DNA from: Synechococcus sp. RCC307
GTDB lineage: Bacteria > Cyanobacteriota > Cyanobacteriia > PCC-6307 > Cyanobiaceae
Reading direction: 5' to 3'
Assembly (NCBI GenBank): GCA_000063525.1
Contig: CT978603.1
Span: 1,483,105-1,547,104, forward strand
Length of the DNA: 64,000 nt
Positions 1 to 64,000 of this stretch are shown here, piece by piece. The notes under the pieces are model-generated. The model did no database searches and was not told the DNA's origin. It saw only the letters and a list, made by a program, of their open reading frames with translations. Position 1 is the first letter of the stretch, and every line of letters starts with the position of its first letter. The position numbers and the translations under genes were made by a program.

Positions 1-1
1 G

Positions 2-1399
2 CTCAAACGCCGCGGCGAGCAGCCCCTGCCCTTTAAGGGGCAGAACATGAGCAACAACGCCTGGGTGGATCAAAGCGGCGGCGAGATGGCCTATTCCCAA
101 GCGCTGCAGTCTTGGGCCGCTGGGCTTGAGCCGAACTGCGCCATGAACCCGGTGTTGCTCAAACCCCAGGGCAACAGCACCAGTGAAGTGATCCATGGCG
201 GTGAATCAGTTGGCATGGCGCGGGCCGAGACCTACTACCAGGAGTGGTTCAAACCAGGATGGCTCGCGATTCGCCAAGGACTGGAGCAATTGCGACAGCA
301 ACACCCCCACGGCCGGCTGGTGCTGGAAGGAGCCGGCAGCCCAGTGGAGGTGAACCTGCAGCACCGCGACCTCACCAATCTGCGCTTGGCCCAATACCTG
401 CGGGCCCGCTGCTTGCTGGTGGCTGATATCGAGCGGGGCGGCGTCTTTGCCCAACTGGTGGGCACCTTGCAATTGCTGCGGCCGGTGGAGCGGCCCCTGG
501 TGAAGGGCCTGTTGATCAATCGCTTCCGCGGCCGCCAGGAACTGTTTGACCCAGGCGTCAGCTGGCTTTCAGACAACACCGGCGTGCCGGTGCTTGGCGT
601 GATGCCCTGGCTTGATGAACTCTTTCCGCCAGAAGACTCCCTGGATCTGTTGGAGCGCCGCGGCCGCAAAGCCAATGCTGAGCTGGAGATCGCCGTGTTG
701 CGGCTGCCCTCCCTCAGCAACTTCTCGGATCTCGATCCACTAGAGGCCGAACCCAGCGTGCAACTGCGCTGGGTGCAGCCCGGCGAAGCCCTCGGCCAGC
801 CCGATGCGGTGGTGCTGCCAGGCAGCAAACAAACCCTGCGGGATCTCAAGGCGCTGCAGGCCAGCGGCCTGGCTCGTGAACTGCAGCGCTTCAGCGCTGG
901 TGGCGGCGCTGTGCTCGGCATTTGCGGCGGCCTGCAGATGCTCGGCCGTGAACTGCTGGATCCTGATGGGCTGGAGGGAGCGGCAGGCGCTAGTGCAGCG
1001 GGGCTGAATCTGCTGCCGCTGCAAACCCGCTTTGGCGGCAGCAAAGCCCTACGCCAGCGGCAGGCTGTCGCGCACTGGCCAACCGCTGAGTCCTGCCCAA
1101 TCGAAGGTTTCGAGCTGCATCGCGGCAGCACCATCGCCCTTGAGCCCCTGCAAGCGCTGTGCCAAGAAGAGGGGCTGGGCTGGGTGCAAGGCCAAGTGGC
1201 CGGCAGCTACCTGCATGGCCTATTGGAGAACGGCCGCTGGCGCCGCCAGTGGCTCAACCAGCTCAGGCGCCGCAAACAGCTCCCCGAACTCGCCGAAGAC
1301 CAAGGGCATCACTCCCTGCAGCGCGAAGAACTGCTCGATCGGCTCGCTGATGCCTTTGAAGCCAATGTTGATCTAACGCCGCTGATTAGTGATCCGTGA
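2..1399 (+). CDS. cobQ: Cobyric acid synthase CobQ, 5' end cut by window
   Basis: Glutamine-dependent amidation of adenosylcobyrinic acid a,c-diamide to adenosylcobyric acid, a late step in B12 synthesis. The frame is open from base 2 ([20 protein letters not shown]), so the upstream P-loop part lies outside the window and the ATG at 47 is internal. The dethiobiotin-synthetase-like half carries VLEGAGSP and VADIERGG. The C-terminal class I glutamine amidotransferase half has the nucleophile Cys in [11 protein letters not shown] and the catalytic His in SYLHGLLE. Another cobalamin gene (cobL) lies at 44.5 kb, consistent with de novo corrinoid synthesis. The family is certain; only the length is unknown. 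Confidence 0.95.
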
Positions 1400-1682
1400 G
1401 CTCTTCGGTGATGGTGACGCTCAGATCGGAGTGGGGGGTGCGCAGTTCAATCAACTTCTGGTAGTCCGCTGATTCGTAGGCCGCCACCGCCGCCTCGCGG
1501 GATTCAAATTCCACGATCACATTGACCGTGCCCGGTTCACCCTCACGCACATCACTGAACAAATCGCGCACCAGCAGCCGCGCGCCAACGGCATCCAGCC
1601 AACTGTTGAAGACACTGATGTACGAAACCATGCCCAAGGGGGTATGGATGGTGCCGGTGCAGACCCAATAGCCCTTGGCCAT
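1386..1682 (-). CDS. DUF1330 family protein
   Basis: A 98-residue protein with the small ferredoxin-like fold of DUF1330. It starts [15 protein letters not shown] and has the family hallmarks of a YW near the N-terminus, a central [17 protein letters not shown] segment and no membrane segment. DUF1330 proteins are cytosolic and have no established reaction. Its 3' end overlaps the end of cobQ by 14 bases in convergent orientation, and its start lies 36 bases from the divergent ferredoxin start, so the two small genes may share a promoter region. The family call is from characteristic sequence; the function is unknown. Confidence 0.85.
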
Positions 1683-1718
1683 GATTTTGCAAATGCGCCC
1701 GCTGATTCAACTGCATTC

Positions 1719-1955
1719 ATGAGCACGGTTCGCTTGCGCTGGCCCGATGGCCGCAGCAGCAGCGCTGCTGCTGGTTGCAGCTGGCTGGAGGCGGCTCAAG
1801 CAGCGGGGGTGAGCATCCCCACCGGCTGCCTGGGCGGCAGTTGCGGCGCCTGTGAAATCGAAGTCAATGGCGAGCTGGTGCGCGCCTGCATCAGCAGCGT
1901 GCCCAAGAGCACCGAGCTGCTGCAGGTGGAACTGGCCAGCGACCCTTACTGGTGA
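1719..1955 (+). CDS. Small plant-type 2Fe-2S ferredoxin
   Basis: A 78-residue electron carrier. The cluster ligands are visible as Cys in TGCLGGSCGACEIEVNGEL followed by RACISSV, i.e. the C-x4-C-x2-C ... C pattern of the [2Fe-2S] plant/adrenodoxin fold. It is shorter than photosynthetic PetF (about 97 residues). The ATG at 1719 gives MSTVRLRWPDG, the natural first beta strand; an earlier in-frame start would run into the divergent DUF1330 gene. It ends one base before mnmA, which is on the other strand. The redox partner cannot be told from sequence. Confidence 0.85.
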   Translation: MSTVRLRWPDGRSSSAAAGCSWLEAAQAAGVSIPTGCLGGSCGACEIEVNGELVRACISSVPKSTELLQVELASDPYW

Positions 1956-1956
1956 C

Positions 1957-3108
1957 TCAGGCCTGAATCAAGCCGCCACCGAGGCACACCTCACCGTCAT
2001 AAAAGACAGCTGCTTGACCTGGGGTGATCGAGAACTGCTCTTCAGCAAAGTCCAAGCGGCAGCGATGGGGGCGTTCGGCCTGATGGTCGCTCTCAACAGG
2101 TGGCAGCGGAGTTAAACGCGCTCGCTCGGGCGCGCTGCGGTAGCGCACCTGCACCTCCACATCCAGCGGTTCAGCTGGTGGATCGATCGACACCCAATTC
2201 ACAGCGCCCACCACCGCATCACCGCGGGCTGCTTCAGCGCGCGGAGCCACCACCACCTGGTTCATTGCCCCATCGAGGCGAACCACATGCAATGGCTCAC
2301 TCCACGCCACACCCAAGCCTTTGCGCTGGCCGATGGTGAAGTGCTCAATGCCGTCGTGCTGACCCACCACGCGGCCATCAGTCAGCACAATTTCACCGGG
2401 TCGCTCCGGCAGGTAGGCATCCAAGAACGCCTTCATTGAGCCGTGATGGTCAGCCAGGCAAAGGTCTTGGCTTTCTGGTTTTTCGGCTGTGCGCAAACCC
2501 AGCCGCGCCGCTTCGGCGCGGGTGTCGGGCTTGGTGAGCTCCCCGAGGGGAAAGATCAACCGCTGCAGCACCGCCTGGGGCAGGTCGTAGAGGAAATAGC
2601 TCTGGTCTTTGCGCGCATCGAGGCCCCGCAGCAGCTGCGTGCGGCCGCCATCCGCATTGGGCCGCAAACGGGCGTAGTGGCCGGTGGCCACTCGGGTGAT
2701 GCCCCGTTCTTTCTCAGCCCAATCGAGCATCGGGCCAAATTTCACCGCCCGGTTGCAGCGCGAGCAAGGCAACGGTGTGATGCCATCGCCATAGCCCTGC
2801 ACCAAAAACTGCACGATCTCCTGCTGAAAGGTGTCGCGCGAATCCACCACATGGTGGGGAATTTCCAGCTCCTCACAAAGCCCGGCCGCATCCACCAGAC
2901 CCTCCGCGCAGCAAGCCCCTTTGCCGCTCATCAACCAGAGCGTGAGCCCCTCAACTTGCCATTGGGCATCACGCAGCAACGCCGCGGTGAGGGAGCTATC
3001 CACACCGCCAGAGAGACCCACGGCAACGCGATGTTCCCCAGGCCAAGCCTGCAGCCGTTCGATCACGGCGTTCACCGCCGGAGCCGCTTGAGAAGACAGC
3101 GTGGTCAT
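1957..3108 (-). CDS. mnmA: tRNA-specific 2-thiouridylase MnmA
   Basis: 383 residues, normal length for the family. MnmA activates U34 of tRNA-Lys/Glu/Gln with ATP and inserts sulfur. The PP-loop SGGVDSS is at residues 33-39. The catalytic cysteines are seen in PCSRCN and SQDLCLAD, and the tRNA-contacting GHYARL and GQRKGLGVA stretches are present. It is divergent from nnrD across a 29-base gap that must hold both promoters. No oddities were seen. [10 protein letters not shown] is the first in-frame start and gives a sensible N-terminus. Confidence 0.96.
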
Positions 3109-3137
3109 TCCCTCATCCTGCCTTCCATCCTGAAGGC

Positions 3138-4682
3138 ATGACCTGGCCCGCCCCCGACTCGCAGCATCTACTGCTCAGCAGCCGCGCCATGCAGCAGCTG
3201 GAGGAGGCCCTTTTTGCCCAAGGGCTGCCGGTGGCGGCGTTGATGGAGCAGGCCGGCCTGGGATTAGCCCAAGCCGTATTGCAGCACCCAGATCTCAATC
3301 GCCATGGGCTGCTGGTGCTGGTGGGGCCAGGCCACAACGGCGGTGATGGCCTGGTGGTGGCCCGTGAACTGCATCTGCGCGGGATTGCCGTGCGGATCTG
3401 GAGCCCGTTTAACGCCCATAAACCACTCACAGCCGAGCACCTGCGCTACGCCCGGTGGCTGGGCATTCCTCAATTGGAGACAGCACCGGATCCCAGCGAT
3501 CCGGCCCTCTGGCTCGATGCCCTCTTTGGCCTGGGCCAGCGGCGGCCCCTTGGCCCTGAACTCAGCCAGTTGCTGCAAGCGCGCCAGCGCAGCGGTGGCT
3601 TGATCTGGAGCATTGATGGCCCCAGCGGCCTGGATAGCGACAGCGGCCAACCCACCGGCCATGGCACCGCCTGCTGCCAGCGCAGCTTGATCGTTGGGCT
3701 GTGGAAGCGGGGCTTCTGGCAAGACAGCGCCATGGCCTGGGTGGGCCAGCAGCAGCGCATTCCCTTGAGCCTTCCCTCTTCTGTATTACCCAGCCTGGGA
3801 GAAGAAGCGAGCTTGGGGCTGTGGAGCTCTGATCTGGTCAGCAGCAGTGCCCCTTGGCCGCAGCCGCCTTTGGCCGCCACAAAACATGGCCGGGGCCGGC
3901 TGCGGGTGTTTGCCGGCTGCGGCGACTACCTCGGCGCCGCGCGGCTATGCCTCGAAGCGGCCAGCAGCAGCGGCATTGGTTGGCTGGAAGGGGTGGTGCC
4001 GCAGCCCTTGGCCCAGCAGCTGTGGCAGGTGCTGCCCCATGTGCTGTTGCCCAACCCAGAGGCTCCCTTGGAGCGCCTTGATGCGGTGGCCTATGGACCC
4101 GGGCTGGGCGGCGGCGCGCTCAACGCTGAGCTGCAGGATTTTCCTGGCTTGCTGCTGCTGGATGCCGATGGGCTCAACCGCTTGGCCGCCCAAGGGAATG
4201 TGCAGCTGTGGTTGCAGCAGCGCACTGGCCCCACCTGGCTGACGCCCCACGCGGCGGAATTCGAGCGGTTGTTCCCGGCGCTGGCCAACTTGCCGCCCGA
4301 TCAAGCCGCCAGCCAGGCCGCGCAGCAGAGCCAGTGCTGGGTGCTGCGCAAAGGCGCCCGCACCGTGATCGCCTCACCCGATGGAATGGTGCGGCAAGTG
4401 CTGCAGAGCGAGGCGCGCGCTGCACGGGCCGGCCTGGGAGATGTGTTGAGCGGTTACGCCGCAGGCCTTGGAGCCATGGGATTAGCCGCAGGGCTGGATC
4501 CAACGGGCGATCGCTTCGATGGGCTGTTAGCCCTAGCCGCGCTGGCCCACGCCAGCGCTGGAATCCGGCAAAGCCAAGCTGGAGAGGGGGCCGCCAGTCC
4601 TTTGGCCATCGCTCAAATGCTTCAAAAAGTGCGAGATGCAGGGAGTTTTGAACAAGCTGAAAGCAACCTGATGCGCGACTGA
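3138..4682 (+). CDS. nnrD: Bifunctional NAD(P)H-hydrate epimerase / ADP-dependent dehydratase
   Basis: 514 residues combining the two NAD(P)HX repair activities. The N-terminal epimerase half (YjeF_N) shows [13 protein letters not shown] near residue 60 and [13 protein letters not shown]. The C-terminal ribokinase-like dehydratase half has [28 protein letters not shown] and the catalytic-loop motif [13 protein letters not shown]. This fused order (NnrE then NnrD) is common in bacteria. It acts in the cytosol on hydrated NADH/NADPH. An AT-rich 215-base intergenic region follows before the sigma factor gene. Confidence 0.94.
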
Positions 4683-4897
4683 GTTACATCGAGCACAAAA
4701 GTTTTCCACAGCTTCCACAGCCAGGGCCGTTTTTTATCAGGAGCTGACTATCAACAGAGATCACAATTCGGCATCAACTCTTAAGAGGGTTTTCGCCAAT
4801 TGTGTTGATTTCCTCCCCTAAATCTAAAAGGTTACTGAAATCACAACTGAATCAAGAAAGCCCATAGGAGGCTCTGTTTCCGGAGCAATCCCTCCCC
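4683..4897 (+). promoter_or_regulatory. AT-rich leader/promoter region of the sigma factor gene, with two DnaA-box-like sites
   Basis: This is the longest AT-rich intergenic stretch in the first 20 kb. At 4702-4710 it contains TTTTCCACA, identical to the DnaA box reported for cyanobacteria, and a near copy (CTTCCACA) at 4712-4719. GGAG about a dozen bases before the ATG at 4898 is the likely ribosome binding site. No confident -35/-10 pair was assigned. Binding by DnaA is inference from the motif only. Confidence 0.4.
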
Positions 4898-5827
4898 ATG
4901 ACCGCAAGCCCTCTCACAGCAGCTGAAAACAGCCGCAAGCGGGGCAATGACCCCGTCAGTTGGTACTTATCGAGTATCGGCCGGGTTCCATTGCTGACTC
5001 CTGCGGAGGAGATCGAGCTGGGGAACCAGGTTCAAACCATGATGACCCTGGTGGAGCAAGGCGAGGAAGCCACCTACACCGCCCGCGAAAAGAAACTGAT
5101 TCGTGTTGGCCGCCGCTCCAAGGAGCGCATGATGAAGGCCAATCTGCGTCTGGTGGTGAGCGTTGCCAAGAAGTACCAAGGCAAAGGTTTGGAGCTGTTG
5201 GATCTGATCCAGGAGGGTTCCTTGGGCCTGGAACGGGCCGTTGAGAAGTTCGACCCCACCCGTGGCTACAAATTCTCGACCTATGCCTTCTGGTGGATCC
5301 GCCAGAGCATGACCCGGGCGATCGCCTGCCAGTCCCGCACGATCCGCCTGCCGGTTCACCTCAGCGAGCGCTTGGCCACGGTGCGCAAAGCAACGATGGA
5401 CTTGGCTCACAAATTGGGCGCCATGCCCAGCCGCAGAGAGATTGCCACCGAACTGGGCATGGGCCTTGAAGAGCTCGATGGCCTGCTGCGTCAAGCGCTG
5501 ACCACCTCCAGCCTCGATGCCCCCATCAGCGGCGAGGAAGGCCGCAGCTTCCTGGGTGAGCTGATCGCTGATCCCCGCAATGAGGAGCCCCTCGATGCGG
5601 TGGAGCGGCGCATGCACCACGAGCAACTGGGCCGCTGGCTCAGCTACCTCACCGCTCAAGAAAAGCAGGTGCTGGAAATGCGCTTTGGTCTGGGGGGCGA
5701 GCAGCGCCACACCCTCGCTGAGATCGGCCGCTTGATGGAGGTCTCCCGCGAGCGGGTGCGTCAGGTGGAACTCAAAGCCCTGCGCAAACTCCGTAACCTC
5801 ACCCGGCGCGTTCCAACCCAGCTCTGA
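4898..5827 (+). CDS. Group 2 (SigB/SigD-type) RNA polymerase sigma factor
   Basis: 309 residues, sigma-70 family without the long N-terminal region 1.1 of the primary sigma. Region 1.2 (DPVSWYLSSIGRVPLLTPAEE), region 2 (NLRLVVSVAKKYQGKGLELL, DLIQEGSLGLERAVEKFDP and YKFSTYAFWWIRQSMTRAI), region 3 and region 4 (HTLAEIGRLMEVSRERVRQV) are all present. Cyanobacteria carry several such non-essential group 2 sigmas for stress, nitrogen or light responses. Which paralogue this is cannot be settled from the window. It has its own promoter region upstream. Confidence 0.93.
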   Translation: MTASPLTAAENSRKRGNDPVSWYLSSIGRVPLLTPAEEIELGNQVQTMMTLVEQGEEATYTAREKKLIRVGRRSKERMMKANLRLVVSVAKKYQGKGLELLDLIQEGSLGLERAVEKFDPTRGYKFSTYAFWWIRQSMTRAIACQSRTIRLPVHLSERLATVRKATMDLAHKLGAMPSRREIATELGMGLEELDGLLRQALTTSSLDAPISGEEGRSFLGELIADPRNEEPLDAVERRMHHEQLGRWLSYLTAQEKQVLEMRFGLGGEQRHTLAEIGRLMEVSRERVRQVELKALRKLRNLTRRVPTQL

Positions 5828-5829
5828 GC

Positions 5830-6744
5830 ATCCGGGTTCCCCTCGTTTACCACCCGCTCTACAGCGCTCCACTGCCCTCCAGCCATCGCTTCCCGATGGC
5901 TAAGTTCCGGCAGCTGCGCCAGTGCCTGGCCGATAAGGGGCTCGCGCAAGAACAGCAAGTTCATCAGCCGCTGCCCTGCCCGCGGCGCTGGCTTGAGCTG
6001 GTGCACCCGCGCCGCTATCACCAGGCCTTTGCCCGCGGTGAGTTAGATCGTCAGGCCCAGCGGCGCATTGGCTTGCCAGCCACCCAACCCTTGGTGCAGC
6101 GCACCTGGCTGTCGGTGGGGGGCACGCTGCGCACGGCGCAACTGGCTCTTGAACACGGCATGGCCTGCCACCTGGCGGGCGGCACCCACCACGCCTTTCC
6201 CGATTACGGCAGCGGCTTTTGCATCTTCAATGACATCGCCGTGACCGCCAGCGTCTTGCTGCAGCAAGGTCTGGTGAACAAGCTCATGGTTGTGGATCTT
6301 GATGTGCATCAAGGCGATGCCACCGCAGCGATCTTTACTGGCGAGCCGAGGGTGTTCACCTTCTCGGCCCACGCCGCCAGCAACTTCCCCTCGCGTAAAC
6401 AAAGCAGCGATCTCGATCTGCCGTTGGCCGATGGCCTCGAAGATCAGGCCTATCTACAAAGCGTGGGAGATGTGCTGCCGGCGCTGCTCGATCAGCAGCA
6501 ACCGGATTTGGTGCTCTACAACGCCGGCGTCGATCCACACCGAGCCGATCGCCTCGGCAAGTTGGCCCTCAGCGATCAGGGCCTGTTGCAGCGGGATCAC
6601 CTGGTCTTTGATGCCTGCCTCAGGCGCAACATCCCTGTGGCCAGCGTGATTGGCGGCGGTTACGACACGATGGACGCGCTGGTGGAGCGCCATGCCTTGG
6701 TGTTCAGGGCCGCCGCGGATCAAGCCCGTTTGCACGGGCTTTAA
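5830..6744 (+). CDS. Histone deacetylase-like amidohydrolase, start codon non-canonical
   Basis: Zn-dependent deacetylase/amidohydrolase of the arginase-like fold. Catalytic features are AGGTHHAFPDYGSGFC (paired His), VVDLDVHQGDAT (metal-binding D-x-H) and YNAGVDPH. The family N-terminus (VYHPLYSAPLPSSHRFPMAK) is encoded upstream of the first ATG at 5896, so translation must begin earlier. The frame is closed by a TAA at 5794, and no ATG, GTG or TTG lies between it and 5896. The start drawn is ATC at 5830; CTG at 5824 is the alternative. It follows the sigma gene by 2 bases. The bacterial substrate is unknown (polyamines or acetoin-type compounds in relatives). Confidence 0.85.
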   Translation: MRVPLVYHPLYSAPLPSSHRFPMAKFRQLRQCLADKGLAQEQQVHQPLPCPRRWLELVHPRRYHQAFARGELDRQAQRRIGLPATQPLVQRTWLSVGGTLRTAQLALEHGMACHLAGGTHHAFPDYGSGFCIFNDIAVTASVLLQQGLVNKLMVVDLDVHQGDATAAIFTGEPRVFTFSAHAASNFPSRKQSSDLDLPLADGLEDQAYLQSVGDVLPALLDQQQPDLVLYNAGVDPHRADRLGKLALSDQGLLQRDHLVFDACLRRNIPVASVIGGGYDTMDALVERHALVFRAAADQARLHGL

Positions 6745-6747
6745 GGC

Positions 6748-7788
6748 TCAGTCTTCCGCCCAGATGTAGCGGGTGAGCTCACTGGCATCCGGCTCGGGAG
6801 CCGCCAGGGCGAACTCAACGGCTTCGCGCACTTCGGCATCGATCTCTTTATCGATCGCCTCCATCTCTTCAGCGCTCAGCAGGCCGCGGGCATGCATGGT
6901 GGCCTGGAAGCCCTTGATCGGATCGCGCTCAGCCCAGAAGGCTTTCTCCTCGGGATCGCGCAACTCATCGGGGTCCGCCAGGGAATGACCGCGGAAGCGG
7001 TAGGTCATGCACTCCAACAGGGTGGGACCTTCACCGGCGCGGGCGCGGGCCACAGCGCGCTGGGCGGCATCACGCACCGCCAACACATCCATGCCATCAA
7101 CTTCTTCGCCATGCATGCCGAAGCCAGCTGCTTTGCGCCAGATCTCGGTGTCACTGGTGGCGCGCTCGTGGGCCATGCCGATGGCCCACTTGTTGTTCTC
7201 CACCACAAAAAGGATGGGCAGCTTCCACAGCTGCGCCATGTTCAAGCATTCATAGAACTGGCCGATGTTGCAGGTGCCATCGCCAAAAAATGCGGCGGTC
7301 ACGGCATTGCTGGAGCTATCGCCGAGGGCATCGCGCTTGTAGCGGCTGGTGAAGGCTGCACCCAACGCCACAGGAATGCCTTCCCCGATGAAGGCATAAC
7401 CACCGAGCAGATGGTGCTCTTTGGAGAACAGGTGCATCGAGCCACCACGGCCCTTGGAGCAACCGGTTTCCTTACCGAACAGCTCACTCATCACCTCGCG
7501 GGCGGGCACGCCAGCGCTGAGGGCATGCACGTGGTCGCGGTAGGTGCTGCAGAACCAGTCGTGCTGGGTCTTCATGGCCTTGATCACGCCACTGGAGACC
7601 GCTTCCTGCCCGTTGTAGAGGTGCACGAAGCCAAACATCTTGCCGCGGTAGTACATCTCCGCGCACTTGTCCTCAAACCTTCGCCCCAGGACCATGTCCC
7701 GGTAGATGGTGAGGGCCTCCTCTCGGGTCAGATCGGGGCACGCCTGCGCAGTGGCAAAGCTGGCGGCGGCGGCGGTCTCCGTGGTCAT
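6748..7788 (-). CDS. pdhA: Pyruvate dehydrogenase E1 component, alpha subunit
   Basis: 346 residues. Thiamine-diphosphate subunit of the pyruvate dehydrogenase complex, making acetyl-CoA with PdhB, E2 and E3 encoded elsewhere. The ThDP motif runs from [12 protein letters not shown] to VVENN. The [20 protein letters not shown] stretch and the phosphoregulatory-loop region [15 protein letters not shown] are typical of E1-alpha. ATG at 7788 ([10 protein letters not shown]) is chosen because the upstream extension to 7938 is low-complexity and overlaps the start of the divergent ftn2 gene. It ends 3 bases from the convergent deacetylase gene. Confidence 0.96.
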
Positions 7789-7864
7789 CAAACTTGACCC
7801 GTTGCAGGAACGGACTTTACCGCTGAAGCCCCTTAAACTCCGCACCTGTTTTAAGTAGGTAGCG

Positions 7865-9796
7865 GTGGAACTCCCCCTCGACCATTTCCGACTGTTGGGG
7901 GTGAGCCCGGTTGCCACCGAGGAGTTGGTGCTGCGCACCTTGAGTCAGCGACTGGACCGGCCGCCTGAAGGCGGCTTCACCACAGACGCCCTGGAGTGCC
8001 GCGCTGAGCTACTGCGGGGCAGCGCTGATCTGCTCTGCGACAGCGAGCGCCGTGAGGAATACGAGTGCCTCCTCACCCAGCTCAACGCCGAGGGCCCCGA
8101 CACGCTGCCAGCGTTGGAGGTGCCGTCCAGCCAGGAAGTGGGCGGCCTCATCCTCTTAATGGAAGCCGGCCAAGCCGCCGAAGCCTTTGAAGGGGCCCGC
8201 CAGGCGCTGCAACCACCCCAAGCCCCAGCCCTGGGCAGCAACCGCGAAGCCGATCTCTCGCTGCTGGCGGCCATCTCGGCTCAAAAGGCCGGGCAAGAGC
8301 GCTGCCGCGATCGCCGCTTTGAAAGCGCCGCGCAGATCCTGCACAACGGCATCCAACTGCTGCAGCGCATGGGCCAGCAGCACGAGCAACGGGTGCGCCT
8401 CGAGAGCGACCTCAATGCCCTGCTGCCCTACCGGATCCTGGATCTGATCAGCCGCGATCTGGCTGAAAGCGGTAGCCGCGAATTTGGCCGCGATCTGCTC
8501 GATCAATTGGTGCAGCGACGCGGCGGCCTCGATGGCGATCAAGATCCGGAGTTCCCGCAGGAATCGTTCCAGTCCTTTTTCCAGCAGATCCGCGGTTTCC
8601 TCACCGTGCAAGAGCAGATCGATCTGTTCCTGCAGTGGGGTGAAAACGGCTCGGTGACCGCCGAATTCCTCAGCGCCTATGCCCTGACAGCCTCCGGCTT
8701 TGCCCAGCGCAAACCCGAGCGGATCAGCTCGGCCCTCGAGCGGCTGCAAGCCATGCGCGATGTGGGCGTCGATGCCGAAATGGCCTGCCTGCATCTGCTT
8801 CTCGGCCAAACCGATGAAGCAGCGGTCTGCTTTGAGCGCGGCAGCGATGCGGCCCTCAAGGCCTGGGCCAAAGAACAGGGCAGCGATCCCCTAGCCGGCC
8901 TGTGCGTGTATTGCAGCGACTGGCTCAAGCGCCAAGTTCTGCCTTGCTACCGCGACCTTGAGGCCGACCCCGATCTTGAGGCCTATTTCGCCGATCGCGA
9001 TGTGCAGGCGTTCATCGAAAGCAGCGACCGCAACCGTCAGCGCGCCGGCGTCAGCCCCAGCGCGCCGATCACCAGCTTTGAAGTGCTGCCCACCCCTGAT
9101 CCCAGCGAGATCGAAGAGATCCTCGAGCCGCTGAGCAGCAGCGAAGAAGACGCCACACCCGTCTGGCGCCTGTGGCAAGAGCAGGCCCAACAGGCCGCAG
9201 CCCAACTGCAGCAGTGGCAGAGCGAACTCCAAGAGCGCCTGCAAGCCACCACGGGCAAACAGCGCTCGATTGCAGCGGCCTCCGCCGCCGGCCTCACTGC
9301 TGCATTGATTGCTGGGGTGGCCATCAGCCAGCGCCCCAGCATTCCGGCCCGCGAAGCCCTGCTGCTGCCAGAAGCCCCCCTGGAGCTCGATAGCCCCTTG
9401 GCAAAGCTCAACAGCGCCACACCAGCGGAGGAAACCGAAGTTCTGCTGCAGCTGTGGCTCGACACCAAAGCCACGCTGCTTGATGGCACCGCCTCAGCCG
9501 ATCAGCTCCAGGCATTGGCGAGCGCCGAACTGGTGCAATACGCCAAGGCCGGCCGGGCCCTCGATGCCTCCAGCGGCAAGCGCCGCAAGGTGAATGCCCG
9601 GGTTCAGGAGCTGGAGCTCAGCAGCGAAACCCCAGAACGGCGTGTGGCCAAAGCCACGATCCAATACGAGGAGAAGGTGCTCAGCGACGACGGTGAGCTG
9701 CTGGGCCAAGTGGAGCCCAAGCAGATCAAAAACACCTACGTGTACGAGAAAAAAGGCGACAGCTGGCAGCTGACCGACTTCCGCCCCAGCATCTAG
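7865..9796 (+). CDS. ftn2: Cell division protein Ftn2/ZipN (ARC6 homologue)
   Basis: 643 residues. ARC6/Ftn2 anchors and organises the FtsZ ring in cyanobacteria and chloroplasts. The N-terminus ([11 protein letters not shown]) is a J-like domain, followed by a long helical region. One membrane segment lies near residues 470-490 ([19 protein letters not shown]). The C-terminal IMS/DUF4101 domain begins around residue 520 with [17 protein letters not shown] and contains YTYEKKG-like strands near the end. The start is GTG at 7865. It is slightly shorter than filamentous or Synechocystis homologues, as is usual in picocyanobacteria. It stands alone between pdhA and ffh. Confidence 0.88.
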
Positions 9797-9849
9797 CGCT
9801 GAGCTGATTCCTACGATGGAGGGCTTGTAGCCCTGGATTGGCGGCGCTG

Positions 9850-11319
9850 ATGTTTGAAGAGCTCTCCCAACGGTTTGAGGATGCCGTCCGCGGCCTCAAG
9901 GGCGAAGCCTCGATCAGCGAGGGCAACGTAGACAGCGCCCTAAAAGACGTACGCCGCGCCCTGCTGGATGCCGACGTCAGCCTGCCGGTGGTCAAAAGCT
10001 TCATCGCTGAGGTGCGCGAGAAAGCCCTCGGCGCTGACGTGGTGCGTGGCGTCAGCCCCGATCAGCAGTTCATCAAGCTTGTCCACGAGGAGCTTGTTGA
10101 GGTGATGGGCGGGGCCAATGCGCCCCTGGCCAAGGCCGAACAATCCCCCACCGTGGTGCTGATGGCCGGCCTGCAGGGCGCCGGTAAAACCACCGCCACC
10201 GCCAAGCTCGGACTGCACCTCAAAGAGCAGGGGCGTAGAGCGCTGCTGGTGGCCGCCGACACCTACCGGCCAGCAGCCATCGATCAGCTGCAAACGCTCG
10301 GCCAACAGATTGATGTGGAGGTGTTCAGCCTTGGCGCTGATGCCAAGCCCGAAGCTATTGCCGAAGCGGGCCTAGCCAAGGGCCGCGAAGAAGGCTTCGA
10401 CACGGTGATCGTCGACACCGCCGGCCGCCTGCAGATCGACACCTCGATGATGGAGGAGATGGTGCGGATCCGCAGCGCCGTGGCACCCGATGAGGTGCTG
10501 CTGGTGGTGGATTCGATGATTGGCCAGGAGGCCGCTGACCTCACCCGCTCGTTCCATGAGCAGGTGGGCATCACCGGGGCCGTGCTCACCAAGATGGACG
10601 GCGACTCCAGGGGTGGCGCGGCTCTTTCGATCCGCAAGGTCAGCGGCGCACCGATCAAATTCATCGGCACCGGCGAGAAGGTGGAGGCGCTGCAGCCCTT
10701 CCACCCCGAGCGGATGGCCAGCCGCATTCTCGGCATGGGTGATGTGCTCACCCTGGTGGAGAAGGCCCAGAAGGAAGTTGAGATCGCCGATGTCGAGAAG
10801 ATGCAGCGCAAGCTGCAGGAAGCCAGCTTCGACTTCTCCGATTTCGTCAAGCAGATGCGCCTGATCAAGCGCATGGGCTCGCTGGGGGGCCTGATGAAAA
10901 TGATCCCGGGGATGAACAAGATCGACGACGGGATGCTCAAGCAGGGCGAAGCCCAGCTCAAGCGCATCGAAGCGATGATCGGCTCGATGACCGTTCAAGA
11001 GCGGGAAAACCCCGACCTGCTCGCCAGCCAGCCCTCCCGGCGGCGCCGCATCGCCAAAGGCAGCGGCCACCAACCAGCTGAGGTGGACAAGATGCTGGCC
11101 GACTTCCAGAAGATGCGGGGCTTCATGCAGCAGATGAGCCGCGGCGGCGGCATGCCGGGAATGCCTGGGATGCCCGGCATGGGCGGCATGCCTGGAATGG
11201 GCGGTATGCCGGGGATGCCTGGCATGGGCGGAATGCCCGGCATGGGCGGCGGCGGTGGTGGGCGCCCCGGCAAAAAGATGAAGCCCGCCAAGAAGCGCAA
11301 GGGCTTCGGAGAGCTGTAA
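9850..11319 (+). CDS. ffh: Signal recognition particle GTPase Ffh (SRP54)
   Basis: 489 residues. Targets membrane proteins co-translationally with SRP RNA and FtsY. N-domain 1-90; G-domain with GLQGAGKTTATAKL (107-120), DTAGRLQ and TKMDGDSRGG; Met-rich M-domain about 300-430 (KQMRLIKRMGSLGGLMKMIPG). ATG at 9850 (MFEELSQRFED) is the family start; the TTG 12 bases earlier is not needed. The C-terminus carries an unusual run of Gly-Met-Pro repeats before a basic tail (GKKMKPAKKRKGF). rpsP follows, the common cyanobacterial arrangement. Confidence 0.97.
   Translation: MFEELSQRFEDAVRGLKGEASISEGNVDSALKDVRRALLDADVSLPVVKSFIAEVREKALGADVVRGVSPDQQFIKLVHEELVEVMGGANAPLAKAEQSPTVVLMAGLQGAGKTTATAKLGLHLKEQGRRALLVAADTYRPAAIDQLQTLGQQIDVEVFSLGADAKPEAIAEAGLAKGREEGFDTVIVDTAGRLQIDTSMMEEMVRIRSAVAPDEVLLVVDSMIGQEAADLTRSFHEQVGITGAVLTKMDGDSRGGAALSIRKVSGAPIKFIGTGEKVEALQPFHPERMASRILGMGDVLTLVEKAQKEVEIADVEKMQRKLQEASFDFSDFVKQMRLIKRMGSLGGLMKMIPGMNKIDDGMLKQGEAQLKRIEAMIGSMTVQERENPDLLASQPSRRRRIAKGSGHQPAEVDKMLADFQKMRGFMQQMSRGGGMPGMPGMPGMGGMPGMGGMPGMPGMGGMPGMGGGGGGRPGKKMKPAKKRKGFGEL
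11149..11250 (+). repeat. GMPGM/GGM tandem codon repeat in ffh
   Basis: Imperfect tandem repetition of GGCATGCC(G/T)GG-like units encoding a Gly-Met-Pro-Gly-Met tail in the M-domain extension of Ffh. It is in frame throughout, so it is a protein repeat rather than an independent element. It probably varies in length between strains by slippage (inference). Confidence 0.7.
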
Positions 11320-11370
11320 GGGTCAAGCGGTATGGTGGTGGATTCATGTCCACGACCGTTCGAGATCCCG

Positions 11371-11784
11371 ATGATCAAGCTCCGCCTGAAGCGCTTCGGT
11401 AAGAAGCGGGAAACGAGCTTCCGGATCGTGGCTTGCAACAGCACCAGCCGCCGCGATGGCCGCCCGCTGCAGGAGCTGGGCTTCTACAACCCCCGCACCA
11501 AGGAAACCCGCCTCGACACCGACGCCCTGCGCGCTCGCCTCGAGCAAGGCGCTCAGCCCTCCGACACCGTGCGCACCCTGCTGGAGCGCGGCGGTCTGCT
11601 GACCAAATCCGTGCGCCCCGCTGAGGTGATCGGCAAGCTCAAGCAAGAAGAGGCCCGTAAGAAAGAAGCTGCCGACGCCAAGGCTGCTGCCAAGGCCGAA
11701 GCAGAAGCCAAAGCCAGCGAAGCTGCTGCTGCTGCTGCTGCTGCTGAGGAGGCTCCGGCTGAAGAGGCTCCCGCTGAGGCCTGA
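11371..11784 (+). CDS. rpsP: 30S ribosomal protein S16 with Ala/Glu-rich tail
   Basis: 137 residues. The first 80 or so are ordinary S16 ([50 protein letters not shown]), a small-subunit assembly protein. From about residue 90 it runs on as a charged [18 protein letters not shown] segment and an Ala/Glu tail (about 45 extra residues versus E. coli S16), likely disordered. Picocyanobacterial S16 proteins often have such extensions. ATG at 11371 is chosen because the upstream 13 residues do not fit the family. It sits between ffh and phoH, probably one operon. Confidence 0.96.
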
Positions 11785-11792
11785 GCCTCACC

Positions 11793-12785
11793 GTGACCAG
11801 CAGCGAGGGCCGCGAACGCCAGCGCTTCACCATTGACCTTCCCGATCAGGAAGCCGCCCTGGCCCTCGCGGGTCAGGGCGAAATCATGTTGCGGCGGCTC
11901 AGTGATCTGACCGGCGCCAACCTCGTGCTGCGGGGACTGCAGCTGTTCATCGAAGGCCGCCCCAGCCAAATGGAGCGCGCTGCCGGCTTGGTGGAGCTGT
12001 TGCGCCCGTTTTGGAGTGAGGGCCAGGCCGTCACCCAGGTGGACATCCAAACCAGCCTGCAGGCCCTCGATACCGGCCGCAGCGACGAACATCGCGACCT
12101 CAGCCAGCAGGTGCTGGCCCGCAGCCAGAACGGCAAGCTGCTGCGGCCGCGCACCCTGCGGCAAAAGCAATACGTCGAGGCGATGGAGCGCCACGACCTC
12201 ACCTTGGCGCTGGGCCCAGCGGGCACCGGCAAAACCTTTTTGGCTGTGGTGCAGGCGGTGCGCTGCCTGCAAGAGCGCAAGGTGGAGCGGATCATCCTGA
12301 CCAGACCGGCGGTGGAGGCCGGTGAGCGTTTGGGCTTTCTGCCCGGTGATCTGCAGCAAAAGGTCGACCCCTATTTGCGGCCGCTTTACGACGCGCTGCA
12401 CAGCCTGCTGAGCCCAGAACGCACAGCGGCCTTGATCGAGAAAAACATCATCGAAGTGGCGCCTTTGGCCTACATGCGCGGCCGCACCCTGGCCGAGGCG
12501 TTTGTGATCCTTGATGAGGCCCAAAACACCACCCCCGCGCAAATGCGCATGGTGTTGACGCGCTTGGGCGAAAACTCCCGCATGGTGGTCACTGGCGACC
12601 CCAGCCAGGTGGATTTGCCCGGCAGCCAGCTCAGTGGCCTGGTGGAAGCCGCCCAGGTGCTCGATGGCGTTGAGGGCATTGCCATCTGCCGGCTCACGGC
12701 CGCTGATGTGGTGCGTCACCCCTTGGTGCAGCGCTTGGTGCAGGCCTACGCGCGCCGCGACGCGCAAAACCAAGGACGCCGGTGA
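11793..12785 (+). CDS. PhoH-like ATPase (PhoL/YbeZ type)
   Basis: 330 residues. N-terminal KH-like region, then the PhoH ATPase with Walker A GPAGTGKT at 141-148, Walker B VILDEAQN around 238 and the sensor stretch MVVTGDPSQVDLP. PhoH/YbeZ proteins act with YbeY in rRNA and ribosome quality control, as known for the family; the role here is inferred. The start is GTG at 11793, 8 bases after the rpsP stop. The spacing suggests co-transcription with ffh and rpsP. Confidence 0.92.
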   Translation: MTSSEGRERQRFTIDLPDQEAALALAGQGEIMLRRLSDLTGANLVLRGLQLFIEGRPSQMERAAGLVELLRPFWSEGQAVTQVDIQTSLQALDTGRSDEHRDLSQQVLARSQNGKLLRPRTLRQKQYVEAMERHDLTLALGPAGTGKTFLAVVQAVRCLQERKVERIILTRPAVEAGERLGFLPGDLQQKVDPYLRPLYDALHSLLSPERTAALIEKNIIEVAPLAYMRGRTLAEAFVILDEAQNTTPAQMRMVLTRLGENSRMVVTGDPSQVDLPGSQLSGLVEAAQVLDGVEGIAICRLTAADVVRHPLVQRLVQAYARRDAQNQGRR

Positions 12786-12862
12786 GGTGATCCGCACGCC
12801 TGCAGGCAGCGATCCCTTGGAATCACTGGCAGGATTGGTGGAGTTTGAAACTCTGATGCGCC

Positions 12863-13585
12863 ATGCCGGCCAGCAGTAATTTCCGCGAGGTCATCCGCGA
12901 CGCGCAAAGCAGCGCGCTGGTGGGACCCAATGTTGTCAATAAGGCGCTGCCCTACGTGGGTGGCGGCATGGTGCTGACCGCCGCGGGCACCCTCGGCGGC
13001 CTGTCGATGATCGCCAGCCCAGCCTTCATGCCCCTGTTCTGGGTGGCCTTGATCGGCAACCTGGTGCTCTTCTTTGTGGCGCAAAACATTGCCCTTAAGG
13101 GCAACAACGCCACAGCCCTGCCGCTGCTGGCGATCTACAGCCTGATCACCGGCTTCACCTTGAGCGGCTTGGTGGCCATGGCCATCGGCGTAGCCGGCAT
13201 CGGTTCGGTGGGCACCGCAGCGATCGCCACAGGCATCACCTTTGTGATCGCCTCGATCATGGGCCGCCGCATGAGCGACAGCGTTGGTCAGGCCCTTGGC
13301 GGTGTGGTGACCCTGGGCATCATCGGCCTGGTGATCGCCATGGTGGTGCAGCTGATCGGCGGCATCTTTGCCCCGCAGATGTTCCTGGGCGGCGGCTTTG
13401 AGCTGATGATCGCGGGCTTCGGCACCGTGCTGTTCATCGGCGCCGCCTTCCTGGACTTCTACACAATGCCCCGCGTCTACCAGGACGAGCAGTACCTCGC
13501 TGGTGCCCTGGGGATGTATCTGACCTACATCAACCTGTTCATCTTCATCCTGCGCTTCATCATCGCGATCCAAAGCCGCGACTGA
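12863..13585 (+). CDS. Bax inhibitor-1/YccA family membrane protein
   Basis: 240 residues with seven hydrophobic segments from about residue 30 onward and the TMBIM-family C-terminal region ending in LRFIIAIQSRD. The N-terminus MPASSNFREVIRDAQSSALV is cytosolic. Bacterial BI-1/YccA proteins are inner-membrane proteins implicated in Ca2+ leak and FtsH interaction. The cyanobacterial role is unknown. It starts 77 bases after phoH and is followed by a hairpin with a T run. Confidence 0.88.
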   Translation: MPASSNFREVIRDAQSSALVGPNVVNKALPYVGGGMVLTAAGTLGGLSMIASPAFMPLFWVALIGNLVLFFVAQNIALKGNNATALPLLAIYSLITGFTLSGLVAMAIGVAGIGSVGTAAIATGITFVIASIMGRRMSDSVGQALGGVVTLGIIGLVIAMVVQLIGGIFAPQMFLGGGFELMIAGFGTVLFIGAAFLDFYTMPRVYQDEQYLAGALGMYLTYINLFIFILRFIIAIQSRD

Positions 13586-13594
13586 GTTTTCAGC

Positions 13595-14113
13595 TCACTG
13601 GGCAACAGCCAACACAGCCGCCGCAATGGCGGCTTTTTGCTGCTCGTCATAACCCCAGCGCGCCAGAAACTCGACGTCGTCGCCTTCGCCTTTGGTGGCG
13701 GCCAGCAGCGTTTCCAGGCGCTTTTTCACATCTTCTGGTTCCAGCATTTGCAGCAGGTCGTTGCAGCGCTGGGTGACCCGCTCCGATTTGCCCTGCTGCT
13801 CGTTGTCACCTGTGCGCTGGTGGTGCACAGCCATGGCCGTGCTCATCGCCAGGTTGCGCACGGTGAGATCCACCACGCCATCACCGGCGGCGCGCAGCTG
13901 CAGCTGCAGAGGATCGGGCAGGCGGTCCATCAGCGGGCTATCGCCAGCCAGGCTGATCACGAAAAAGCCGCGGGCGCCATCACGGCTGGCCACCAGTTCG
14001 GCCACACGATCGGCCAACACCTCATCACTGAGTTCACCGGCTTCCCAGAGGTTCAACCACTGGGCCGTGATCTCCATGGCCTGCTGGAAATTCGGAGCAG
14101 CGGCCTCACTCAT
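13595..14113 (-). CDS. Conserved hypothetical protein, soluble, 172 residues
   Basis: Not assigned to a named family. The protein (MSEAAAPNFQQAMEITAQWL) is mostly helical, acidic and without signal peptide or membrane segment. It has a segment about homeostatic length for small cytosolic cyanobacterial proteins (VTQRCNDLLQMLEPEDVKKR) and ends in AIAAAVLAVAQ. Codon use matches the surroundings, so it looks native. It is convergent with the YccA-type gene with 9 bases between the stops. Confidence 0.75.
   Translation of the reverse strand: MSEAAAPNFQQAMEITAQWLNLWEAGELSDEVLADRVAELVASRDGARGFFVISLAGDSPLMDRLPDPLQLQLRAAGDGVVDLTVRNLAMSTAMAVHHQRTGDNEQQGKSERVTQRCNDLLQMLEPEDVKKRLETLLAATKGEGDDVEFLARWGYDEQQKAAIAAAVLAVAQ
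13616..13638 (+). terminator. Rho-independent terminator of the yccA-type gene
   Basis: A 7-bp stem AGCCGCC / GGCGGCT with loop GCAAT, followed by T5. It lies 31 bases after the stop of the membrane protein gene and inside the 3' coding end of the convergent gene (where it reads as Ala-Ala-Ala-Ile-Ala-Ala). Confidence 0.55.
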
Positions 14114-14243
14114 GGCGACGCAGGTTCAAAGCTGCCTGCAGGCTAGGAATCAGTTGGCACCAAAGGCCAGGACATCGAACCTTGAACAACAGGATTCACG
14201 GCAGCTCGAGCCACCACAATCGAGGCAGAGCTGACCTGATGCT

Positions 14244-17200
14244 TCAGCCAGCAGCGGCAGGGAGAAGCCAACGCCCATAGCGGGCATACAAGGCGGGAAT
14301 CACCACCAGTGTGAGCAGGGTGGAGGTGATGAGCCCTCCGAGCACGACGATGGCCAGGGGTTGAAGGATTTCATTACCGGCGCCAAAAGCAAGAGCCAAC
14401 GGCAACATGCCAAGCGACGACGTCAGCGCCGTCATCAAGCTCGCATTGAGCCTCTCCAGGCTGCCGTTTCGGATCAACTCCATTAGCGGCTCACCGCTTT
14501 GATTGCGCCGGTTGAAGTTGTCCACCAGCAACAGGCCATTGCGAATGGCGACTCCAAACAAGGTGATGAAACCGATCAATGACGCCACCGACAGCACCCC
14601 ACCACTGATCAGAACAGCCACCAGACCGCCCACCAGGGCCAGGGGCAAATTGATCAGGATCGCCACTGTGGCTGGCCAGGAGCGCAGCGCCACCAGCATC
14701 AAACCAGCGATCACCACAGCGGCCAAGAGGCTGTAGAGAACCAAGGCACGGGTTGTCCGTTGCTCTGATTCGAATTGGCCTCCGTAGCGGATGCTGTAGC
14801 CAACAGGCAGACGAACCAACGTCTCCACCTGGCTGCGAATGTCATTCACCACCGGCCCTAAAGGGCGACCGGAAACATTGGCTGACACCACAATCCGGCG
14901 AGCCACATCCTCACGGTTGATCTCGTTCGGGCCACGGGTGGGCGTGAGCAACACAAAGTCGCCCAACGGTTTGAGCACTCCAGAAGCGGTTCGAATCGGC
15001 ACGCGACGCAACGCATCGAGATCACTGCGCTGTTCCGGTTGCAGCGTCACGATCAAGGGATCACGGCCACTGGCGGGCTCAGCTGGGCTAATGAGTGCAC
15101 CATGGAGAGCGACGTCGATGGCTTCTGCCAGCGTTCCAACCCCCACCCCGTCCTGAAGCGCCCGGTCACGATCAATCGTCAGTTGGATCTGGGGCACTGG
15201 CAGCAAAGGCTCAAGCTGAAGATCCACCACACCTGGCACCTCACCCACCGCATCACGAACCTGCTCACCAAGACGGCGCAGTTCATTGAGATCAGGGCCG
15301 GAAATCTTGATGGCGATGGCACTGCGTACGCCAGAGAGCACTTCATCCATCCGATGGGAGATGAACCCACCGATGTTGGGGGCCACACCAGGCAGGGCGA
15401 GAAAGGCCTCACGGATACGAGCGATGGCAGCGGGGCGATCAGCCATGGCCTGATCACTTAATTCCAGATCGACGTGAGCGATATTCACTCCCGCGCCATC
15501 GGCATCCCCTGGGGCACGCCCGGCGCGCACCTGAATCCAATCCACGTCATCGCTGGACTGGAGACGTTCGGAGAGAACTGTGCCTGCGCGGCTCGTCATC
15601 TCAAGAGACACACCGGGGTAGAGAACCATCGAATTCACCAGCGACTGCTCGCGAAACTCCGGCAAGAACACCCGTCCCAGCCCTGGAAGAATCAACACAG
15701 CCGCCACAACCGTTGCCAGGGCAAGCGCCAAGACGCGGCGCGGAGTGATCAAAGCAAGATTCAAAATGGGGCTGTAGAGCCGCACCGCAGTCCGCTCAAC
15801 CCAGGAGCTTTCAGCCGGCAGTGGCGCCCGACTCAGCAATAGAGCGCAGAGGGCCGGTGAAAGGGTGAGTGCTACAAGCGTCGATGCCAGGATCGACATC
15901 ACGTAGGCGATGCCCATCGGCATAAAAATGCGCCCTTCCACGCCTGTGAGCGTGAAGATTGGAGCGAACACCACAACGATGATCAAGGTGGAAAACAGCA
16001 CCGGCTGACGCACCTCCACCGAGGTGCAAAACACCACCTCCAAGGGATCTTGGGGCGACGGCAACTGCCGATTGCGGCGCAGCCCCCGGTAGCAGTTCTC
16101 CATGTCCACGATGGCATCGTCGACCACCGATCCGATGGCCACCACCAAGCCACCAAGGGTCATGGTGTTGAGCTGAAGCCCAAGCCCCCGCATCAACAAC
16201 AAACCAACCAACAACGACAACGGGATGGCACTGAGGGTGATCACAGCGGTGCGCCAGTTCATCAAAAACAGCACAAGCACAGCCGCCACAATCACAACGC
16301 CCAGCAGCAGTGATTCGCTCACATTGCGGATCGCCGTGTCGATGAACTGGGCCTGACGGAACGTCTGGCTCACCACCACATCCTTCGGCAGGGAGGCATT
16401 CAGCTGTTCAACCCGTTGTTCCACAGCTCTCGTCAGCTGCGGAGTGTCGACATCGGGTTGCTTGTTGATCATCAACACCACCGCTGGCTTGACATTGAAT
16501 GTGGCTTCGCCACGCCGCAAGGCAGCACCGGGGCGGATCACAGCGACATCGCCCAAAGCGATGATCTGATCGGTCGCTGAACGCAACGGTGCTCTTTCCA
16601 AATCAGCACTGGCTGTGCTGAAGGCGGGAGGAAGGATTAAACGTTCTTGCCCGCCAGCAATCTGAACACCACCGCGGCCGTTGAACTGTGATGCGCGAGC
16701 TGCCTCAACGACATCAGAGAGAGCAAGATTGCGCTGCTGCAGAGCCTCCAGATTCAGCTGCACTTGTGTCTGCGGCAGGTCACCGCCGTAGATCGTCACC
16801 TGGGCGACGCCAGGGATGGCGAGCAACGCATTTTCATAGGTGGTTTGAACCAACGAGCGCAATCGCAATTGCTCCTCTGCCGTCGCCGAATCAGGCAGCG
16901 TGAAGGCGTATTGGAGAACGGTGCCGAGGGGCGAAAGGGGTGGGGAAATTTCCGGCGAATCGGCCGACGCTGGCAACTGGGTGCGGAGCTGCTGCAAACG
17001 TTCCGACACCAACTGGCGGGCGTTCTGCAACTGCGATGCATTGCGAAACACCACCTGCACCATCGAGAGGCCAGGCTTGGATGCCGAGCGCACTACCTCA
17101 ACACCCGGCAAACCATTCACAGCCGCCTCAATGGGCGCACTGATCTGGCGCTCAACTTGCTCCGGTGCAAGACCAGGAGCAGCCGTTTGAATCTCCACCT

Positions 17201-17348
17201 GTGGTGGCGCGAAGGGTGGGAATACATCCAGAGGCATCTGAACAACGTTCAGAACGCCCCAAACACTGATCAGAATCGAGCAGCCAACGACAAACCAACG
17301 GCGTGCAATCGAACCACGCAGGATGGCGTTCAGCAGCCTGGTCAACAT
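14244..17348 (-). CDS. RND efflux permease, heavy-metal (CusA/CzcA-like) type
   Basis: 1034 residues with the duplicated RND layout: a first TM near 15-35, a large periplasmic loop, a TM bundle around 330-540, then the same again. Conserved pieces are MPLDVFPPFAPPQVEIQTAA, PGVAQVTIYGG, GSVVDDAIVDMENCYRG in TM4 and GVAIRNGLLLVDNFNRR. This is the HME (cation export) branch, driven by proton uptake. The gene downstream of a short adaptor-like gene (12-base gap) forms an operon with it. Lower GC than neighbours and no outer-membrane channel nearby suggest acquisition. The substrate metal cannot be named. Confidence 0.9.
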   Translation of the reverse strand: MLTRLLNAILRGSIARRWFVVGCSILISVWGVLNVVQMPLDVFPPFAPPQVEIQTAAPGLAPEQVERQISAPIEAAVNGLPGVEVVRSASKPGLSMVQVVFRNASQLQNARQLVSERLQQLRTQLPASADSPEISPPLSPLGTVLQYAFTLPDSATAEEQLRLRSLVQTTYENALLAIPGVAQVTIYGGDLPQTQVQLNLEALQQRNLALSDVVEAARASQFNGRGGVQIAGGQERLILPPAFSTASADLERAPLRSATDQIIALGDVAVIRPGAALRRGEATFNVKPAVVLMINKQPDVDTPQLTRAVEQRVEQLNASLPKDVVVSQTFRQAQFIDTAIRNVSESLLLGVVIVAAVLVLFLMNWRTAVITLSAIPLSLLVGLLLMRGLGLQLNTMTLGGLVVAIGSVVDDAIVDMENCYRGLRRNRQLPSPQDPLEVVFCTSVEVRQPVLFSTLIIVVVFAPIFTLTGVEGRIFMPMGIAYVMSILASTLVALTLSPALCALLLSRAPLPAESSWVERTAVRLYSPILNLALITPRRVLALALATVVAAVLILPGLGRVFLPEFREQSLVNSMVLYPGVSLEMTSRAGTVLSERLQSSDDVDWIQVRAGRAPGDADGAGVNIAHVDLELSDQAMADRPAAIARIREAFLALPGVAPNIGGFISHRMDEVLSGVRSAIAIKISGPDLNELRRLGEQVRDAVGEVPGVVDLQLEPLLPVPQIQLTIDRDRALQDGVGVGTLAEAIDVALHGALISPAEPASGRDPLIVTLQPEQRSDLDALRRVPIRTASGVLKPLGDFVLLTPTRGPNEINREDVARRIVVSANVSGRPLGPVVNDIRSQVETLVRLPVGYSIRYGGQFESEQRTTRALVLYSLLAAVVIAGLMLVALRSWPATVAILINLPLALVGGLVAVLISGGVLSVASLIGFITLFGVAIRNGLLLVDNFNRRNQSGEPLMELIRNGSLERLNASLMTALTSSLGMLPLALAFGAGNEILQPLAIVVLGGLITSTLLTLVVIPALYARYGRWLLPAAAG

Positions 17349-17360
17349 CGATGCGACATA

Positions 17361-17948
17361 TCAACCTTGCTTTGATCCAGGACCACGGCGGCGAACTGCC
17401 ATCACCCCACCGAGAATGACAAACACAGCAACCGTGATGCCTCCGGGCAGTAGCCATGCGGGGGTGCTGGTTTGTGCAGGATCAACTTCAACCCGGCCTG
17501 AGTCAGCCATTGCCGTGCTTGTTGGGCTCGTCTCAGCCAGAGCACGCTCCTTTTTCTGAGACTCGGCATAAAGCGAAAGAGCTCCTGAAACAACCACCTG
17601 TTCATCGGCACTCAAGCCCTCTAGAACGACCGTGCGGTCGTTTGTTGCCGCCCCAAGACGCACAAAGACTGGGTCGTATGTGGTGCCGCTGCTGACAAAC
17701 ACCAGAGGTTTCCCTGCAGCATCGACAACGGCAACGCTCGGCACCGTCAATTGACCATCAGGCCCCCTCTGTGGAGCAGCCGTGGTGATTCCAAGGAGCT
17801 GATCCTGATCAGGCGATGCCTTCAGCTGATCAACCTCACCGTTCTGGACGAACTCATCACCATGGCCGGAGTGGGCGACTGCAGCTGGAACGGCAACGCC
17901 CTGAACAGCACCGCACACAACGGCACAGCTGAGAACGAACGCGCGCAT
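17361..17948 (-). CDS. Truncated RND periplasmic adaptor-like protein with C-terminal membrane anchor
   Basis: 195 residues. ATG at 17948 gives a good signal peptide (MRAFVLSCAVVCGAVQG ... AVAHSGHGDEF). The middle (VPSVAVVDAAGKPLVFVSSG ... GLSADEQVVVSGALSLYAE) matches only the last, membrane-proximal domain of CusB/CzcB adaptors. The lipoyl and helical-hairpin domains are missing. The C-terminus carries a TM segment (LLPGGITVAVFVILGGVMAV), which normal adaptors lack. A His-Gly-Asp-Glu stretch after cleavage could bind metal (inference). It is the first gene of the operon with the RND permease. Confidence 0.75.
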   Translation of the reverse strand: MRAFVLSCAVVCGAVQGVAVPAAVAHSGHGDEFVQNGEVDQLKASPDQDQLLGITTAAPQRGPDGQLTVPSVAVVDAAGKPLVFVSSGTTYDPVFVRLGAATNDRTVVLEGLSADEQVVVSGALSLYAESQKKERALAETSPTSTAMADSGRVEVDPAQTSTPAWLLPGGITVAVFVILGGVMAVRRRGPGSKQG

Positions 17949-18082
17949 GTGCTTAAAAGAACGATGGCAACCCATTCTCGGGAGGTTTTGGAGAGTCAAC
18001 ACACTCGGGCGCAAAGCCAAGTAGACCATTGAGGTTTGTGCAGGCACTCGACAACACCCTTGGTGACATCAGGCGCTGGATG

Positions 18083-18424
18083 TCAGCTAGCACCTGCGGG
18101 CTCAGCGGCCGAGTCCGCTGCTGGGGTGCGCGCAAACTTGGGATGGGAGCTGCGGTCGTGCAGGCGTACGCCGGTTTCCTTGATGCTCATCAGCTGCTCG
18201 CCGAGCTGGCGCATCAGCAGGCGCTGCTTGCGATCGGGCATGCCGAGCACCGCCAAAAAGGCCAGCAGCGGGAACAGCAGCGCGCCCAGGCCCCAGAAAA
18301 ACCAGTTCAGGCCTTTGGCTTGAGCAATGGAGGTGGTGAACAGCAGCTGGGCAATCCAGAGCACCAAGCCGAGGCCACCAAAGGCCTGCACGATCGGGGA
18401 GGCCAGCAGAGAGGGATCCAGCAT
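18083..18424 (-). CDS. Small membrane protein of unknown function
   Basis: 113 residues. Two hydrophobic segments (SPIVQAFGGLGLVLWIAQLL and LNWFFWGLGALLFPLLAFLA) are followed by a soluble tail of about 50 residues (DRKQRLLMRQLGEQLMSIKE). ATG at 18424 (MLDPSLLASP) is preferred over a TTG two codons upstream. No named family recognised. Its codon use is like the housekeeping genes. It is divergent from the acetolactate decarboxylase gene across about 85 bases. Confidence 0.7.
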   Translation of the reverse strand: MLDPSLLASPIVQAFGGLGLVLWIAQLLFTTSIAQAKGLNWFFWGLGALLFPLLAFLAVLGMPDRKQRLLMRQLGEQLMSIKETGVRLHDRSSHPKFARTPAADSAAEPAGAS

Positions 18425-18508
18425 CTGCAAACGCTGAGCGATAAAAAAACGCTAGAGAGAAATCGCCAGGCGTCCACGCCAAGATCAAAGGGCCACCACA
18501 ACGCTTCT

Positions 18509-19381
18509 GTGGAACGCCAAGCCGGACACGACCTGCACCTGCGGCTGCCGCAAGGCCACTGGCAAGCGCTCGAGCGCCATTGCCTTCAAAGCGGAGAGAG
18601 CCATAGCGCGGTGCTGCGCAAAGCCTTGGCCGATTACCTCGATCTCGAACACCACACCCTGTGGCAACTCTCCACCTCAACGGCTGTGGTGGAGGGCGTG
18701 TTTGGCGGCAGCCTGCAGGTGAAGGATCTCGCTGACCACGGCGACTTCGGCATCGGCACCTTTGAGCAGCTCGATGGCGAAGGGATCCTGCTCGATGGGA
18801 TCTGCTGGCAAGCGCGCGCCGATGGCAGCGTCTGCCGCGCGCCTGCTGATGAAGGCATTCCCTTTTGGGTGGCCACCCACTTCGAAGCCCAGCAGCGCTT
18901 CAGCCTCAGCGGTGTCGACAGCATCGAAGCCCTTGGCGCCCAGCTCGATCCCAAACGCCCCGGCGCCAATTTGTTTGTGGCGATCCGCATCAGAGGCCTG
19001 TTTAACGAGGTGCTGATGCGCTCCGTCTCCAAGGTGCCCAAGGGCGTGGGCTTGCTGGAAGCCTCCCAGGATCAAACGATGGTGCGCCGCAACAACATCC
19101 GCGGCACCCTGGCGGGCTTTTGGAGCCCAGAGCACACCACCAGCCTCAACATCCCCGGCTACCACTTCCATTTCCTGGCTGATGACCACAGCAGTGGCGG
19201 CCATGTGTTGGACGTTCAAGCCGCTGAGCTGCAGGTGGAGCTGGATCTGCAATCCAACCTGCGGCTGGCCCTGCCGCAAACCAAGGAATTCCTCGAAGCT
19301 GACCTCAGCGGCGACATCGCCGCCACGCTGCACACCGCTGAAAGCAAGCCCAAAGACGGAGGCAACGGCAGCGCAGACTGA
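18509..19381 (+). CDS. budA: Alpha-acetolactate decarboxylase with ribbon-helix-helix-like N-terminus
   Basis: About 290 residues from GTG 18509. Residues about 50-270 are acetolactate decarboxylase (acetolactate to acetoin): TAVVEGVFGG, HGDFGIGTFEQLDGEGILLD, the EHTTSLNIPGYHFHFLADD stretch with Zn-binding His residues, and GGHVLDVQAAELQVEL. The first 45 residues (LHLRLPQGHWQALERHC ... SHSAVLRKALADYLDLE) look like a ribbon-helix-helix/CopG-type unit and are not part of the classical enzyme (about 235-260 residues). The start is uncertain since no ATG is available nearby. It lies 4 bases upstream of era. Confidence 0.88.
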   Translation: MERQAGHDLHLRLPQGHWQALERHCLQSGESHSAVLRKALADYLDLEHHTLWQLSTSTAVVEGVFGGSLQVKDLADHGDFGIGTFEQLDGEGILLDGICWQARADGSVCRAPADEGIPFWVATHFEAQQRFSLSGVDSIEALGAQLDPKRPGANLFVAIRIRGLFNEVLMRSVSKVPKGVGLLEASQDQTMVRRNNIRGTLAGFWSPEHTTSLNIPGYHFHFLADDHSSGGHVLDVQAAELQVELDLQSNLRLALPQTKEFLEADLSGDIAATLHTAESKPKDGGNGSAD

Positions 19382-19385
19382 AGCG

Positions 19386-20315
19386 ATGGTTGAAATCCCC
19401 CTGGACTCAATACTGAGCCCCACCCCGGAGGGCTTTCGCTCGGGATTTGTGGCCCTGGTGGGGCGCCCCAACGTGGGCAAATCCACGCTGCTCAATCAGC
19501 TGGTGGGGGAGAAGGTGGCGATCACCTCGCCTGTGGCGCAAACCACCCGCAACCGTTTGCGGGCCATCCTCACCACTGAGTGCTCCCAGCTGGTGCTGGT
19601 GGACACCCCCGGCATCCACAAACCCCATCACCTGCTCGGCGAGCGGCTGGTGAAAACCGCGCGCAACAGCATCGGCGAAGTGGATGTGGTGCTGGCGCTG
19701 ATGGATGGCAGTGAACCGATGGGGCGCGGTGATCAATTCGTGCTCGATCTGCTCAAGTCCATCCGCCAACCGGTGGTGATTGGCCTCAACAAACAAGACC
19801 TGATCGCCGAAGAGCAGCGCGAAGAGCTGAACGCCTCCTACAGCGAGGTATTGCCCGATGCACCGCTCCTGCCCTTTAGTGCACTCACCGGTGATGGCTG
19901 CAGCGCCTTGGTGGAAGCCCTGGGCGAACGGCTACCGGAAGGGCCGATGCTGTACCCGAAAGACACGGTGAGCGATCAGCCTGAGAACCTGCTGCTGGGT
20001 GAACTCATCCGCGAGCAGGTGCTGCACCACACCCGAGAAGAAGTGCCCCACTCGGTGGCGGTACAAATTGAGCGGGTGGTGGAAGACGGCCCGCGCACGG
20101 CGATTCTGGCCACGGTGATGGTGGAGCGCAGCAGCCAGAAAGGGATCTTGATCGGCCGTAAAGGCTCGATGCTCAAAGAGATCGGATCAGGCGCGCGGCT
20201 GCAGATGCAAAAGCTGATTGATGGGCCGGTGTATTTGGAGCTGTTTGTGAAGGTGGTGCCCCATTGGCGCCAGAAACCAGGCCGCTTGGCGGAACTGGGT
20301 TACCGGGGCGAGTAA
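19386..20315 (+). CDS. era: GTPase Era, 16S rRNA maturation
   Basis: 309 residues. GTPase motifs are VGRPNVGKS (26-33), switch TTRNRLR, DTPGIHKP, NKQD and SALTGDG. The C-terminal KH domain with ILIGRKGSMLKEIG binds the 3' end of 16S rRNA. ATG at 19386 follows the decarboxylase stop closely, suggesting translational coupling. Normal length and residues. The accessory island begins directly after its stop codon. Confidence 0.97.
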   Translation: MVEIPLDSILSPTPEGFRSGFVALVGRPNVGKSTLLNQLVGEKVAITSPVAQTTRNRLRAILTTECSQLVLVDTPGIHKPHHLLGERLVKTARNSIGEVDVVLALMDGSEPMGRGDQFVLDLLKSIRQPVVIGLNKQDLIAEEQREELNASYSEVLPDAPLLPFSALTGDGCSALVEALGERLPEGPMLYPKDTVSDQPENLLLGELIREQVLHHTREEVPHSVAVQIERVVEDGPRTAILATVMVERSSQKGILIGRKGSMLKEIGSGARLQMQKLIDGPVYLELFVKVVPHWRQKPGRLAELGYRGE

Positions 20316-20326
20316 GCAGTAAAAAA

Positions 20327-20470
20327 CGCGCCATCGATGGCCTCACCTGGGTGATCAGCTGGCAGGAACTTGTGGATCAGGGTCTGCCCTGTCCTGGAAT
20401 CCATCGCATCCTTTTGCCAATTCATGAACCCTCGGATCTGGCTGAACAGCAATGGCGCCAGGCCTTAATC
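20327..20470 (+). pseudogene. Remnant of an ATP-grasp protein C-terminal module
   Basis: Immediately after era, frame 2 reads GLTWVISWQELVDQGLPC followed by PGIHRILLPIHEPSDLAEQQ. This matches the C-terminal end of the ATP-grasp protein at 26.0-27.9 kb (HLKVLLSWQEFLDQGLPC). Only about 50 codons of similarity are present and there is no plausible start, so it looks like the tail of a deleted paralogue. A small intact gene for a free-standing module is the alternative. Confidence 0.5.
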
Positions 20471-20522
20471 CGCGAACAAGGGGGCGATTCCGCGCCGTTT
20501 CTGAGGCCAGCAGGTATTAGCT

Positions 20523-21302
20523 TTATTGGTTTTCATCCATCAAGTTCTTCTCCATTCCAGCAATGATAATCATCTTGCGCTGACCTTGTGAAGCTTGCAC
20601 GGTTGGAACGCCATGCCAGGCCTCAGCCGTTCGGGGCAAAACAAAAGCGCGATTGGAAACAAAATCAATCGTTTTGACTTCAAAAAAATTAGACCAACCT
20701 TGTGGTTTTCCGTTTTTTGGGAATCGATCTTGGTCTTGGGGATTCTTTGGGACGTAGAGTCGAGTTCCGCATGCATTAAGCCCTTGATGCTCTGGCAGAT
20801 AGGCCAAGATTGTAAAAACTCTGCTTGGTGGGTCGAGATGAGGGCCAATACTGTAACCATCGCTATCACGAATCAATACCGTTGTGAGATGCACTGATGG
20901 GTGCCGATCCTTTTCTTTGGCTAAATGTGCTGGAATGATGGCATCGAGTAGTTGGCTGCTAAAAGCAGGATTATTGAGATGGTGCTGAAATGTGTCCCAG
21001 AATTCAGCTGCAGGTTGCTGGAATGATGCTATGTGACTTTTCCCCAATGCATTGTCACTCAGTGGTGCACACAATCGATAAATGTAATCCTTGTTCTGGC
21101 CTGGATAAGGCTTCATCATCTCTGGGGTCGGGAAATATTCATGGATGACTGCCAGAGACGCAGGATCAAAGCAATCATCAATCACTCCGTGGGGTGCCGG
21201 CTGTTGGTAGCGAACCTGCCCACTTGTGCATGAACGCAATAAAGAGTCTGCAGCTTTGATGCCAAGGTCTTGATCTGTCATGGCTGGGTCAATGAGGGGC
21301 AT
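20523..21302 (-). CDS. 2-oxoglutarate/Fe(II)-dependent oxygenase-like protein
   Basis: 259 residues from ATG 21302 (MPLIDPAMTDQDLG), chosen because GAGGA lies 8 bases upstream and the longer ORF would overlap the previous gene. The double-stranded beta-helix signature is visible: H155-x-D157 in SIGPHLDPPSRVF, a distal His230 in EAWHGVPTV and Arg242 (QRKMIII) for 2OG. Relatives hydroxylate peptides, small molecules or nucleotides; the substrate is unknown. The gene is clearly AT-richer than era. It is downstream of, and 10 bases from, the TPR gene on the same strand, so probably an operon. Confidence 0.7.
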   Translation of the reverse strand: MPLIDPAMTDQDLGIKAADSLLRSCTSGQVRYQQPAPHGVIDDCFDPASLAVIHEYFPTPEMMKPYPGQNKDYIYRLCAPLSDNALGKSHIASFQQPAAEFWDTFQHHLNNPAFSSQLLDAIIPAHLAKEKDRHPSVHLTTVLIRDSDGYSIGPHLDPPSRVFTILAYLPEHQGLNACGTRLYVPKNPQDQDRFPKNGKPQGWSNFFEVKTIDFVSNRAFVLPRTAEAWHGVPTVQASQGQRKMIIIAGMEKNLMDENQ

Positions 21303-21312
21303 GAAATTTTCC

Positions 21313-22692
21313 TCATTCAATGCCAGATGTCTCGGGTGGGCATGGGCTGGCTTGTTTGTTTTCCATGATTTCAACTTGTGCTAAAAAATTGGCGTTGGCA
21401 GGGCTTAAACTTGGCTGCGGATACCCGGTCAGTGGGTCACCCATGGCGTTTGCGTAGGCGATCCAGTTTTTGATAATAAGCCATTCACCGAGATTAAACG
21501 CAGAGGCGGATTTGTTGATCGGCATGGAATCCTTTTGATTGAAAAATTGGACTTCCTTGTTTGCCCACTCTTCGCGTTGCCTTGGCCCTTCCTGAAGACT
21601 TGTGGATGTATTGATTGCTCCGTAATCGGGGTATTCTTTTCGGAAGGATGTGCATCCTCGATTGATTGAAACCTCGGGGGAAAGAGCTGTCCTTTTCCGG
21701 CATTCTAAAATTACATTTTTGGCAACGTGCGCGGCTTCCTTCACGTCTGAGCAGTAAATTAATCCCTTGTAAAAATTGTTTTGGTCTGGCCGTAATTCAA
21801 TCATGCACTTGCTTGTATTACTATCTTTGAGATGCATCGTTTTCATGAAAAAATGAAGCATCAGCAGCTCGTCTAGGCTTTTAACGTTAAGTTGAATTTT
21901 GTAGCAGCTGTGGCATCGCTTGGCGATCGCTTGATGAGCAAGAAAGAATTTGCTGAGGGCGGAGCAGTTTGGAGCTTCGGATTGTTGAACATAATAGATC
22001 TGGGTCAGGCTTGTATTGATCTGCTGACCAAGTGAGGCTGTAATGATGAAGGCTTTTTGGATGAATTGCTGAATCTCAGCTGCGCTAATTGTGCTGTTGT
22101 TGGCTCCAGGCAATTGAAGCTTTCTGAGTTCTACGTCGACACTCTCGATCGGGTGGATTGCCTTTGAATTGATTGTGTTTCTTTGTTGCTGAAGTGTGAG
22201 TGTTAAAAGATCACAGGCTTTAGTTGTATCGGCAGCATTGGATTTAATTGATTCAAGTGCACAGGCCAGTGCTTGATCGAGATTGCCAAATTTGCGGTAG
22301 AGGTGGCCAAGCTCGATCGTTGCGTCGATATTGTGAGGATCAATTTTCAGGGCCTGGTGATTTGATTGAAGCGCCTCACGGAAGTTGCCAAGCTCCCTGT
22401 GAATCAATCCTTGGATCCAGTAAGAGTTGGTGTCATTTGGATCCAGCAAAATAGCTTGAGATATTGAAGAGAGCGCCTGGTTAAGGTGGCCGCAATCTCT
22501 ACAGCTGGAGGCAAAGCTTTTGTGTGCTTCTGCGCTCTTGGGATTGCTTTTGATGGCTTCGAGGGCGGTTGCCAGCGCCTGGGCTAGTTGCGTTGATGCC
22601 AGTTTGGGCCTCTCAGACGCTGCTACATATTTTATGGGATGTCTGGAATTATTCGATAAAGTGTTGGGGTTTTGCTCGCCGATGGAATGCAA
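21313..22692 (-). CDS. TPR protein with a C-terminal domain of unknown function
   Basis: About 459 residues. Residues about 45-150 are three TPR units (YWIQGLIHRELGNFREALQS, ELGHLYRKFGNLDQALACAL). The C-terminal 300 residues have no recognised family, carry several Cys and end near FNLGEWLIIKNWIAYANAMG. The only in-frame start is TTG at 22692, which overlaps the first codons of the divergent sulfotransferase gene and has no ribosome binding site, so the 5' end may be truncated or misplaced. Low GC marks it as part of the island. Pairing with the 2OG oxygenase suggests a scaffold or substrate-binding role (inference). Confidence 0.65.
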   Translation of the reverse strand: MHSIGEQNPNTLSNNSRHPIKYVAASERPKLASTQLAQALATALEAIKSNPKSAEAHKSFASSCRDCGHLNQALSSISQAILLDPNDTNSYWIQGLIHRELGNFREALQSNHQALKIDPHNIDATIELGHLYRKFGNLDQALACALESIKSNAADTTKACDLLTLTLQQQRNTINSKAIHPIESVDVELRKLQLPGANNSTISAAEIQQFIQKAFIITASLGQQINTSLTQIYYVQQSEAPNCSALSKFFLAHQAIAKRCHSCYKIQLNVKSLDELLMLHFFMKTMHLKDSNTSKCMIELRPDQNNFYKGLIYCSDVKEAAHVAKNVILECRKRTALSPEVSINRGCTSFRKEYPDYGAINTSTSLQEGPRQREEWANKEVQFFNQKDSMPINKSASAFNLGEWLIIKNWIAYANAMGDPLTGYPQPSLSPANANFLAQVEIMENKQASPCPPETSGIE

Positions 22693-24195
22693 AAAAATGC
22701 GCCAACGCCGGCAACCTCTCCAGCTTTAGCCGAAGCTCTGCAGCGGGTGAGCCAGCACCCTGGTGATCACAAGGCCTACCAGCAACTCAGTGCGGCCTAT
22801 GCCAAGGAGCATCAGGCCGATCTTGCTCTGGCGGCGGCCCTGCAAGCCATTGCGCTAGAGCCCAAAGTTCCCGAGCCTTACTTGCAAGCTGCAGCGGTGT
22901 ATCGCGATTGGAATCAAACCCAACGAAGCAAGGAGATTCTGCTGCGCTGCATTGAGCATTGCCCCAGCAGCCATGACGCCCACTTGCTGCTGGCGACTAA
23001 CTATCGCGCCTTGCGTGAACTTGATCGGTTTGAAGAGGCGATTCAGCGCTGCCTTGCGCTTCAACCCGGCTCGCCAGGAGCATTGATTGAGCTGGCGTCA
23101 CTGGAGCGCAACAAGGGCAACCGGCAACGCTGCAAAGAGCTTTTAGGTCAGGCTTTGGCTGCTGATGATGAGAAGATCGTCGCTGTATTAGGCCAAGCTG
23201 CCGATCTTCAGAGTGATCAAGAGGCGATCGACATTCTTGATTCCATTGATCGACTGATCAGCAGATTACCGGATCGCAGACAGCATGAAACGTTGAATTT
23301 TGCCCGATTTGAATGTCTGCATCGGCTGGGTGATGTTGCGCAAGCAGCCGCTGCCCTGCAGCAGGCCAATCAGGCCAAGCTCCAGCGGTTGCCCTCCAAC
23401 AAAATCGCCATGCTGGAGCGCATCCACGCTGGTGCAACAACCCCCAGCGGCGTGGCGCCACAGGCCTCCGCCCACAGCCAGCCTGTGTTCATCGTTGGCA
23501 TGCCGCGCAGTGGCTCCACCCTGCTGGCCTCAATCTTGAGCATGAAGGAGGGCAGCGTCGATTTGGGTGAACCCGGCGCGATGGGCCAGGCCATTGCCCA
23601 GCTCAACCACCAAGCCAGCGGCACATTGGATGGCCTGTATCGCGCTCGCCTCGATGAACTCCCTCTGCTGAACAAGCCAAGCCAAGCCGCTATCACGATC
23701 GATAAATCGCTCTACAACTTCATTCACTGCAATGTGATCCTTGATCTGATCCCCAACGCCAAAGTGATCCACAGCCGGCGCAATCCTCTCGACAACATTC
23801 TCTCGATGTTGCGGGCGCGGATGGTTTCACCACAAAACTATTGCTCCGATGTTGTTGATGCTGCTGAAGTGATCATTGCTCAGGAGCAGGCAATGCTTGG
23901 CTTCAAGGAACGCTACGGCGAAAGGATCTTCACCAACAACTACGAGCAACTCACCCAAACCCCTGAACACCACATCCGCACACTGCTCTCATGGCTGGGC
24001 TGGCCCTGGGATGAGCGCTACTTGAACCACCACCGCAAAGATCGCTTGATTTTCAATGCCAGCGCCATACAGGCCCGCAACCCCATCAACAGTCGCTCTG
24101 TTCAGGGCTGGCGCCGCTATGCCGATCTGCTGGAACCAGCCCGGCAGTGCTTGATCAGCAGCGGGCTGTTTGATTCAGCTGACCTAACGGCTTAA
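22687..24195 (+). CDS. TPR-repeat sulfotransferase
   Basis: 502 residues. The N-terminal 240 residues are TPR repeats (AYQQLSAAYAKEHQADLAL, LLLATNYRALRELDRFEEAI). The C-terminal sulfotransferase domain has the PAPS 5'-phosphosulfate loop GMPRSGSTLLAS near residue 274 and the 3'-phosphate motif VIHSRRNPLDNILS near 364. It transfers sulfate from PAPS to a peptide, glycan or small molecule. TPR-sulfotransferases of this layout are frequent in marine bacteria with unknown acceptors. ATG at 22687 is preferred to the upstream TTG. Its last 50 codons recur as a fragment at 25.5 kb. Confidence 0.85.
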   Translation: MQKNAPTPATSPALAEALQRVSQHPGDHKAYQQLSAAYAKEHQADLALAAALQAIALEPKVPEPYLQAAAVYRDWNQTQRSKEILLRCIEHCPSSHDAHLLLATNYRALRELDRFEEAIQRCLALQPGSPGALIELASLERNKGNRQRCKELLGQALAADDEKIVAVLGQAADLQSDQEAIDILDSIDRLISRLPDRRQHETLNFARFECLHRLGDVAQAAAALQQANQAKLQRLPSNKIAMLERIHAGATTPSGVAPQASAHSQPVFIVGMPRSGSTLLASILSMKEGSVDLGEPGAMGQAIAQLNHQASGTLDGLYRARLDELPLLNKPSQAAITIDKSLYNFIHCNVILDLIPNAKVIHSRRNPLDNILSMLRARMVSPQNYCSDVVDAAEVIIAQEQAMLGFKERYGERIFTNNYEQLTQTPEHHIRTLLSWLGWPWDERYLNHHRKDRLIFNASAIQARNPINSRSVQGWRRYADLLEPARQCLISSGLFDSADLTA

Positions 24196-24234
24196 ACGGG
24201 GCGTGGACTTGTGTTCAGCTCTTCAATCTGGGCA

Positions 24235-25440
24235 TCAGGCTGACTGCAGCAGATCGCTGCGCGTGCCCAGGTCATTGCCGATTGCGATCCAATGATCCAG
24301 GCAGCCCTGGCGTAGCTGGGCGGCCCCATCACCTCCCACGCCCTCCAGTTGCAGCAGCAGCCCCATCAGGGCCATGGTGTTGCCCTGGTGAATCTGATCG
24401 AACAGCTCATTTGCCCGCAGACCCGGCACTACTGCACATGCCCTGGAGAACAGGGTGCGAGGCAGACCGGGCTCTCGCCTCAGACCCAGCAGCGGCTGGA
24501 CCACCACCAGCTTGTCGTCCTGGCGTTCAATCGTGCAGGGCTTGGTCAGACCGTCGCTCCGCCCCCCCCCTTGCACCACCACCTGCTGGCCGTTGTGCTG
24601 AAGGCAGAGGTTGAGGCTGAACCCCGAAGGTTCCTGGCAGTTGAAGCCGTAGCCGAGCAGGCGGTGCAACGGATCGCTGACGGAGTAGTTCACCAGAATT
24701 TCGTCGGCATGGACGCCGCCGACGGCGATGCCATCGCCACCTTGGTTAAAGCCCTTGGCAGCCGGCGCATGGTTCACCAGTTCGATGACCGGCATCAAGA
24801 CTTTGTTGCCTTTGTGGTTGATGAAGCGGGTCTTCAGAAAGCGCTGAAAGATTTCCTGTTCGCGGTTCTCGCCGGGAAAGCGATTGTCGAGGTTGTAAAG
24901 GCCCAGACGCTTGAGGTCCTGGTGAACGGCATCAGGTAGCGCCTTCAAGCCTTCTTCAAAGGCTTCGATCGAACGGCAGCCGTCCAAGCCCCAGGAGTGG
25001 TTGGCCTGATACTGCATGAACCAATCGGCATAGCCGGGGGGAAAGGCGCTGGGATCCTTGATCACCACCGCCCCCTCCTGCAGTCGTACGGCGTCGATCG
25101 GCACCAGCAGTGCATCGGGAACCCGCAGCTTCACCGTTTTGCCAGGGTCGATCGGAAACAGCCCCATGCCGAAGGGACCCTCGCGCTGCATCACGTTCTC
25201 GGCGATGCCGCCGAAGCCACGAAACGCCTCTAGCAGTTCCTGCCACATAGCCGACGGTGCAATCGTTCCTACACAGAACGCGATGTACTTTTCCACCCAT
25301 TCATTGCCCTGTTCATGCCGCCGGTGCAAACCGTCATTGACCCCAACAAGCAAGAGCGGATTGCAGTTCAAAATGCCGCAACTGAATGCCTGATGCAGAA
25401 CGGTGTTGCCGGTGATGCTCCATCCGCTCAACGCCTTCAC
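24235..25440 (-). CDS. SET-domain-like protein (putative protein methyltransferase)
   Basis: About 400 residues. The C-terminal half carries the SET-like pattern of the Rubisco LSMT/SETD3 branch: MPVIELVNHAPAAKGFN (the NH motif) and then HADEILVNYSVSDPLHRLLG before GYGF. Such enzymes methylate Lys or His side chains with SAM. The N-terminal SET half is not clear and catalytic competence is unproven. The start is uncertain: GTG 25440 is drawn. An ORF to 25536 is open but its first 20 codons are antisense to the duplicated sulfotransferase tail, so they are unlikely to be native. Confidence 0.6.
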   Translation of the reverse strand: MKALSGWSITGNTVLHQAFSCGILNCNPLLLVGVNDGLHRRHEQGNEWVEKYIAFCVGTIAPSAMWQELLEAFRGFGGIAENVMQREGPFGMGLFPIDPGKTVKLRVPDALLVPIDAVRLQEGAVVIKDPSAFPPGYADWFMQYQANHSWGLDGCRSIEAFEEGLKALPDAVHQDLKRLGLYNLDNRFPGENREQEIFQRFLKTRFINHKGNKVLMPVIELVNHAPAAKGFNQGGDGIAVGGVHADEILVNYSVSDPLHRLLGYGFNCQEPSGFSLNLCLQHNGQQVVVQGGGRSDGLTKPCTIERQDDKLVVVQPLLGLRREPGLPRTLFSRACAVVPGLRANELFDQIHQGNTMALMGLLLQLEGVGGDGAAQLRQGCLDHWIAIGNDLGTRSDLLQSA

Positions 25441-25492
25441 AGGTGATGGACGCGGAGCTTTGAGGAGGGCCCTACCAACACAGCAAAAATCA

Positions 25493-25642
25493 TTGATTTT
25501 TAATGCCAGCGCCGTACAGGCCCGCAGCCCCATCAACCGGCGTTCTGTTCAGGGCTGGCGCCGTACTGCCGATGTGCTGGAACCAGCCCGGAAATGCTTG
25601 ATCAGAAGCGGACTGTTTGATTCAACTGCCTTAACGGTGTGA
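25493..25642 (+). pseudogene. Duplicated 3' end of the TPR-sulfotransferase gene
   Basis: Encodes LIFNASAVQARSPINRRSVQ and on to GLFDSTALTV, nearly the same as the last 50 residues of the sulfotransferase (LIFNASAIQARNPINSRSVQ to GLFDSADLTA). Nucleotide similarity also continues a little beyond both ends, from about 25478 into the first 20 bases after the stop. No sulfotransferase core precedes it; the SET-like gene occupies that place. It is therefore a decayed second copy. Confidence 0.8.
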
Positions 25643-25662
25643 ACAGGCCTGAGGGCTTGTGC

Positions 25663-25836
25663 TTAGAAATCGATCTTGGTTTCCCCGCCGCCGCCGCCTT
25701 TGCCGGTGTCGGTGTTGGGGTCGGTGTTGGGCCCAGCCAGCTCCAGCGATGCCTGCTGTTGGCGGCGGAATTCAGCCACCTGCTCGAGCACCGCAGCATC
25801 CACCTCGAAGGGCAGTTGGGTCGAGGTGGTCTCCAT
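25663..25836 (-). CDS. Small acidic/Gly-rich peptide, possible modified-peptide precursor
   Basis: 57 residues from ATG 25836 (METTSTQLPFEVDAAVLEQV). In-frame TTG starts at 25854 and 25944 could lengthen it to 93. The N-terminal part is a predicted amphipathic helix (EQVAEFRRQQQASLEL). It is followed by a repeated PNTDPNTDT, a GKGGGGG run and the terminal ETKIDF. The layout of helical leader, Gly-rich spacer and short Thr/Asp-containing end resembles ribosomal peptide precursors. It lies between the sulfotransferase remnant and the divergent ATP-grasp ligase. No family is recognised and the role is inferred from context only. Confidence 0.5.
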   Translation of the reverse strand: METTSTQLPFEVDAAVLEQVAEFRRQQQASLELAGPNTDPNTDTGKGGGGGETKIDF

Positions 25837-26009
25837 CTTGATGGCTGGTGCCAAATCTTTGTCGAGATTAATAGAAGTGTTTGACCTGTCAAGAATTCCC
25901 TTGCAGGGTGATGGTCTTGCCGTCCTCGCTGTCTCACTCGACAATGCCGCCGGCAGCGCTGCGGAAGCTGCCCATGAATCGGGGTTGACCTTGTGCGCTG
26001 GCGGGATTG

Positions 26010-27854
26010 ATGGGTTCCAAACACTGGCAGCAGCGCTCCTTGCGCATGGTTTCAGGCCCTTGCCTTGATGAGCCAGATGCCGTGCGTCATCCGGAGTTGC
26101 TGTTAAAGCCCGCGGCAGCGATCACAACCCTGGACTCGGCGGAGCTGCAGCAGCGGTTGCAACAGGCTCAAACCCTGAAAAATTTGCCGGCCTTCGGGCC
26201 ACAGCGTGTGCTGGGGGGCAAAGAGGCCGCCATTTTTGAAGCCGCTGAGCCTCGGGGGCTGTATTGCGCGCTTTGGTGTGGGGTGTGGGCCTCCACTGCG
26301 CTGGGTCTTGGCTACCCCGCCATCAATCCCGATCACCAAGGCGTTCGCATGCTCTGCAAAGCCTTCGCGGGTTCACCGGTGTATCTCGAGCTGATGGCAA
26401 CGGCTCTCAATCTGGCGGCCGATCTACTCGAGGCCTGCATCGAGGAACCACACTCTGTGGCCACCCGCCTCCAGCCCCGCGTGCAGGCAATCCGGGAACT
26501 TGCCTCAATCAGGAGGGGGCATGGGTTCTCGAATGCATTGATTCGGGCGGCAACCCAACGGGGCATTCCCTGCTTCCCGCTTCTACTGGAGCCAGGCTCA
26601 AACTCTCCGCTGTTGCAGTTCGGCATTGGCGCGGCATCGCGGCTGGTTCGTTCATCGGAAACCGATGCCGACTCTTCCATCGGCGCACGCATTGCCGGGT
26701 GCAAGCCGATCACATCCCAATGGCTTCAGCAACTGGGGCTGCCAACTCCCAAAACCGTGATGCTGCCGCTGCAGAGCAGTGTGTTTCAGCTTCTCGAGGC
26801 AGCAGAAAACGTGGGCTGGCCCTGCGTGGTGAAGCCCGATGCCGCAGAGAGGGGCTACGGCGTCACGGTGAACATCACAACGCCCGAGGCATTGGTGGCG
26901 GCCACGGCTCAAGCGGTTCCCTTGGCCCAGCGCGAGGTGCAGGTGCAGGCCCACTGCCCAGGCGCCTATGTGCGCCTGGTGGTGATCAACCACAGCCTGG
27001 TGCGGGCCTTGCGCAGCGAGCCGCCGTTTGTGGTGGGGGATGGGGCCGCCAGCATCATCGCCTTGATTGAGGCCAGAGCAGAAAACTGGAGCAAGCCTGA
27101 CCCGATCACAAGGGAGCATTTGTATGAGCAGCCACAAGCCAACCCAGAGATCGAGCAGCATCTCGCGCAGGCCGGGTTGACGTTGCAATCGGTGCCGGAG
27201 GCCGGCCAACGCGTGGTTTTATCCAGCGAGCTGGTGGACCGCATGAATTGGGTCTACAGCGACTGGCTCGATCTGGTGCATCCCAGCGTGCAGTGGATGG
27301 CGGAATCCATCAGCCACTCGATGGCCATGCCGAACGCAGGCATTGATGTGATCACCACCGACCTCGCCGCTCCCTTGCATGAGGGCAAAACGCAGGTGAT
27401 TGAAGTCAACTCCAACCAAACGCTGCAACGGCCGCAAGCCAAGTCATTCATCGAAGCACTCTTCCCTTCAGCAGCCTCCGCTTGGATTCCGGTTGAGGTG
27501 ATCGTTTGCCTCTCGGCTACCGATGCCGCCGCTCACCTCGATGCTGATCCGGTGGTGCAAGGAGGCGTGGTGGGCATTAGTCCTGCTCTGCAGGAAGCCG
27601 ATAGCCGCTTGTTGGCGACGCCACTGGAGGGATGCATGCTGGTGGGTTACTGCCACCCCGATCAGCTGCTGCATAACCGCTCGATCCGCCACCTGAAAGT
27701 TCTGCTGAGCTGGCAAGAGTTCCTGGATCAGGGCTTGCCCTGTGAGCGGGTGAGCCGGGTGGTCTTGGTTGGCGAGCTGCCCGGCGCTGAGGCTGAGCGC
27801 TGGAGCACATTCGTCAACGAACTGGAAAGGTTGGGGCGCCTGAAGAGGGGTTAA
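26010..27854 (+). CDS. ATP-grasp ligase resembling the cyanophycin synthetase N-terminal half
   Basis: About 614 residues. Residues 1-200 resemble the CphA N-terminal domain. The ATP-grasp domain follows: SSIGARIAGCKPITSQWLQQ, WPCVVKPDAAERGYGVTVNI, VVINHSLVRALR, VGDGAASIIALI and the metal-binding E-x-N of VIEVNSNQTLQ near 465. The Mur-ligase-like half of CphA is absent. Instead there is a C-terminal module of about 130 residues (VEVIVCLSATDAA ... LSWQEFLDQGLPCERV). The enzyme should form amide or ester bonds using ATP; the acceptor may be the adjacent peptide (inference). Several starts are possible (26007 TTG, 26010, 26046). Confidence 0.75.
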   Translation: MGSKHWQQRSLRMVSGPCLDEPDAVRHPELLLKPAAAITTLDSAELQQRLQQAQTLKNLPAFGPQRVLGGKEAAIFEAAEPRGLYCALWCGVWASTALGLGYPAINPDHQGVRMLCKAFAGSPVYLELMATALNLAADLLEACIEEPHSVATRLQPRVQAIRELASIRRGHGFSNALIRAATQRGIPCFPLLLEPGSNSPLLQFGIGAASRLVRSSETDADSSIGARIAGCKPITSQWLQQLGLPTPKTVMLPLQSSVFQLLEAAENVGWPCVVKPDAAERGYGVTVNITTPEALVAATAQAVPLAQREVQVQAHCPGAYVRLVVINHSLVRALRSEPPFVVGDGAASIIALIEARAENWSKPDPITREHLYEQPQANPEIEQHLAQAGLTLQSVPEAGQRVVLSSELVDRMNWVYSDWLDLVHPSVQWMAESISHSMAMPNAGIDVITTDLAAPLHEGKTQVIEVNSNQTLQRPQAKSFIEALFPSAASAWIPVEVIVCLSATDAAAHLDADPVVQGGVVGISPALQEADSRLLATPLEGCMLVGYCHPDQLLHNRSIRHLKVLLSWQEFLDQGLPCERVSRVVLVGELPGAEAERWSTFVNELERLGRLKRG

Positions 27855-27878
27855 TTGCAGTGAACGGCAACCAATTGG

Positions 27879-29651
27879 TTGCTATTGCGTCAGAACTCAG
27901 TAAGTTTTCGCAAGCTGAAGCGCCCACCGGTGAAGTCTCAGTTGTTGCTGCGCACCGGTGGCTTGATCGGCAAGCTGGTTGTTCTCAACGCTCTGGTACT
28001 GCCAGGAGCCTTTATTGGCGAGCAGCTGGTGGGCGGGAATGAAGCGAAGGCGCGAACTGTTGAAGTAGATGGTTACGAATGCACCTGGACACCCAACGCG
28101 AACATATTTCCAGGTGAAGATGCGACTCGTCCGGGATCATGGAGTTGTGTACCGAAGTGGATCTTCGAACAGGAATTCCCTGAAGACCCAGGCAGACCAC
28201 CCAATATCCCACCCTTCGAAGAGATAATCCCGCCAGGTCCGGGAGATGAAGAGATAATCCCGCCAGATCCGGGAGATGAAGAGATAATCCCGCCAGATCC
28301 GGGAGATGAAGAGATAATCCCGCCAGATCCGGGAGATAATTCAAATCGAGTACCTCCTGGTCCTGGCAGCCCCCCACCTGCCGAGGCACGCCGCCGTTGT
28401 GGTGAAGGCCGCTGCCTGGCCATCTTGCGCAGCTTCCGCCCCCCCAACCCGGACAAGGGAACGCAAGCTGTCAGCTTCTACAACCAGGCGCTGATGGAGC
28501 GCTTGCCGCTGCTCACCTACGAAAAAATCACGATTGAGCCGGAGCCCGAACCAGTGATCGAGCCTGCACCGAGCGAACCGGTGCGTGGCCTCTGGAAAAC
28601 CACGCCAGTGGGCGATGAAAAGCTCTACGACTTTGAGCTCGACGGCACCTTCTACAAGGCATCGGATTCAGTCACCTCCTATTACGCCGAACGCGAAAGC
28701 CTGCGGACTTGGGTGAAGGGCTTTGGCGGCAGCACCAGCAACTTCGACCCCGACCGCTGGGGCCATCGCGAATTCAACGCCACCTTTGGTGGTGGTGTTG
28801 TGGGACTCGACTACTCCTTCACCGATAACTTCCAGCTCGGTGGCTATGCCAACTACGGCAAGATCAACACCACCGAATATTCCCCGGTGAATCCAGACTG
28901 GGATCCCAATGGCTGGGGCGGCGGCGTCAAAGCCGTTTACTGGACCGACAATTTCTATGTGCAGGGTGTGCTGGGGCGCACCCAGTGGAATGGCGAGCAG
29001 GTTCGCGATATCCCCGCCAGCGGCCGCTTCGGCTACCTCACCGATGCACAAGTTGCCGCGAGCAGTCGCCCCGATCTAATTGGCGCGCTGCGCACCGTCA
29101 AACCGCAAGCCAGCGGCGATAAAACCCTGAACAGCACCGTGGGAGCCGTGCGGGTGGGCTTGCCGATGCAAGTGGGCAAGTTCTACTTCGAACCGCGCTT
29201 CACCGGCACCTACAGCAACAACCAAGAAGAGGGCTTCACCGAAAGCCGCGGCGCCTTCCCCTTCAACCTGCGCTACGGCGAGCGCACCACCAACTACTGG
29301 TTCACGGATCTGGGCTTCAAGTTGGCCCTGCCGATGCGCACCAAGCAGCGCGGTGCCCTGGTGACACCCAATCTGCTGGTGTCGTGGATGGGGAATTGGG
29401 ATCAGGGCAATCCAGCCCAGCGCTACTACGCCACGTTCAGGAATAGCCAGGGGCAAAAGGGCAGCTACTTCGTGCGCTCCGGGGCTGAGAACGAAAACGC
29501 CCTGGTGCTGGAGGGCGGCCTCGACTACACGGTGAGGAACATCAACGCCACCTCGTTCCTGCTCTATGCCCGCGGCGGGGCGCTGATTTGGGATGACGCC
29601 ACCAAACCCGCCGACTGGCGCGCTTCCGGCGGCTTCACCTTCCAGTTCTGA
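27879..29651 (+). CDS. Outer-membrane beta-barrel protein with repetitive linker
   Basis: 590 residues. A hydrophobic N-terminal segment (GLIGKLVVLNALVLPGAFIG) acts as signal sequence. A Cys-containing short domain and an acidic Pro-rich linker with four copies of EEIIPPDPGD follow. The C-terminal part from about 260 alternates polar and aromatic residues (FTDNFQLGGYANYGKINTTE, VGKFYFEPRFTGTYSNNQEE) and ends in a terminal Phe (GGFTFQF). This is typical of autotransporter-like barrels inserted by BAM. The start is TTG 27879 or GTG 27930; both keep the signal. It borders the island and could be native. Passenger function is unknown. Confidence 0.75.
   Translation: MLLRQNSVSFRKLKRPPVKSQLLLRTGGLIGKLVVLNALVLPGAFIGEQLVGGNEAKARTVEVDGYECTWTPNANIFPGEDATRPGSWSCVPKWIFEQEFPEDPGRPPNIPPFEEIIPPGPGDEEIIPPDPGDEEIIPPDPGDEEIIPPDPGDNSNRVPPGPGSPPPAEARRRCGEGRCLAILRSFRPPNPDKGTQAVSFYNQALMERLPLLTYEKITIEPEPEPVIEPAPSEPVRGLWKTTPVGDEKLYDFELDGTFYKASDSVTSYYAERESLRTWVKGFGGSTSNFDPDRWGHREFNATFGGGVVGLDYSFTDNFQLGGYANYGKINTTEYSPVNPDWDPNGWGGGVKAVYWTDNFYVQGVLGRTQWNGEQVRDIPASGRFGYLTDAQVAASSRPDLIGALRTVKPQASGDKTLNSTVGAVRVGLPMQVGKFYFEPRFTGTYSNNQEEGFTESRGAFPFNLRYGERTTNYWFTDLGFKLALPMRTKQRGALVTPNLLVSWMGNWDQGNPAQRYYATFRNSQGQKGSYFVRSGAENENALVLEGGLDYTVRNINATSFLLYARGGALIWDDATKPADWRASGGFTFQF
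28218..28337 (+). repeat. Four tandem 30-bp repeats encoding EEIIPPDPGD
   Basis: Four head-to-tail 30-base units (28218, 28248, 28278, 28308) that differ by a single base in the first copy (GGT for GAT). They are in frame and near-identical at DNA level, which indicates recent expansion by slippage or unequal crossover. Confidence 0.95.
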
Positions 29652-29698
29652 TCCCAGGCCACATCAAGCGGCAGGATGGTTGTTGGCCTGCTGCTGTT

Positions 29699-30154
29699 GT
29701 GACTGACGCCTTCCCACCCACCAGTGCTGCTGAGGTGCTCGCTCTCTGCGATGGCGCCTGGATGAGCCTGCGGTCTCAGCTGCAACCGGCCGATAGCGAT
29801 GAGGGCTGGCACACCAGCGAAAAAGGCGAGCTCAAGCTGAGCTGGACCGCCTCAGAGAACACCGATGAACTGGGTCGCATGGAGGCCACCCCGCCATCGG
29901 GGCAATCCACAGTTTTGACGTTTTGGGCGGATGGCCGCCTGGAAGGCAGCGGCGGCCAAAAGGGCCGCTGGGAGTTGCAGGTGGGCAGTCGTCTGGTGCT
30001 GATCCACAGCGATGGCGAGCTGCGCATCGAGGAATCGATCAGCTTCACCAAGCCCAACCTGCGGCTGCGCAACCTGCTGATCTGGAAAGGAGAGCAGCTG
30101 CAGGGTTCCCAGTTCTGCTCGGAAATCCGCCGCGTCAGCAAGCCCGCCTCGTGA
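29699..30154 (+). CDS. Phycobiliprotein chromophore lyase, CpcS/CpeS family
   Basis: 151 residues. Lipocalin-like lyase attaching bilins to Cys of phycobiliproteins. The diagnostic C-terminal stretch is present as EESISFTKPNLRLRNLLIWK and SQFCSEIRRVS. The start is GTG 29699 (VTDAFPPTSAAEVL). The stop overlaps the trmD start. The exact bilin and subunit specificity (CpcS, CpeS or CpeU) cannot be judged from sequence alone. It supports a phycobilisome-containing cyanobacterium. Confidence 0.85.
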   Translation: MTDAFPPTSAAEVLALCDGAWMSLRSQLQPADSDEGWHTSEKGELKLSWTASENTDELGRMEATPPSGQSTVLTFWADGRLEGSGGQKGRWELQVGSRLVLIHSDGELRIEESISFTKPNLRLRNLLIWKGEQLQGSQFCSEIRRVSKPAS

Positions 30155-30864
30155 GCAGCTTCCGGCTGGATGTGGTGAGCCTGGTGCCGGAGGTGTTCGA
30201 CAGCCTTCGCGGCCTGGGGGTGATCGGTCGCGCCTTCCATGCCGGCATCGCCGAGCTGCACACCCACAACCCCCGCGATTACGCCACCGATCGCTACCGC
30301 AAGGTTGACGATGAGCCCTACGGCGGCGGTGCGGGCATGGTGCTTAAACCCGAACCGGTGTTTGCCGCCTTTGAAGCGATCCCGGTGCAGCCAAGCCGGC
30401 GGGTGCTGCTGATGACACCGCAAGGCAAGCCGCTGCAGCAGGCCGACCTACGCCGCTGGGCAACCGATTACGAGCAACTGGTCCTGCTCTGCGGCCACTA
30501 CGAAGGCTTTGATGAGCGCATCCGCAGCCTCGCTGATGAAGAGGTGTCGCTTGGTGATTTCGTGCTCACCGGCGGCGAACTGCCGGCGATGACGATCATC
30601 AATGGCACCGTGCGGCTGCGGCCCGGCACCGTGGGCACCGCCGATTCCTTGGTGGAGGAAAGCCACAGCGCAGGGCTGCTGGAGCACCCCCATTACACGC
30701 GCCCCGCCACCTTCCGTGAGATGGACGTGCCGGCGGTGCTGCGCAGCGGCGACCATGGCGCCATTGCCCGCTGGCGCGCCGAGCAGCAGAAGGAACGCAC
30801 CCAACTGCGCCGCCCCGATCTCTGGGCCCAATGGCAGGCAGAGCACCCCGGCAACGAGGGCTGA
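30151..30864 (+). CDS. trmD: tRNA (guanine-37-N1)-methyltransferase TrmD
   Basis: 237 residues, SPOUT family. The knotted SAM site shows LVLLCGHYEGFDERI, VSLGDFVLTGGELPAM and the catalytic-helix region. The N-terminal strand FRLDVVSLVPEVFDSL and the YGGGAGMVLKPEPVF loop are conserved. The start is GTG 30151, overlapping the stop of the lyase gene by 4 bases (GTGA). It methylates G37 of tRNAs reading CNN codons and prevents frameshifting. Confidence 0.97.
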   Translation: MSSFRLDVVSLVPEVFDSLRGLGVIGRAFHAGIAELHTHNPRDYATDRYRKVDDEPYGGGAGMVLKPEPVFAAFEAIPVQPSRRVLLMTPQGKPLQQADLRRWATDYEQLVLLCGHYEGFDERIRSLADEEVSLGDFVLTGGELPAMTIINGTVRLRPGTVGTADSLVEESHSAGLLEHPHYTRPATFREMDVPAVLRSGDHGAIARWRAEQQKERTQLRRPDLWAQWQAEHPGNEG

Positions 30865-31812
30865 TCAGCCCTGCTGCTGGAGATTCTTGAGCGCCGTGAG
30901 CAAGGCCGCAGGGCTCTGGGGATCCACCATCAACACGCTGCCGCCTTTGGCCTGGGCCATCTGCTCGCCCATGCCCATCCACTCACTGGCCAGCAGCAGG
31001 CGCATGGCTTCAGCGGCTTGGGGATTGGTCTGCAGTGCCTGGGCCAATTCGCCAGCAGCCAGAGCTTTGGCCTGAGCAATGAGCTGCTGTTGCTGCGCTT
31101 CGGCTTCGGCTTCTAAAACCAAGGCTTCTTTGCGGGCCTTGGCATCGAGCACCAGTGATTCAGCCCGCCCGCGGGCCTCATTCACCTGGGCCTCCCGCTC
31201 CCCTTCTGAGCGCAAAATCGCGGCCCGCTTTTCGCGCTCAGCCGTCATCTGCTGCTCCATCGCCTGCTGCACCCCTTTCGACGGATGAATGTCGCGCAGC
31301 TCCACGCGGGTCACCTTCACGCCCCAGGGGTCGGTGGCCTGATCGAGATCGCGCAGCAACACCTCATTCACCTCCTGGCGGGTGGTGAAGGTTTGATCGA
31401 GATCGAGCTTGCCCATCTCGGCGCGAATTTGCGTGAGCACCAAATTCACCATCGCCGCCTGCAGGTTGTCGACGGCGTAATGGGCGCGGGGGTGCTCCAG
31501 CAGCTGCCAATAGACCACTGCATCCACCTCAATCGAGACGTTGTCGCGGGTGAAGCACTGCTGCGGGGGAATATCGAGCACCCGCTCTTTCAGCGATTCC
31601 AGGCTCACCACCCGCTCCACCACCGGCATCACAAATGACATCCCCGGAGTGAGCTGGCGGTCGTATTTGCCGAGCCTCTCCACCAGGCGCGACTGGCCGC
31701 CGCTGGTGATCTTGACGCTGCTGCCCCCCAGCCAGGCGATCACCACGAGCGCCGGGATCCCAAAAAATGCTTCCACAGCAGCTGGTGCAGACCGCCCAAC
31801 GCTAGGCAGCAT
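30865..31812 (-). CDS. SPFH/band 7 protein, stomatin-like (QmcA type)
   Basis: 315 residues. One N-terminal hydrophobic anchor (FFGIPALVVIAWLGG) is followed by the band 7 domain (QSRLVERLGKYDRQLTPGMS, DNVSIEVDAVVYWQ, RAEMGKLDLDQTF). A coiled Ala/Glu-rich helix comes next (ARKEALVLEAEAEAQQQQL). Stomatin-like proteins form membrane microdomain scaffolds. The adjacent divergent NfeD-type gene is the classic partner. The start is ATG 31812; GTG 31776 would also preserve the anchor. It is convergent with trmD with no gap. Confidence 0.9.
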   Translation of the reverse strand: MLPSVGRSAPAAVEAFFGIPALVVIAWLGGSSVKITSGGQSRLVERLGKYDRQLTPGMSFVMPVVERVVSLESLKERVLDIPPQQCFTRDNVSIEVDAVVYWQLLEHPRAHYAVDNLQAAMVNLVLTQIRAEMGKLDLDQTFTTRQEVNEVLLRDLDQATDPWGVKVTRVELRDIHPSKGVQQAMEQQMTAEREKRAAILRSEGEREAQVNEARGRAESLVLDAKARKEALVLEAEAEAQQQQLIAQAKALAAGELAQALQTNPQAAEAMRLLLASEWMGMGEQMAQAKGGSVLMVDPQSPAALLTALKNLQQQG

Positions 31813-31842
31813 GAAAGCAACAGGCTGCAGTGGGCATCGCCG

Positions 31843-32274
31843 ATGGAGGCCATCACCTGGCTGTTGATTGGTTTGGCCCTGCTGGCCAGTGAATGGCTTG
31901 GCGCCAGCTTCGATGGGCTGCTGCCAGCAGCGGTGGCGGCCCTGCTGATCTCGATGCTCACGGCCGTGCTGCCGCTGGCGCTTTGGCCGCAGCTGCTGCT
32001 GTTTGGTGTGCTCACCGGCGGCTTGTTGCTGGCGATCCGGCGCTGGTCAAAGAGTCAAAAAGAGCGCGCCATTGCCCAAAGCCCAGCAGCAGAGCGGGCC
32101 ACGGTGATCGGCGGTTTTGATCAGGCAAGCAGCGGCCGGGTGCGCTGGCAGGGCCAGAGCTGGGCGGCCGACAATCTCGAACCGGGGCAGCTGCTGGCCC
32201 CAGGCGCTGTGGTGGTGGTGATGGGGCGCGAGGGCACCAGGCTGCAGGTGCTGGCTTCTAAGGTCGAGCCATGA
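31843..32274 (+). CDS. NfeD family membrane protein
   Basis: 143 residues with two or three TM segments ([37 protein letters not shown]) and a C-terminal OB-fold ([31 protein letters not shown]) typical of short NfeD proteins. It partners with the stomatin homologue encoded divergently 30 bases away. Its stop overlaps the ispF start by 4 bases. Confidence 0.88.
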
Positions 32275-32756
32275 ACATCCGCGTTGGCAACGGCTACGAC
32301 ATCCACCGGCTGGTGCCGGGCCGCCCACTGATCCTGGGCGGCCAAACCCTCGAGCACCCAGGTGGCCTGGGCCTCGATGGCCACAGCGATGCTGATGTGC
32401 TGGTGCACGCGATCATGGACGCCTTGCTCGGCGCCCTCTCGCTAGGCGATATCGGCAAATACTTCCCGCCCACCGATCCCAAATGGAAAGGGGCCGACAG
32501 CCTGCTTCTGCTGGAGCAAGTGATGGGCCTGGTGCGTGAGCGCGGCTGGAGCGTGGTGAATGTGGATTCGGTGGTGATCGCCGAGCGGCCCAAGCTCAAG
32601 CCCCACATCGAGGCGATGCGCGCAGCGATTGCAGAGCGCATGGGCCTGGATCCTGAGCAGGTGGGCGTGAAGGCCACCACCAACGAAAAGCTGGGAGCTG
32701 AAGGCAGGGAAGAAGGCATTTCCTGCCAGGCCGTGGCCCTGCTCTTCAAGCCATGA
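32271..32756 (+). CDS. ispF: 2-C-methyl-D-erythritol 2,4-cyclodiphosphate synthase
   Basis: 161 residues. Fifth step of the MEP isoprenoid pathway, forming MEcPP with loss of CMP. The metal ligands D and H are in [11 protein letters not shown] and the His in [15 protein letters not shown]. The C-terminal [19 protein letters not shown] is diagnostic. It is the second gene of a tight run of overlapping genes (NfeD, ispF, TIGR03792-type, methyltransferase, larB), each overlapping by ATGA. Confidence 0.97.
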
Positions 32757-33157
32757 GCTGGCTGCCCGCGCTGCTGCTGAGCCTGCTGCTTTGGGCCGCC
32801 CCAGCCTGGGCGGTGCGCCCCCTCGATCCAGCCGCTGGTGTGGTGGAGGTGCTGCAGATGCCGGTGAGCGCTGGGCAGCGCCAATGCTGGCGCCAGGCCG
32901 AGGAGGCCCACTGGGAACCCTGGCTGGAGCAGCAAGATGGCTACCGCGGCCGCGAGCTGCTCTGGGATCCGGAGCGCCAGCAGGCGGTGGTGCTGGTGGG
33001 CTGGCAGTCGCAACAGCAATGGGATGCCATCCCAGCCAGCAGCATTGGCTCCACCGAGGAGGCGTTCAACGCGCAACTGCGCGATTGCCTCGGCGTCAAC
33101 GCCGAGGCACCTCTCCCGCTGCAGCGAACTGGAGCGCTCAAGCCGCTGCAGCCATGA
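32753..33157 (+). CDS. Secreted TIGR03792-type cyanobacterial protein
   Basis: 134 residues. A signal peptide ([20 protein letters not shown]) is cut after AWA. The mature part has the family signature of an ABM-like fold: [20 protein letters not shown] then [20 protein letters not shown]. The family is restricted to cyanobacteria and has no known function. Its start overlaps ispF. Confidence 0.8.
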
Positions 33158-33948
33158 CCTATGTGCTCGGCACCCATAGCGCTGAGCTCCAGCGGCTCGG
33201 CCGCCAGCACCGCTTTTGGCGCCAGGAATGCCGCAGCGGGTTGCAGCGCGCTGGCTTTGGCGCTGGCGATCGGCTCTTGGATCTCGGCTGCGGGCCGGGA
33301 TTTTGCAGCCTTGAACTCGCTGAGCTGGTGGGCCCCAGCGGCCAGGTGCTGGGGCTGGATCTTTCGCCGAACTACATCGAGCATCTCCAGCAGCTGGCCC
33401 ATCAGCAGAACTTGAGCCAACTGCGCGGCATCGCCACCGATCTGGCCGAACCGCAACAGCTGCCGGAGGCTGGCCACTGGGATGGGGCCTGGTGCCGCTG
33501 GCTGTGGATGTTTTTGCCCAAGCTCGAGCCCCTGCTCGATGGCCTCGGCTCAGCGCTGCGCCCCGGCGGGCGGCTAGTGCTGCAGGAATACATCCGCTGG
33601 GACAGCTTTTCGCTGCGCCCTGGCGGCAGCGCCCTGGCGGAGTTCGTTGCCACCTGCATCCGCCACTGGCGCGATCAAGGCGGCGATCCCGATGTGGCCA
33701 GCCGGCTGCCGGAGCTGCTTAGTCAGCGCGGCTGGCGGCTGGTGAGCTGCCGCAGCCTGCTGGATTGCTCCACCAGCAGCGAAGCCAAAGCCCTGTGGCT
33801 GCAGGACTTTCTCTCCAGCTATCCGCAGCAGCTGCAACAACTTGGCCTGTGGAGCGACCAGCAGCAGCAGCGGCTGGAGGCCGAGCAAGCCAGCGCCATG
33901 CTGTGGATGACGCCAACGCTGGTGGAGCAGATCTGGGAGCGGCCATGA
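33154..33948 (+). CDS. Class I SAM-dependent methyltransferase
   Basis: 264 residues. Motif I is LLDLGCGPGFCSLELAEL near residue 45, followed by VLGLDLSPNYIEH and the post-I/II segments ATDLAEPQQLPEAGHWDGAW and RPGGRLVLQEYIRWD. The substrate is unknown; the C-terminal half is helical and unlike UbiE. It lies between the TIGR03792-type gene and larB with ATGA overlaps on both sides. Confidence 0.85.
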   Translation: MTYVLGTHSAELQRLGRQHRFWRQECRSGLQRAGFGAGDRLLDLGCGPGFCSLELAELVGPSGQVLGLDLSPNYIEHLQQLAHQQNLSQLRGIATDLAEPQQLPEAGHWDGAWCRWLWMFLPKLEPLLDGLGSALRPGGRLVLQEYIRWDSFSLRPGGSALAEFVATCIRHWRDQGGDPDVASRLPELLSQRGWRLVSCRSLLDCSTSSEAKALWLQDFLSSYPQQLQQLGLWSDQQQQRLEAEQASAMLWMTPTLVEQIWERP

Positions 33949-34592
33949 GTGAGCACCGCCTGGATCTTGAGCGGCGCCAGCGCCTCGGGCTAGTGGAGGC
34001 GATCTGGGGTGAGCACAAAAGCGCCGAGCAGATCATCGCCATCGCCCGCGACTTTCAAAGCGCCGGTGAACTCGCCCTGGTCACCCGCGTTGATGAGGCC
34101 AAAGCCGCAGCCATCCAGGACTCAATCCCGGAGCTGGTGCACCACAGCCAAGCGCGCTGCCTCACCCTGGGCGAGCTGCCCAAAGCCACCCAGCCAGCGG
34201 TGGGCTTGCTGTGCGGGGGAAGCAGTGATCTGCCCGTGCTCGCTGAAGCCGAGCTGGCCCTGCACTGCCATGGCATCGCCAGCCAGCGCTTTGCCGATGT
34301 GGGCGTGGCCGGGCTGCACCGGCTGCTCAAGGTGATCCCTGAGCTCAATGAGCTGCAGCTTTTGATCGCCTTTGCCGGCATGGAAGGCGCCCTGCCCACC
34401 GTGCTGGCTGGCCTGGTGCCGCAACCGATCATCGGCGTGCCGGTGAGCGTGGGTTATGGCGTCAGCGCCGGCGGCCAAGCGGCCCTTAGCGGCATGCTCG
34501 CCAGCTGCGCGCCTGGGCTCACGGTGGTCAACATCGACAACGGCTACGGCGCAGCGATGGCCGCGTTGCGGGTTCTGCGGGGCCGTGGCTAA
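33945..34592 (+). CDS. larB: Nickel pincer cofactor biosynthesis protein LarB
   Basis: 215 residues. Carboxylates and hydrolyses nicotinic acid adenine dinucleotide in synthesis of the lactate racemase nickel-pincer cofactor. The PurE-like core is seen: GLLCGGSSDLPVLAEAELAL, DVGVAGLHRLL, IAFAGMEGALPTVLAGL and PIIGVPVSVGYG. LarC and LarE are not in the window. The start ATG overlaps the methyltransferase stop. Family certain; the pathway use here is unclear, as many bacteria carry larB-like genes without LarA. Confidence 0.88.
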   Translation: MSEHRLDLERRQRLGLVEAIWGEHKSAEQIIAIARDFQSAGELALVTRVDEAKAAAIQDSIPELVHHSQARCLTLGELPKATQPAVGLLCGGSSDLPVLAEAELALHCHGIASQRFADVGVAGLHRLLKVIPELNELQLLIAFAGMEGALPTVLAGLVPQPIIGVPVSVGYGVSAGGQAALSGMLASCAPGLTVVNIDNGYGAAMAALRVLRGRG

Positions 34593-34616
34593 GTCAAGGA
34601 TTCCTGCAATCAACTC

Positions 34617-34847
34617 ATGAGCGAAAGCGGCGGAGGCAAGTCCGGCGTCAACGTCGGCGCTGTGGTCGTGGTGGTAATCGTGGTGGGCGTGATCATTGCC
34701 GCCATCGGCATCAACAACCAGCAGCAGAGCCCCAAAAAAGAGGCCGAGAAGGTGCTCAAAGAGAGCGTCGAGAAGGTCAAAGACGCCACCAAAGATGGCT
34801 TGGGCGACGCCAAGAAGAAGATGGAAGCCGCTGGCGGCGGCAACTAG
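34617..34847 (+). CDS. Small single-pass membrane protein
   Basis: 76 residues. A short Gly/Ser N-terminus, one strong TM helix (VGAVVVVVIVVGVIIAAIGI) and a Lys/Glu-rich amphipathic tail (EKVLKESVEKVKDATKDGL). The layout is like small stress or thylakoid-membrane-associated proteins, but no family is recognised. It follows larB by 24 bases and is convergent with the DUF1517 gene with 2 bases between them. Confidence 0.7.
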   Translation: MSESGGGKSGVNVGAVVVVVIVVGVIIAAIGINNQQQSPKKEAEKVLKESVEKVKDATKDGLGDAKKKMEAAGGGN

Positions 34848-34849
34848 GC

Positions 34850-35779
34850 CTAGAGGTGCTTGAGCTGGGGGTAGGCGGTGATCAGCTCATCAGCGCTGAG
34901 CACATCGCCGGCGCCATCGGGCTGCCAGATCACCTCCAAGGCCAACAGCTCACTGGCTGGCACGGCTCCCAGGGCACTGAGGGCCGTGCGCAGCTGATCA
35001 GCTGAATCCACCCCCTTCATGGCGATCTTGTTGCGGCTGGCCACCAGCAGGGTGACCGCGATGTATTCGCTGGTGGCATCGGCATCACCGCTCTGGGCGA
35101 TCGCCGTGACCTCTTCCGCCAGGCGGCGGCCATCGACGTTGCTGGTGAGTTCGCTGCTGAGCTTGCTGCGCTCCTGCATCGAGAGGCGGTTGAAGGTGGC
35201 CTCAGCAGTGTTGAAGGGCACTTGGCCCAATTCACAGTTGGCGTACACCCACTGATCGGGGTGGCGCAGCAGCGCCAAGGTGGCGTCTTGCAGCACCTGC
35301 TGCAGACCGGTGCTGTTGCTGGTGTCGGCCGTGCGGGCATAGCGGCGCAGGTCGTCCTGCAGGCTGCGGGCGCTGGCCAGCAGGCCCAGTTGCAGCTGGG
35401 CCAACGTCACCGGGCCATCAGCGCGCTGGGTGGGCAGCGAGGGGGCCGCCATGCCGCCACCGCCGGTGGCACCACGCAGGCCATTGACCACCACACCGAT
35501 CAGGGCCATCAGGATCAAAAATCCAAACAAGCCGCCGCCGCCAAAACCGAAGAACGGAATCAGGAAGGGAAAGCCAATCCCGCCGCCATAGCCGCCCCGG
35601 TAGCCGCCGCCATAGCCCCCGCGCATCGGCGCTGAGCGGATCGGCGCTGAGCGGAAGCTGCCGCCACCAATACGGCCGCCGCGGGCTGCATCAGCGGGCT
35701 GGGCCCAGCCAAAGCTGAATAGCCCCGCTGCCAGCAGCGGCAACAGGCAGAACGAAAGCAGGCGCTTCAAACGACGCAT
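34850..35779 (-). CDS. DUF1517 family membrane protein
   Basis: 309 residues. Signal peptide ending in AQPADA, a Gly/Arg/Tyr-rich low-complexity segment (GGYGGGYRGGYGGGIG), one TM segment (FLILMALIGVVVNGLRG) and a soluble DUF1517 domain (TLAQLQLGLLASARSLQDD, DATSEYIAVTLLVASRNK). The family occurs in cyanobacteria and chloroplasts, with unknown function. The size and order of segments are typical. Confidence 0.88.
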   Translation of the reverse strand: MRRLKRLLSFCLLPLLAAGLFSFGWAQPADAARGGRIGGGSFRSAPIRSAPMRGGYGGGYRGGYGGGIGFPFLIPFFGFGGGGLFGFLILMALIGVVVNGLRGATGGGGMAAPSLPTQRADGPVTLAQLQLGLLASARSLQDDLRRYARTADTSNSTGLQQVLQDATLALLRHPDQWVYANCELGQVPFNTAEATFNRLSMQERSKLSSELTSNVDGRRLAEEVTAIAQSGDADATSEYIAVTLLVASRNKIAMKGVDSADQLRTALSALGAVPASELLALEVIWQPDGAGDVLSADELITAYPQLKHL

Positions 35780-35850
35780 GACAGGCCGAAGTTGGGTGAA
35801 CTCTAGAAAGCCCGTCTAGGCAGTGAAGTGCGGAGCACCGCCCTGGCGGC

Positions 35851-36063
35851 TTAGCCCCCACCGACGATCGTCACCACTTCCAGCCGATCACCCGCCGCCA
35901 CCGGCTGATCGGGCCATTGCGCCCGCGGCACGATCGCGCCGTTGAACTCCACCACCACCAGCCGCGGCTCATAGCCCAGCTCCACCAGCAGCTGCTGCAG
36001 GCTCAGCCCAGCGGTGGCTTGGCGGCTTTCACCGTTCACCTGCAGCGCAATCGGCTCAGCCAT
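35851..36063 (-). CDS. thiS: Sulfur carrier protein ThiS
   Basis: 70 residues, ubiquitin-like fold. Ends in the essential Gly-Gly (VVTIVGGG, with one Gly after GG). Carries the thiocarboxylate for thiazole synthesis. Its start overlaps the 3' end of thiE by 8 bases on the same strand, confirming a thiE-thiS unit. The additional terminal Gly is seen in some ThiS proteins. Confidence 0.93.
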   Translation of the reverse strand: MAEPIALQVNGESRQATAGLSLQQLLVELGYEPRLVVVEFNGAIVPRAQWPDQPVAAGDRLEVVTIVGGG

Positions 36064-37096
36064 CAGCCAACAGCTCCAACAACTGCCGCGCTGCCGCGGC
36101 CGGATCCGCCGCTTCCATCACAGCCCGCACCACCGCCACCCGGCAGTGGGGGCCTCCTGCCTCCAGCAAGGCCGGCAGCAGCTGCACGTCCACCCCGCCA
36201 ATGGCGTAATGGGGAATCGTGGCGATCTGGGCTGCTTGGCGGAGGTAGTCGAGCCCCACGGGCTCACGGCCCGGCTTGGTGGGTGTGGCCTGCAGGGGGC
36301 CAACGCCGGCGTAATCGCAGCCATCGGCCATGGCCTGCTGCAACTGCGCTGGGGCATGGGTGCTGCGGCCGATCAAGCGATCAGGGCCCAGCAAACGCCG
36401 CGCTTGAGCCGGCGGCAAATCCCCCTGGCCCAAATGCACCCCATCGGCCTCCACCGCCAAGGCCAAATCCACCCGGTCATTCACGATGAACAGGGCGCCG
36501 TGGGCGGCGCAGAGATCCCGCAGCGCCACCGCTTCTTGGTATCGGGGCAAGTCGTCTGTGAGCTTGCTGCGGTGCTGCACCAACTTCACCCCCGCCTGCA
36601 GGGCCTGCTCCACCACAGAGCGCAACTGCGGCACCGGGCTGGTGATCAAATACAGCCGCTCGGCCGCAAGCCGCTGGCGCCGGCTTTGATCCGCCAGCAA
36701 GCGGGTTTCCAAGTCGTAGAGCCGGTAGCGGCAGTGCTCCGCCACCCGCGCCAGCTCCGGATCACAGCTGCGGCCAAATTCCTCCAGCACCCGCAGCGCC
36801 TCCTGGGCGCGGGCGCAATTGGCGGCCACCACGGTGGCGTCGCTGCGCTGTTGCTGGGCCGGATGGGCCAAGCCGGCGGCGCTATCGGTGGCGGTGTGGC
36901 GGGCCTGGCGGTAGCGGGGCAAATGGCAGCGGCCCAACTGCTGACGCAGATCCTTGAGGCCCTCCACCAGATCGCGGCGATCCAGGCCAAAGCGGGCCCA
37001 GTCTTCGGCGACTCGCAAGCCCTCGCGGGCACGATCCAGGTTGGCGTCCAGCAGCCGCAGCACCGCCGGATCAACGCCTTCAGAAGAAATGGTCAA
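36056..37096 (-). CDS. thiE: Thiamine phosphate synthase ThiE with N-terminal extension
   Basis: 346 residues. The C-terminal 210 residues are ThiE, joining HMP-PP and thiazole phosphate: RLYLITSPVPQL, VKLVQHRSKLTDD, FIVNDRVDLALAVEADGVHL, GQGDLPPAQAR and IGGVDVQLLPALLEAG. The N-terminal 130-residue helical domain (VLRLLDANLDRAREGLRVAE) is the extension typical of cyanobacterial ThiE. The start is TTG 37096, since no ATG precedes the domain. It is followed by thiS. Confidence 0.93.
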   Translation of the reverse strand: MTISSEGVDPAVLRLLDANLDRAREGLRVAEDWARFGLDRRDLVEGLKDLRQQLGRCHLPRYRQARHTATDSAAGLAHPAQQQRSDATVVAANCARAQEALRVLEEFGRSCDPELARVAEHCRYRLYDLETRLLADQSRRQRLAAERLYLITSPVPQLRSVVEQALQAGVKLVQHRSKLTDDLPRYQEAVALRDLCAAHGALFIVNDRVDLALAVEADGVHLGQGDLPPAQARRLLGPDRLIGRSTHAPAQLQQAMADGCDYAGVGPLQATPTKPGREPVGLDYLRQAAQIATIPHYAIGGVDVQLLPALLEAGGPHCRVAVVRAVMEAADPAAAARQLLELLADG

Positions 37097-37140
37097 GCCA
37101 CTGGGGCCAGTGCTGTCTTCTATTTAGCCTGAGCGGGCTT

Positions 37141-37293
37141 ATGGCAACCCCAGTGGCCAACGAAACCAAGCCGGCGCCCCCGGTCAGCAACACCGACAGC
37201 CCGATGCTGACCCTGATCTGGGGTGCCGCCTTGCTGGGCGGAATCGGGGCCTTCATTGCTTGGGGACTCACCCACGCCTACCCCGGCAGCTGA
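37141..37293 (+). CDS. 50-residue single-pass membrane protein
   Basis: Found by direct translation. It starts MATPVANETKPAPPVSNTDS and has one TM helix (MLTLIWGAALLGGIGAFIAW) close to the C-terminus, which ends THAYPGS. The Ala/Pro-rich disordered start followed by one TM is like small photosynthetic-membrane subunits, but no known one is recognised. It is divergent from thiE, and its last 16 bases overlap the end of ribF. Confidence 0.6.
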   Translation: MATPVANETKPAPPVSNTDSPMLTLIWGAALLGGIGAFIAWGLTHAYPGS

Positions 37294-38243
37294 GCACCCG
37301 CCAATAAGGCTCGGGCTTGATCGGCATCGCGGCTGATTTGGCCGGTGAGCTCATCAAGCGAGCCAAAGGCCTGCTGGCCGCGCAACCACTGCAGCGGCTG
37401 CACCCGCAGGCTGTCGCCGGCCAGATCCACTTCGGCATCGAGCAGGTGCACCTCCACCGCCGAGGGGGCCTCCGGATCGATGGTGGGCTGGCGGCCCAGG
37501 TTCATCACCGCAGGCATCGCCTGCTGGCTATCGCCGCGCCAGGCCCAGGCGGCATAAACACCCTCCTTGGGCAGGCATTTGCGGCCATCCACTTGCAAAT
37601 TGGCGGTGGGCCAGCCCAAGCCGCGCCCCAAGCCGCGGCCGCGCACCACCTGGCCGCTGAAGCGATAGGGCCGCTGCAGCAAGCGCTCAGCCTCAACCAG
37701 ATCAGCCTCGGCTAAGGCCTGGCGGATGCGGCTGCTGCTGTAGCGACTGCCGCCTTCATCAAGCAACGGCAGCACGTCCACCGCCATGCCGCAGGAGCCG
37801 CCAAGCCGCTGCAGATCCTCCGGGCCGCCGCTGCGGCGGTTGCCAAAGCGGAAGTTTTCACCGATCACCACCGCCCCGGCCTGCAGCTGATCGCGCAGCA
37901 CCTGCTGCACAAACTGCTCTGGCGTGAGGGCTGCTAGCTGCAAATCAAAGGGCACCAGCACCAGCTGCTCGATGCCCAAAGGCCCCAGCACGCTGAGCTT
38001 TTCGTTGGGCAGATCCAGCCGCAGGCGCGGTTCACCCGCCAGCACCTCACGCGGGTGGGGCCAGAAGGACAGCACCGTGGGCACCAGAGCCGGCGGACCG
38101 GCCGCCATGGCCACGGCGCGCGCAATCACATGGCGGTGCCCGGCATGGACGCCATCAAAACTGCCGAGCGCTAACGCGGTTGGCCTGCAGGCTTGCTCAG
38201 GAGAAAGGAGCGCAATCAAGGCCCAAGGCCGTGCCAGAGCCAT
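37278..38243 (-). CDS. ribF: Bifunctional riboflavin kinase / FAD synthetase
   Basis: 321 residues. N-terminal FMN adenylyltransferase: ALALGSFDGVHAGHRHVI, then LDEGGSRYSSSRIRQAL. C-terminal riboflavin kinase: GRGLGRGLGWPTANLQVD and PSAVEVHLLDAEVDLAGDS. ATG at 38243 (MALARPWALIALLSP) is chosen as the usual N-terminus. It is divergent from the DUF3611 gene over 36 bases. Confidence 0.95.
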   Translation of the reverse strand: MALARPWALIALLSPEQACRPTALALGSFDGVHAGHRHVIARAVAMAAGPPALVPTVLSFWPHPREVLAGEPRLRLDLPNEKLSVLGPLGIEQLVLVPFDLQLAALTPEQFVQQVLRDQLQAGAVVIGENFRFGNRRSGGPEDLQRLGGSCGMAVDVLPLLDEGGSRYSSSRIRQALAEADLVEAERLLQRPYRFSGQVVRGRGLGRGLGWPTANLQVDGRKCLPKEGVYAAWAWRGDSQQAMPAVMNLGRQPTIDPEAPSAVEVHLLDAEVDLAGDSLRVQPLQWLRGQQAFGSLDELTGQISRDADQARALLAGAQLPG

Positions 38244-38279
38244 GCTCCCATGGCACCTTGGAGGCGGTGACACAAGGCC

Positions 38280-38834
38280 ATGGCCGACCGTCTTGAGCTG
38301 CAACGCATCGCTTCAGCCTTCCGCGTAGTCGGCTGGGGAGCGTTTTGGAGTCAGCTCACCCTGGCGCTGGTAAGCGCTGGCGTGCTGGCCTTCAACAGCA
38401 TTGGCAGTGAACTGGTCAGCAACCGCGACAAGGCCATCGGCCTGGGACCAGGCCTCTCGCTGACCACCCTGGCGCTATTAATCCTGGCCTGGGGCGTCTG
38501 GCAGGACTGGGGCCTGGTGCGCATCAGCCGCTCCCTATCCAGCGGCAGCAGCTCGATCCCCTCAAAAGCCGAAACCCGCGCCCAGGTGAAGCGCCATCTG
38601 CTGGCCAGCCTGGTGGGCATCACCTTTGCTGCCATTGGCTATCAAGCCCTCTCCGGCAGCCTCACCTTCCAGGCCTCGATTCAGCAGCCTGGCCTCACCG
38701 GCACCAGCGTTGGCAACAACGCCATCACGTCGCTGGAAATGTTCTCGGTGATGGCCAACACCCAAGCGCTCACCGGCCATTTGATTGGCCTGTGGGTCAG
38801 CCTCTGGCTGCTGCAGCGTCTGGCGCGGCGCTAA
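38280..38834 (+). CDS. DUF3611 family membrane protein
   Basis: 184 residues with four TM segments ([40 protein letters not shown] and two in the second half). The family is cyanobacterial and chloroplast (in plants, envelope proteins) and of unknown function. Its last 38 bases overlap the convergent surE gene. Confidence 0.85.
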
Positions 38835-39624
38835 CCCCAGCAATCGGCAAAGGCGGCAGCGCCCCACGCCAAAACAGTTCGGGCTGCAGCGGCGTCAGCG
38901 CCACCCCGCCGCCTTGCACCTGGGCCACATCGGTGGGCCAGTCCTTGGGCCCTGTGCCCGCGGCCTCAAAATCGTTCACCACCTCTCCGGCCAGCCAGTA
39001 GTAGCTGCGCCCGCGCGGGTCAAAGCGCTCATCAAATTGATCCACGTAGCGGCGCACTCCCGGGCGGCACCAGCGCACCGGGCCAATGCGATCAGGCGGC
39101 ACCGCCGGCACGTTGAGGTTGAGCAGCAGCCCCTCCGGCCAGCCGCCAGCGAGGGCGCTTTCGGCCACATCCATGGCCTGAACCGCGGCCCCATCGAACT
39201 GGCGCCAATCAAAACAAGCGCTGCTCACCGCCAGAGCCGGCAGCCCCTCCAAGGTGCCCTCCATGGCGGCCGCCACGGTGCCGGAATAGATCACATCGGA
39301 GCCCAGATTCGGGCCGTGGTTGATGCCGCTGAGCACCAGATCCGGCGGGGCCTCCAGCAGCTTGCCCAGGGCCAACTTGACGCAGTCCGATGGGGTGCCG
39401 GTGCAGGCCCAAGCGCGGATGCCATCGGCAAACAGGCCATCGGCCTGTTCAGCGCGAATGGGGCTTTGCAGGGTCAGCCCGTGGCCCGTGGCGGAGCGCT
39501 CTTGATCGGGGCACACCACCGTGACGCTGTGGCCCCGGCGGGCGGCCTCATGGGCCAGCGCTTTGATGCCTTCGGCGAAGACCCCGTCGTCATTGCTGAT
39601 CAGGATCTTGAGGGGGGAAGCCAT
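38797..39624 (-). CDS. surE: 5'/3'-nucleotidase SurE
   Basis: 275 residues. Metal-dependent nucleoside monophosphatase. The divalent metal site is seen as [14 protein letters not shown] (residues 5-18), the Ser in [13 protein letters not shown] and the Asn in [18 protein letters not shown] at 39624 ([11 protein letters not shown]) is the conserved start. The much longer ORF upstream is the antisense of pheS. Normal length for cyanobacterial SurE. Confidence 0.95.
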
Positions 39625-39664
39625 CGAAAGGCGATACTGCCCCACGCACGTTAGGCCGACTCCC

Positions 39665-40672
39665 TTGAGCAGCGCTCCCACCCTGGAGGAGATCACCAGC
39701 GCGTTGGAGGCCTTGGAGGCGGAGGCCGCTGCCGCGATCGCTGAAGCCCCCGATGCCGCAGCCCTCGAGCAGCTGCGAATCGATCTTTTAGGCAAAAAAG
39801 GCAAGCTATCTGGCGTGCTGGGCGCCATGGGCAAGCTGCCCGGCGATCAGCGCCCAGTGGTGGGCCAGCGGGCCAATGTGCTGAAAACGCAGGTGCAATC
39901 GCTGCTGCAGGAGCGCCAAAGCGCCCTCAAAGAAGCGGCACTGGAAGCCCGCATCGCCAGCGAAACGATCGATGTCACCCTGCCGCCGGTGTACACACCC
40001 GCCGGCCATCGCCATCCGCTGCTGAGCACCACCGACGCGATCGTCGACATCTTCTGCGGCCTCGGCTACCGGGTGGTGGAAGGCCCCGACATCGAGAGCG
40101 ACTACTACAACTTCTCGGCCCTCAACATCCCCGAGGAGCATCCCGCCCGGGACATGCAGGACACCTTCTACTTGCCGGGTGATCGCCTGCTGCGCACCCA
40201 CACCTCACCGGTGCAGATTCGCCATCTCGAATCCAACCCCCCGCCGGTGCGCGTGATCGCCCCGGGCCGCGTCTACCGCCGTGATGCCGTTGATGCCACC
40301 CACTCGCCGGTGTTCCACCAGGTGGAGGTGTTGGCCATTGATGAAGGGCTCGACTTCAGCCACCTCCGCGGCACGGTGAGCCACTTCCTCAAGGCCTTTT
40401 TTGGTGATCTGCCGGTGCGCTTCCGCGCCAGCTACTTCCCCTTCACCGAACCCAGCGCCGAGGTGGATGTGCAATGGCGCGGCCGCTGGCTGGAGGTGAT
40501 GGGCTGCGGCATGGTCGACCCCGCCGTGCTGGAGGGCATGGGGCTCGACCCCGAGCGCTGGAGCGGCTTTGCAGCGGGCCTTGGCGTTGAGCGCTTCTGC
40601 ATGGTGCGCCACGGCATCGACGACATCCGCCGCCTGTTCACCAGCGATCTGCGTTTTCTCGAACAGTTCTGA
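39665..40672 (+). CDS. pheS: Phenylalanyl-tRNA synthetase alpha subunit
   Basis: 335 residues. Class II synthetase: N-terminal coiled coil, then [20 protein letters not shown] (motif-like), [20 protein letters not shown] (motif 2), [19 protein letters not shown] and [17 protein letters not shown] (motif 3). The start is TTG 39665 ([14 protein letters not shown]); there is no closer ATG. Divergent from surE with 40 bases between. PheT is elsewhere. Confidence 0.95.
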
Positions 40673-40726
40673 GTCAAGCGAGCTGAGGCTGCTTAATTTC
40701 CGGCTAGAGGCCTTTGGCAGCCGGCC

Positions 40727-42382
40727 ATGTCCGTGCTCTCGGTGTTCGATGGCTCCGCGCGCGCGCTGGAGATCGCGCGGGTTGTCACCCGTTATGAGTG
40801 GTCCTTCCTTTCACAGCTCCTCAACCGCGGCGATGCCGCTGAAACGCGCCTGCCCCAACCGCAGGTGCTCTGCCAAATCCTGATCGAGCTGGGCCCGGTC
40901 TACGTGAAGCTTGGCCAGCTGCTGAGCACCCGCCCGGATCTGCTGGCCAAGGACTACATCGATGCCCTCAGCAGCCTGCAGGCCGATGTGCCGGTGGAAC
41001 CCTGGGAGCAAATCGAGCCGTTGATGCGCGAAGCGCTGGGCCAAGAGGTTGATCAAGCCTTTGGCCAGTTCGAGCGCGAGCCGATCGCCGCCGGCAGCAT
41101 CGGCCAGGTGTATCGGGCCAGCCTTCACGACAACACTCCGGTGGCGGTGAAGGTGCTGCGGCCCGGCATCGAGCAACTGGTCCAAGAAGACGGCCGCTTG
41201 CTGCGCAAGATCGCCAGCTTGGCCTCAGCAACTGCTCTTGGTGCCAGCTACGACCTCGAAGGCCTGGCGGAGCAGGTGCTGCAAGCGATTGGCCGCGAGC
41301 TGGATTTCCGCGTCGAAGCCGGCAACACCTTGAAGTTGCAGGGCATCTTGGGGCGCTCGAAGTTTGTGCCCAACGGCAGCCTCAAGGTGCCCAATGTGGT
41401 GCCGGCCCTCTCCAGCCAGCGGGTGCTGGTGCTCGAGTGGATTGATGGGCACAACATCCTTGGCGAGGAGGCCAAAGCAGCCCTCACCCAGCACGGCTCC
41501 AGCGTTGATGCCGCCACCAAGGCATTGCTGGGGGCGTTTGTGGAGCAGTACTTCGTGGAAGGCTTCTTCCACGCCGATCCCCATCCCGGCAACCTCAAGG
41601 TGGATGGCGATGGCGTCATCACCCTGCTCGATGAGGGGATGGTGGGGATGTTTGATCCCCGCAGCCGCACCACGCTGTTGGATCTGGTGCTGGCGCTGAT
41701 CAACCAAGACGGAGCCCGCGCCACCGACCTATTAGTGCAATTGGCCCCGCCGCCAGCAGGGGTGAAGGTGGACCGGCGGCAGCTGCAAAGTCAGCTGCAA
41801 CAACTGATCGCCAGCAGCTTTTCCAAACCGCTGCAGGAGCTCAATTTCGCCATCTTTCTGGCCGAGCTGCTGCGACTGGCCAACAAGGTGGGGCTCAGGG
41901 TGCCGGGCACCATCGGCCTGTTTGTGAAGTCGGTCACCAACCTTGAAGGCGTGGGCGGATCGCTCAACCCCAACTTCAGCTTCACCGCCGAAATGCAGCC
42001 GTTGGTGGGGCAGCTGCTCAGCGATTCGATGCTGCTGCCCAAAGAGCGGATGATGCAGTTCGGGCTGGATCTGCGCAGCTTCAGCATCGATGCGCCGCGC
42101 CAACTCAGCCAGCTGCTGCGGCGCTTCAGCAGCGATGAGCTGGTGTTCTCGCTGCAACTCGAAGGACTGGAAGCCCTGCGCACCAGCCTTGAGCGGCTCT
42201 CGCAACGGGTGTCGCTGGCCATCCTGGTGGCCTCACTGCTGCTCAGCGCCACCTTGATGGCTTCCTTGGCCCAGCAGGAGCTGCTGCGCACCGTCAGTGA
42301 AGGCCTCTTCATCAGCGCCACCCTGTTTGGCCTCTGGCTGATCGTTTCGCTGCTGCGCTCCGGCCGCAGCGGACGCACTTAA
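40727..42382 (+). CDS. ABC1/AarF (UbiB-family) kinase-like protein
   Basis: 551 residues. UbiB-family atypical kinase fold: KxGQ motif (YVKLGQLLSTRPD), Ala-rich loop replaced by AAGSIGQVYRASLHDN, lysine in VAVKVLRPG and the HADPHPGNL catalytic loop. The DFG position reads DEG (LLDEGMVGM). Two C-terminal TM segments (AILVASLLLSATLMASL, LFISATLFGLWLIVSLL). The family supports quinone and prenyl-lipid homeostasis; cyanobacteria have several copies. It lies between pheS and nadK. Confidence 0.9.
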   Translation: MSVLSVFDGSARALEIARVVTRYEWSFLSQLLNRGDAAETRLPQPQVLCQILIELGPVYVKLGQLLSTRPDLLAKDYIDALSSLQADVPVEPWEQIEPLMREALGQEVDQAFGQFEREPIAAGSIGQVYRASLHDNTPVAVKVLRPGIEQLVQEDGRLLRKIASLASATALGASYDLEGLAEQVLQAIGRELDFRVEAGNTLKLQGILGRSKFVPNGSLKVPNVVPALSSQRVLVLEWIDGHNILGEEAKAALTQHGSSVDAATKALLGAFVEQYFVEGFFHADPHPGNLKVDGDGVITLLDEGMVGMFDPRSRTTLLDLVLALINQDGARATDLLVQLAPPPAGVKVDRRQLQSQLQQLIASSFSKPLQELNFAIFLAELLRLANKVGLRVPGTIGLFVKSVTNLEGVGGSLNPNFSFTAEMQPLVGQLLSDSMLLPKERMMQFGLDLRSFSIDAPRQLSQLLRRFSSDELVFSLQLEGLEALRTSLERLSQRVSLAILVASLLLSATLMASLAQQELLRTVSEGLFISATLFGLWLIVSLLRSGRSGRT

Positions 42383-42441
42383 CGAAGTCCTAGTAACAGG
42401 GAAAGCCCGCCTAAACTCAGGCACCCACTTGCTCGTGACCG

Positions 42442-43362
42442 GTGCCCTGTGCCGGACTGATCGTTAACGACGGCAAGGATCTGGCCATTGAAACGGCCGA
42501 CCGGATCGAAGCACGCCTCACCGAGGCGGGTTGGGATGTGGTGCGCGCCAGCAGCTCCGGCGGAATGGTGGGTTTTGCCAACCCCGATCAGAGCTTGCGG
42601 CTGCTCGGCTATGCGGCCTGCGTGCCGCCTGGCTTCACCTCCGCCATGGATGTGGCGATCGTGCTGGGCGGTGATGGCACGGTGCTTTCAGCGGCGCGGC
42701 AAACGGCACCGGTGGGCGTGCCGATGCTCACGATCAACACAGGCCATTTGGGCTTTCTGGCTGAAACCTATGTGAGCCACCTGGAAGAGGCCCTCGAGCA
42801 GCTGATCAGCCGTGAGTGGACCGTTGAAGAACGCAACCTGGTTGTGGTGAGCGTGCTGCGCGGCGACCAGCGGCGCTGGGAGGTGCTCTGCCTCAACGAG
42901 ATGGCGCTGCACCGCGAGCCACTCACGAGCATGTGCCATTTCGAGATCGCCATCGGTCGCCATGCGCCGGTAGACATCTCCGCTGACGGGGTGATCCTCT
43001 CGACGCCCACGGGATCGACGGCCTATGCCCTCAGCGCTGGCGGCCCGGTGATCACGCCCGATTGCCCGGTGCTGCAGCTCACCCCGATTGCGCCCCACTC
43101 GCTGGCTTCACGGGCGCTGGTGTTCAGCGATAGCGAGCCCGTCACGATCTTCCCGGCCACCCCAGAACGGCTGATGATGGTGGTTGATGGCAGCGCTGGT
43201 TGTTATGTCTGGCCGGAGGATCGGGTGCTGATTCGCCGCTGCGAGCAGGCCGCCCGCTTTGTGCGCCTGGCCGACCACGAATACTTCCGCGTATTGGGCG
43301 AGAAGCTGGGCTGGGGCCTGCCCCATGTGGCCAAGCCGGGCACACTTCCTTTGGCCTCATGA
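42442..43362 (+). CDS. nadK: NAD(+) kinase
   Basis: 306 residues. Makes NADP from [15 protein letters not shown] is the catalytic GGDG motif; [10 protein letters not shown] and [17 protein letters not shown] (NAD binding) follow. The start is GTG 42442 ([17 protein letters not shown]). Cyanobacteria usually have two NadK proteins; this has the length of the type linked to photosynthetic NADP supply. It overlaps the regulator start by 4 bases (ATGA). Confidence 0.95.
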
Positions 43363-44066
43363 AGCCCACCTTGCTGCTCATCGGTGAGCGCGCCTTGGAA
43401 TTGCGCGAGCGGCTGGAGGCTTCCGGCTACGACACCGTGGGCTGGAGCGGCAGCGATGCCGTCCAATCGATTGGAGCCGGGTTGATCCCGCAAGATCGGG
43501 TCAAGGCAGTGCTGATCACCAGCGATGAGCTGGCGGTGGTGCCATTGCTGCAAAAGAGCTGCGGCGCTGGCGATCGGGTGCCGCTGCTGGTGGAGGCGAT
43601 GGCCGATGACCTGGCCGCCCGCAGCCAGTGCCTCAAGCTCGGCGCCAACGACTTTTGGGTGCAAGACGGCCCGCCCAGCGATCTGCTGCAGCGCCTCAGG
43701 CTCCAACTTGCGCTGGAGCCACGGCCCCACAGCCTGTTTGATGCACCCGCCGGCGACACCAAGCAGGCAACGTTGAAACTGCTGGATCTACGCCTGGAGC
43801 CGCGGCAACGGCGCGCCTGGCGGGGCGAGCGCGAATTGCAGCTCACCGAACGGGAATACTCGCTACTGCTGCTGTTGCTGGAGCACCAAGGCGGCAGCGT
43901 CAGCCGCCAAACGATCCTGGAAGAGGTGTGGGGCCAGAGCGATGAGGAGGCCAACGCCAACGTGATTGAGGTGTATGTGCGCTATTTGCGCCGCAAGCTG
44001 GAGGAAAACGGCGAACGGCGCTTGATTCACACCGTGCGCGGCGTGGGCTACACGCTCAGGAGCTGA
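43359..44066 (+). CDS. OmpR-type response regulator with degenerate receiver (NblR-like)
   Basis: 235 residues. Residues 1-120 form a receiver-like domain, but the N-terminal acidic pair is absent ([14 protein letters not shown]) and the phospho-acceptor strand reads [14 protein letters not shown] instead of the usual LLD. It therefore probably works without phosphorylation. Residues 135-235 are a winged-helix domain ([55 protein letters not shown]). Translationally coupled to nadK. Confidence 0.85.
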
Positions 44067-44074
44067 TTCAGGCG

Positions 44075-44539
44075 ATGTTCGCTCCCCTGTTGCCTCTGCT
44101 GCTGGCGATCACGCCTCAGTATCTGCCGATCACCGCCAAGTGGTGCCTGCCCCAGGGCTGCATTGGCCTGGAGGTGCCGCAAACCTCAGCGCAATTTCAG
44201 CAGGGCTTGATGCAACGCCCTGCCTTGGATCCCTGGCGCGGCATGTGGTTCCGCTTTGAGCCGGCACGGCCGGTGGGCTTTTGGATGAAGAACTGCCTGG
44301 CGCCGTTGGATTTGGTGTTCACCAAAGGTGGCCAGGTGGTGGGCATCGAAGCTGATGTGCCCCCCTGCACAGCTGATCCATGCCCCACCTACCGCTCGCC
44401 GGGGCCAGTGGATGGGGTGATCGAATTGCGCGCTGGCCGCGCAAAGGAGCTGGGGCTTAAGCCCGGCAGCCCCGCAGCACCACAACCGGGTTCAACGGGG
44501 CTAGGCGCGTTCCGCCAGCCAGCGGCATCCCCCGACTGA
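44075..44539 (+). CDS. DUF192 family secreted protein
   Basis: 154 residues. Hydrophobic N-terminus (APLLPLLLAITPQYLP) then the DUF192 core: QFQQGLMQRPALDPWRGMWF, PVGFWMKNCLAPLDLVF, GVIELRAGRAKELGL. Four Cys in the core (KWCLPQGC, TADPCPTY) suggest an oxidised exported protein. The last 83 bases overlap the convergent cobL gene, so the final 25 residues may not be conserved. Confidence 0.85.
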   Translation: MFAPLLPLLLAITPQYLPITAKWCLPQGCIGLEVPQTSAQFQQGLMQRPALDPWRGMWFRFEPARPVGFWMKNCLAPLDLVFTKGGQVVGIEADVPPCTADPCPTYRSPGPVDGVIELRAGRAKELGLKPGSPAAPQPGSTGLGAFRQPAASPD

Positions 44540-45683
44540 CCTGCAGCTGCATCAGGCTCACCTGCAGGCCGTGGGCCTCCAACACCGGGCGCAGCTCAGC
44601 CACTGCTTCCAAGGTGGCCAAGGGAATCACCACCACACCGCCAGCTCTCAGGCGCGGCAACAACGCCGCCAGCAGCTCAGCTCTGGCGGCGCCACCACCG
44701 CCCAGCAGCACCCGATCGGGATCGGGCAACTCAGCCAGCAAGCTTGTGGCATCGCCCTTCAACACCGCCGCCGGCTGCACCGCTAGACGCTCGGCATTGG
44801 CCTGAATCAGGGGCACCGCGCCGCTGCGGCGCTCCACTGCAAACAGCTGCAATGCAGGCTGCAGCCGCAGGGCTTCAAGGCCCACGCTGCCGGTGCCGGC
44901 ACCGAGATCCCACAACACCCCAGCACTGGGCAGATCCAACTCCGCCAGCAGCTGAATTCGCACCTCACGCTTGGTCATCAAACCGGGGTGATCGGCGTGC
45001 TGGTGATAGGCGCCATCAGCAATCCCGAAGAGCGGTAGCCGTTCGGCTGCTAATGGCTCGGCTTTAGCGATCAGAACCACCAAATGCAAAGGATCAAGAT
45101 CCTCTGGCAGTGGATCGGTGCTGGCCAGCTCAATCACGCGCTCTTCGGGGTGATCCAGCCGCTCACAGATCCAAAAGCCAAAGGCGGCCTCTAGCCCCGA
45201 TGCCCTGAGGATCTGGCGCACCTCGCCGGCGCCACCGCGGCCCGGATCGGTGAGCACAGCCAAGGCCTCGGGGCGCTGCTGCAGGCAAGCCGCTAACGCA
45301 TCGGGTTCTCGGCCATGCAGCGACAGCCACTCGGCGTTTTGCCATGGCCGCCCCAAACGGGAGAAGGCCAGCTGCATCGAGCAGGGGCAGGGATGAAAGC
45401 GCAGCTGCTCAGCGGAAAAATGCTGCAGCAGCAGCCGGCCAATGCCAAACCAGAGCGGATCCCCACTGGCCAGCAGCACGGCGCTGCGGCCAGCGGCCAA
45501 TTCAAGAGCTAGAGCCTCAATCGCTGCTTGAGGCTGATCGGTGTTGATCAGCTGGGCGCTCGCATGCAACTCGTGATGCAGGCGGCTGGGGGCTGCAATC
45601 ACAGCCGCCCCATCCACCAACTGGCGCTGGGCAGAAGCCAGGCCAGAGAGGCCAGCGGCGGTGGTGCCGATCACATGGAGCAT
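44457..45683 (-). CDS. cobL: Precorrin-6Y C5,15-methyltransferase (CbiE-CbiT fusion)
   Basis: 408 residues. N-terminal CbiE tetrapyrrole methylase: MLHVIGTTAAGLSGLASAQ, LLASGDPLWFGIGRLLL. C-terminal CbiT class I fold with decarboxylase activity: TKREVRIQLLAELDLPSAG, LWDLGAGTGSVGLEALRL and the RVLLGGGG strand. It methylates C5 and C15 of precorrin-6B. Together with cobQ at the start of the window it supports pathway completeness. Confidence 0.94.
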   Translation of the reverse strand: MLHVIGTTAAGLSGLASAQRQLVDGAAVIAAPSRLHHELHASAQLINTDQPQAAIEALALELAAGRSAVLLASGDPLWFGIGRLLLQHFSAEQLRFHPCPCSMQLAFSRLGRPWQNAEWLSLHGREPDALAACLQQRPEALAVLTDPGRGGAGEVRQILRASGLEAAFGFWICERLDHPEERVIELASTDPLPEDLDPLHLVVLIAKAEPLAAERLPLFGIADGAYHQHADHPGLMTKREVRIQLLAELDLPSAGVLWDLGAGTGSVGLEALRLQPALQLFAVERRSGAVPLIQANAERLAVQPAAVLKGDATSLLAELPDPDRVLLGGGGAARAELLAALLPRLRAGGVVVIPLATLEAVAELRPVLEAHGLQVSLMQLQVSRGMPLAGGTRLAPLNPVVVLRGCRA

Positions 45684-45735
45684 GTAGCCAGTCTCATCTG
45701 CTCACAGCCAAGGGGTAGACAAATTCGACGGACGA

Positions 45736-45969
45736 TTGCAAAACTGGCAGCTCGCCATTGCCGGTCACCTTCTGCTCTCCCGTCTCTCCCCCTACCGCAG
45801 CCGTCGCTTCCTGCTGGTGACCCTCGCTGGTTGGACCATTTTTCTGCTGCCTGTTGGCCTGATGAGCCTGGCCACCTACACCCCACGCCAAGAGGTGGGG
45901 GTGAAGCGCAGCATGGCGGCCCGCAAGATCGGCGCTGGCTGGGTGCGCAGCAACCCCCTTGTGCGCTAG
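45736..45969 (+). CDS. Small protein with one TM segment
   Basis: About 77 residues from TTG 45736 (LQNWQLAIAGHLLLSRLSPY). One hydrophobic segment (FLLVTLAGWTIFLLPVGLMS), then a basic tail (TPRQEVGVKRSMAARKIGAG). It occupies the 324-base gap between cobL and the GH116 gene. No family recognised; the start is uncertain, with ATG 45861 (MSLATYTPRQEV) giving only a soluble 35-residue tail. The rest of the gap shows nothing else convincing. Confidence 0.4.
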   Translation: MQNWQLAIAGHLLLSRLSPYRSRRFLLVTLAGWTIFLLPVGLMSLATYTPRQEVGVKRSMAARKIGAGWVRSNPLVR

Positions 45970-46007
45970 GGGATTTCCGGCAAGCTGACACGAATTCCAA
46001 CTAACCC

Positions 46008-48510
46008 ATGGCGCCCTTTGGGCTCTCCAGGCTGCGCTCCCTGTTGCGCCGAGAAGGCCGCCAAGGCCACACCACCCCCACCGCCAGCTGGAGCCGCCCG
46101 TTTGGCCAGGGCTGGGAGTCGCCCTACACCGTTCGCTACGCCAGCAACCTCGATGACGGCCCCTGGCATGGGGCGCCTTTAGGCGGCTTTGGCGCCGGTT
46201 GCATTGGCCGCAGCTCCAAAGGAGATTTCAACCTCTGGAACATCGATGGTGGTGAGCACTGGTTTGGCTCCCTGCCCGATTGCCAGTTCGCCCTCTTTGA
46301 AGACAACGGTTCAGACACCCGCGCCCATGCCCTGGCGGTGGCGCCCGAGGCCGATAGCTCCAAACCCGAAGGAGAAGCGCCCCTAAGCAGCTGGAGCTGG
46401 TATCCGGCCAGCACAGCTGAGAAGCCCACTGGCAGCTACAGCGCCCGCTATCCCCTGAACTGGTTTCACTACAGCGGCGTTTTTGGCTGTGAGGCCAGCT
46501 GCGAAAGCTTCAGCCCGATCATTCCCGGCAACTACCGCGACACCGCCCTGCCGGTGGCGGTGTTCCGCTGGCGTTTTCGCAACCCCAGCCGCAAGCCGCT
46601 GAAGCTCTCGCTGCTGCTGAGCTGGCGCAACACCACCGGCTGGTTCTGCAACACCGACCCCAGCGCTGCGGTGCACTTCCGCGACGACGGCAGCCCCGAG
46701 CACAACTACCTGCCAGCCATCGGCGCCACCCAAGGCCAGCGCAACCGCGCCATCAATGCCCCAGGCCTGCGCGGCGTGGTGATGGAAGGCCCCATGAGCG
46801 AACCAATCGCTGAAGGCCAAGGCCAGTGGTGCATCGCTGTACCCGAAGAGCTCGAGGGCGTTGAGCTGATGCGCTGCAGCCGCTGGAACCCCCATGGCGA
46901 TGGAGCAGAGATCTGGCAGCGCTTTGCCGCCGATGGCTCGGTGCCGGAGAGCAACAACGACCGGCGCAGCGGCAACAACGATCCGGTGAGTGCCGCCATG
47001 GCTCTGCGCTTTGAGCTCGCCCCTGGCGCTGAGCTTGAACTACCGGTGGTGATCAGCTGGGATCTGCCCGTCACCGCCTTTGCCACCGGCAGCCAATGCC
47101 TCAGGCGCTACACGGATTTCTTTGGCCCCAGCGGCGATCAAGCCGCCGCCATTGCCGCCGATGCGCTGCTGCGCTGGCCCCGCTGGCGCCAGCAGATCGA
47201 GGAATGGCAAGCGCCCGTGCTGCTGCGCGACGACCTGCCCGAGGAGCTGCGCATGGCCCTCTGCAATGAGCTCTACGACCTGGCCAGCGGCGGCACGCTG
47301 TGGAGCGCGGCGAGCGCCAGTGATCCAGTGGGCCGCTTTGGCGTGCTCGAGTGCCTCGACTACGCCTGGTACGAAAGCCTCGATGTGCGGCTCTACGGCT
47401 CCTTTGCCCTGCTGCAGCTCTGGCCGGCCTTGGATCGCTCGGTGCTGCGCAGCTTTGCCCGCGCGATCCCCGCAGCCGATGCCACCCAGCGGCCGATTGG
47501 TTGGTATTTCACCCAAGGGCGCGGCCGCGTGGAAGCCGATCGCAAGGTGGCAGGCGCCACCCCCCCACGACCTCGGCGCCCCCAACGAGCAGCCCTGGGA
47601 TGCCACCAACTACACCGCCTATCAAGACTGCAACCTCTGGAAAGACCTGGGCAGCGACTTTGTGCTGCAGGTGTGGCGCACCTACCAGCTCGCTCCCGAT
47701 GGCAAAGACCTCAGCTTCCTGGCCGACTGCTGGCCAGCCTCGGTGCAGGCCCTGCGCTACCTGAAAACCTTCGACATCAACAACGACGGCCTGCCCGACA
47801 ACGGCGGAGCGCCGGATCAAACCTTTGATGATTGGGCGCTCAAAGGCGTGAGCGCCTACTGCGGCGCCCTGTGGATCGCTGCCCTGGAGGCGGCCCTCGC
47901 GATGGGCCAAACCCTGGCTTTGGAGTTGGGGGTCGACACCGCAGCTGAACAGCGCGATTTCAGCCAGTGGCTGCAGCAATCACGGGGCAACTTCGATCAG
48001 CTGCTCTGGAACGGCGAGTTTTACAAAATCGATGCCGAGAGCGGCACGCCGGTGGTGATGGCCGATCAGCTCTGCGGCGATTTCTACGCCCGCCTGCTGG
48101 GGCTGCCGCCGGTGGTGAGTGAGGCCAATGCCCGCAGCAGCTTGCAGGCGATCAAAGAGGCCTGCTTTGAGGGCTTTGCCGGTGGCCGCTTGGGCGTCGC
48201 CAATGGCTTGCGCCGCGATGGCACCCCGCTCGATCCCAATGGCACCCACCCGCTGGAGGTGTGGACCGGCATCAACTTCGGTTTGGCCGCCTACTACCGG
48301 CTGATGGGCGAGACCAACACAGCGGTGGCCATCACCCAAGCCGTGGTGAATCAGGTCTATGCAGGCGGCCTGCAATTCCGCACCCCAGAAGCCCTCACCG
48401 GGCAGAACACCTTCCGGGCCTGCCACTATCTGCGGGCAATGGCGATTTGGGCACTGTGGGCCACCCATACCGATTGGGAACTGATTCCCGGCGCGGAACG
48501 GCAGCCATGA
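46008..48510 (+). CDS. GH116 glycoside hydrolase (GBA2-type beta-glucosidase), interrupted by frameshift
   Basis: Full-length protein would be about 833 residues. The N-terminal part reads in frame 3: LGGFGAGCIGRSSKGDFNLW, YPLNWFHYSG, the LKLSLLLSWRNTTGW stretch and LECLDYAWYESLDVRLYGSF. After a run of seven C at 47560-47566 the frame must shift by one to continue with HDLGAPNEQPWDATNYTAYQ, the SDFVLQVWRTYQLAPDGKDL stretch, NDGLPDNGGAPDQTFDDWAL (acid/base Asp region) and HPLEVWTGINFGLAAYY. Removing one C restores one ORF. Either a sequencing error or a natural inactivation. Acts on beta-glucosides such as glucosylated lipids. Confidence 0.85.
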
Positions 48511-48989
48511 GCCGGCTGCTGGCCGCCCTGACGCTGCTGGTGCTGACGCTGCTGCCAGCGGGCCCAGCAGCTGCTGAGCTGCATAGCCATCCCGGCGACA
48601 ACGGAACCCCGGTGGTGCGCAGCCTCGAAAGCCTGCGAGATCTCGATTACCAGGCCTGGCAGCTGGTGGCCTACCGCGAAGGCGAGCCGGGCGGTGAACT
48701 CCGGCTGCGGGTGGTGGGCTACCCCGGGCGCGTCCGGCTCGATCACCCCACCGAATTGATCGTGCTCAGCGGCAGCCACCGCTGGGATCTGCCCGATCGC
48801 ACCTTGGAGAACAGCCTGCTCAAAAGCGATGGCCGGGAAGCCGCCGCTGAATTCGATCTGGCGCCGCTACTGGCTGAACTAAACAAGAACCGGCCACTGC
48901 GGCTGCAACTGCCTGGTGTGTTCAACGAACTGCCGGTGCCCCCCTTTGTGGTGAAGGAATGGCGTGAGCTGCCCACCTATCCCCTCTGA
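48507..48989 (+). CDS. DUF3122 family secreted protein
   Basis: 160 residues. Signal peptide (MSRLLAALTLLVLTLLPAG ending AAA). The mature domain has RSLESLRDLDYQAWQLVAYR, VVGYPGRVRLDHPTELIV and LPVPPFVVKEWREL, the cyanobacterial DUF3122 pattern; function unknown. Start overlaps the glucosidase stop, end overlaps ribD by 26 bases. Confidence 0.85.
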   Translation: MSRLLAALTLLVLTLLPAGPAAAELHSHPGDNGTPVVRSLESLRDLDYQAWQLVAYREGEPGGELRLRVVGYPGRVRLDHPTELIVLSGSHRWDLPDRTLENSLLKSDGREAAAEFDLAPLLAELNKNRPLRLQLPGVFNELPVPPFVVKEWRELPTYPL

Positions 48990-50064
48990 TCGCCATTGGA
49001 TGGCCAGGGCCTTGGCCCTCGCTGCCCTCGCTGATGGCCGCACCAGCCCCAACCCGCTGGTGGGCTGCGTGGTGCTTGATGCCAACGGCGAGCTTGTGGG
49101 TGAGGGCTACCACCGCCAAGCCGGTGAACCCCACGCTGAAGTGATGGCGTTGCGCCGAGCTGGGGATCGCGCCAAAGGCGGCACGCTCTACGTGACGCTG
49201 GAGCCCTGCTGCCACCACGGCCGCACGCCCCCCTGCTCAGAGGCGGTGATAGCCGCTGGCCTGCGCCGGGTGGTGATTGCCCTGGCTGATCCCGATCCCC
49301 GTGTGGCCGGCGGCGGCATCGCCCAGCTCAAGGCAGCTGGCATGGAGGTGATCAGCGGCGTGCGCCAAGCCGAAGCCGCCCAGCAAAATCGCGCCTTCCT
49401 GCACCGCATTCGCACAGGCCGCCCCTGGGGCCTGTTGAAGTGGGCCATGAGCCTCGATGGCCGAACGGCTCTGCCCAATGGCGCCAGCCAATGGATCAGC
49501 AGCCCGCCAGCCCGCAGCTGGGTGCATCACCTGCGCGCTGCCGTTGATGCGGTGATCGTTGGCGGCGGCACCGTTCGCGCCGACAACCCCCTGCTCACCA
49601 GCCGCGGGCAGCGCAGCCCCGAGCCGCTGCGAGTGGTGCTCAGCCGCACTCTTGATTTGCCAAGCGATGCCCAGCTTTGGGATCAAACCAGCGCCACCAC
49701 CCTGGTGGCCCATGGCCCCGAGGCCCCAGCGCAAGCCAGGCAGCAACTCGATCAGCTCGGGGTGGAGCGCATCGAGCTCGTGGCCTGCGAACCAGCAGCC
49801 TTGCTCGAGGCCTTGGCGCAGCGCGGCTGCAACCGGGTGCTGTGGGAATGCGGCCCCCAATTAGCGGCGGCCGCCATCGCTTCCGGCTGCGTGCAAGAAA
49901 CAGCAGCCGTGGTGGCGCCAGCGCTGTTGGGCGGCGCAGCGGCCCGCACGCCCCTGGGCGATCTGGGCTTCACCGCCATGGATCAGGTGATTCGCCTTGC
50001 GCCCAATATCCCGCAGGCACTGGGCAGCGATTGGCTGTTTCAGTCGCTGCTGCCAGAAGACTGA
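48964..50064 (+). CDS. ribD: Riboflavin deaminase-reductase RibD
   Basis: 366 residues. N-terminal pyrimidine deaminase with zinc site: His in EPHAEVMALRRAG and Cys in EPCCHHGRTPPCSEAV. C-terminal reductase: WGLLKWAMSLDGRTALPNG, VDAVIVGGGTVRADNPLL and PLGDLGFTAMDQV. Together they catalyse steps 2 and 3 of riboflavin synthesis. The start is GTG 48964; an internal ATG would remove part of the first strand. The ribF at 37-38 kb completes the flavin route. Confidence 0.94.
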   Translation: MSCPPIPSDRHWMARALALAALADGRTSPNPLVGCVVLDANGELVGEGYHRQAGEPHAEVMALRRAGDRAKGGTLYVTLEPCCHHGRTPPCSEAVIAAGLRRVVIALADPDPRVAGGGIAQLKAAGMEVISGVRQAEAAQQNRAFLHRIRTGRPWGLLKWAMSLDGRTALPNGASQWISSPPARSWVHHLRAAVDAVIVGGGTVRADNPLLTSRGQRSPEPLRVVLSRTLDLPSDAQLWDQTSATTLVAHGPEAPAQARQQLDQLGVERIELVACEPAALLEALAQRGCNRVLWECGPQLAAAAIASGCVQETAAVVAPALLGGAAARTPLGDLGFTAMDQVIRLAPNIPQALGSDWLFQSLLPED

Positions 50065-50759
50065 GCTGAGCCAGCAAAGCGGCCAATCAGCACCCCCATC
50101 ACCACCGCTAGATAGAGCGGGCCGGCAATGCTGGTCACCACGCTGAGCATGCGAGCCAACGGCAAAGCGGGGTTGATGTCGCCAAAGCCCACGGTGGTGA
50201 GGCACACAAAGGCGAAGTAATTGATCTCGGCAAAGGCGCCGCTGGATTCGATCACGCTGAGATCACCCGAAGCCAAGGCCGCTTTGGTGAGCTCCAGCGG
50301 CTGGAAGCTGCCGGGCTGAATCGTTTCCACCGCACCCATCACCAGCCCCGCGGTGAGGCCCAAATGCAGATAGCCAGCGATCGCTCCCAGCAGCAGCGGC
50401 CGCGTGATCTGGGCATGGGCCGCCAGCGATTGGATCATCCGCACCAGGCTCCAGCCCACCAGCACGCTCCAGCTCAAAGCCAACGGCACCCCACTGGCCA
50501 GCAAATTCATCGGCGTGATCAGCCACACCCACATCGCCGCCACCGCCACCGCGCCCAAGGCGCGATAGAGCCGGTCGTCCATGGCGCTGCTGTGCCCGCG
50601 CCCAGCAGGTCCGCAGGTGAGCAGCAGTGCAATTAACGAATAGAAGACGTAGCTGATCCGGCCAATCTGCGGAAAGGCAAAGCAAACCAGCACGCCCACG
50701 CTGAGCAGCAACAGCAATTGATTGGGATAGCGGTTCACCAACCGCCGCAGCCACCTCAC
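50040..50759 (-). CDS. Ion channel family protein (potassium-selective filter)
   Basis: 239 residues. Six TM segments; the last two flank a pore with the K+ filter TTVGFGDINPALPLARM, preceded by AEINYFAFVCL (pore helix). There is no voltage-sensor Arg ladder and no RCK domain. The start is GTG 50759, overlapping the SRAP gene stop by 4 bases, so the two are co-transcribed. Likely a small K+ channel in the inner or thylakoid membrane. Confidence 0.85.
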   Translation of the reverse strand: MRWLRRLVNRYPNQLLLLLSVGVLVCFAFPQIGRISYVFYSLIALLLTCGPAGRGHSSAMDDRLYRALGAVAVAAMWVWLITPMNLLASGVPLALSWSVLVGWSLVRMIQSLAAHAQITRPLLLGAIAGYLHLGLTAGLVMGAVETIQPGSFQPLELTKAALASGDLSVIESSGAFAEINYFAFVCLTTVGFGDINPALPLARMLSVVTSIAGPLYLAVVMGVLIGRFAGSAQSSGSSD

Positions 50760-51418
50760 CCCAGATCCAAGTTCAACTGATCCAAGGGTCGGGAGCTAGG
50801 CGGTCCTGTCAAGCCAGCGGGAATGGCTTCGGCCTGCCAGCCGGCTGGATCCCAACCCGACAGCAACGGCTCGAGGGCCCGCAGGCCAGGGCCATCAAGC
50901 GGCTCGCACCAGGCCTGCTCAAGCCCTGCGGGAATGATCACCGGCATGCGCTCATGCAAAGGCGCCACCAAGGCATTGGGCTTGGTGGTGAGCACCACCG
51001 CGCTCTCCACCTCACTGCCATCGGGGCCAATCCAGCGGTCCCACAGCGCCGCCAGCCAAAACGGTTCGCCATCGGTGCGCGCGATGCGGTGGCCCTTTTC
51101 AAAAAAAGCATCGGCCGGCAACAGCCCGCGCCGGTGCCGCCAGGGCCCGCGAAAGCTGGCCTTCTCCATCACCGTTTCAGCGCGTGCATTGAAGGGCCTT
51201 GGGGCCTCCAAGGGATCTTTGCGCCACTCCGGCAGCAGGCCCCACAGCACCAAAGCGCTCTCCATCGCTCCATGCTCCTGGCGCTGCAGCAGCACAGGCT
51301 CTCCCGGACGAATCAGGGCTCTCGGGGCGTAGTGCTGCGCCAGCCCAGGGGGCATCGGCCCCTGCAAATGGGGCAGCAGGGCATCAAGGGCACAACCCAG
51401 GGCAAAGCGTCCGCACAT
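50756..51418 (-). CDS. SRAP domain protein (YedK/HMCES, abasic-site crosslinker)
   Basis: 220 residues. Begins MCGRFALG, whose Cys2 forms a covalent link with abasic DNA. The PFNARAETVMEKASFRGPW stretch, PADAFFEKG and APLHERMPVI (catalytic His and Glu) complete the family set. It protects single-stranded abasic sites during replication. Downstream is the potassium-channel gene. Upstream the divergent ftsH begins 82 bases away. Confidence 0.92.
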   Translation of the reverse strand: MCGRFALGCALDALLPHLQGPMPPGLAQHYAPRALIRPGEPVLLQRQEHGAMESALVLWGLLPEWRKDPLEAPRPFNARAETVMEKASFRGPWRHRRGLLPADAFFEKGHRIARTDGEPFWLAALWDRWIGPDGSEVESAVVLTTKPNALVAPLHERMPVIIPAGLEQAWCEPLDGPGLRALEPLLSGWDPAGWQAEAIPAGLTGPPSSRPLDQLNLDLG

Positions 51419-51500
51419 CGGGCAGGCACAAGCGTTCGGTTCTCACCCCAACGCCAAAGCAAAGATGCGGCCTAGCTTGGTCCAAACGCATGAGTAGCGC

Positions 51501-53381
51501 ATGCCGATCCGCCAGGACGACAACCAGCCCCGCCGCAAGATCGGGATCGTCAACTTGGTGTTGATCGGGGTGGGCGTGTTGCTGCTGCTGAGCAGCTTCC
51601 TCCCCAGCCAGGGCATGCAGCAGGTGCCGCGGGTTCCCTACTCCCTCTTCATTAATCAGGTCGACGATGGCGAGGTGAAGCGCGCCTTCATCACCCAAGA
51701 GCAGATCCGCTACGAGCTCAGTAACCCTGAAGAAGGTCAGCCCGCCCTGCTGGCCACCACACCGATCTTCGATATGGAGCTGCCTCAGCGCCTCGAAGAG
51801 CACGGCGTTGAATTCGCTGCTGCACCTCCCAAAAAACCTGGAATCTTCAGCACGATCTTGAGCTGGGTGGTGCCGCCGCTGATCTTCATCGTGCTGCTGC
51901 AGTTCTTTGCCCGCCGTGCCATGGGTGGTGCTGGCGGCGCTCAAGGTGCCCTGAGCTTCACCAAGAGCAAGGCCAAGGTCTACGTGCCCGATGAGCAATC
52001 GCGCGTCACCTTCGCTGATGTGGCTGGCGTTGATGAAGCCAAAGCCGAACTCACCGAGATCGTCGACTTCCTTAAAAAGCCTGAGCGCTACACCGCTATT
52101 GGTGCCCGCATTCCCAAAGGCGTGCTGCTGGTGGGCCCTCCTGGCACCGGCAAAACGCTGCTCTCCAAAGCGGTAGCCGGTGAGGCCGATGTGCCCTTCT
52201 TCATCATTTCAGGCTCGGAATTCGTTGAGCTCTTCGTTGGTGCTGGCGCGGCCCGCGTGCGCGACCTGTTTGAAGAGGCCAAGAAAAAAGCGCCTTGCAT
52301 CATCTTTATCGACGAACTCGATGCCATCGGCAAGAGCCGTTCGGGCTCGATGGGTGTGGTCGGCGGCAACGACGAGCGCGAGCAAACGCTCAACCAGCTG
52401 CTCACCGAGATGGATGGTTTCAGTGCCACCGATAAGCCGGTGATCGTGCTGGCGGCCACCAACCAGCCCGAAACCCTCGATGCTGCCCTGCTGCGCCCGG
52501 GCCGTTTCGACCGTCAGGTGCTGGTGGACCGCCCAGACCTCTCGGGCCGCAAAACGATTCTCGAGATCTACGCCAAGAAGGTGAAGCTTTCAGAGGCTGT
52601 TGACCTCGACAAGATTGCTGCAGCCACCAGCGGCTTTGCCGGCGCTGATCTGGCCAACCTGGTCAATGAAGCGGCGCTGCTGGCCGCCCGCGTCAACCGC
52701 ACATCGGTTGAACAGGGTGATCTCAACGAAGCCATCGAGCGCGTTGTGGCGGGCCTGGAGAAGAAGAGCCGCGTGCTGCAACCCGATGAGAAGAAGGTTG
52801 TGGCGTATCACGAGGTGGGCCACGCCATCGTTGGTCACCTGATGCCTGGCGGCAGCAAGGTGGCCAAGATCTCGATCGTGCCGCGCGGCATGAGCGCCCT
52901 GGGCTACACCCTGCAGCTGCCCACAGAAGACCGCTTCCTCAACTCCCGCGAAGACCTGCAAGGTCAGATCGCCACCCTGCTGGGCGGACGCTCAGCGGAA
53001 GAGGTGGTATTCGGGAAAATCACCACCGGCGCCGCCAACGACCTGCAGCGCGCCACCGACATCGCCGAGCAGATGATCGGCACCTACGGCATGAGCGAAA
53101 CCCTTGGCCCCTTGGCCTACGACAAGCAAGGCGGCAGCCGCTTCTTGGGCCAGGGCAACAACCCTCGCCGCGCCGTGAGCGACTCCACCGCCAAGGAGAT
53201 TGATAAGGAAGTGCGCGCCCTGGTGGACCGCGGCCATGACAAGGCCCTCGAGATCCTTCACCACAACCGCGGGCTGCTCGAGGACATCGCCCAGCGCATC
53301 CTTGAAAAGGAAGTGATTGAAGGCGATGAGCTCAAAGAGCTGCTCTCCCGCAGCGTTGACCCTCAGCCCGTTGCAGCCTGA
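51501..53381 (+). CDS. ftsH: ATP-dependent zinc metalloprotease FtsH
   Basis: 626 residues. N-terminal TM ([20 protein letters not shown]), periplasmic/lumenal domain, second TM ([20 protein letters not shown]), AAA domain with GPPGTGKT near 212, [22 protein letters not shown], and the peptidase with HEVGH near 437 (HExxH). Cyanobacteria have four FtsH proteins; the overall pattern fits the essential hexamer members, paralogue not settled. Membrane-anchored, degrades damaged proteins including photosystem subunits. Confidence 0.95.
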
Positions 53382-53434
53382 GTGCTTGACGGAATTCCAT
53401 CTCATCACTGATAAGTGACCTTTGGTTCTGAGTG

Positions 53435-54373
53435 ATGGCCGCCGAGCTTTCGACCCTGAATGGGCTCGATTTCCTCTCCTCTGCTGATCTCAACGGCGCC
53501 CAAACCCAGGCGCTGTTGACCCTGGCGGCCGATATCAAGGCAGGACGCCGCAACCCGCGCCTCGACGGCAAGGTGTTGGGGTTGATTTTTTCCAAGGCCT
53601 CCACCCGCACGCGGGTGAGCTTCACCGTGGCGATGGCGCGCCTGGGCGGGCAAACCATCGACCTCAACCCATCAGTCAGCCAGGTGGGCCGTGGTGAACC
53701 GATTAAAGACACCGCCCGAGTGTTGAGCCGCTACCTCAACGCCGTAGCCATTCGCACCTTCGCCCAGAGCGATCTGCAGGCCTACGCCGATGCGGCCTCG
53801 ATCCCGATCATCAATGCCCTCACCGACCTGGAGCACCCCTGCCAGGCGCTGGCCGACTACCTGACCATGCAGGAGGCCTTCGGCTCCCTGGAAGGGCTGA
53901 CCATGACTTACGTGGGCGATGGCAACAACGTGGCCCATTCACTGCTCATTGCTGGCGCGCTATTGGGCGTGAACGTGCGCATCGGCTGCCCCGCGGGCTT
54001 CTATCCCCTCGATGAAGTAGTGGCCCAGGCCAAGGCCATCGCAGCGGGGCGCAGCGAGATCGTGATCAGCGAAGACCCCGCTGAAGCCGTGCGCGGGGCC
54101 CATGCCGTCTACACCGATGTGTGGGCGTCCATGGGCCAAGAAGAAGAGCAGAGCACCCGCGTGCAGGCCTTCCGCGGCTTCTGCGTGAATGAATCGCTGA
54201 TGCGCCACGCCGATGCCAAGGCGATCGTGTTGCACTGCCTGCCGGCCCACCGCGGCGAAGAGATCAGCGCCGAGGTGATGGAGAGCTCCGCCAGCCGCAT
54301 CTTTGATCAGGCCGAGAACCGCTTGCATGCCCAACAGGCTCTGTTGGCAACACTTTTGGGCGCCGAGGGGTAG
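53435..54373 (+). CDS. argF: Ornithine carbamoyltransferase
   Basis: 312 residues. Carbamoyl phosphate binding SKASTRTRVSF (STRTR), the HPCQALADYLTM motif, ornithine-binding YTDVWASMGQEEE and HCLPAHRGEEIS. Makes citrulline in arginine synthesis. ATG at 53435 is taken rather than the GTG immediately before. It follows ftsH by 53 bases; the spacing allows a promoter or weak coupling. Confidence 0.96.
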   Translation: MAAELSTLNGLDFLSSADLNGAQTQALLTLAADIKAGRRNPRLDGKVLGLIFSKASTRTRVSFTVAMARLGGQTIDLNPSVSQVGRGEPIKDTARVLSRYLNAVAIRTFAQSDLQAYADAASIPIINALTDLEHPCQALADYLTMQEAFGSLEGLTMTYVGDGNNVAHSLLIAGALLGVNVRIGCPAGFYPLDEVVAQAKAIAAGRSEIVISEDPAEAVRGAHAVYTDVWASMGQEEEQSTRVQAFRGFCVNESLMRHADAKAIVLHCLPAHRGEEISAEVMESSASRIFDQAENRLHAQQALLATLLGAEG

Positions 54374-54391
54374 ACAAACCGGCTTTTCAGT

Positions 54392-54404
54392 GGCACAAAT
54401 GTAT
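54392..54404 (+). promoter_or_regulatory. Possible LexA box upstream of lexA
   Basis: GGCACAAATGTAT fits the cyanobacterial LexA consensus RGTAC-N3-DGTWC with two mismatches. It lies 26 bases before the lexA ATG, where autoregulation is expected. Weak by itself. Confidence 0.35.
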
Positions 54405-54429
54405 TAGTGCTGTTGCCCACGCCCCTGCC

Positions 54430-55044
54430 ATGCCCCTTGAGGCCCTGACCGCCGCCCAGCAAGAGCTCTACGACTGGCTGGCTGAATTCATCGCCGACAA
54501 TCGCCACAGCCCCTCCATCCGCCAGATGATGCAGGGCATGGGTTTGCGCTCCCCAGCGCCGATCCAGAGCCGCCTGCGCCACCTGCAGCAAAAGGGCTGG
54601 ATCACCTGGCAAGAGGGCCAGGCCCGCACCCTGCAGTTGTTGGGTGACGCCGCCGACTCCCTCGGCATCCCCGTGCTCGGCGCCGTCGCCGCTGGCGGCC
54701 TGATCGAAACCTTTGACGACGTGCAAGAGCACCTCGACATCGCCCCCACCCTGGAGCGGCGCGGGTTGTTTGCGCTCACCGTCAACGGCGACAGCATGAA
54801 AGATGCCCACATCGCCGATGGCGATGTAGTGCTGATGGAGCCTGTGCGTGATCCTTCTCGCCTCAAGCCCGGCACCATCGTCAGCGCCCTGGTGGCCGGC
54901 AGCGGCACCACCTTGAAGCACTTCCACTTGCGCGGCGGCGAAGTGAGCCTGGAAGCCGCCAATCCCAACTACGAGCCGATCACCCTGCCCGCCGAAGAGG
55001 TCACCGTGCAGGGCCAACTCGTGGCCGTCTGGCGCCAGGTCTGA
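54430..55044 (+). CDS. lexA: LexA repressor
   Basis: 204 residues. Winged-helix N-terminus (LTAAQQELYDWLAEFIADN, SPSIRQMMQGMGLRSPAPIQ). Cleavage site Ala-Gly in GAVAAGGLIETF near residue 88. Catalytic Ser in VNGDSMKDAHI and Lys in GTTLKHFHLR are intact, so RecA-stimulated self-cleavage should work. In some cyanobacteria LexA loses cleavage residues; here it has not. ATG at 54430. Confidence 0.96.
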   Translation: MPLEALTAAQQELYDWLAEFIADNRHSPSIRQMMQGMGLRSPAPIQSRLRHLQQKGWITWQEGQARTLQLLGDAADSLGIPVLGAVAAGGLIETFDDVQEHLDIAPTLERRGLFALTVNGDSMKDAHIADGDVVLMEPVRDPSRLKPGTIVSALVAGSGTTLKHFHLRGGEVSLEAANPNYEPITLPAEEVTVQGQLVAVWRQV

Positions 55045-55085
55045 GGTGTAAGCTCTCACACGTGCTGAGCGCTGCTCGCACACAT

Positions 55086-55158
55086 GGGGCCATAGCTCAG
55101 CTGGTAGAGCACCTGCATGGCATGCAGGGGGTCAGGAGTTCGAGTCTCCTTGGCTCCA
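55086..55158 (+). tRNA. tRNA-Ala (anticodon GGC)
   Basis: A 73-base cloverleaf: acceptor GGGGCCA pairs with TGGCTCC (one G-T pair), D-arm with AGCTCAGCTGGTAGAGC, anticodon stem CCTGC/GCAGG with loop ATGGCAT (anticodon GGC), T-arm with GTTCGAGTC and discriminator A. CCA is not encoded. Reads the GCC codon, abundant in this GC-rich genome. Confidence 0.95.
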
Positions 55159-55169
55159 TTGGATAGAAG

Positions 55170-55192
55170 CCCAGTCTTTGACTGGGTTTTTT
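55170..55192 (+). terminator. Rho-independent terminator of tRNA-Ala
   Basis: Stem CCCAGT/ACTGGG with loop CTTTG, then T6, starting 12 bases after the tRNA. Confidence 0.85.
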
Positions 55193-55330
55193 GATGGCCT
55201 GAACTGCTCAGCGCCGCGTCGCAAACCAACGGCCTGGCTGCCCGCCAAAAACAGACATCAATTCCAAATATTTCGCCTAGAGTAATTCGATTGGTCGACG
55301 ACGGCCTCACCCATGAGGCTTTGAAGACCC

Positions 55331-56458
55331 TTGAATACAACTACAACAACGCTGCAAGCAACACAATCTCCCAGGCGAATTGATTTCGAGTTAGCAGCTT
55401 ATATGAAGAGCGATGATCGCATCGCCCTTTGGCAAATCATCAGCACGGTTCTTCCCATTGTTGCTATTTCAATAGGCCTAGGCGTAGCAACACAATCTCT
55501 AAGCCCACAGACATTGGCAATTTCTGCCGCGCTGTTCGCGCTGCTTGTTCTTTTCTTGAGCCGCAGCTTTTCGCTGATGCATGATTGCGGCCATCAGAGC
55601 TTATTTCGAAGCAAGAACGCAAATCGTATGGCGGCATTTTTGCTTAGCTTGATTCATGGGATGCCTCATCATCCATGGTCACGCGGGCATGCTTTTCATC
55701 ACAAACACAATGGCAATTGGGACCGTTACAGAGGCCCCTCAGCCCTGATCACTAGTCAGGAGTTCGATCAAAAAACAGACTCCTCAAAGCGCTTATACAA
55801 GATTCTCCGTCATCCACTGCTTCTGTTTCCCGGCGGGTTTTTCTACTTGATTATCAAACCAAGAGCCACTCTTTTGCTCGGCTTTTTCGAATTTGCATTG
55901 CATTCAATCAGCGCTTGCTTTAAAAGCATATTTGCTGGAAAACTCCCCGACATCGGCAAAATCGCCGCAGGCCACAAATCAAACTTCTTTTACACCAAAG
56001 GAGAAGCCATTGACACCACGATCAACACAATTTGCGTTGCTTTGCTTTGGTGGTGGGCTGGAAGTTCAATCGGATACGTCCATTTCTGGACTCTCTACTT
56101 CTTGGTGATGAGCACAAGTGCTGCATTAATGATTGCCGTTTTCTTCATTCAGCACAACTTTCCAGGGTCTTACACAAGTAATGAAGAAGACTGGAGTTAC
56201 TTCAAGGGAGCTCTCGAAGGTTCATCCTTCCTAATGATGCCTGCAATTCTGAACTGGTTCACGGCCGACATTGCTTATCACCATATTCATCACCTCTCCG
56301 AGAGAATTCCCAATTACCGGCTCAGTCAGTGCCATCAGGCCAATAGTCATTTGCTCGGTGGTGTTCGGCGCCTTCGCCTCTCTGAGGTTTCGACCTGCTT
56401 CTCCCTCATTCTTTGGGATCGAGACAAGCTGGAGCTCACGACCACAACGGCTGCTTGA
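55331..56458 (+). CDS. Membrane fatty acid desaturase-like protein
   Basis: 375 residues. Diiron histidine boxes HDCGH, HAFHHKHN and HHIHH with four or so TM helices (LWQIISTVLPIVAISIGLGV, LFALLVLFLSRSFSLMH). Belongs to the desaturase/hydroxylase superfamily; substrate and regiospecificity are unknown. The start is TTG 55331, with ATG 55403 (MKSDDRIALWQ) possible. The gene is clearly AT-richer than its neighbours and lies just after a tRNA, so it was probably acquired. Confidence 0.85.
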   Translation: MNTTTTTLQATQSPRRIDFELAAYMKSDDRIALWQIISTVLPIVAISIGLGVATQSLSPQTLAISAALFALLVLFLSRSFSLMHDCGHQSLFRSKNANRMAAFLLSLIHGMPHHPWSRGHAFHHKHNGNWDRYRGPSALITSQEFDQKTDSSKRLYKILRHPLLLFPGGFFYLIIKPRATLLLGFFEFALHSISACFKSIFAGKLPDIGKIAAGHKSNFFYTKGEAIDTTINTICVALLWWWAGSSIGYVHFWTLYFLVMSTSAALMIAVFFIQHNFPGSYTSNEEDWSYFKGALEGSSFLMMPAILNWFTADIAYHHIHHLSERIPNYRLSQCHQANSHLLGGVRRLRLSEVSTCFSLILWDRDKLELTTTTAA

Positions 56459-56503
56459 AATGCAGGTTTTTTCTCGTAGTGTCAGCTGCTTGGAGAAATC
56501 CGC

Positions 56504-56740
56504 ATGAGCTATTCCCGTACGAAAGTTTGGGTGTGGTTCAAAGGGGGCCTAGACGGCGGCGAATGGCGCAGTGGGTTCTATGCGACCGATAACGCCGAGC
56601 ACCAGGAAGCGGTGACGCTGCAGCACGGCGAATTCAAAGACTGCGTGGTTCCAAGCTGGCGCATCAGCGATAAGGAGCCGGCCGACTTGAAGAAAGGTCC
56701 TGAAATCCCTGAAGACGCCAAGTGGAAATTCAGCGGTTAA
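56504..56740 (+). CDS. Small hypothetical protein
   Basis: 78 residues (MSYSRTKVWVWFKGGLDGGE). Soluble, charged, rich in Trp (WVWFKGG, CVVPSWRIS, AKWKFSG). No family recognised. Starts 45 bases after the desaturase stop and is normal GC, unlike the desaturase. Possibly an independent gene. Confidence 0.6.
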   Translation: MSYSRTKVWVWFKGGLDGGEWRSGFYATDNAEHQEAVTLQHGEFKDCVVPSWRISDKEPADLKKGPEIPEDAKWKFSG

Positions 56741-57000
56741 GCCAATCCCAATCAAAAAGCCACCGCAGAAAGCATCCTCTTCAGCGGCTTGGCGACAACC
56801 TGCCGCAGGCGAGCAGATAGACGTTGGCGAGCAGCTGATTAGCCGTTGACTTGAAACGTCCCCATCTGGGGGCAGAGGAAATCCCTTTGCTCAGGGCATT
56901 GTTAGCAGGTCTCCCACGCACTCATGGAGATGCTCCCGGCTGAGCTCGGGAGCGGATCGACACCACCACGGCCCCCTAATCGGATACGGGGGGCTTTTTT
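56741..57000 (+). ncRNA. Gene-free stretch with possible small RNA ending in a terminator
   Basis: No ORF of note. The last 70 bases hold two hairpins: GCTCCCG/CGGGAGC (56932-56953) and the terminator at 56971-57000. Such a hairpin-plus-terminator block without an upstream gene on that strand could be a small RNA of roughly 100-150 bases. The 5' end is undetermined and the small hypothetical gene could equally be the source of the transcript. Confidence 0.35.
56971..57000 (+). terminator. Rho-independent terminator with GGATAC loop
   Basis: CCCCC/GGGGG stem around AATCGGATAC followed by T6. Nearly the same stem-loop recurs at 58411-58435. Confidence 0.75.
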
Positions 57001-57025
57001 ATGACCTCTACGGCAAGTGAGGCGT

Positions 57026-57739
57026 TTAAAAAGCGCAGTCAGTGGGCATGACTGCGATATCGCGAATACAGATATGGGGTGGCTGCTGCCAGCAGAACAG
57101 CACGATCTCAGCCAGCTCCGCTGGGCTAATGAAGGTGGGGTTGCCGAGCATCTCGCAGTACTGCTCAAAGCTGATCCCCATCTTCTGATGAATGGCCGTG
57201 CGGATCAAACCCGGCGCCACGTTGATGACCCGCACGTTGTGCTCGGCCTCCGACATGTTCATGCTCTCGCCGAGGGAGCGCACAGCGTGCTTGCAAGCGT
57301 GATACACCGGTGCACCCGGCGCCGGCTTGCGATCACCGATCGAGCTGATGTTGATGATCGTGCCGGCTTTGCGTTCACGCATGCCGGGCAGCACGTGGTG
57401 AATGCCGTTCATCACCCCAGTGACCATCGTGTCCACCTCTTCGGCGACCTGGGCCAGGCTCAAACTCTCCAGGCCGCCGATGTGGATCATTCCAGCGTTA
57501 TTGATAAGGCATCCCGTAGGTCCGTACTGGCTTTCTGCCGCCGTGATCGCGGCCCCCAGTTCATCGGCATCACTGACATCAAGTTGGCGATAAAGAACTG
57601 GCTGACCCTCCAGTTCAGGATGAGTCTCTAGGTGTCTAGAAATCAGCAGACAGGGATGCCCGGCAGCTGAAAAAACACCGGCAAGGGCACGACCAATTCC
57701 GGCCCCAGCGCCTGTAACCACGACAAGTTCTGCCGCCAT
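57026..57739 (-). CDS. Short-chain dehydrogenase/reductase
   Basis: About 237 residues. Rossmann NAD(P) motif VVVTGAGAGIGRALA at the N-terminus, NNAG in LINNAGMIHIGG, catalytic Ser in NISSIGD and Y-x3-K in YHACKHAV. Classical SDR with unknown substrate. ATG at 57739 (MAAELVVVTGA) places the motif at residue 5-17; ATG 57748 would add 3 residues. Minus strand, ending 26 bases from the terminator of the plus strand. Confidence 0.88.
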   Translation of the reverse strand: MAAELVVVTGAGAGIGRALAGVFSAAGHPCLLISRHLETHPELEGQPVLYRQLDVSDADELGAAITAAESQYGPTGCLINNAGMIHIGGLESLSLAQVAEEVDTMVTGVMNGIHHVLPGMRERKAGTIINISSIGDRKPAPGAPVYHACKHAVRSLGESMNMSEAEHNVRVINVAPGLIRTAIHQKMGISFEQYCEMLGNPTFISPAELAEIVLFCWQQPPHICIRDIAVMPTDCAF

Positions 57740-57869
57740 GACTGCCATCGTCCTGCAGCTCCAAAGCTGGCCACAGCTGGCCATCGCTGCGGCTGCTTCG
57801 GCAGGTTTTTTCATGCCCAGCCCCCAATCCTCGGAGGGATACCCCGCCTAGGGGGGAGAGTCAGGCAAG

Positions 57870-57893
57870 AAAAAAGCGGGCCCGAAGGCCCGC
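57870..57893 (-). terminator. Rho-independent terminator of the DUF4278 gene
   Basis: On the minus strand: GCGGGCC, tetraloop TTCG, GGCCCGC, then T6. It lies 35 bases after the stop of the DUF4278 gene. Confidence 0.9.
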
Positions 57894-57927
57894 CTGCTTC
57901 CGTGTTCCTTGCTTACTGCTGACGATT

Positions 57928-58071
57928 TCAGCCGACCTTCAAGGCTTCGTAGCGCACTTCAAAAACACGGGTTTGATAGGTGGCGCCGCGATAGGTCAGG
58001 ACGCGGGGCTGGTCCTCAAATCGCTTGCTGCCATTGTGCTGAACAGCGCGGTACTGAAACTTGTCGCTCAT
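57928..58071 (-). CDS. Small DUF4278 protein
   Basis: 47 residues from ATG 58071 (MSDKFQYRAVQHNG); the longer ORF upstream is unlikely. The motif VLTYRGATYQTR matches DUF4278, small cyanobacterial proteins with LTYRG. Function unknown. Followed by a strong terminator. Confidence 0.75.
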   Translation of the reverse strand: MSDKFQYRAVQHNGSKRFEDQPRVLTYRGATYQTRVFEVRYEALKVG

Positions 58072-58198
58072 GGGGTGGGAGTGGGAGACCGCCTCTTGTA
58101 CCGAACGGAAATCTGTTACGGACGTTCGCCCTGGAACACCCAGCACCGCCTAAAGATTCTCTTAAGGTGACGTTCCGCTTAGCCAGGCCCGCGGCCAC

Positions 58199-58226
58199 AA
58201 AAAAGCCCCGCTGACTTAGGCGGGGC
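58199..58226 (-). terminator. Rho-independent terminator, minus strand
   Basis: On the minus strand: GCCCCGC, loop CTAAGTCA, GCGGGGC, then T6. It is 215 bases downstream of the small gene ending at 58442, so it probably ends that transcript, or an unrecognised RNA between them. Confidence 0.75.
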
Positions 58227-58410
58227 AAAGACAAAAACCTGAGAAAAGCCGAACTCAGGGGGCGCTCCTATCCCATGGCGGAGAACAAGGGAACGCTTGG
58301 ATCAGTCATATGAGCAGAGGCCTCGAATGAGCCTGAGCAGAACCGCCGTTGCGAGATGCGTTGAAGGATGACGACCTGTGTGGTGGTGTTGCGCGCTGCT
58401 CAGACAGCAA

Positions 58411-58435
58411 GCCCCCTCTTTGGATACAGAGGGGC
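58411..58435 (+). repeat. Stem-loop resembling the terminator at 56971
   Basis: GCCCCCTCTTTGGATACAGA followed by GGGGC is close to the block at 56971 (same GGATAC loop) but is followed by GTTGTGTT rather than a T run. Weak terminator or dispersed hairpin element. Confidence 0.5.
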
Positions 58436-58441
58436 GTTGTG

Positions 58442-58624
58442 TTAGCTCCTTATTCCCAGCGTCTCCAGCAAGTAAGCCTCTTCTTGCTCAGTGAAGATCG
58501 AGACAAGCTCTCGTCCTGGGAACATCCTTGAGACCTTCTGCAAAGCCTCGTATTTGAGTTCTGATTCAGTGCAAACCTGGAACCTTTCGCCGTTCTTGAA
58601 CTCAGCAACCCACCAAGTAGACAT
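58442..58624 (-). CDS. Small WWVA-type protein, paralogue A
   Basis: 60 residues from ATG 58624 (MSTWWVAEFKNGERFQV). It shares WWVA-x-F-x-x-G, MFP-x-x-ELV and a terminal G-x-RS with the protein at 61605-61796, so the two form a small family. Soluble, acidic. Function unknown. Confidence 0.65.
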   Translation of the reverse strand: MSTWWVAEFKNGERFQVCTESELKYEALQKVSRMFPGRELVSIFTEQEEAYLLETLGIRS

Positions 58625-58894
58625 TGGTTTAGATCTATTCAATCAACCGTAAACAGATCGCTCGAGGGATCGGGCTTAAAGACAGTGCGGTTAACCCTCT
58701 CGTTCGACACACGCCATACGGCCTATTGCCCGGCTGGGGCGGATCAAGACGTCCGAGGGCACGCTGATCAGCAGCATTCATCGGGTCTGCCCGCCAGGCG
58801 CGGCAATCCTGCATCCAATCGGGAGAACCCATGCCCTGGCCTTGTCTCCAGAGCCGCCCCCGTCATGTTGAGCGTGCAGCTGCAGAGTTCTCCG

Positions 58895-59038
58895 ATGACC
58901 ATTGCACTTGTGTCTGATGCCCTTGCTGACTATCTGACTCACCCACTGGAAGACGTTGATCACTGGTACGCCGAAGACGATGGTCTGTTTGATGCAGAGC
59001 CGGGCATTACTGATGAACTAGAGGCGATTGCGGCCTGA
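58895..59038 (+). CDS. Small acidic hypothetical protein
   Basis: 47 residues from ATG 58895 (MTIALVSDALADYLTHPLED). Very acidic, with HWYAEDDGLFDAEPGITDEL. ATG 58865 would add ten residues. Upstream codons look unlike a protein, so the longer ORF was rejected. No family. Followed by 240 bases without a gene. Confidence 0.45.
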   Translation: MTIALVSDALADYLTHPLEDVDHWYAEDDGLFDAEPGITDELEAIAA

Positions 59039-59279
59039 ATCACAACACCACAACGCTGTGATGGCTGGATTGGGACTTCAACGGCAAGGTTTCCAGCGTT
59101 CAGCACCTGATGCGCTGAAGCAATAGGACTGCTTGAACACCAACCGGTGCAGTGGCGATTGCCACTGCACTCAAAACAACAACAAAACGGCCTGCAGTCG
59201 TCAGGAATTGGTTGCACGACAGATCACACCTCTTTCACGTCAAAAGTGGGACAGTGGAGCGAGGCAACCACATCCCCGC

Positions 59280-59672
59280 ATGAGCAGCTTCGATAGCAAC
59301 ACCCCTTTCATGTTGCTGGCACGGATCCACGTGAAGCCTGGCTGTGTGGAGGACTATTTAGAACTCGCCAGAGCGACTGATGCCGCGGTCGAGAGCACTG
59401 AGCCAGGCATGCTCCACCACACCTTTGACCAGGATCCAGATGATCCTCAAGCTTTTGTCTGGTCAGAGGTCTATGCGAACGATGCTGCTTTTGAGGCCCA
59501 CGTCACCAACCCTCCCGTGCAGGAATACCTGCAGAAGCACGCTGAACTAGGTGATGGTTTCAGCGTTGAGGTGTACGGAACCGTTGGCAGCGAGTGCCAG
59601 GCATTGATGGAATCCTTCGGCCTGCCGCTAAAAATTTTCCAAACCAAACTGGGCTACAGCCGAGTTGTCTGA
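59280..59672 (+). CDS. Antibiotic biosynthesis monooxygenase (ABM) domain protein
   Basis: 130 residues. Ferredoxin-like ABM fold: FMLLARIHVKPGCVEDYLEL, STEPGMLHHTFDQDPDDPQA, FVWSEVYANDAAFEAHVTNP. YdhR/LsrG-like proteins of this size are cofactor-free oxygenases or isomerases; the substrate is unknown. ATG 59280 gives MSSFDSNTPF. Confidence 0.82.
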   Translation: MSSFDSNTPFMLLARIHVKPGCVEDYLELARATDAAVESTEPGMLHHTFDQDPDDPQAFVWSEVYANDAAFEAHVTNPPVQEYLQKHAELGDGFSVEVYGTVGSECQALMESFGLPLKIFQTKLGYSRVV

Positions 59673-59692
59673 TAGGTGGCTTGGGATCACTC

Positions 59693-59947
59693 TTAGCGGC
59701 CTTCCCAGACCCAGCGGCGTGGCCGTTCGCCGCACTCTTTATTGATGTTCAGCTGTTCGTTGGCATCCCATACCCGCAACACGCACTGAGCCCAGGCCTT
59801 GTGCTCGCTGGTGACCAGTGGGCTATGGATCGCCTGCAAAACGGCGCTGCCATTCACAAAGGCAGTGGCCACAGCAGCAACGACCAGGCCAGTACCAATC
59901 CAGACACCAAGGGGGCCAGAGAGGGCCTGTTGAAAAGAGCGTTTCAT
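59693..59947 (-). CDS. Small membrane protein with one TM segment
   Basis: 84 residues from ATG 59947 (MKRSFQQALSGPLGVWIGTG). TM about 12-35 (VWIGTGLVVAAVATAFVNGS), then a soluble tail with two Cys (AQCVLRVWDANEQLNINKEC). Possible exported protein with uncleaved anchor. No family. Confidence 0.55.
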   Translation of the reverse strand: MKRSFQQALSGPLGVWIGTGLVVAAVATAFVNGSAVLQAIHSPLVTSEHKAWAQCVLRVWDANEQLNINKECGERPRRWVWEGR

Positions 59948-60089
59948 CAGCCCGATTGTGGCCACAGAACAATCAATTCATCGGGGGGCCCGCCGTCATC
60001 GCTCGTTTCGGGTTCGGCTTCGAGCACGCCGTCATCAACAAGGCCCCATCTCAAATCCATTCACCAGGCACGGCTTTAGGAATAACGCT

Positions 60090-60188
60090 TCAAGCGCCAG
60101 CCAGTTGACGGCGGGCCATCAGGTTACGAGCAGCCTCCAGATTGATGGCTTTCTTAGCGCGCTTGCGGATCAGTTTGAGTGCAGACAT
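60090..60188 (-). CDS. 32-residue basic protein
   Basis: Found by direct reading: MSALKLIRKRAKKAINLEAA followed by RNLMARRQLAGA. Strongly basic, likely a single amphipathic helix. GAGAAAG lies upstream at reasonable distance for a ribosome binding site. No family. Confidence 0.5.
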   Translation of the reverse strand: MSALKLIRKRAKKAINLEAARNLMARRQLAGA

Positions 60189-60382
60189 TGTTCTTTCTCT
60201 CGGCTGACCTTGATCTACGCCGAAAGCAATCCCGAGTCGATACCTCAAACCGCACAACGGGTGTTCGGTTTTGCGCTCTCTTGATCAGGTTGATCACGGC
60301 AGTCGCGCCGATTGCGCAAGCTCACACATCGGGTGGCACGTCCAAGCACTTCAGGGTTTCCTGTGGCGGTTGTTGGAGAGCT

Positions 60383-60589
60383 ATGACGAAATTCCTGCTG
60401 CGCGATGGAAGCCTGATCGATATCGACATCGAAGCGGCCTCAGAAGACGTTTTCAGCTACAACACCACTGACGGAACAACCGTTCACGCCGCCCTCTCTG
60501 AGCAGGCTGAGATGGAGCTACTACGCCAAGTCCCACCAAAACTGCTGAGCGTTTCCCAACGGATGCTGCTGAGCGATCTGGCCGCCTGA
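60383..60589 (+). CDS. Small hypothetical protein
   Basis: 68 residues (MTKFLLRDGSLIDIDIEAAS). Soluble, with repeated acidic residues and ELLRQVPPKLLSVSQRMLLS. GGAGAG is well placed before the ATG. No family. Confidence 0.6.
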   Translation: MTKFLLRDGSLIDIDIEAASEDVFSYNTTDGTTVHAALSEQAEMELLRQVPPKLLSVSQRMLLSDLAA

Positions 60590-60617
60590 GGTCCCTAAGA
60601 GCTTGGAAGCCAGTCGT

Positions 60618-60956
60618 TCAGTCCTCGGAAGCAGGCTCGGTTATTTCATGGCCTAACACCGCATCAGCAACGCTGGCTGCCACCTGATTCGCGCTGGCCA
60701 TCAGATCGATCGTTGCCAGACCGAGCAAATTGCGAACTTCCGGCGACACATGGTCCATATCCGTCGCCAGTTCCAGCTTCAAAGCCTCAATGTCTGAGCA
60801 ATGGGGCAAAAGGGCCTGCAACCGGTCATGCAGCAGGTGAGCAGCAAGGGCCATACCCGCCATGTCTGCTTCGTTCTGTGGCAGATCCGGTTGATCCATA
60901 CCAAAAGCCTGGCGGGTTTTGATGGTTCCCCTGCGCTCTTGGCTGATTTCTTGCAT
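60618..60956 (-). CDS. Hypothetical soluble helical protein
   Basis: 112 residues from ATG 60956 (MQEISQERRGTIKTRQAFG). Mostly helical, with MALAAHLLHDRLQALLPHCS and LLGLATIDLMASANQVAASV. No TM and no family recognised. Convergent with the previous gene. Confidence 0.6.
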   Translation of the reverse strand: MQEISQERRGTIKTRQAFGMDQPDLPQNEADMAGMALAAHLLHDRLQALLPHCSDIEALKLELATDMDHVSPEVRNLLGLATIDLMASANQVAASVADAVLGHEITEPASED

Positions 60957-61031
60957 TAAAGGGATCAAAGGCGTTCAAAGATCCACCCATTGAGGGCACT
61001 GAAACGCCTGTTTGGATCCGGCGGAGTGCAC

Positions 61032-61265
61032 TCACTGGTAAGCGCAGCGTTGCTGGAGGTAGTCCCTGCATTCGGCGTTGTTGTTGCAGGCTCTCTCTGC
61101 ATCGTCGGGGCCCACTGTGCGGCCGTGCTCCTGGAACCATCGCATCGCGATCCCTTGCCGGTAGCCCATCGCCGCCCAGCCTGTATGACCCCGGCAAACC
61201 TGTGCCTGGCCAGGTGCTGCGATCACCAGGAATGCGGCAGCAGCAACCGTGAGCAGCAAGCGCAT
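61032..61265 (-). CDS. Small secreted cysteine-containing protein
   Basis: 77 residues from ATG 61265: signal peptide MRLLLTVAAAAFLVIAAPGQ then a 55-residue mature peptide with four Cys (VCRGHTGWAAMGYRQG, ACNNNAECRDYLQQRCAY). Likely disulfide-bonded periplasmic protein. The longer ORF upstream was rejected as it lacks signal sequence logic. Confidence 0.65.
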   Translation of the reverse strand: MRLLLTVAAAAFLVIAAPGQAQVCRGHTGWAAMGYRQGIAMRWFQEHGRTVGPDDAERACNNNAECRDYLQQRCAYQ

Positions 61266-61499
61266 TGGGCCAGGACAACTGCGGGCATGATGACCAACCC
61301 ATGAAGCCTGGGCAGCGGAGAACCGCCCACGTCCGTTCGGTCCTCTCACCTATCAACCGCAAGCCGCCGTAGCGAGCATGGCTGCAGATCAGATCGCATG
61401 AGCTGATCGACGTGAGCGAGTCGGATGCAAGTCCCTCTGGATGTCGAGCTCCAGGGGGTCTTTTTTTGCGCTTAGGGTCACCGCCACTGAAGCGCCCCG
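61266..61499 (+). ncRNA. Gene-free stretch with possible small RNA at 61380-61467
   Basis: No convincing gene. A hairpin GATCAG/CTGATC at 61387-61408 is followed by a strong terminator. The block of two hairpins and T7 could be a small RNA; no promoter could be assigned. Confidence 0.35.
61433..61467 (+). terminator. Rho-independent terminator
   Basis: Nine-pair stem CCCTCTGGA/TCCAGGGGG with loop TGTCGAGC, then TC and T7. Confidence 0.8.
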
Positions 61500-61595
61500 A
61501 TGATCCTTCCCTCTTTGCCCCTGGATCTTGGGTTGTTGCTGATTTCGATTGCCGTGGTCAACATCTGGCGCGCACAACGCCTCAGGGAAGACTGA
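61500..61595 (+). CDS. 31-residue single-pass membrane peptide
   Basis: Found by direct reading: MILPSLPLDLGLLLISIAVV then NIWRAQRLRED. One TM, basic end. No clear ribosome binding site; short, so uncertain. Confidence 0.35.
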   Translation: MILPSLPLDLGLLLISIAVVNIWRAQRLRED

Positions 61596-61604
61596 GCCAC
61601 AGGC

Positions 61605-61796
61605 TCAACTCCGGTAGCCCCACTGCTCGAGGGTGAGTTCTTGCGATGGCTCCCCTTCACCTTCAGCCATCAGCACCACCAGTTCTTTATTGGGGAACAT
61701 CCCTCTCACCTTCTCCCAAGCAGTCGTTTTGTCCTGCGTTGTGGTGCTGACTTCCAATTCATCACCGCACTCAAAACGCGCCACCCACCAGGCCAT
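61605..61796 (-). CDS. Small WWVA-type protein, paralogue B
   Basis: 63 residues from ATG 61796 (MAWWVARFECGDELEVSTTT). Paralogue of the protein at 58442-58624: WWVA-x-F, MFPNKELVVLM, and terminal WGYRS. Function unknown. Confidence 0.65.
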   Translation of the reverse strand: MAWWVARFECGDELEVSTTTQDKTTAWEKVRGMFPNKELVVLMAEGEGEPSQELTLEQWGYRS

Positions 61797-61900
61797 CAAC
61801 AATTCACTGTTGCCAAGACGCTAACGACGCCGAATCGGCAACGGGGCTCGGCAACGGTCACGACAAAGGCCAGATCGAGTTGCGCTCTAAATCAATCAAG

Positions 61901-62233
61901 ATGGCCGCAAGAGCAACGCCTATTGCCATGCCCAGCCGCGAACAGATTTTGGCCGCCTCCGCTGGCTGGGTGGCGGTGCTTCTCAATGTGATCCCCGGTT
62001 TAGGGGCGGGCTATCTCTACCAGCGCCGTTGGAAGGCCTATTGGATCACCTCCGCTTTGGCGACCGCCTGGTTTGTTGCCGGCGCAGTGCTGGGGCAAGA
62101 CGCTGAACCAGCCGCTGAAGCTCAGAACCAATTGGTGGGCCTGATCGGCTTGCTGCTACTGGCAGGAGGCACTGCCACCGAAGCAGGCCTGGCCGTGAAG
62201 AAAGTGCGTGAGCCGTTGGACGAAAGCGCTTGA
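61901..62233 (+). CDS. Small membrane protein, three hydrophobic segments
   Basis: 110 residues from ATG 61901 (MAARATPIAMPSREQILA); ATG 61928 is equally possible. Segments SAGWVAVLLNVIPGLGAGYL, YWITSALATAWFVAGAVLG and LVGLIGLLLLAGGTATEAGL. The NVIPGLGAGYLYQRRWKAYW pattern recalls TM2/small YtxH-like proteins but no firm family. Confidence 0.6.
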   Translation: MAARATPIAMPSREQILAASAGWVAVLLNVIPGLGAGYLYQRRWKAYWITSALATAWFVAGAVLGQDAEPAAEAQNQLVGLIGLLLLAGGTATEAGLAVKKVREPLDESA

Positions 62234-62435
62234 TTCGATCAACTCGCAAAACGCCGACGTCATCGCCGCAGGCTTCAACGCTCCAATGGACTTGATCTCG
62301 ACATAGGCGCACGGCTCAGAGCTGACGGTCTACTGGGCCAAAGCGGCGGAGAGCTCCTTGAGCAGAGCAGCGGAATCGAGGCGCAACAGCGCGGGATCGA
62401 ATGCTGGCACGACCATCTGCCGCCACCATGAAGGC

Positions 62436-62684
62436 ATGATTCACCTGGACCCCAACACCGATTATTTCGCGCAGGCGCAGTTCAAGGGTCCTGGAAACCC
62501 ACCAGAAGACGATTACCTGGCCTGGAGCAAGCAGCTCATTCCGCCAGCCAAAGCAGATAGCCCTGGCCATGTGGCCTCACATCTTCGCTTTCACGCGCAG
62601 CGCACCGGCCACTCACTGCAGCAATTCATCTGGGAAGGGCAACAGTTCAATGCCATGGGGCGCAAGATCAGCCCGCTGAGATGA
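62436..62684 (+). CDS. Small hypothetical protein
   Basis: 82 residues from ATG 62436 (MIHLDPNTDYFAQAQFKGPG). Soluble; HVASHLRFHAQRTGHSLQQF in the middle. AAGG precedes the start. No family. Confidence 0.55.
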   Translation: MIHLDPNTDYFAQAQFKGPGNPPEDDYLAWSKQLIPPAKADSPGHVASHLRFHAQRTGHSLQQFIWEGQQFNAMGRKISPLR

Positions 62685-62752
62685 ACAAAAAAGGAGGTGC
62701 CGTGCGATGTGCAGTCGCCGTCTCTACTTTTATCGCTAGCTGGAGCGGCACC

Positions 62753-63055
62753 ATGTCGAACCACATGGATCTCAGTGAGATCCGCAAAACGATCGAATGG
62801 ATGACCCCATCCGATGGCTGGAAAGTGCAAAAGGATGCCACCGGGGACCCGGCCAACCTTTGGGCTGAATATGGGTTCAGCGTGCTTGGTGCCCTGCTGA
62901 TTTATGGCCCAAAGGCCGCTGAAGTGATGGAAATCAGCGATTCTCTGACTCCAGAGGAATCACAAGAGATGGAGGCCCTTGGTCTGCTGGCCCAGCAGAA
63001 ATGGGAGCAAGGCAAACGTGAGGCCAAAGAAAAGGCAACCGCAGCTGGGGCTTAA
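62753..63055 (+). CDS. Hypothetical protein with acidic tail
   Basis: 100 residues from ATG 62753 (MSNHMDLSEIRKTIEWMTPS), with GGAG a dozen bases upstream; ATG 62681 would overlap the previous stop. Short hydrophobic stretch (GFSVLGALLIYGPKAAEV) and a Lys/Glu-rich end (EQGKREAKEKATAAG). No family. Confidence 0.55.
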   Translation: MSNHMDLSEIRKTIEWMTPSDGWKVQKDATGDPANLWAEYGFSVLGALLIYGPKAAEVMEISDSLTPEESQEMEALGLLAQQKWEQGKREAKEKATAAGA

Positions 63056-63139
63056 GAAGAAATAAGCATTCCCCAGCCAGAAAACAGATTCAGCTCGAAA
63101 GCGAGCTTTCTGCAGACCAAGGCCATTAGGTTTCGAGGC

Positions 63140-63313
63140 ATGGATGCAGATCAAGCCAATACTTCTATCGATATCCAAGTCATCGACAAGATGATGGATC
63201 GCTGGCGCCTGCGCCTGCTGACCCATGGCGCCTCCAGTGAGCTGGGCATGGAAGCCACCCGGCAGCTCAGCAAACTGGAAGCCAGAAAAGAGCACCTGAG
63301 CGCCCAGAGCTAA
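63140..63313 (+). CDS. 57-residue hypothetical protein
   Basis: Found by direct reading: MDADQANTSIDIQVIDKMMD, then RWRLRLLTHGASSELGMEAT and a charged end. Helical and soluble. GAGG-like sequence precedes the ATG. Confidence 0.5.
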   Translation: MDADQANTSIDIQVIDKMMDRWRLRLLTHGASSELGMEATRQLSKLEARKEHLSAQS

Positions 63314-63373
63314 GCCGTCTTCGCCGTTCCGTATTCATGAATTCCTGCACAACAGCAGGAAAGTCAATAAATT

Positions 63374-63577
63374 GTGTGCCCTTGGTTGGTCAGATTCGTG
63401 AGCGCTTCTGAGCTGACCCCCCTGGATTGGCATGTGATCCACTTCGCTGTGGATCGGTTGCGGATCGCGGCGGAAAGCCCTGACCCCGAGACCAACGAAA
63501 CCAACCCGCTGCCTGCCGATGTGAGCGACACTCTGATTCGCATCAGCCAAGTGGCCCAAAAGCAGATGGCGGCCTGA
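63374..63577 (+). CDS. Small hypothetical protein
   Basis: 67 residues from GTG 63374; GTG 63398 is the alternative (59 residues). Reads LDWHVIHFAVDRLRIAAESP and VSDTLIRISQVAQKQMAA. AGGAAAG lies about 11 bases before the first GTG. No family. Confidence 0.5.
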   Translation: MCPWLVRFVSASELTPLDWHVIHFAVDRLRIAAESPDPETNETNPLPADVSDTLIRISQVAQKQMAA

Positions 63578-63582
63578 AGGCA

Positions 63583-63693
63583 TCAGGCCCAGCGCAAGAT
63601 CAAGGCGCGAGCATCGTCATCGGCCATTGCGCGGATGAGTGTGCGCAGAATCAACGCGACAACAGCACCGGCAATAAAAGCGATCAGGGCCAT
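63583..63693 (-). CDS. 36-residue membrane peptide
   Basis: Found by direct reading: MALIAFIAGAVVALILRTLI then RAMADDDARALILRWA. One TM, amphipathic end. No family; short. Confidence 0.4.
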   Translation of the reverse strand: MALIAFIAGAVVALILRTLIRAMADDDARALILRWA

Positions 63694-64000
63694 GGCTGGT
63701 TGGTTGAATCTCTGACTTCAACTTCGCCGCAGTGGTGGGGTTTGCGGATCCCCCAAACGAGCGAACAACCAGTCATTAGGCAGTTCTCAGACACTCATCA
63801 GCCAAACCACCCTCCAAAGCAGCTCAGCAGCAGAAAAGATCAAAGTAAGCCGCCAAACAATCTGTGGAACCCCTCATCTCCCTTGGTGTCTTGCTGCTGT
63901 TTGTGGCCTACCTGAACCGCCGCAAACCCATGGAGCTCTAACCCATGCCCAGGCACGATGGGGCTTGATGGTTGGTGACCCATGGCAGAGACGTTTGTGG
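63694..64000 (+). other. Gene-poor end of window with possible 25-residue membrane peptide and a gene start
   Basis: Mostly AT-richer sequence. GTG 63864 opens a 25-codon frame (VEPLISLGVLLLFVAYLNRR) ending at 63941. ATG 63982 (MAETFV) could open a gene that continues outside the window. Both are uncertain. Confidence 0.3.

Follow-up and report, generated by a model that had tools for sequence, protein, structure and literature searches.

A short ATP-grasp ligase of cyanophycin synthetase descent beside a precursor-like peptide gene in Synechococcus sp. RCC307: a possible modifier of a ribosomal peptide

The window analyzed in this study, a stretch of 64,000 nucleotides from the genome of Synechococcus sp. 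RCC307, contains the gene of a short ATP-grasp ligase that derives from cyanophycin synthetase (CphA), together with genes for a small precursor-like peptide and an outer-membrane protein (Table 1). The ligase reading frame is intact and encodes 614 or 615 amino acids, depending on whether the ATG at 26010 or the TTG at 26007 is used as start. The former is favored because residue W6 is invariant in four homologues. The 614-aa frame is real and under purifying selection, with an overall dN/dS of 0.27 in a codon comparison of RCC307 with WH7803.

Table 1. Features of the ligase locus (positions refer to the window).
Feature	Position	Strand	Basis or remark
3' remnant of a second, G003-type ligase gene (VISWQELVDQGLPC-type sequence)	20321..20455	+	
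Segment ~96% identical in DNA to WH7803	20400..26600		Recent exchange; right edge inside the ligase gene
57-aa precursor-like peptide gene METTSTQLPFEVDAAVLEQVAEFRRQQQASLELAGPNTDPNTDTGKGGGGGETKIDF	25663..25836	-	Divergent to ligase; orthologues in WH7803 and G003
Short CphA-derived ATP-grasp ligase	26010..27854	+	614 aa + stop; ORF, profiles, dN/dS, AF2 fold
Ligase N-terminal region, residues 1-165	26010..26504	+	CphA N-domain-like by profile and fold
ATP-grasp (G) domain, residues ~166-490	26505..27479	+	Sequence match to CphA, residue alignment
Decayed, truncated Mur-ligase domain without P-loop, residues 491-614	27480..27851	+	Full-length profile-profile alignment, AF2 fold
LSWQEFLDQGLPC, residues 566-578, counterpart of CphA ARGGILRxGL	27705..27743	+	Alignment to CphA
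Autotransporter beta-domain outer-membrane protein	27879..29651	+	Pfam Autotransporter 2.5e-20; 24 bp after ligase

The orthologue of the ligase in WH7803 (locus L032, genome G268) is 77% identical to the RCC307 protein (genome G000), and homologues at about 32-37% identity were found in G003, a genome of the same genus, and in G284 and G395. A search with the C-terminal part of the ligase matched 6 out of 400 family genomes, G329 with a remnant only. Phage sequences yielded weak partial matches only, and the plasmid search returned annotated CphA-type genes whose matches did not cover the C-terminal part. Neither a CphA1 above the TIGR02068 cut-off nor a match to cyanophycinase (TIGR02069) was found in RCC307, WH7803 or G003. 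Both are present in G036 of the same family.

The central part of the protein is related to CphA at the sequence level. In the NCBIfam profile search residues 130-495 matched PRK14016 (6e-55), and the CphA1 model TIGR02068 was matched with 9e-50 and 169.5 bits; both matches are far under the curated cut-offs, which is 850 bits for TIGR02068. The model of N-acetylglutaminylglutamine synthetase, TIGR03103, covered the ATP-grasp part only (101.4 bits, cut-off 569 bits) and did not reach a full-length match. CphA1 and CphA2 structures in the PDB were also matched by the ATP-grasp part at sequence level. The initial annotation had described both the N-terminal and the ATP-grasp motifs as following CphA. 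This holds for the latter; the N-terminal region resembles the CphA N domain by profile or fold only, its residues 53-123 were modeled by AF2 with low confidence, and the motif Cx19HxxEH is lost. This motif constitutes the N-domain site of CphA1 and is missing in CphA2 (PMC9262961).

The origin of the C-terminal region is less apparent at first sight. It had no Pfam match, the NCBIfam matches end at residue 495, and the profile comparison of this module alone with CphA1 and CphA2, as proposed in the initial annotation, was not significant. In full-length profile-profile alignments the family of the window ligase (hereafter window family) matched CphA1 with a probability of 100 (q10-603 on residues 44-642) and CphA2 with 99.9 (q16-611 on residues 42-632). 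Here, LSWQEFLDQGLPC aligned on ARGGILREGL of CphA, about 68 residues separate the P-loop position from ARGGIL compared to 66 in CphA1, and residues ~491-614 are collinear with the start of the CphA Mur domain. The structure prediction that had likewise been suggested gave a whole-chain match: an AF2 model built from 56 sequences (pLDDT 80 overall, ~90 at residues 490-610) superimposed on residues 1-615 of TeCphA1 with Z 27.0 and an rmsd of 4.1 over 553 residues, and on CphA2 (7TA5) with Z 22.3 over 490 residues, up to the CphA2 end. This match supports the alignment and is not independent of it, because the input included CphA sequences. A model from 5 sequences with CphA left out was poor (pLDDT 44.5); its C-terminal strand and helix order was that of the 56-sequence model. 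Since the comparison of the module alone was not significant, the assignment to Mur relies on position, spacing and fold; by these criteria the C-terminus corresponds to the beginning of the Mur domain in a decayed and truncated state, as it is in CphA2. The P-loop GTNGKT and D585/H586 are gone, and the chain stops before the Mur lid. CphA2 also is without the P-loop and lid of the M domain (PMC9427784). Hence, the earlier statement that the Mur-ligase half needed for cyanophycin is missing was borne out, and the proposal that a new module of about 130 residues had taken its place was rejected. Across this region dN/dS was 0.10-0.30 where computable against WH7803, and thus the C-terminal module is retained by selection.

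In TeCphA1, the C-terminal carboxylate is held in place by R309, the binding site of the incoming Asp is formed by R323, N394 and R458, and S396 lines the Asp pocket (PMC9427784); the mutation H267A inactivates the CphA1 G domain (PMC9262961). We compared these and neighboring positions in 5 members of the window family, 40 full-length sequences and 5 CphA2 sequences. K275, R322, E465 and N467 of the RCC307 ligase are equivalent to K261, R309, E450 and N452 of CphA1, and these equivalents are retained in all five window-family members, so that the residues for ATP, Mg and the activatable carboxylate are still present. The acceptor side differs. R323 is replaced by S/C/L/L/S, N394 by V/E/E/E/P and S396 by R/R/R/R/Q; G398 and G399 are lost (W in four members), P455 is changed to Q in 5/5, and both R458 and the catalytic H267 are replaced. 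The RCC307 protein carries S, V, R, a gap and R at R323, N394, S396, R458 and H267, respectively. R323, N394, S396, G398 and G399 are invariant in 40/40 full-length and 5/5 CphA2 sequences and kept in 0/5 window-family members. Among the full-length sequences R323, N394, S396 and R458 are kept in 40/40 and H267 in 36/40. The RCC307 acceptor loop ELVDRMNW stands where CphA has TANLSTGG and implies a different amine.

In the phylogenetic tree the window family (100/99), which is joined by a short protein of G284 (L089), and CphA2 (100/100) formed separate clades; CphA1 was also separate, and some long branches were flagged. Judging from this separation and from the replaced acceptor residues, the ligase appears not to be a CphA2 orthologue. 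The Mur-type fold that would mark a plain CphA2 orthologue was thus found at the C-terminus, but the orthology itself was not. A divergent CphA2, re-polymerizing beta-Asp-Arg or making a cyanophycin-like polymer, would be of equal length with an equally truncated Mur domain, and would account for the whole-chain fold match (7ta5, Z 22.3) and the profile comparison at 99.9%. However, R323, N394, S396 and G398/G399 are kept in all CphA2 compared and not in the window family, which forms its own clade, and the genome has no CphA1 or cyanophycinase to supply the beta-Asp-Arg dipeptide. We consider this explanation very improbable. The initial suggestion that the enzyme probably joins a different acceptor is upheld by the replacement of the Asp-binding residues and H267, by the retention of R323, N394 and S396 in CphA2, and by a genome without cyanophycin metabolism.

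The locus has a history of recent exchange. Over about 20400 to 26600 most of the DNA shares 90-100% identity with that of WH7803, a member of another marine subcluster; in the remainder of the ligase gene identity falls to about 75%, and the edge lies near residue 200. The GC content of this island is 54.5%, versus 61.8% for the window. With its right edge inside the ligase gene and a ligase remnant at its left, the island was thus exchanged together with ligase sequence on either side. Its genes include one of 2OG-oxygenase-like type, one for a TPR protein and one for a TPR-sulfotransferase; a 433-aa ORF on it had no family match and looks SET-like by eye. A 3' remnant of the TPR-sulfotransferase was found at 25403-25642; this gene and the second ligase both left duplicated 3'-ends, which looks like the outcome of cassette swaps at gene ends. 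A 37-aa ORF, MRKERCCQCLEPINPASAQGQPRFMGSFRSAAGGIVE, on the minus strand at 25934-26047 in antisense to the ligase start, is nearly identical in WH7803. Its conservation says little, since the surrounding DNA is near-identical as well. In G003 the gene order is reversed, with the outer-membrane protein preceding the ligase in a coupled arrangement that is divergent from the peptide gene. A decaying or non-catalytic CphA relative that hitch-hikes on the exchanged island would fit the sparse distribution, and the second-copy remnant at 20321-20455 demonstrates that such genes decay. In view of a frame open over 614 codons, a dN/dS of 0.27 and invariant ATP and Mg residues, this is extremely unlikely.

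The adjacent peptide gene is the most telling part of the RCC307 locus. The 57-aa peptide has no Pfam or NCBIfam family match and consists of a near-invariant leader (QLPFxVDAAVLEQVAEFRRQQQASLELAGP), a variable core and the tail GGGGGExKIDF. A profile of the three peptides matched strongly in exactly G000, G003 and G268 (WH7803) among the 400 family genomes, all of which carry the ligase. Weak matches in other genomes, with E above 1e-4 and mostly in long open frames, were set aside as chance hits due to Gly-rich sequence. The peptide gene adjoins the ligase in RCC307 and WH7803 and the ligase/outer-membrane protein operon in G003, and is always divergent. These three genomes are not independent, because RCC307 and WH7803 share the recently exchanged segment and G003 belongs to the same genus. 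Between RCC307 and G003 the leader is identical over 30 codons (90 nt), compared to about 82% identity of the neighboring genes. As the synonymous sites are also identical, this may reflect DNA exchange rather than selection at the protein level. In the core, all 7 changed codons between RCC307 and WH7803 are replacements, and the G003 core has a 4-codon in-frame deletion with the GGGGGExKIDF tail conserved.

Upstream of the ligase, G284 and G395 encode another conserved small peptide, of the type CLLS[IL]EELxxKxxxQVSIxWNGP. The two copies are 53% identical, and their differences by codon position (7, 3, 15) follow a third-position-rich, coding-type pattern. A search of 340 genomes, the list of which did not include G395, found this peptide only in G284. 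The peptides of the three sub-groups have no demonstrable homology to one another. Thus, one feature of RiPP clusters, a small precursor-like peptide gene tied to an enzyme, is present at the ligase loci, and at the RCC307 locus neither a mod_HExxH gene nor a recognized RiPP modifying enzyme was found. An ATP-grasp enzyme beside a T-, D-, E- and K-rich peptide also recalls the graspetides, whose ligases share the ATP-grasp fold; PsnB appeared in the fold-match list. Such an enzyme would cross-link side chains of core and tail (Thr/Lys with Asp/Glu) by an ester or amide bond internal to the peptide, and no amine would be added. The enzyme appears to be of CphA descent and not of the MdnC/PsnB type, R309, which holds the terminal carboxylate in CphA1, is kept, and inspection of the peptide by eye revealed no repeated core motif of graspetides. 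This kind of cyclization therefore seems improbable.

Further short CphA-like ligases were found in G460, G028 and G284. In G460, the class-wide search revealed one of 595 aa. Ahead of it lie the gene of a peptide beta-hydroxylase of the aKG-HExxH type (TIGR04267, 78.9 bits, cut-off 40) and those of five tandem peptides of 45-52 aa of the type MFNNHKLLGFNALSNQQYNRLVLEKTFAMEVQAKIGNGKSTSPAK. This locus (L122, 1855-5806) has the appearance of a compact RiPP-like cluster of five peptides, mod_HExxH and ligase, and no such cluster was found in the open literature searched. In G028 a mod_HExxH gene (104.1 bits) lies directly downstream of the short ligase in convergent orientation, with two peptides similar to the G460 type, and on contig 152 of G284 mod_HExxH adjoins a frameshift-split ligase with one G460-like peptide. 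The peptides of these sister clusters are of the KLHGF...AKIG type. Thus, at least three genomes, from two families, harbor a short CphA relative within a RiPP-like cluster. In the tree the HExxH-linked ligases form a different sub-clade from the window family; hence, these loci support a peptide ligase by analogy and not by direct orthology. The link is not exclusive either, since the mod_HExxH genes of G072, G034 and G533 have no CphA-like neighbor. At one mod_HExxH-subfamily locus of G072 (L131) a GFK...AKIG-type peptide (MKPALSNLFGFKLMAFESS...SAKIGEPGSP) is encoded at 7021-7266, and no CphA-like ligase was found within 12.5 kb.

Other contexts were also observed. In a 1114-aa protein of G395 (L092, 4633-7974) a short CphA-like ligase is fused to an amino-acid adenylation domain. 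In L041, L088 and L091 picocyanobacterial CphA-like genes adjoin cytochrome P450 genes in genomes without cyanophycinase, and two of these loci also contain a TauD-like dioxygenase. A small-molecule or non-ribosomal ligase would couple a short peptide or a free amino acid with some other amine in a natural-product or surface-modification step, and the small ORF would then be unrelated or regulatory. This reading is in line with the CphA-like genes of G028, G284 and G395 that sit with cytochrome P450 and TauD-like genes or, in one case, are fused to an adenylation domain, and with the TPR-sulfotransferase and 2OG-oxygenase-like genes of the RCC307 island, which are typical of variable islands. 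It leaves aside that peptide gene and ligase go together in three genomes, that a second peptide family accompanies the ligase in two others, and that the peptide core is hypervariable. We regard it as rather unlikely.

The best explanation, to which we give slightly less than an even chance, is that this ligase of CphA descent activates a carboxylate on the adjacent ribosomal peptide, to which it then couples an amino acid or amine, a reading drawn from gene context. The retained G-domain machinery would bind ATP and Mg and hold the carboxylate for phosphorylation. With R322, the R309 equivalent, holding a peptide carboxylate, reaction of this carboxylate with ATP would give an acyl phosphate, which an amine would then attack. 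The activated carboxylate probably is the C-terminus of the 57-aa peptide, the natural substrate candidate from the adjacent gene, and the product would be a modified ribosomal peptide carrying an amino acid or other amine. It might be exported via the adjacent outer-membrane protein. The Arg-adding Mur reaction would be wholly lost, likewise the acceptor pocket for Asp/beta-Asp-Arg, and the decayed Mur domain would be retained as a structural part.

Homology, fold, residue losses, purifying selection, adjacency and co-occurrence of the peptide, and the lack of CphA1 and cyanophycinase are the directly observed basis of this interpretation. In its favor count the catalytic core (equivalents of K261, R309, E450 and N452 kept; dN/dS 0.27), the rebuilt acceptor pocket (R323, N394, S396, G398, G399, P455, R458 and H267), the absence of CphA1 and cyanophycinase from RCC307, WH7803 and G003, the co-occurring peptide with its hypervariable core between conserved flanks, the second peptide family upstream of the ligase in G284 and G395, and the sister ligases beside mod_HExxH and precursor-like peptides in G460, G028 and G284. 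Against it count the RCC307 locus without mod_HExxH, a recognized RiPP enzyme or a peptide family match, the lack of demonstrable homology among the three peptide sub-groups together with the placement of the HExxH-linked ligases in another sub-clade, and the non-independence of the three peptide genomes. To our knowledge, no activity has been described for any window-family member. More generally, and somewhat more tentatively, CphA-type enzymes of picocyanobacteria and other cyanobacteria may have taken on a role as modifiers of ribosomal peptides that elongate or cap the precursor carboxylate by ATP-grasp chemistry, some of them with HExxH beta-hydroxylation. The RCC307 and WH7803 loci would then represent a minimal, HExxH-free form. 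No paper tying cyanophycin-synthetase-like ligases to precursor peptides was found in the open-access literature, the search of which did not extend to subscription journals.

The accepted role of cyanophycin synthetases is the formation of a storage polymer. If a CphA branch acts on encoded peptides, 'cyanophycin synthetase' annotations in picocyanobacteria without cyanophycinase would be mislabeled, and an enzyme that polymerizes peptides without a template would have become a tailoring enzyme of ribosomal peptides. This would provide a usable chemistry, the addition of an amine to a peptide carboxylate without tRNA, and a class of ribosomal-peptide products not described in the open literature searched. 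The ligase loci represent small, testable enzyme-peptide pairs.

Among known systems, CphA1 (PDB 7LG5, 7WAC-7WAF) shares with the ligase the order of N and ATP-grasp domains and the fold up to CphA1 residue 615. In contrast to CphA1, the ligase is missing the Mur lid and C-terminal part, and has lost the P-loop, H267 and the Asp-binding residues. CphA2 (PDB 7TA5, 8FXH/8FXI) is similar in length, in the layout of N, G and truncated Mur domains, in keeping R309, E450 and N452, and in the absence of the Mur P-loop and the N-domain HxxEH motif. The ligase differs from it by the replaced R323, N394, S396, G398 and G399, the separate clade, the adjacent peptide gene and a genome without cyanophycin genes. 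The HExxH-linked short ligases of G460, G028 and G284 have the same short CphA layout, a decayed Mur end with an L-x-GLP motif, N266/H267 positions changed to acidic or other residues, and precursor-like peptides nearby, but they belong to another sub-clade, keep R323 and G398/G399, and are linked to a hydroxylase that is absent from RCC307. PEARL ligases are tRNA-dependent and unrelated in fold to the RCC307 ligase. They are reported to extend a ribosomal peptide by an amino acid at its C-terminus (PMC10979984), and the idea of C-terminal amino-acid addition is what they would share with the RCC307 ligase. Graspetide ligases such as MdnC and PsnB resemble it in the ATP-grasp fold and the small peptide gene nearby, but are about half its size and not of CphA descent; a graspetide survey makes no mention of CphA-like ligases (PMC8939145). 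By sequence as well as by fold the best matches of the ligase are CphA, with PsnB only as a general ATP-grasp match.
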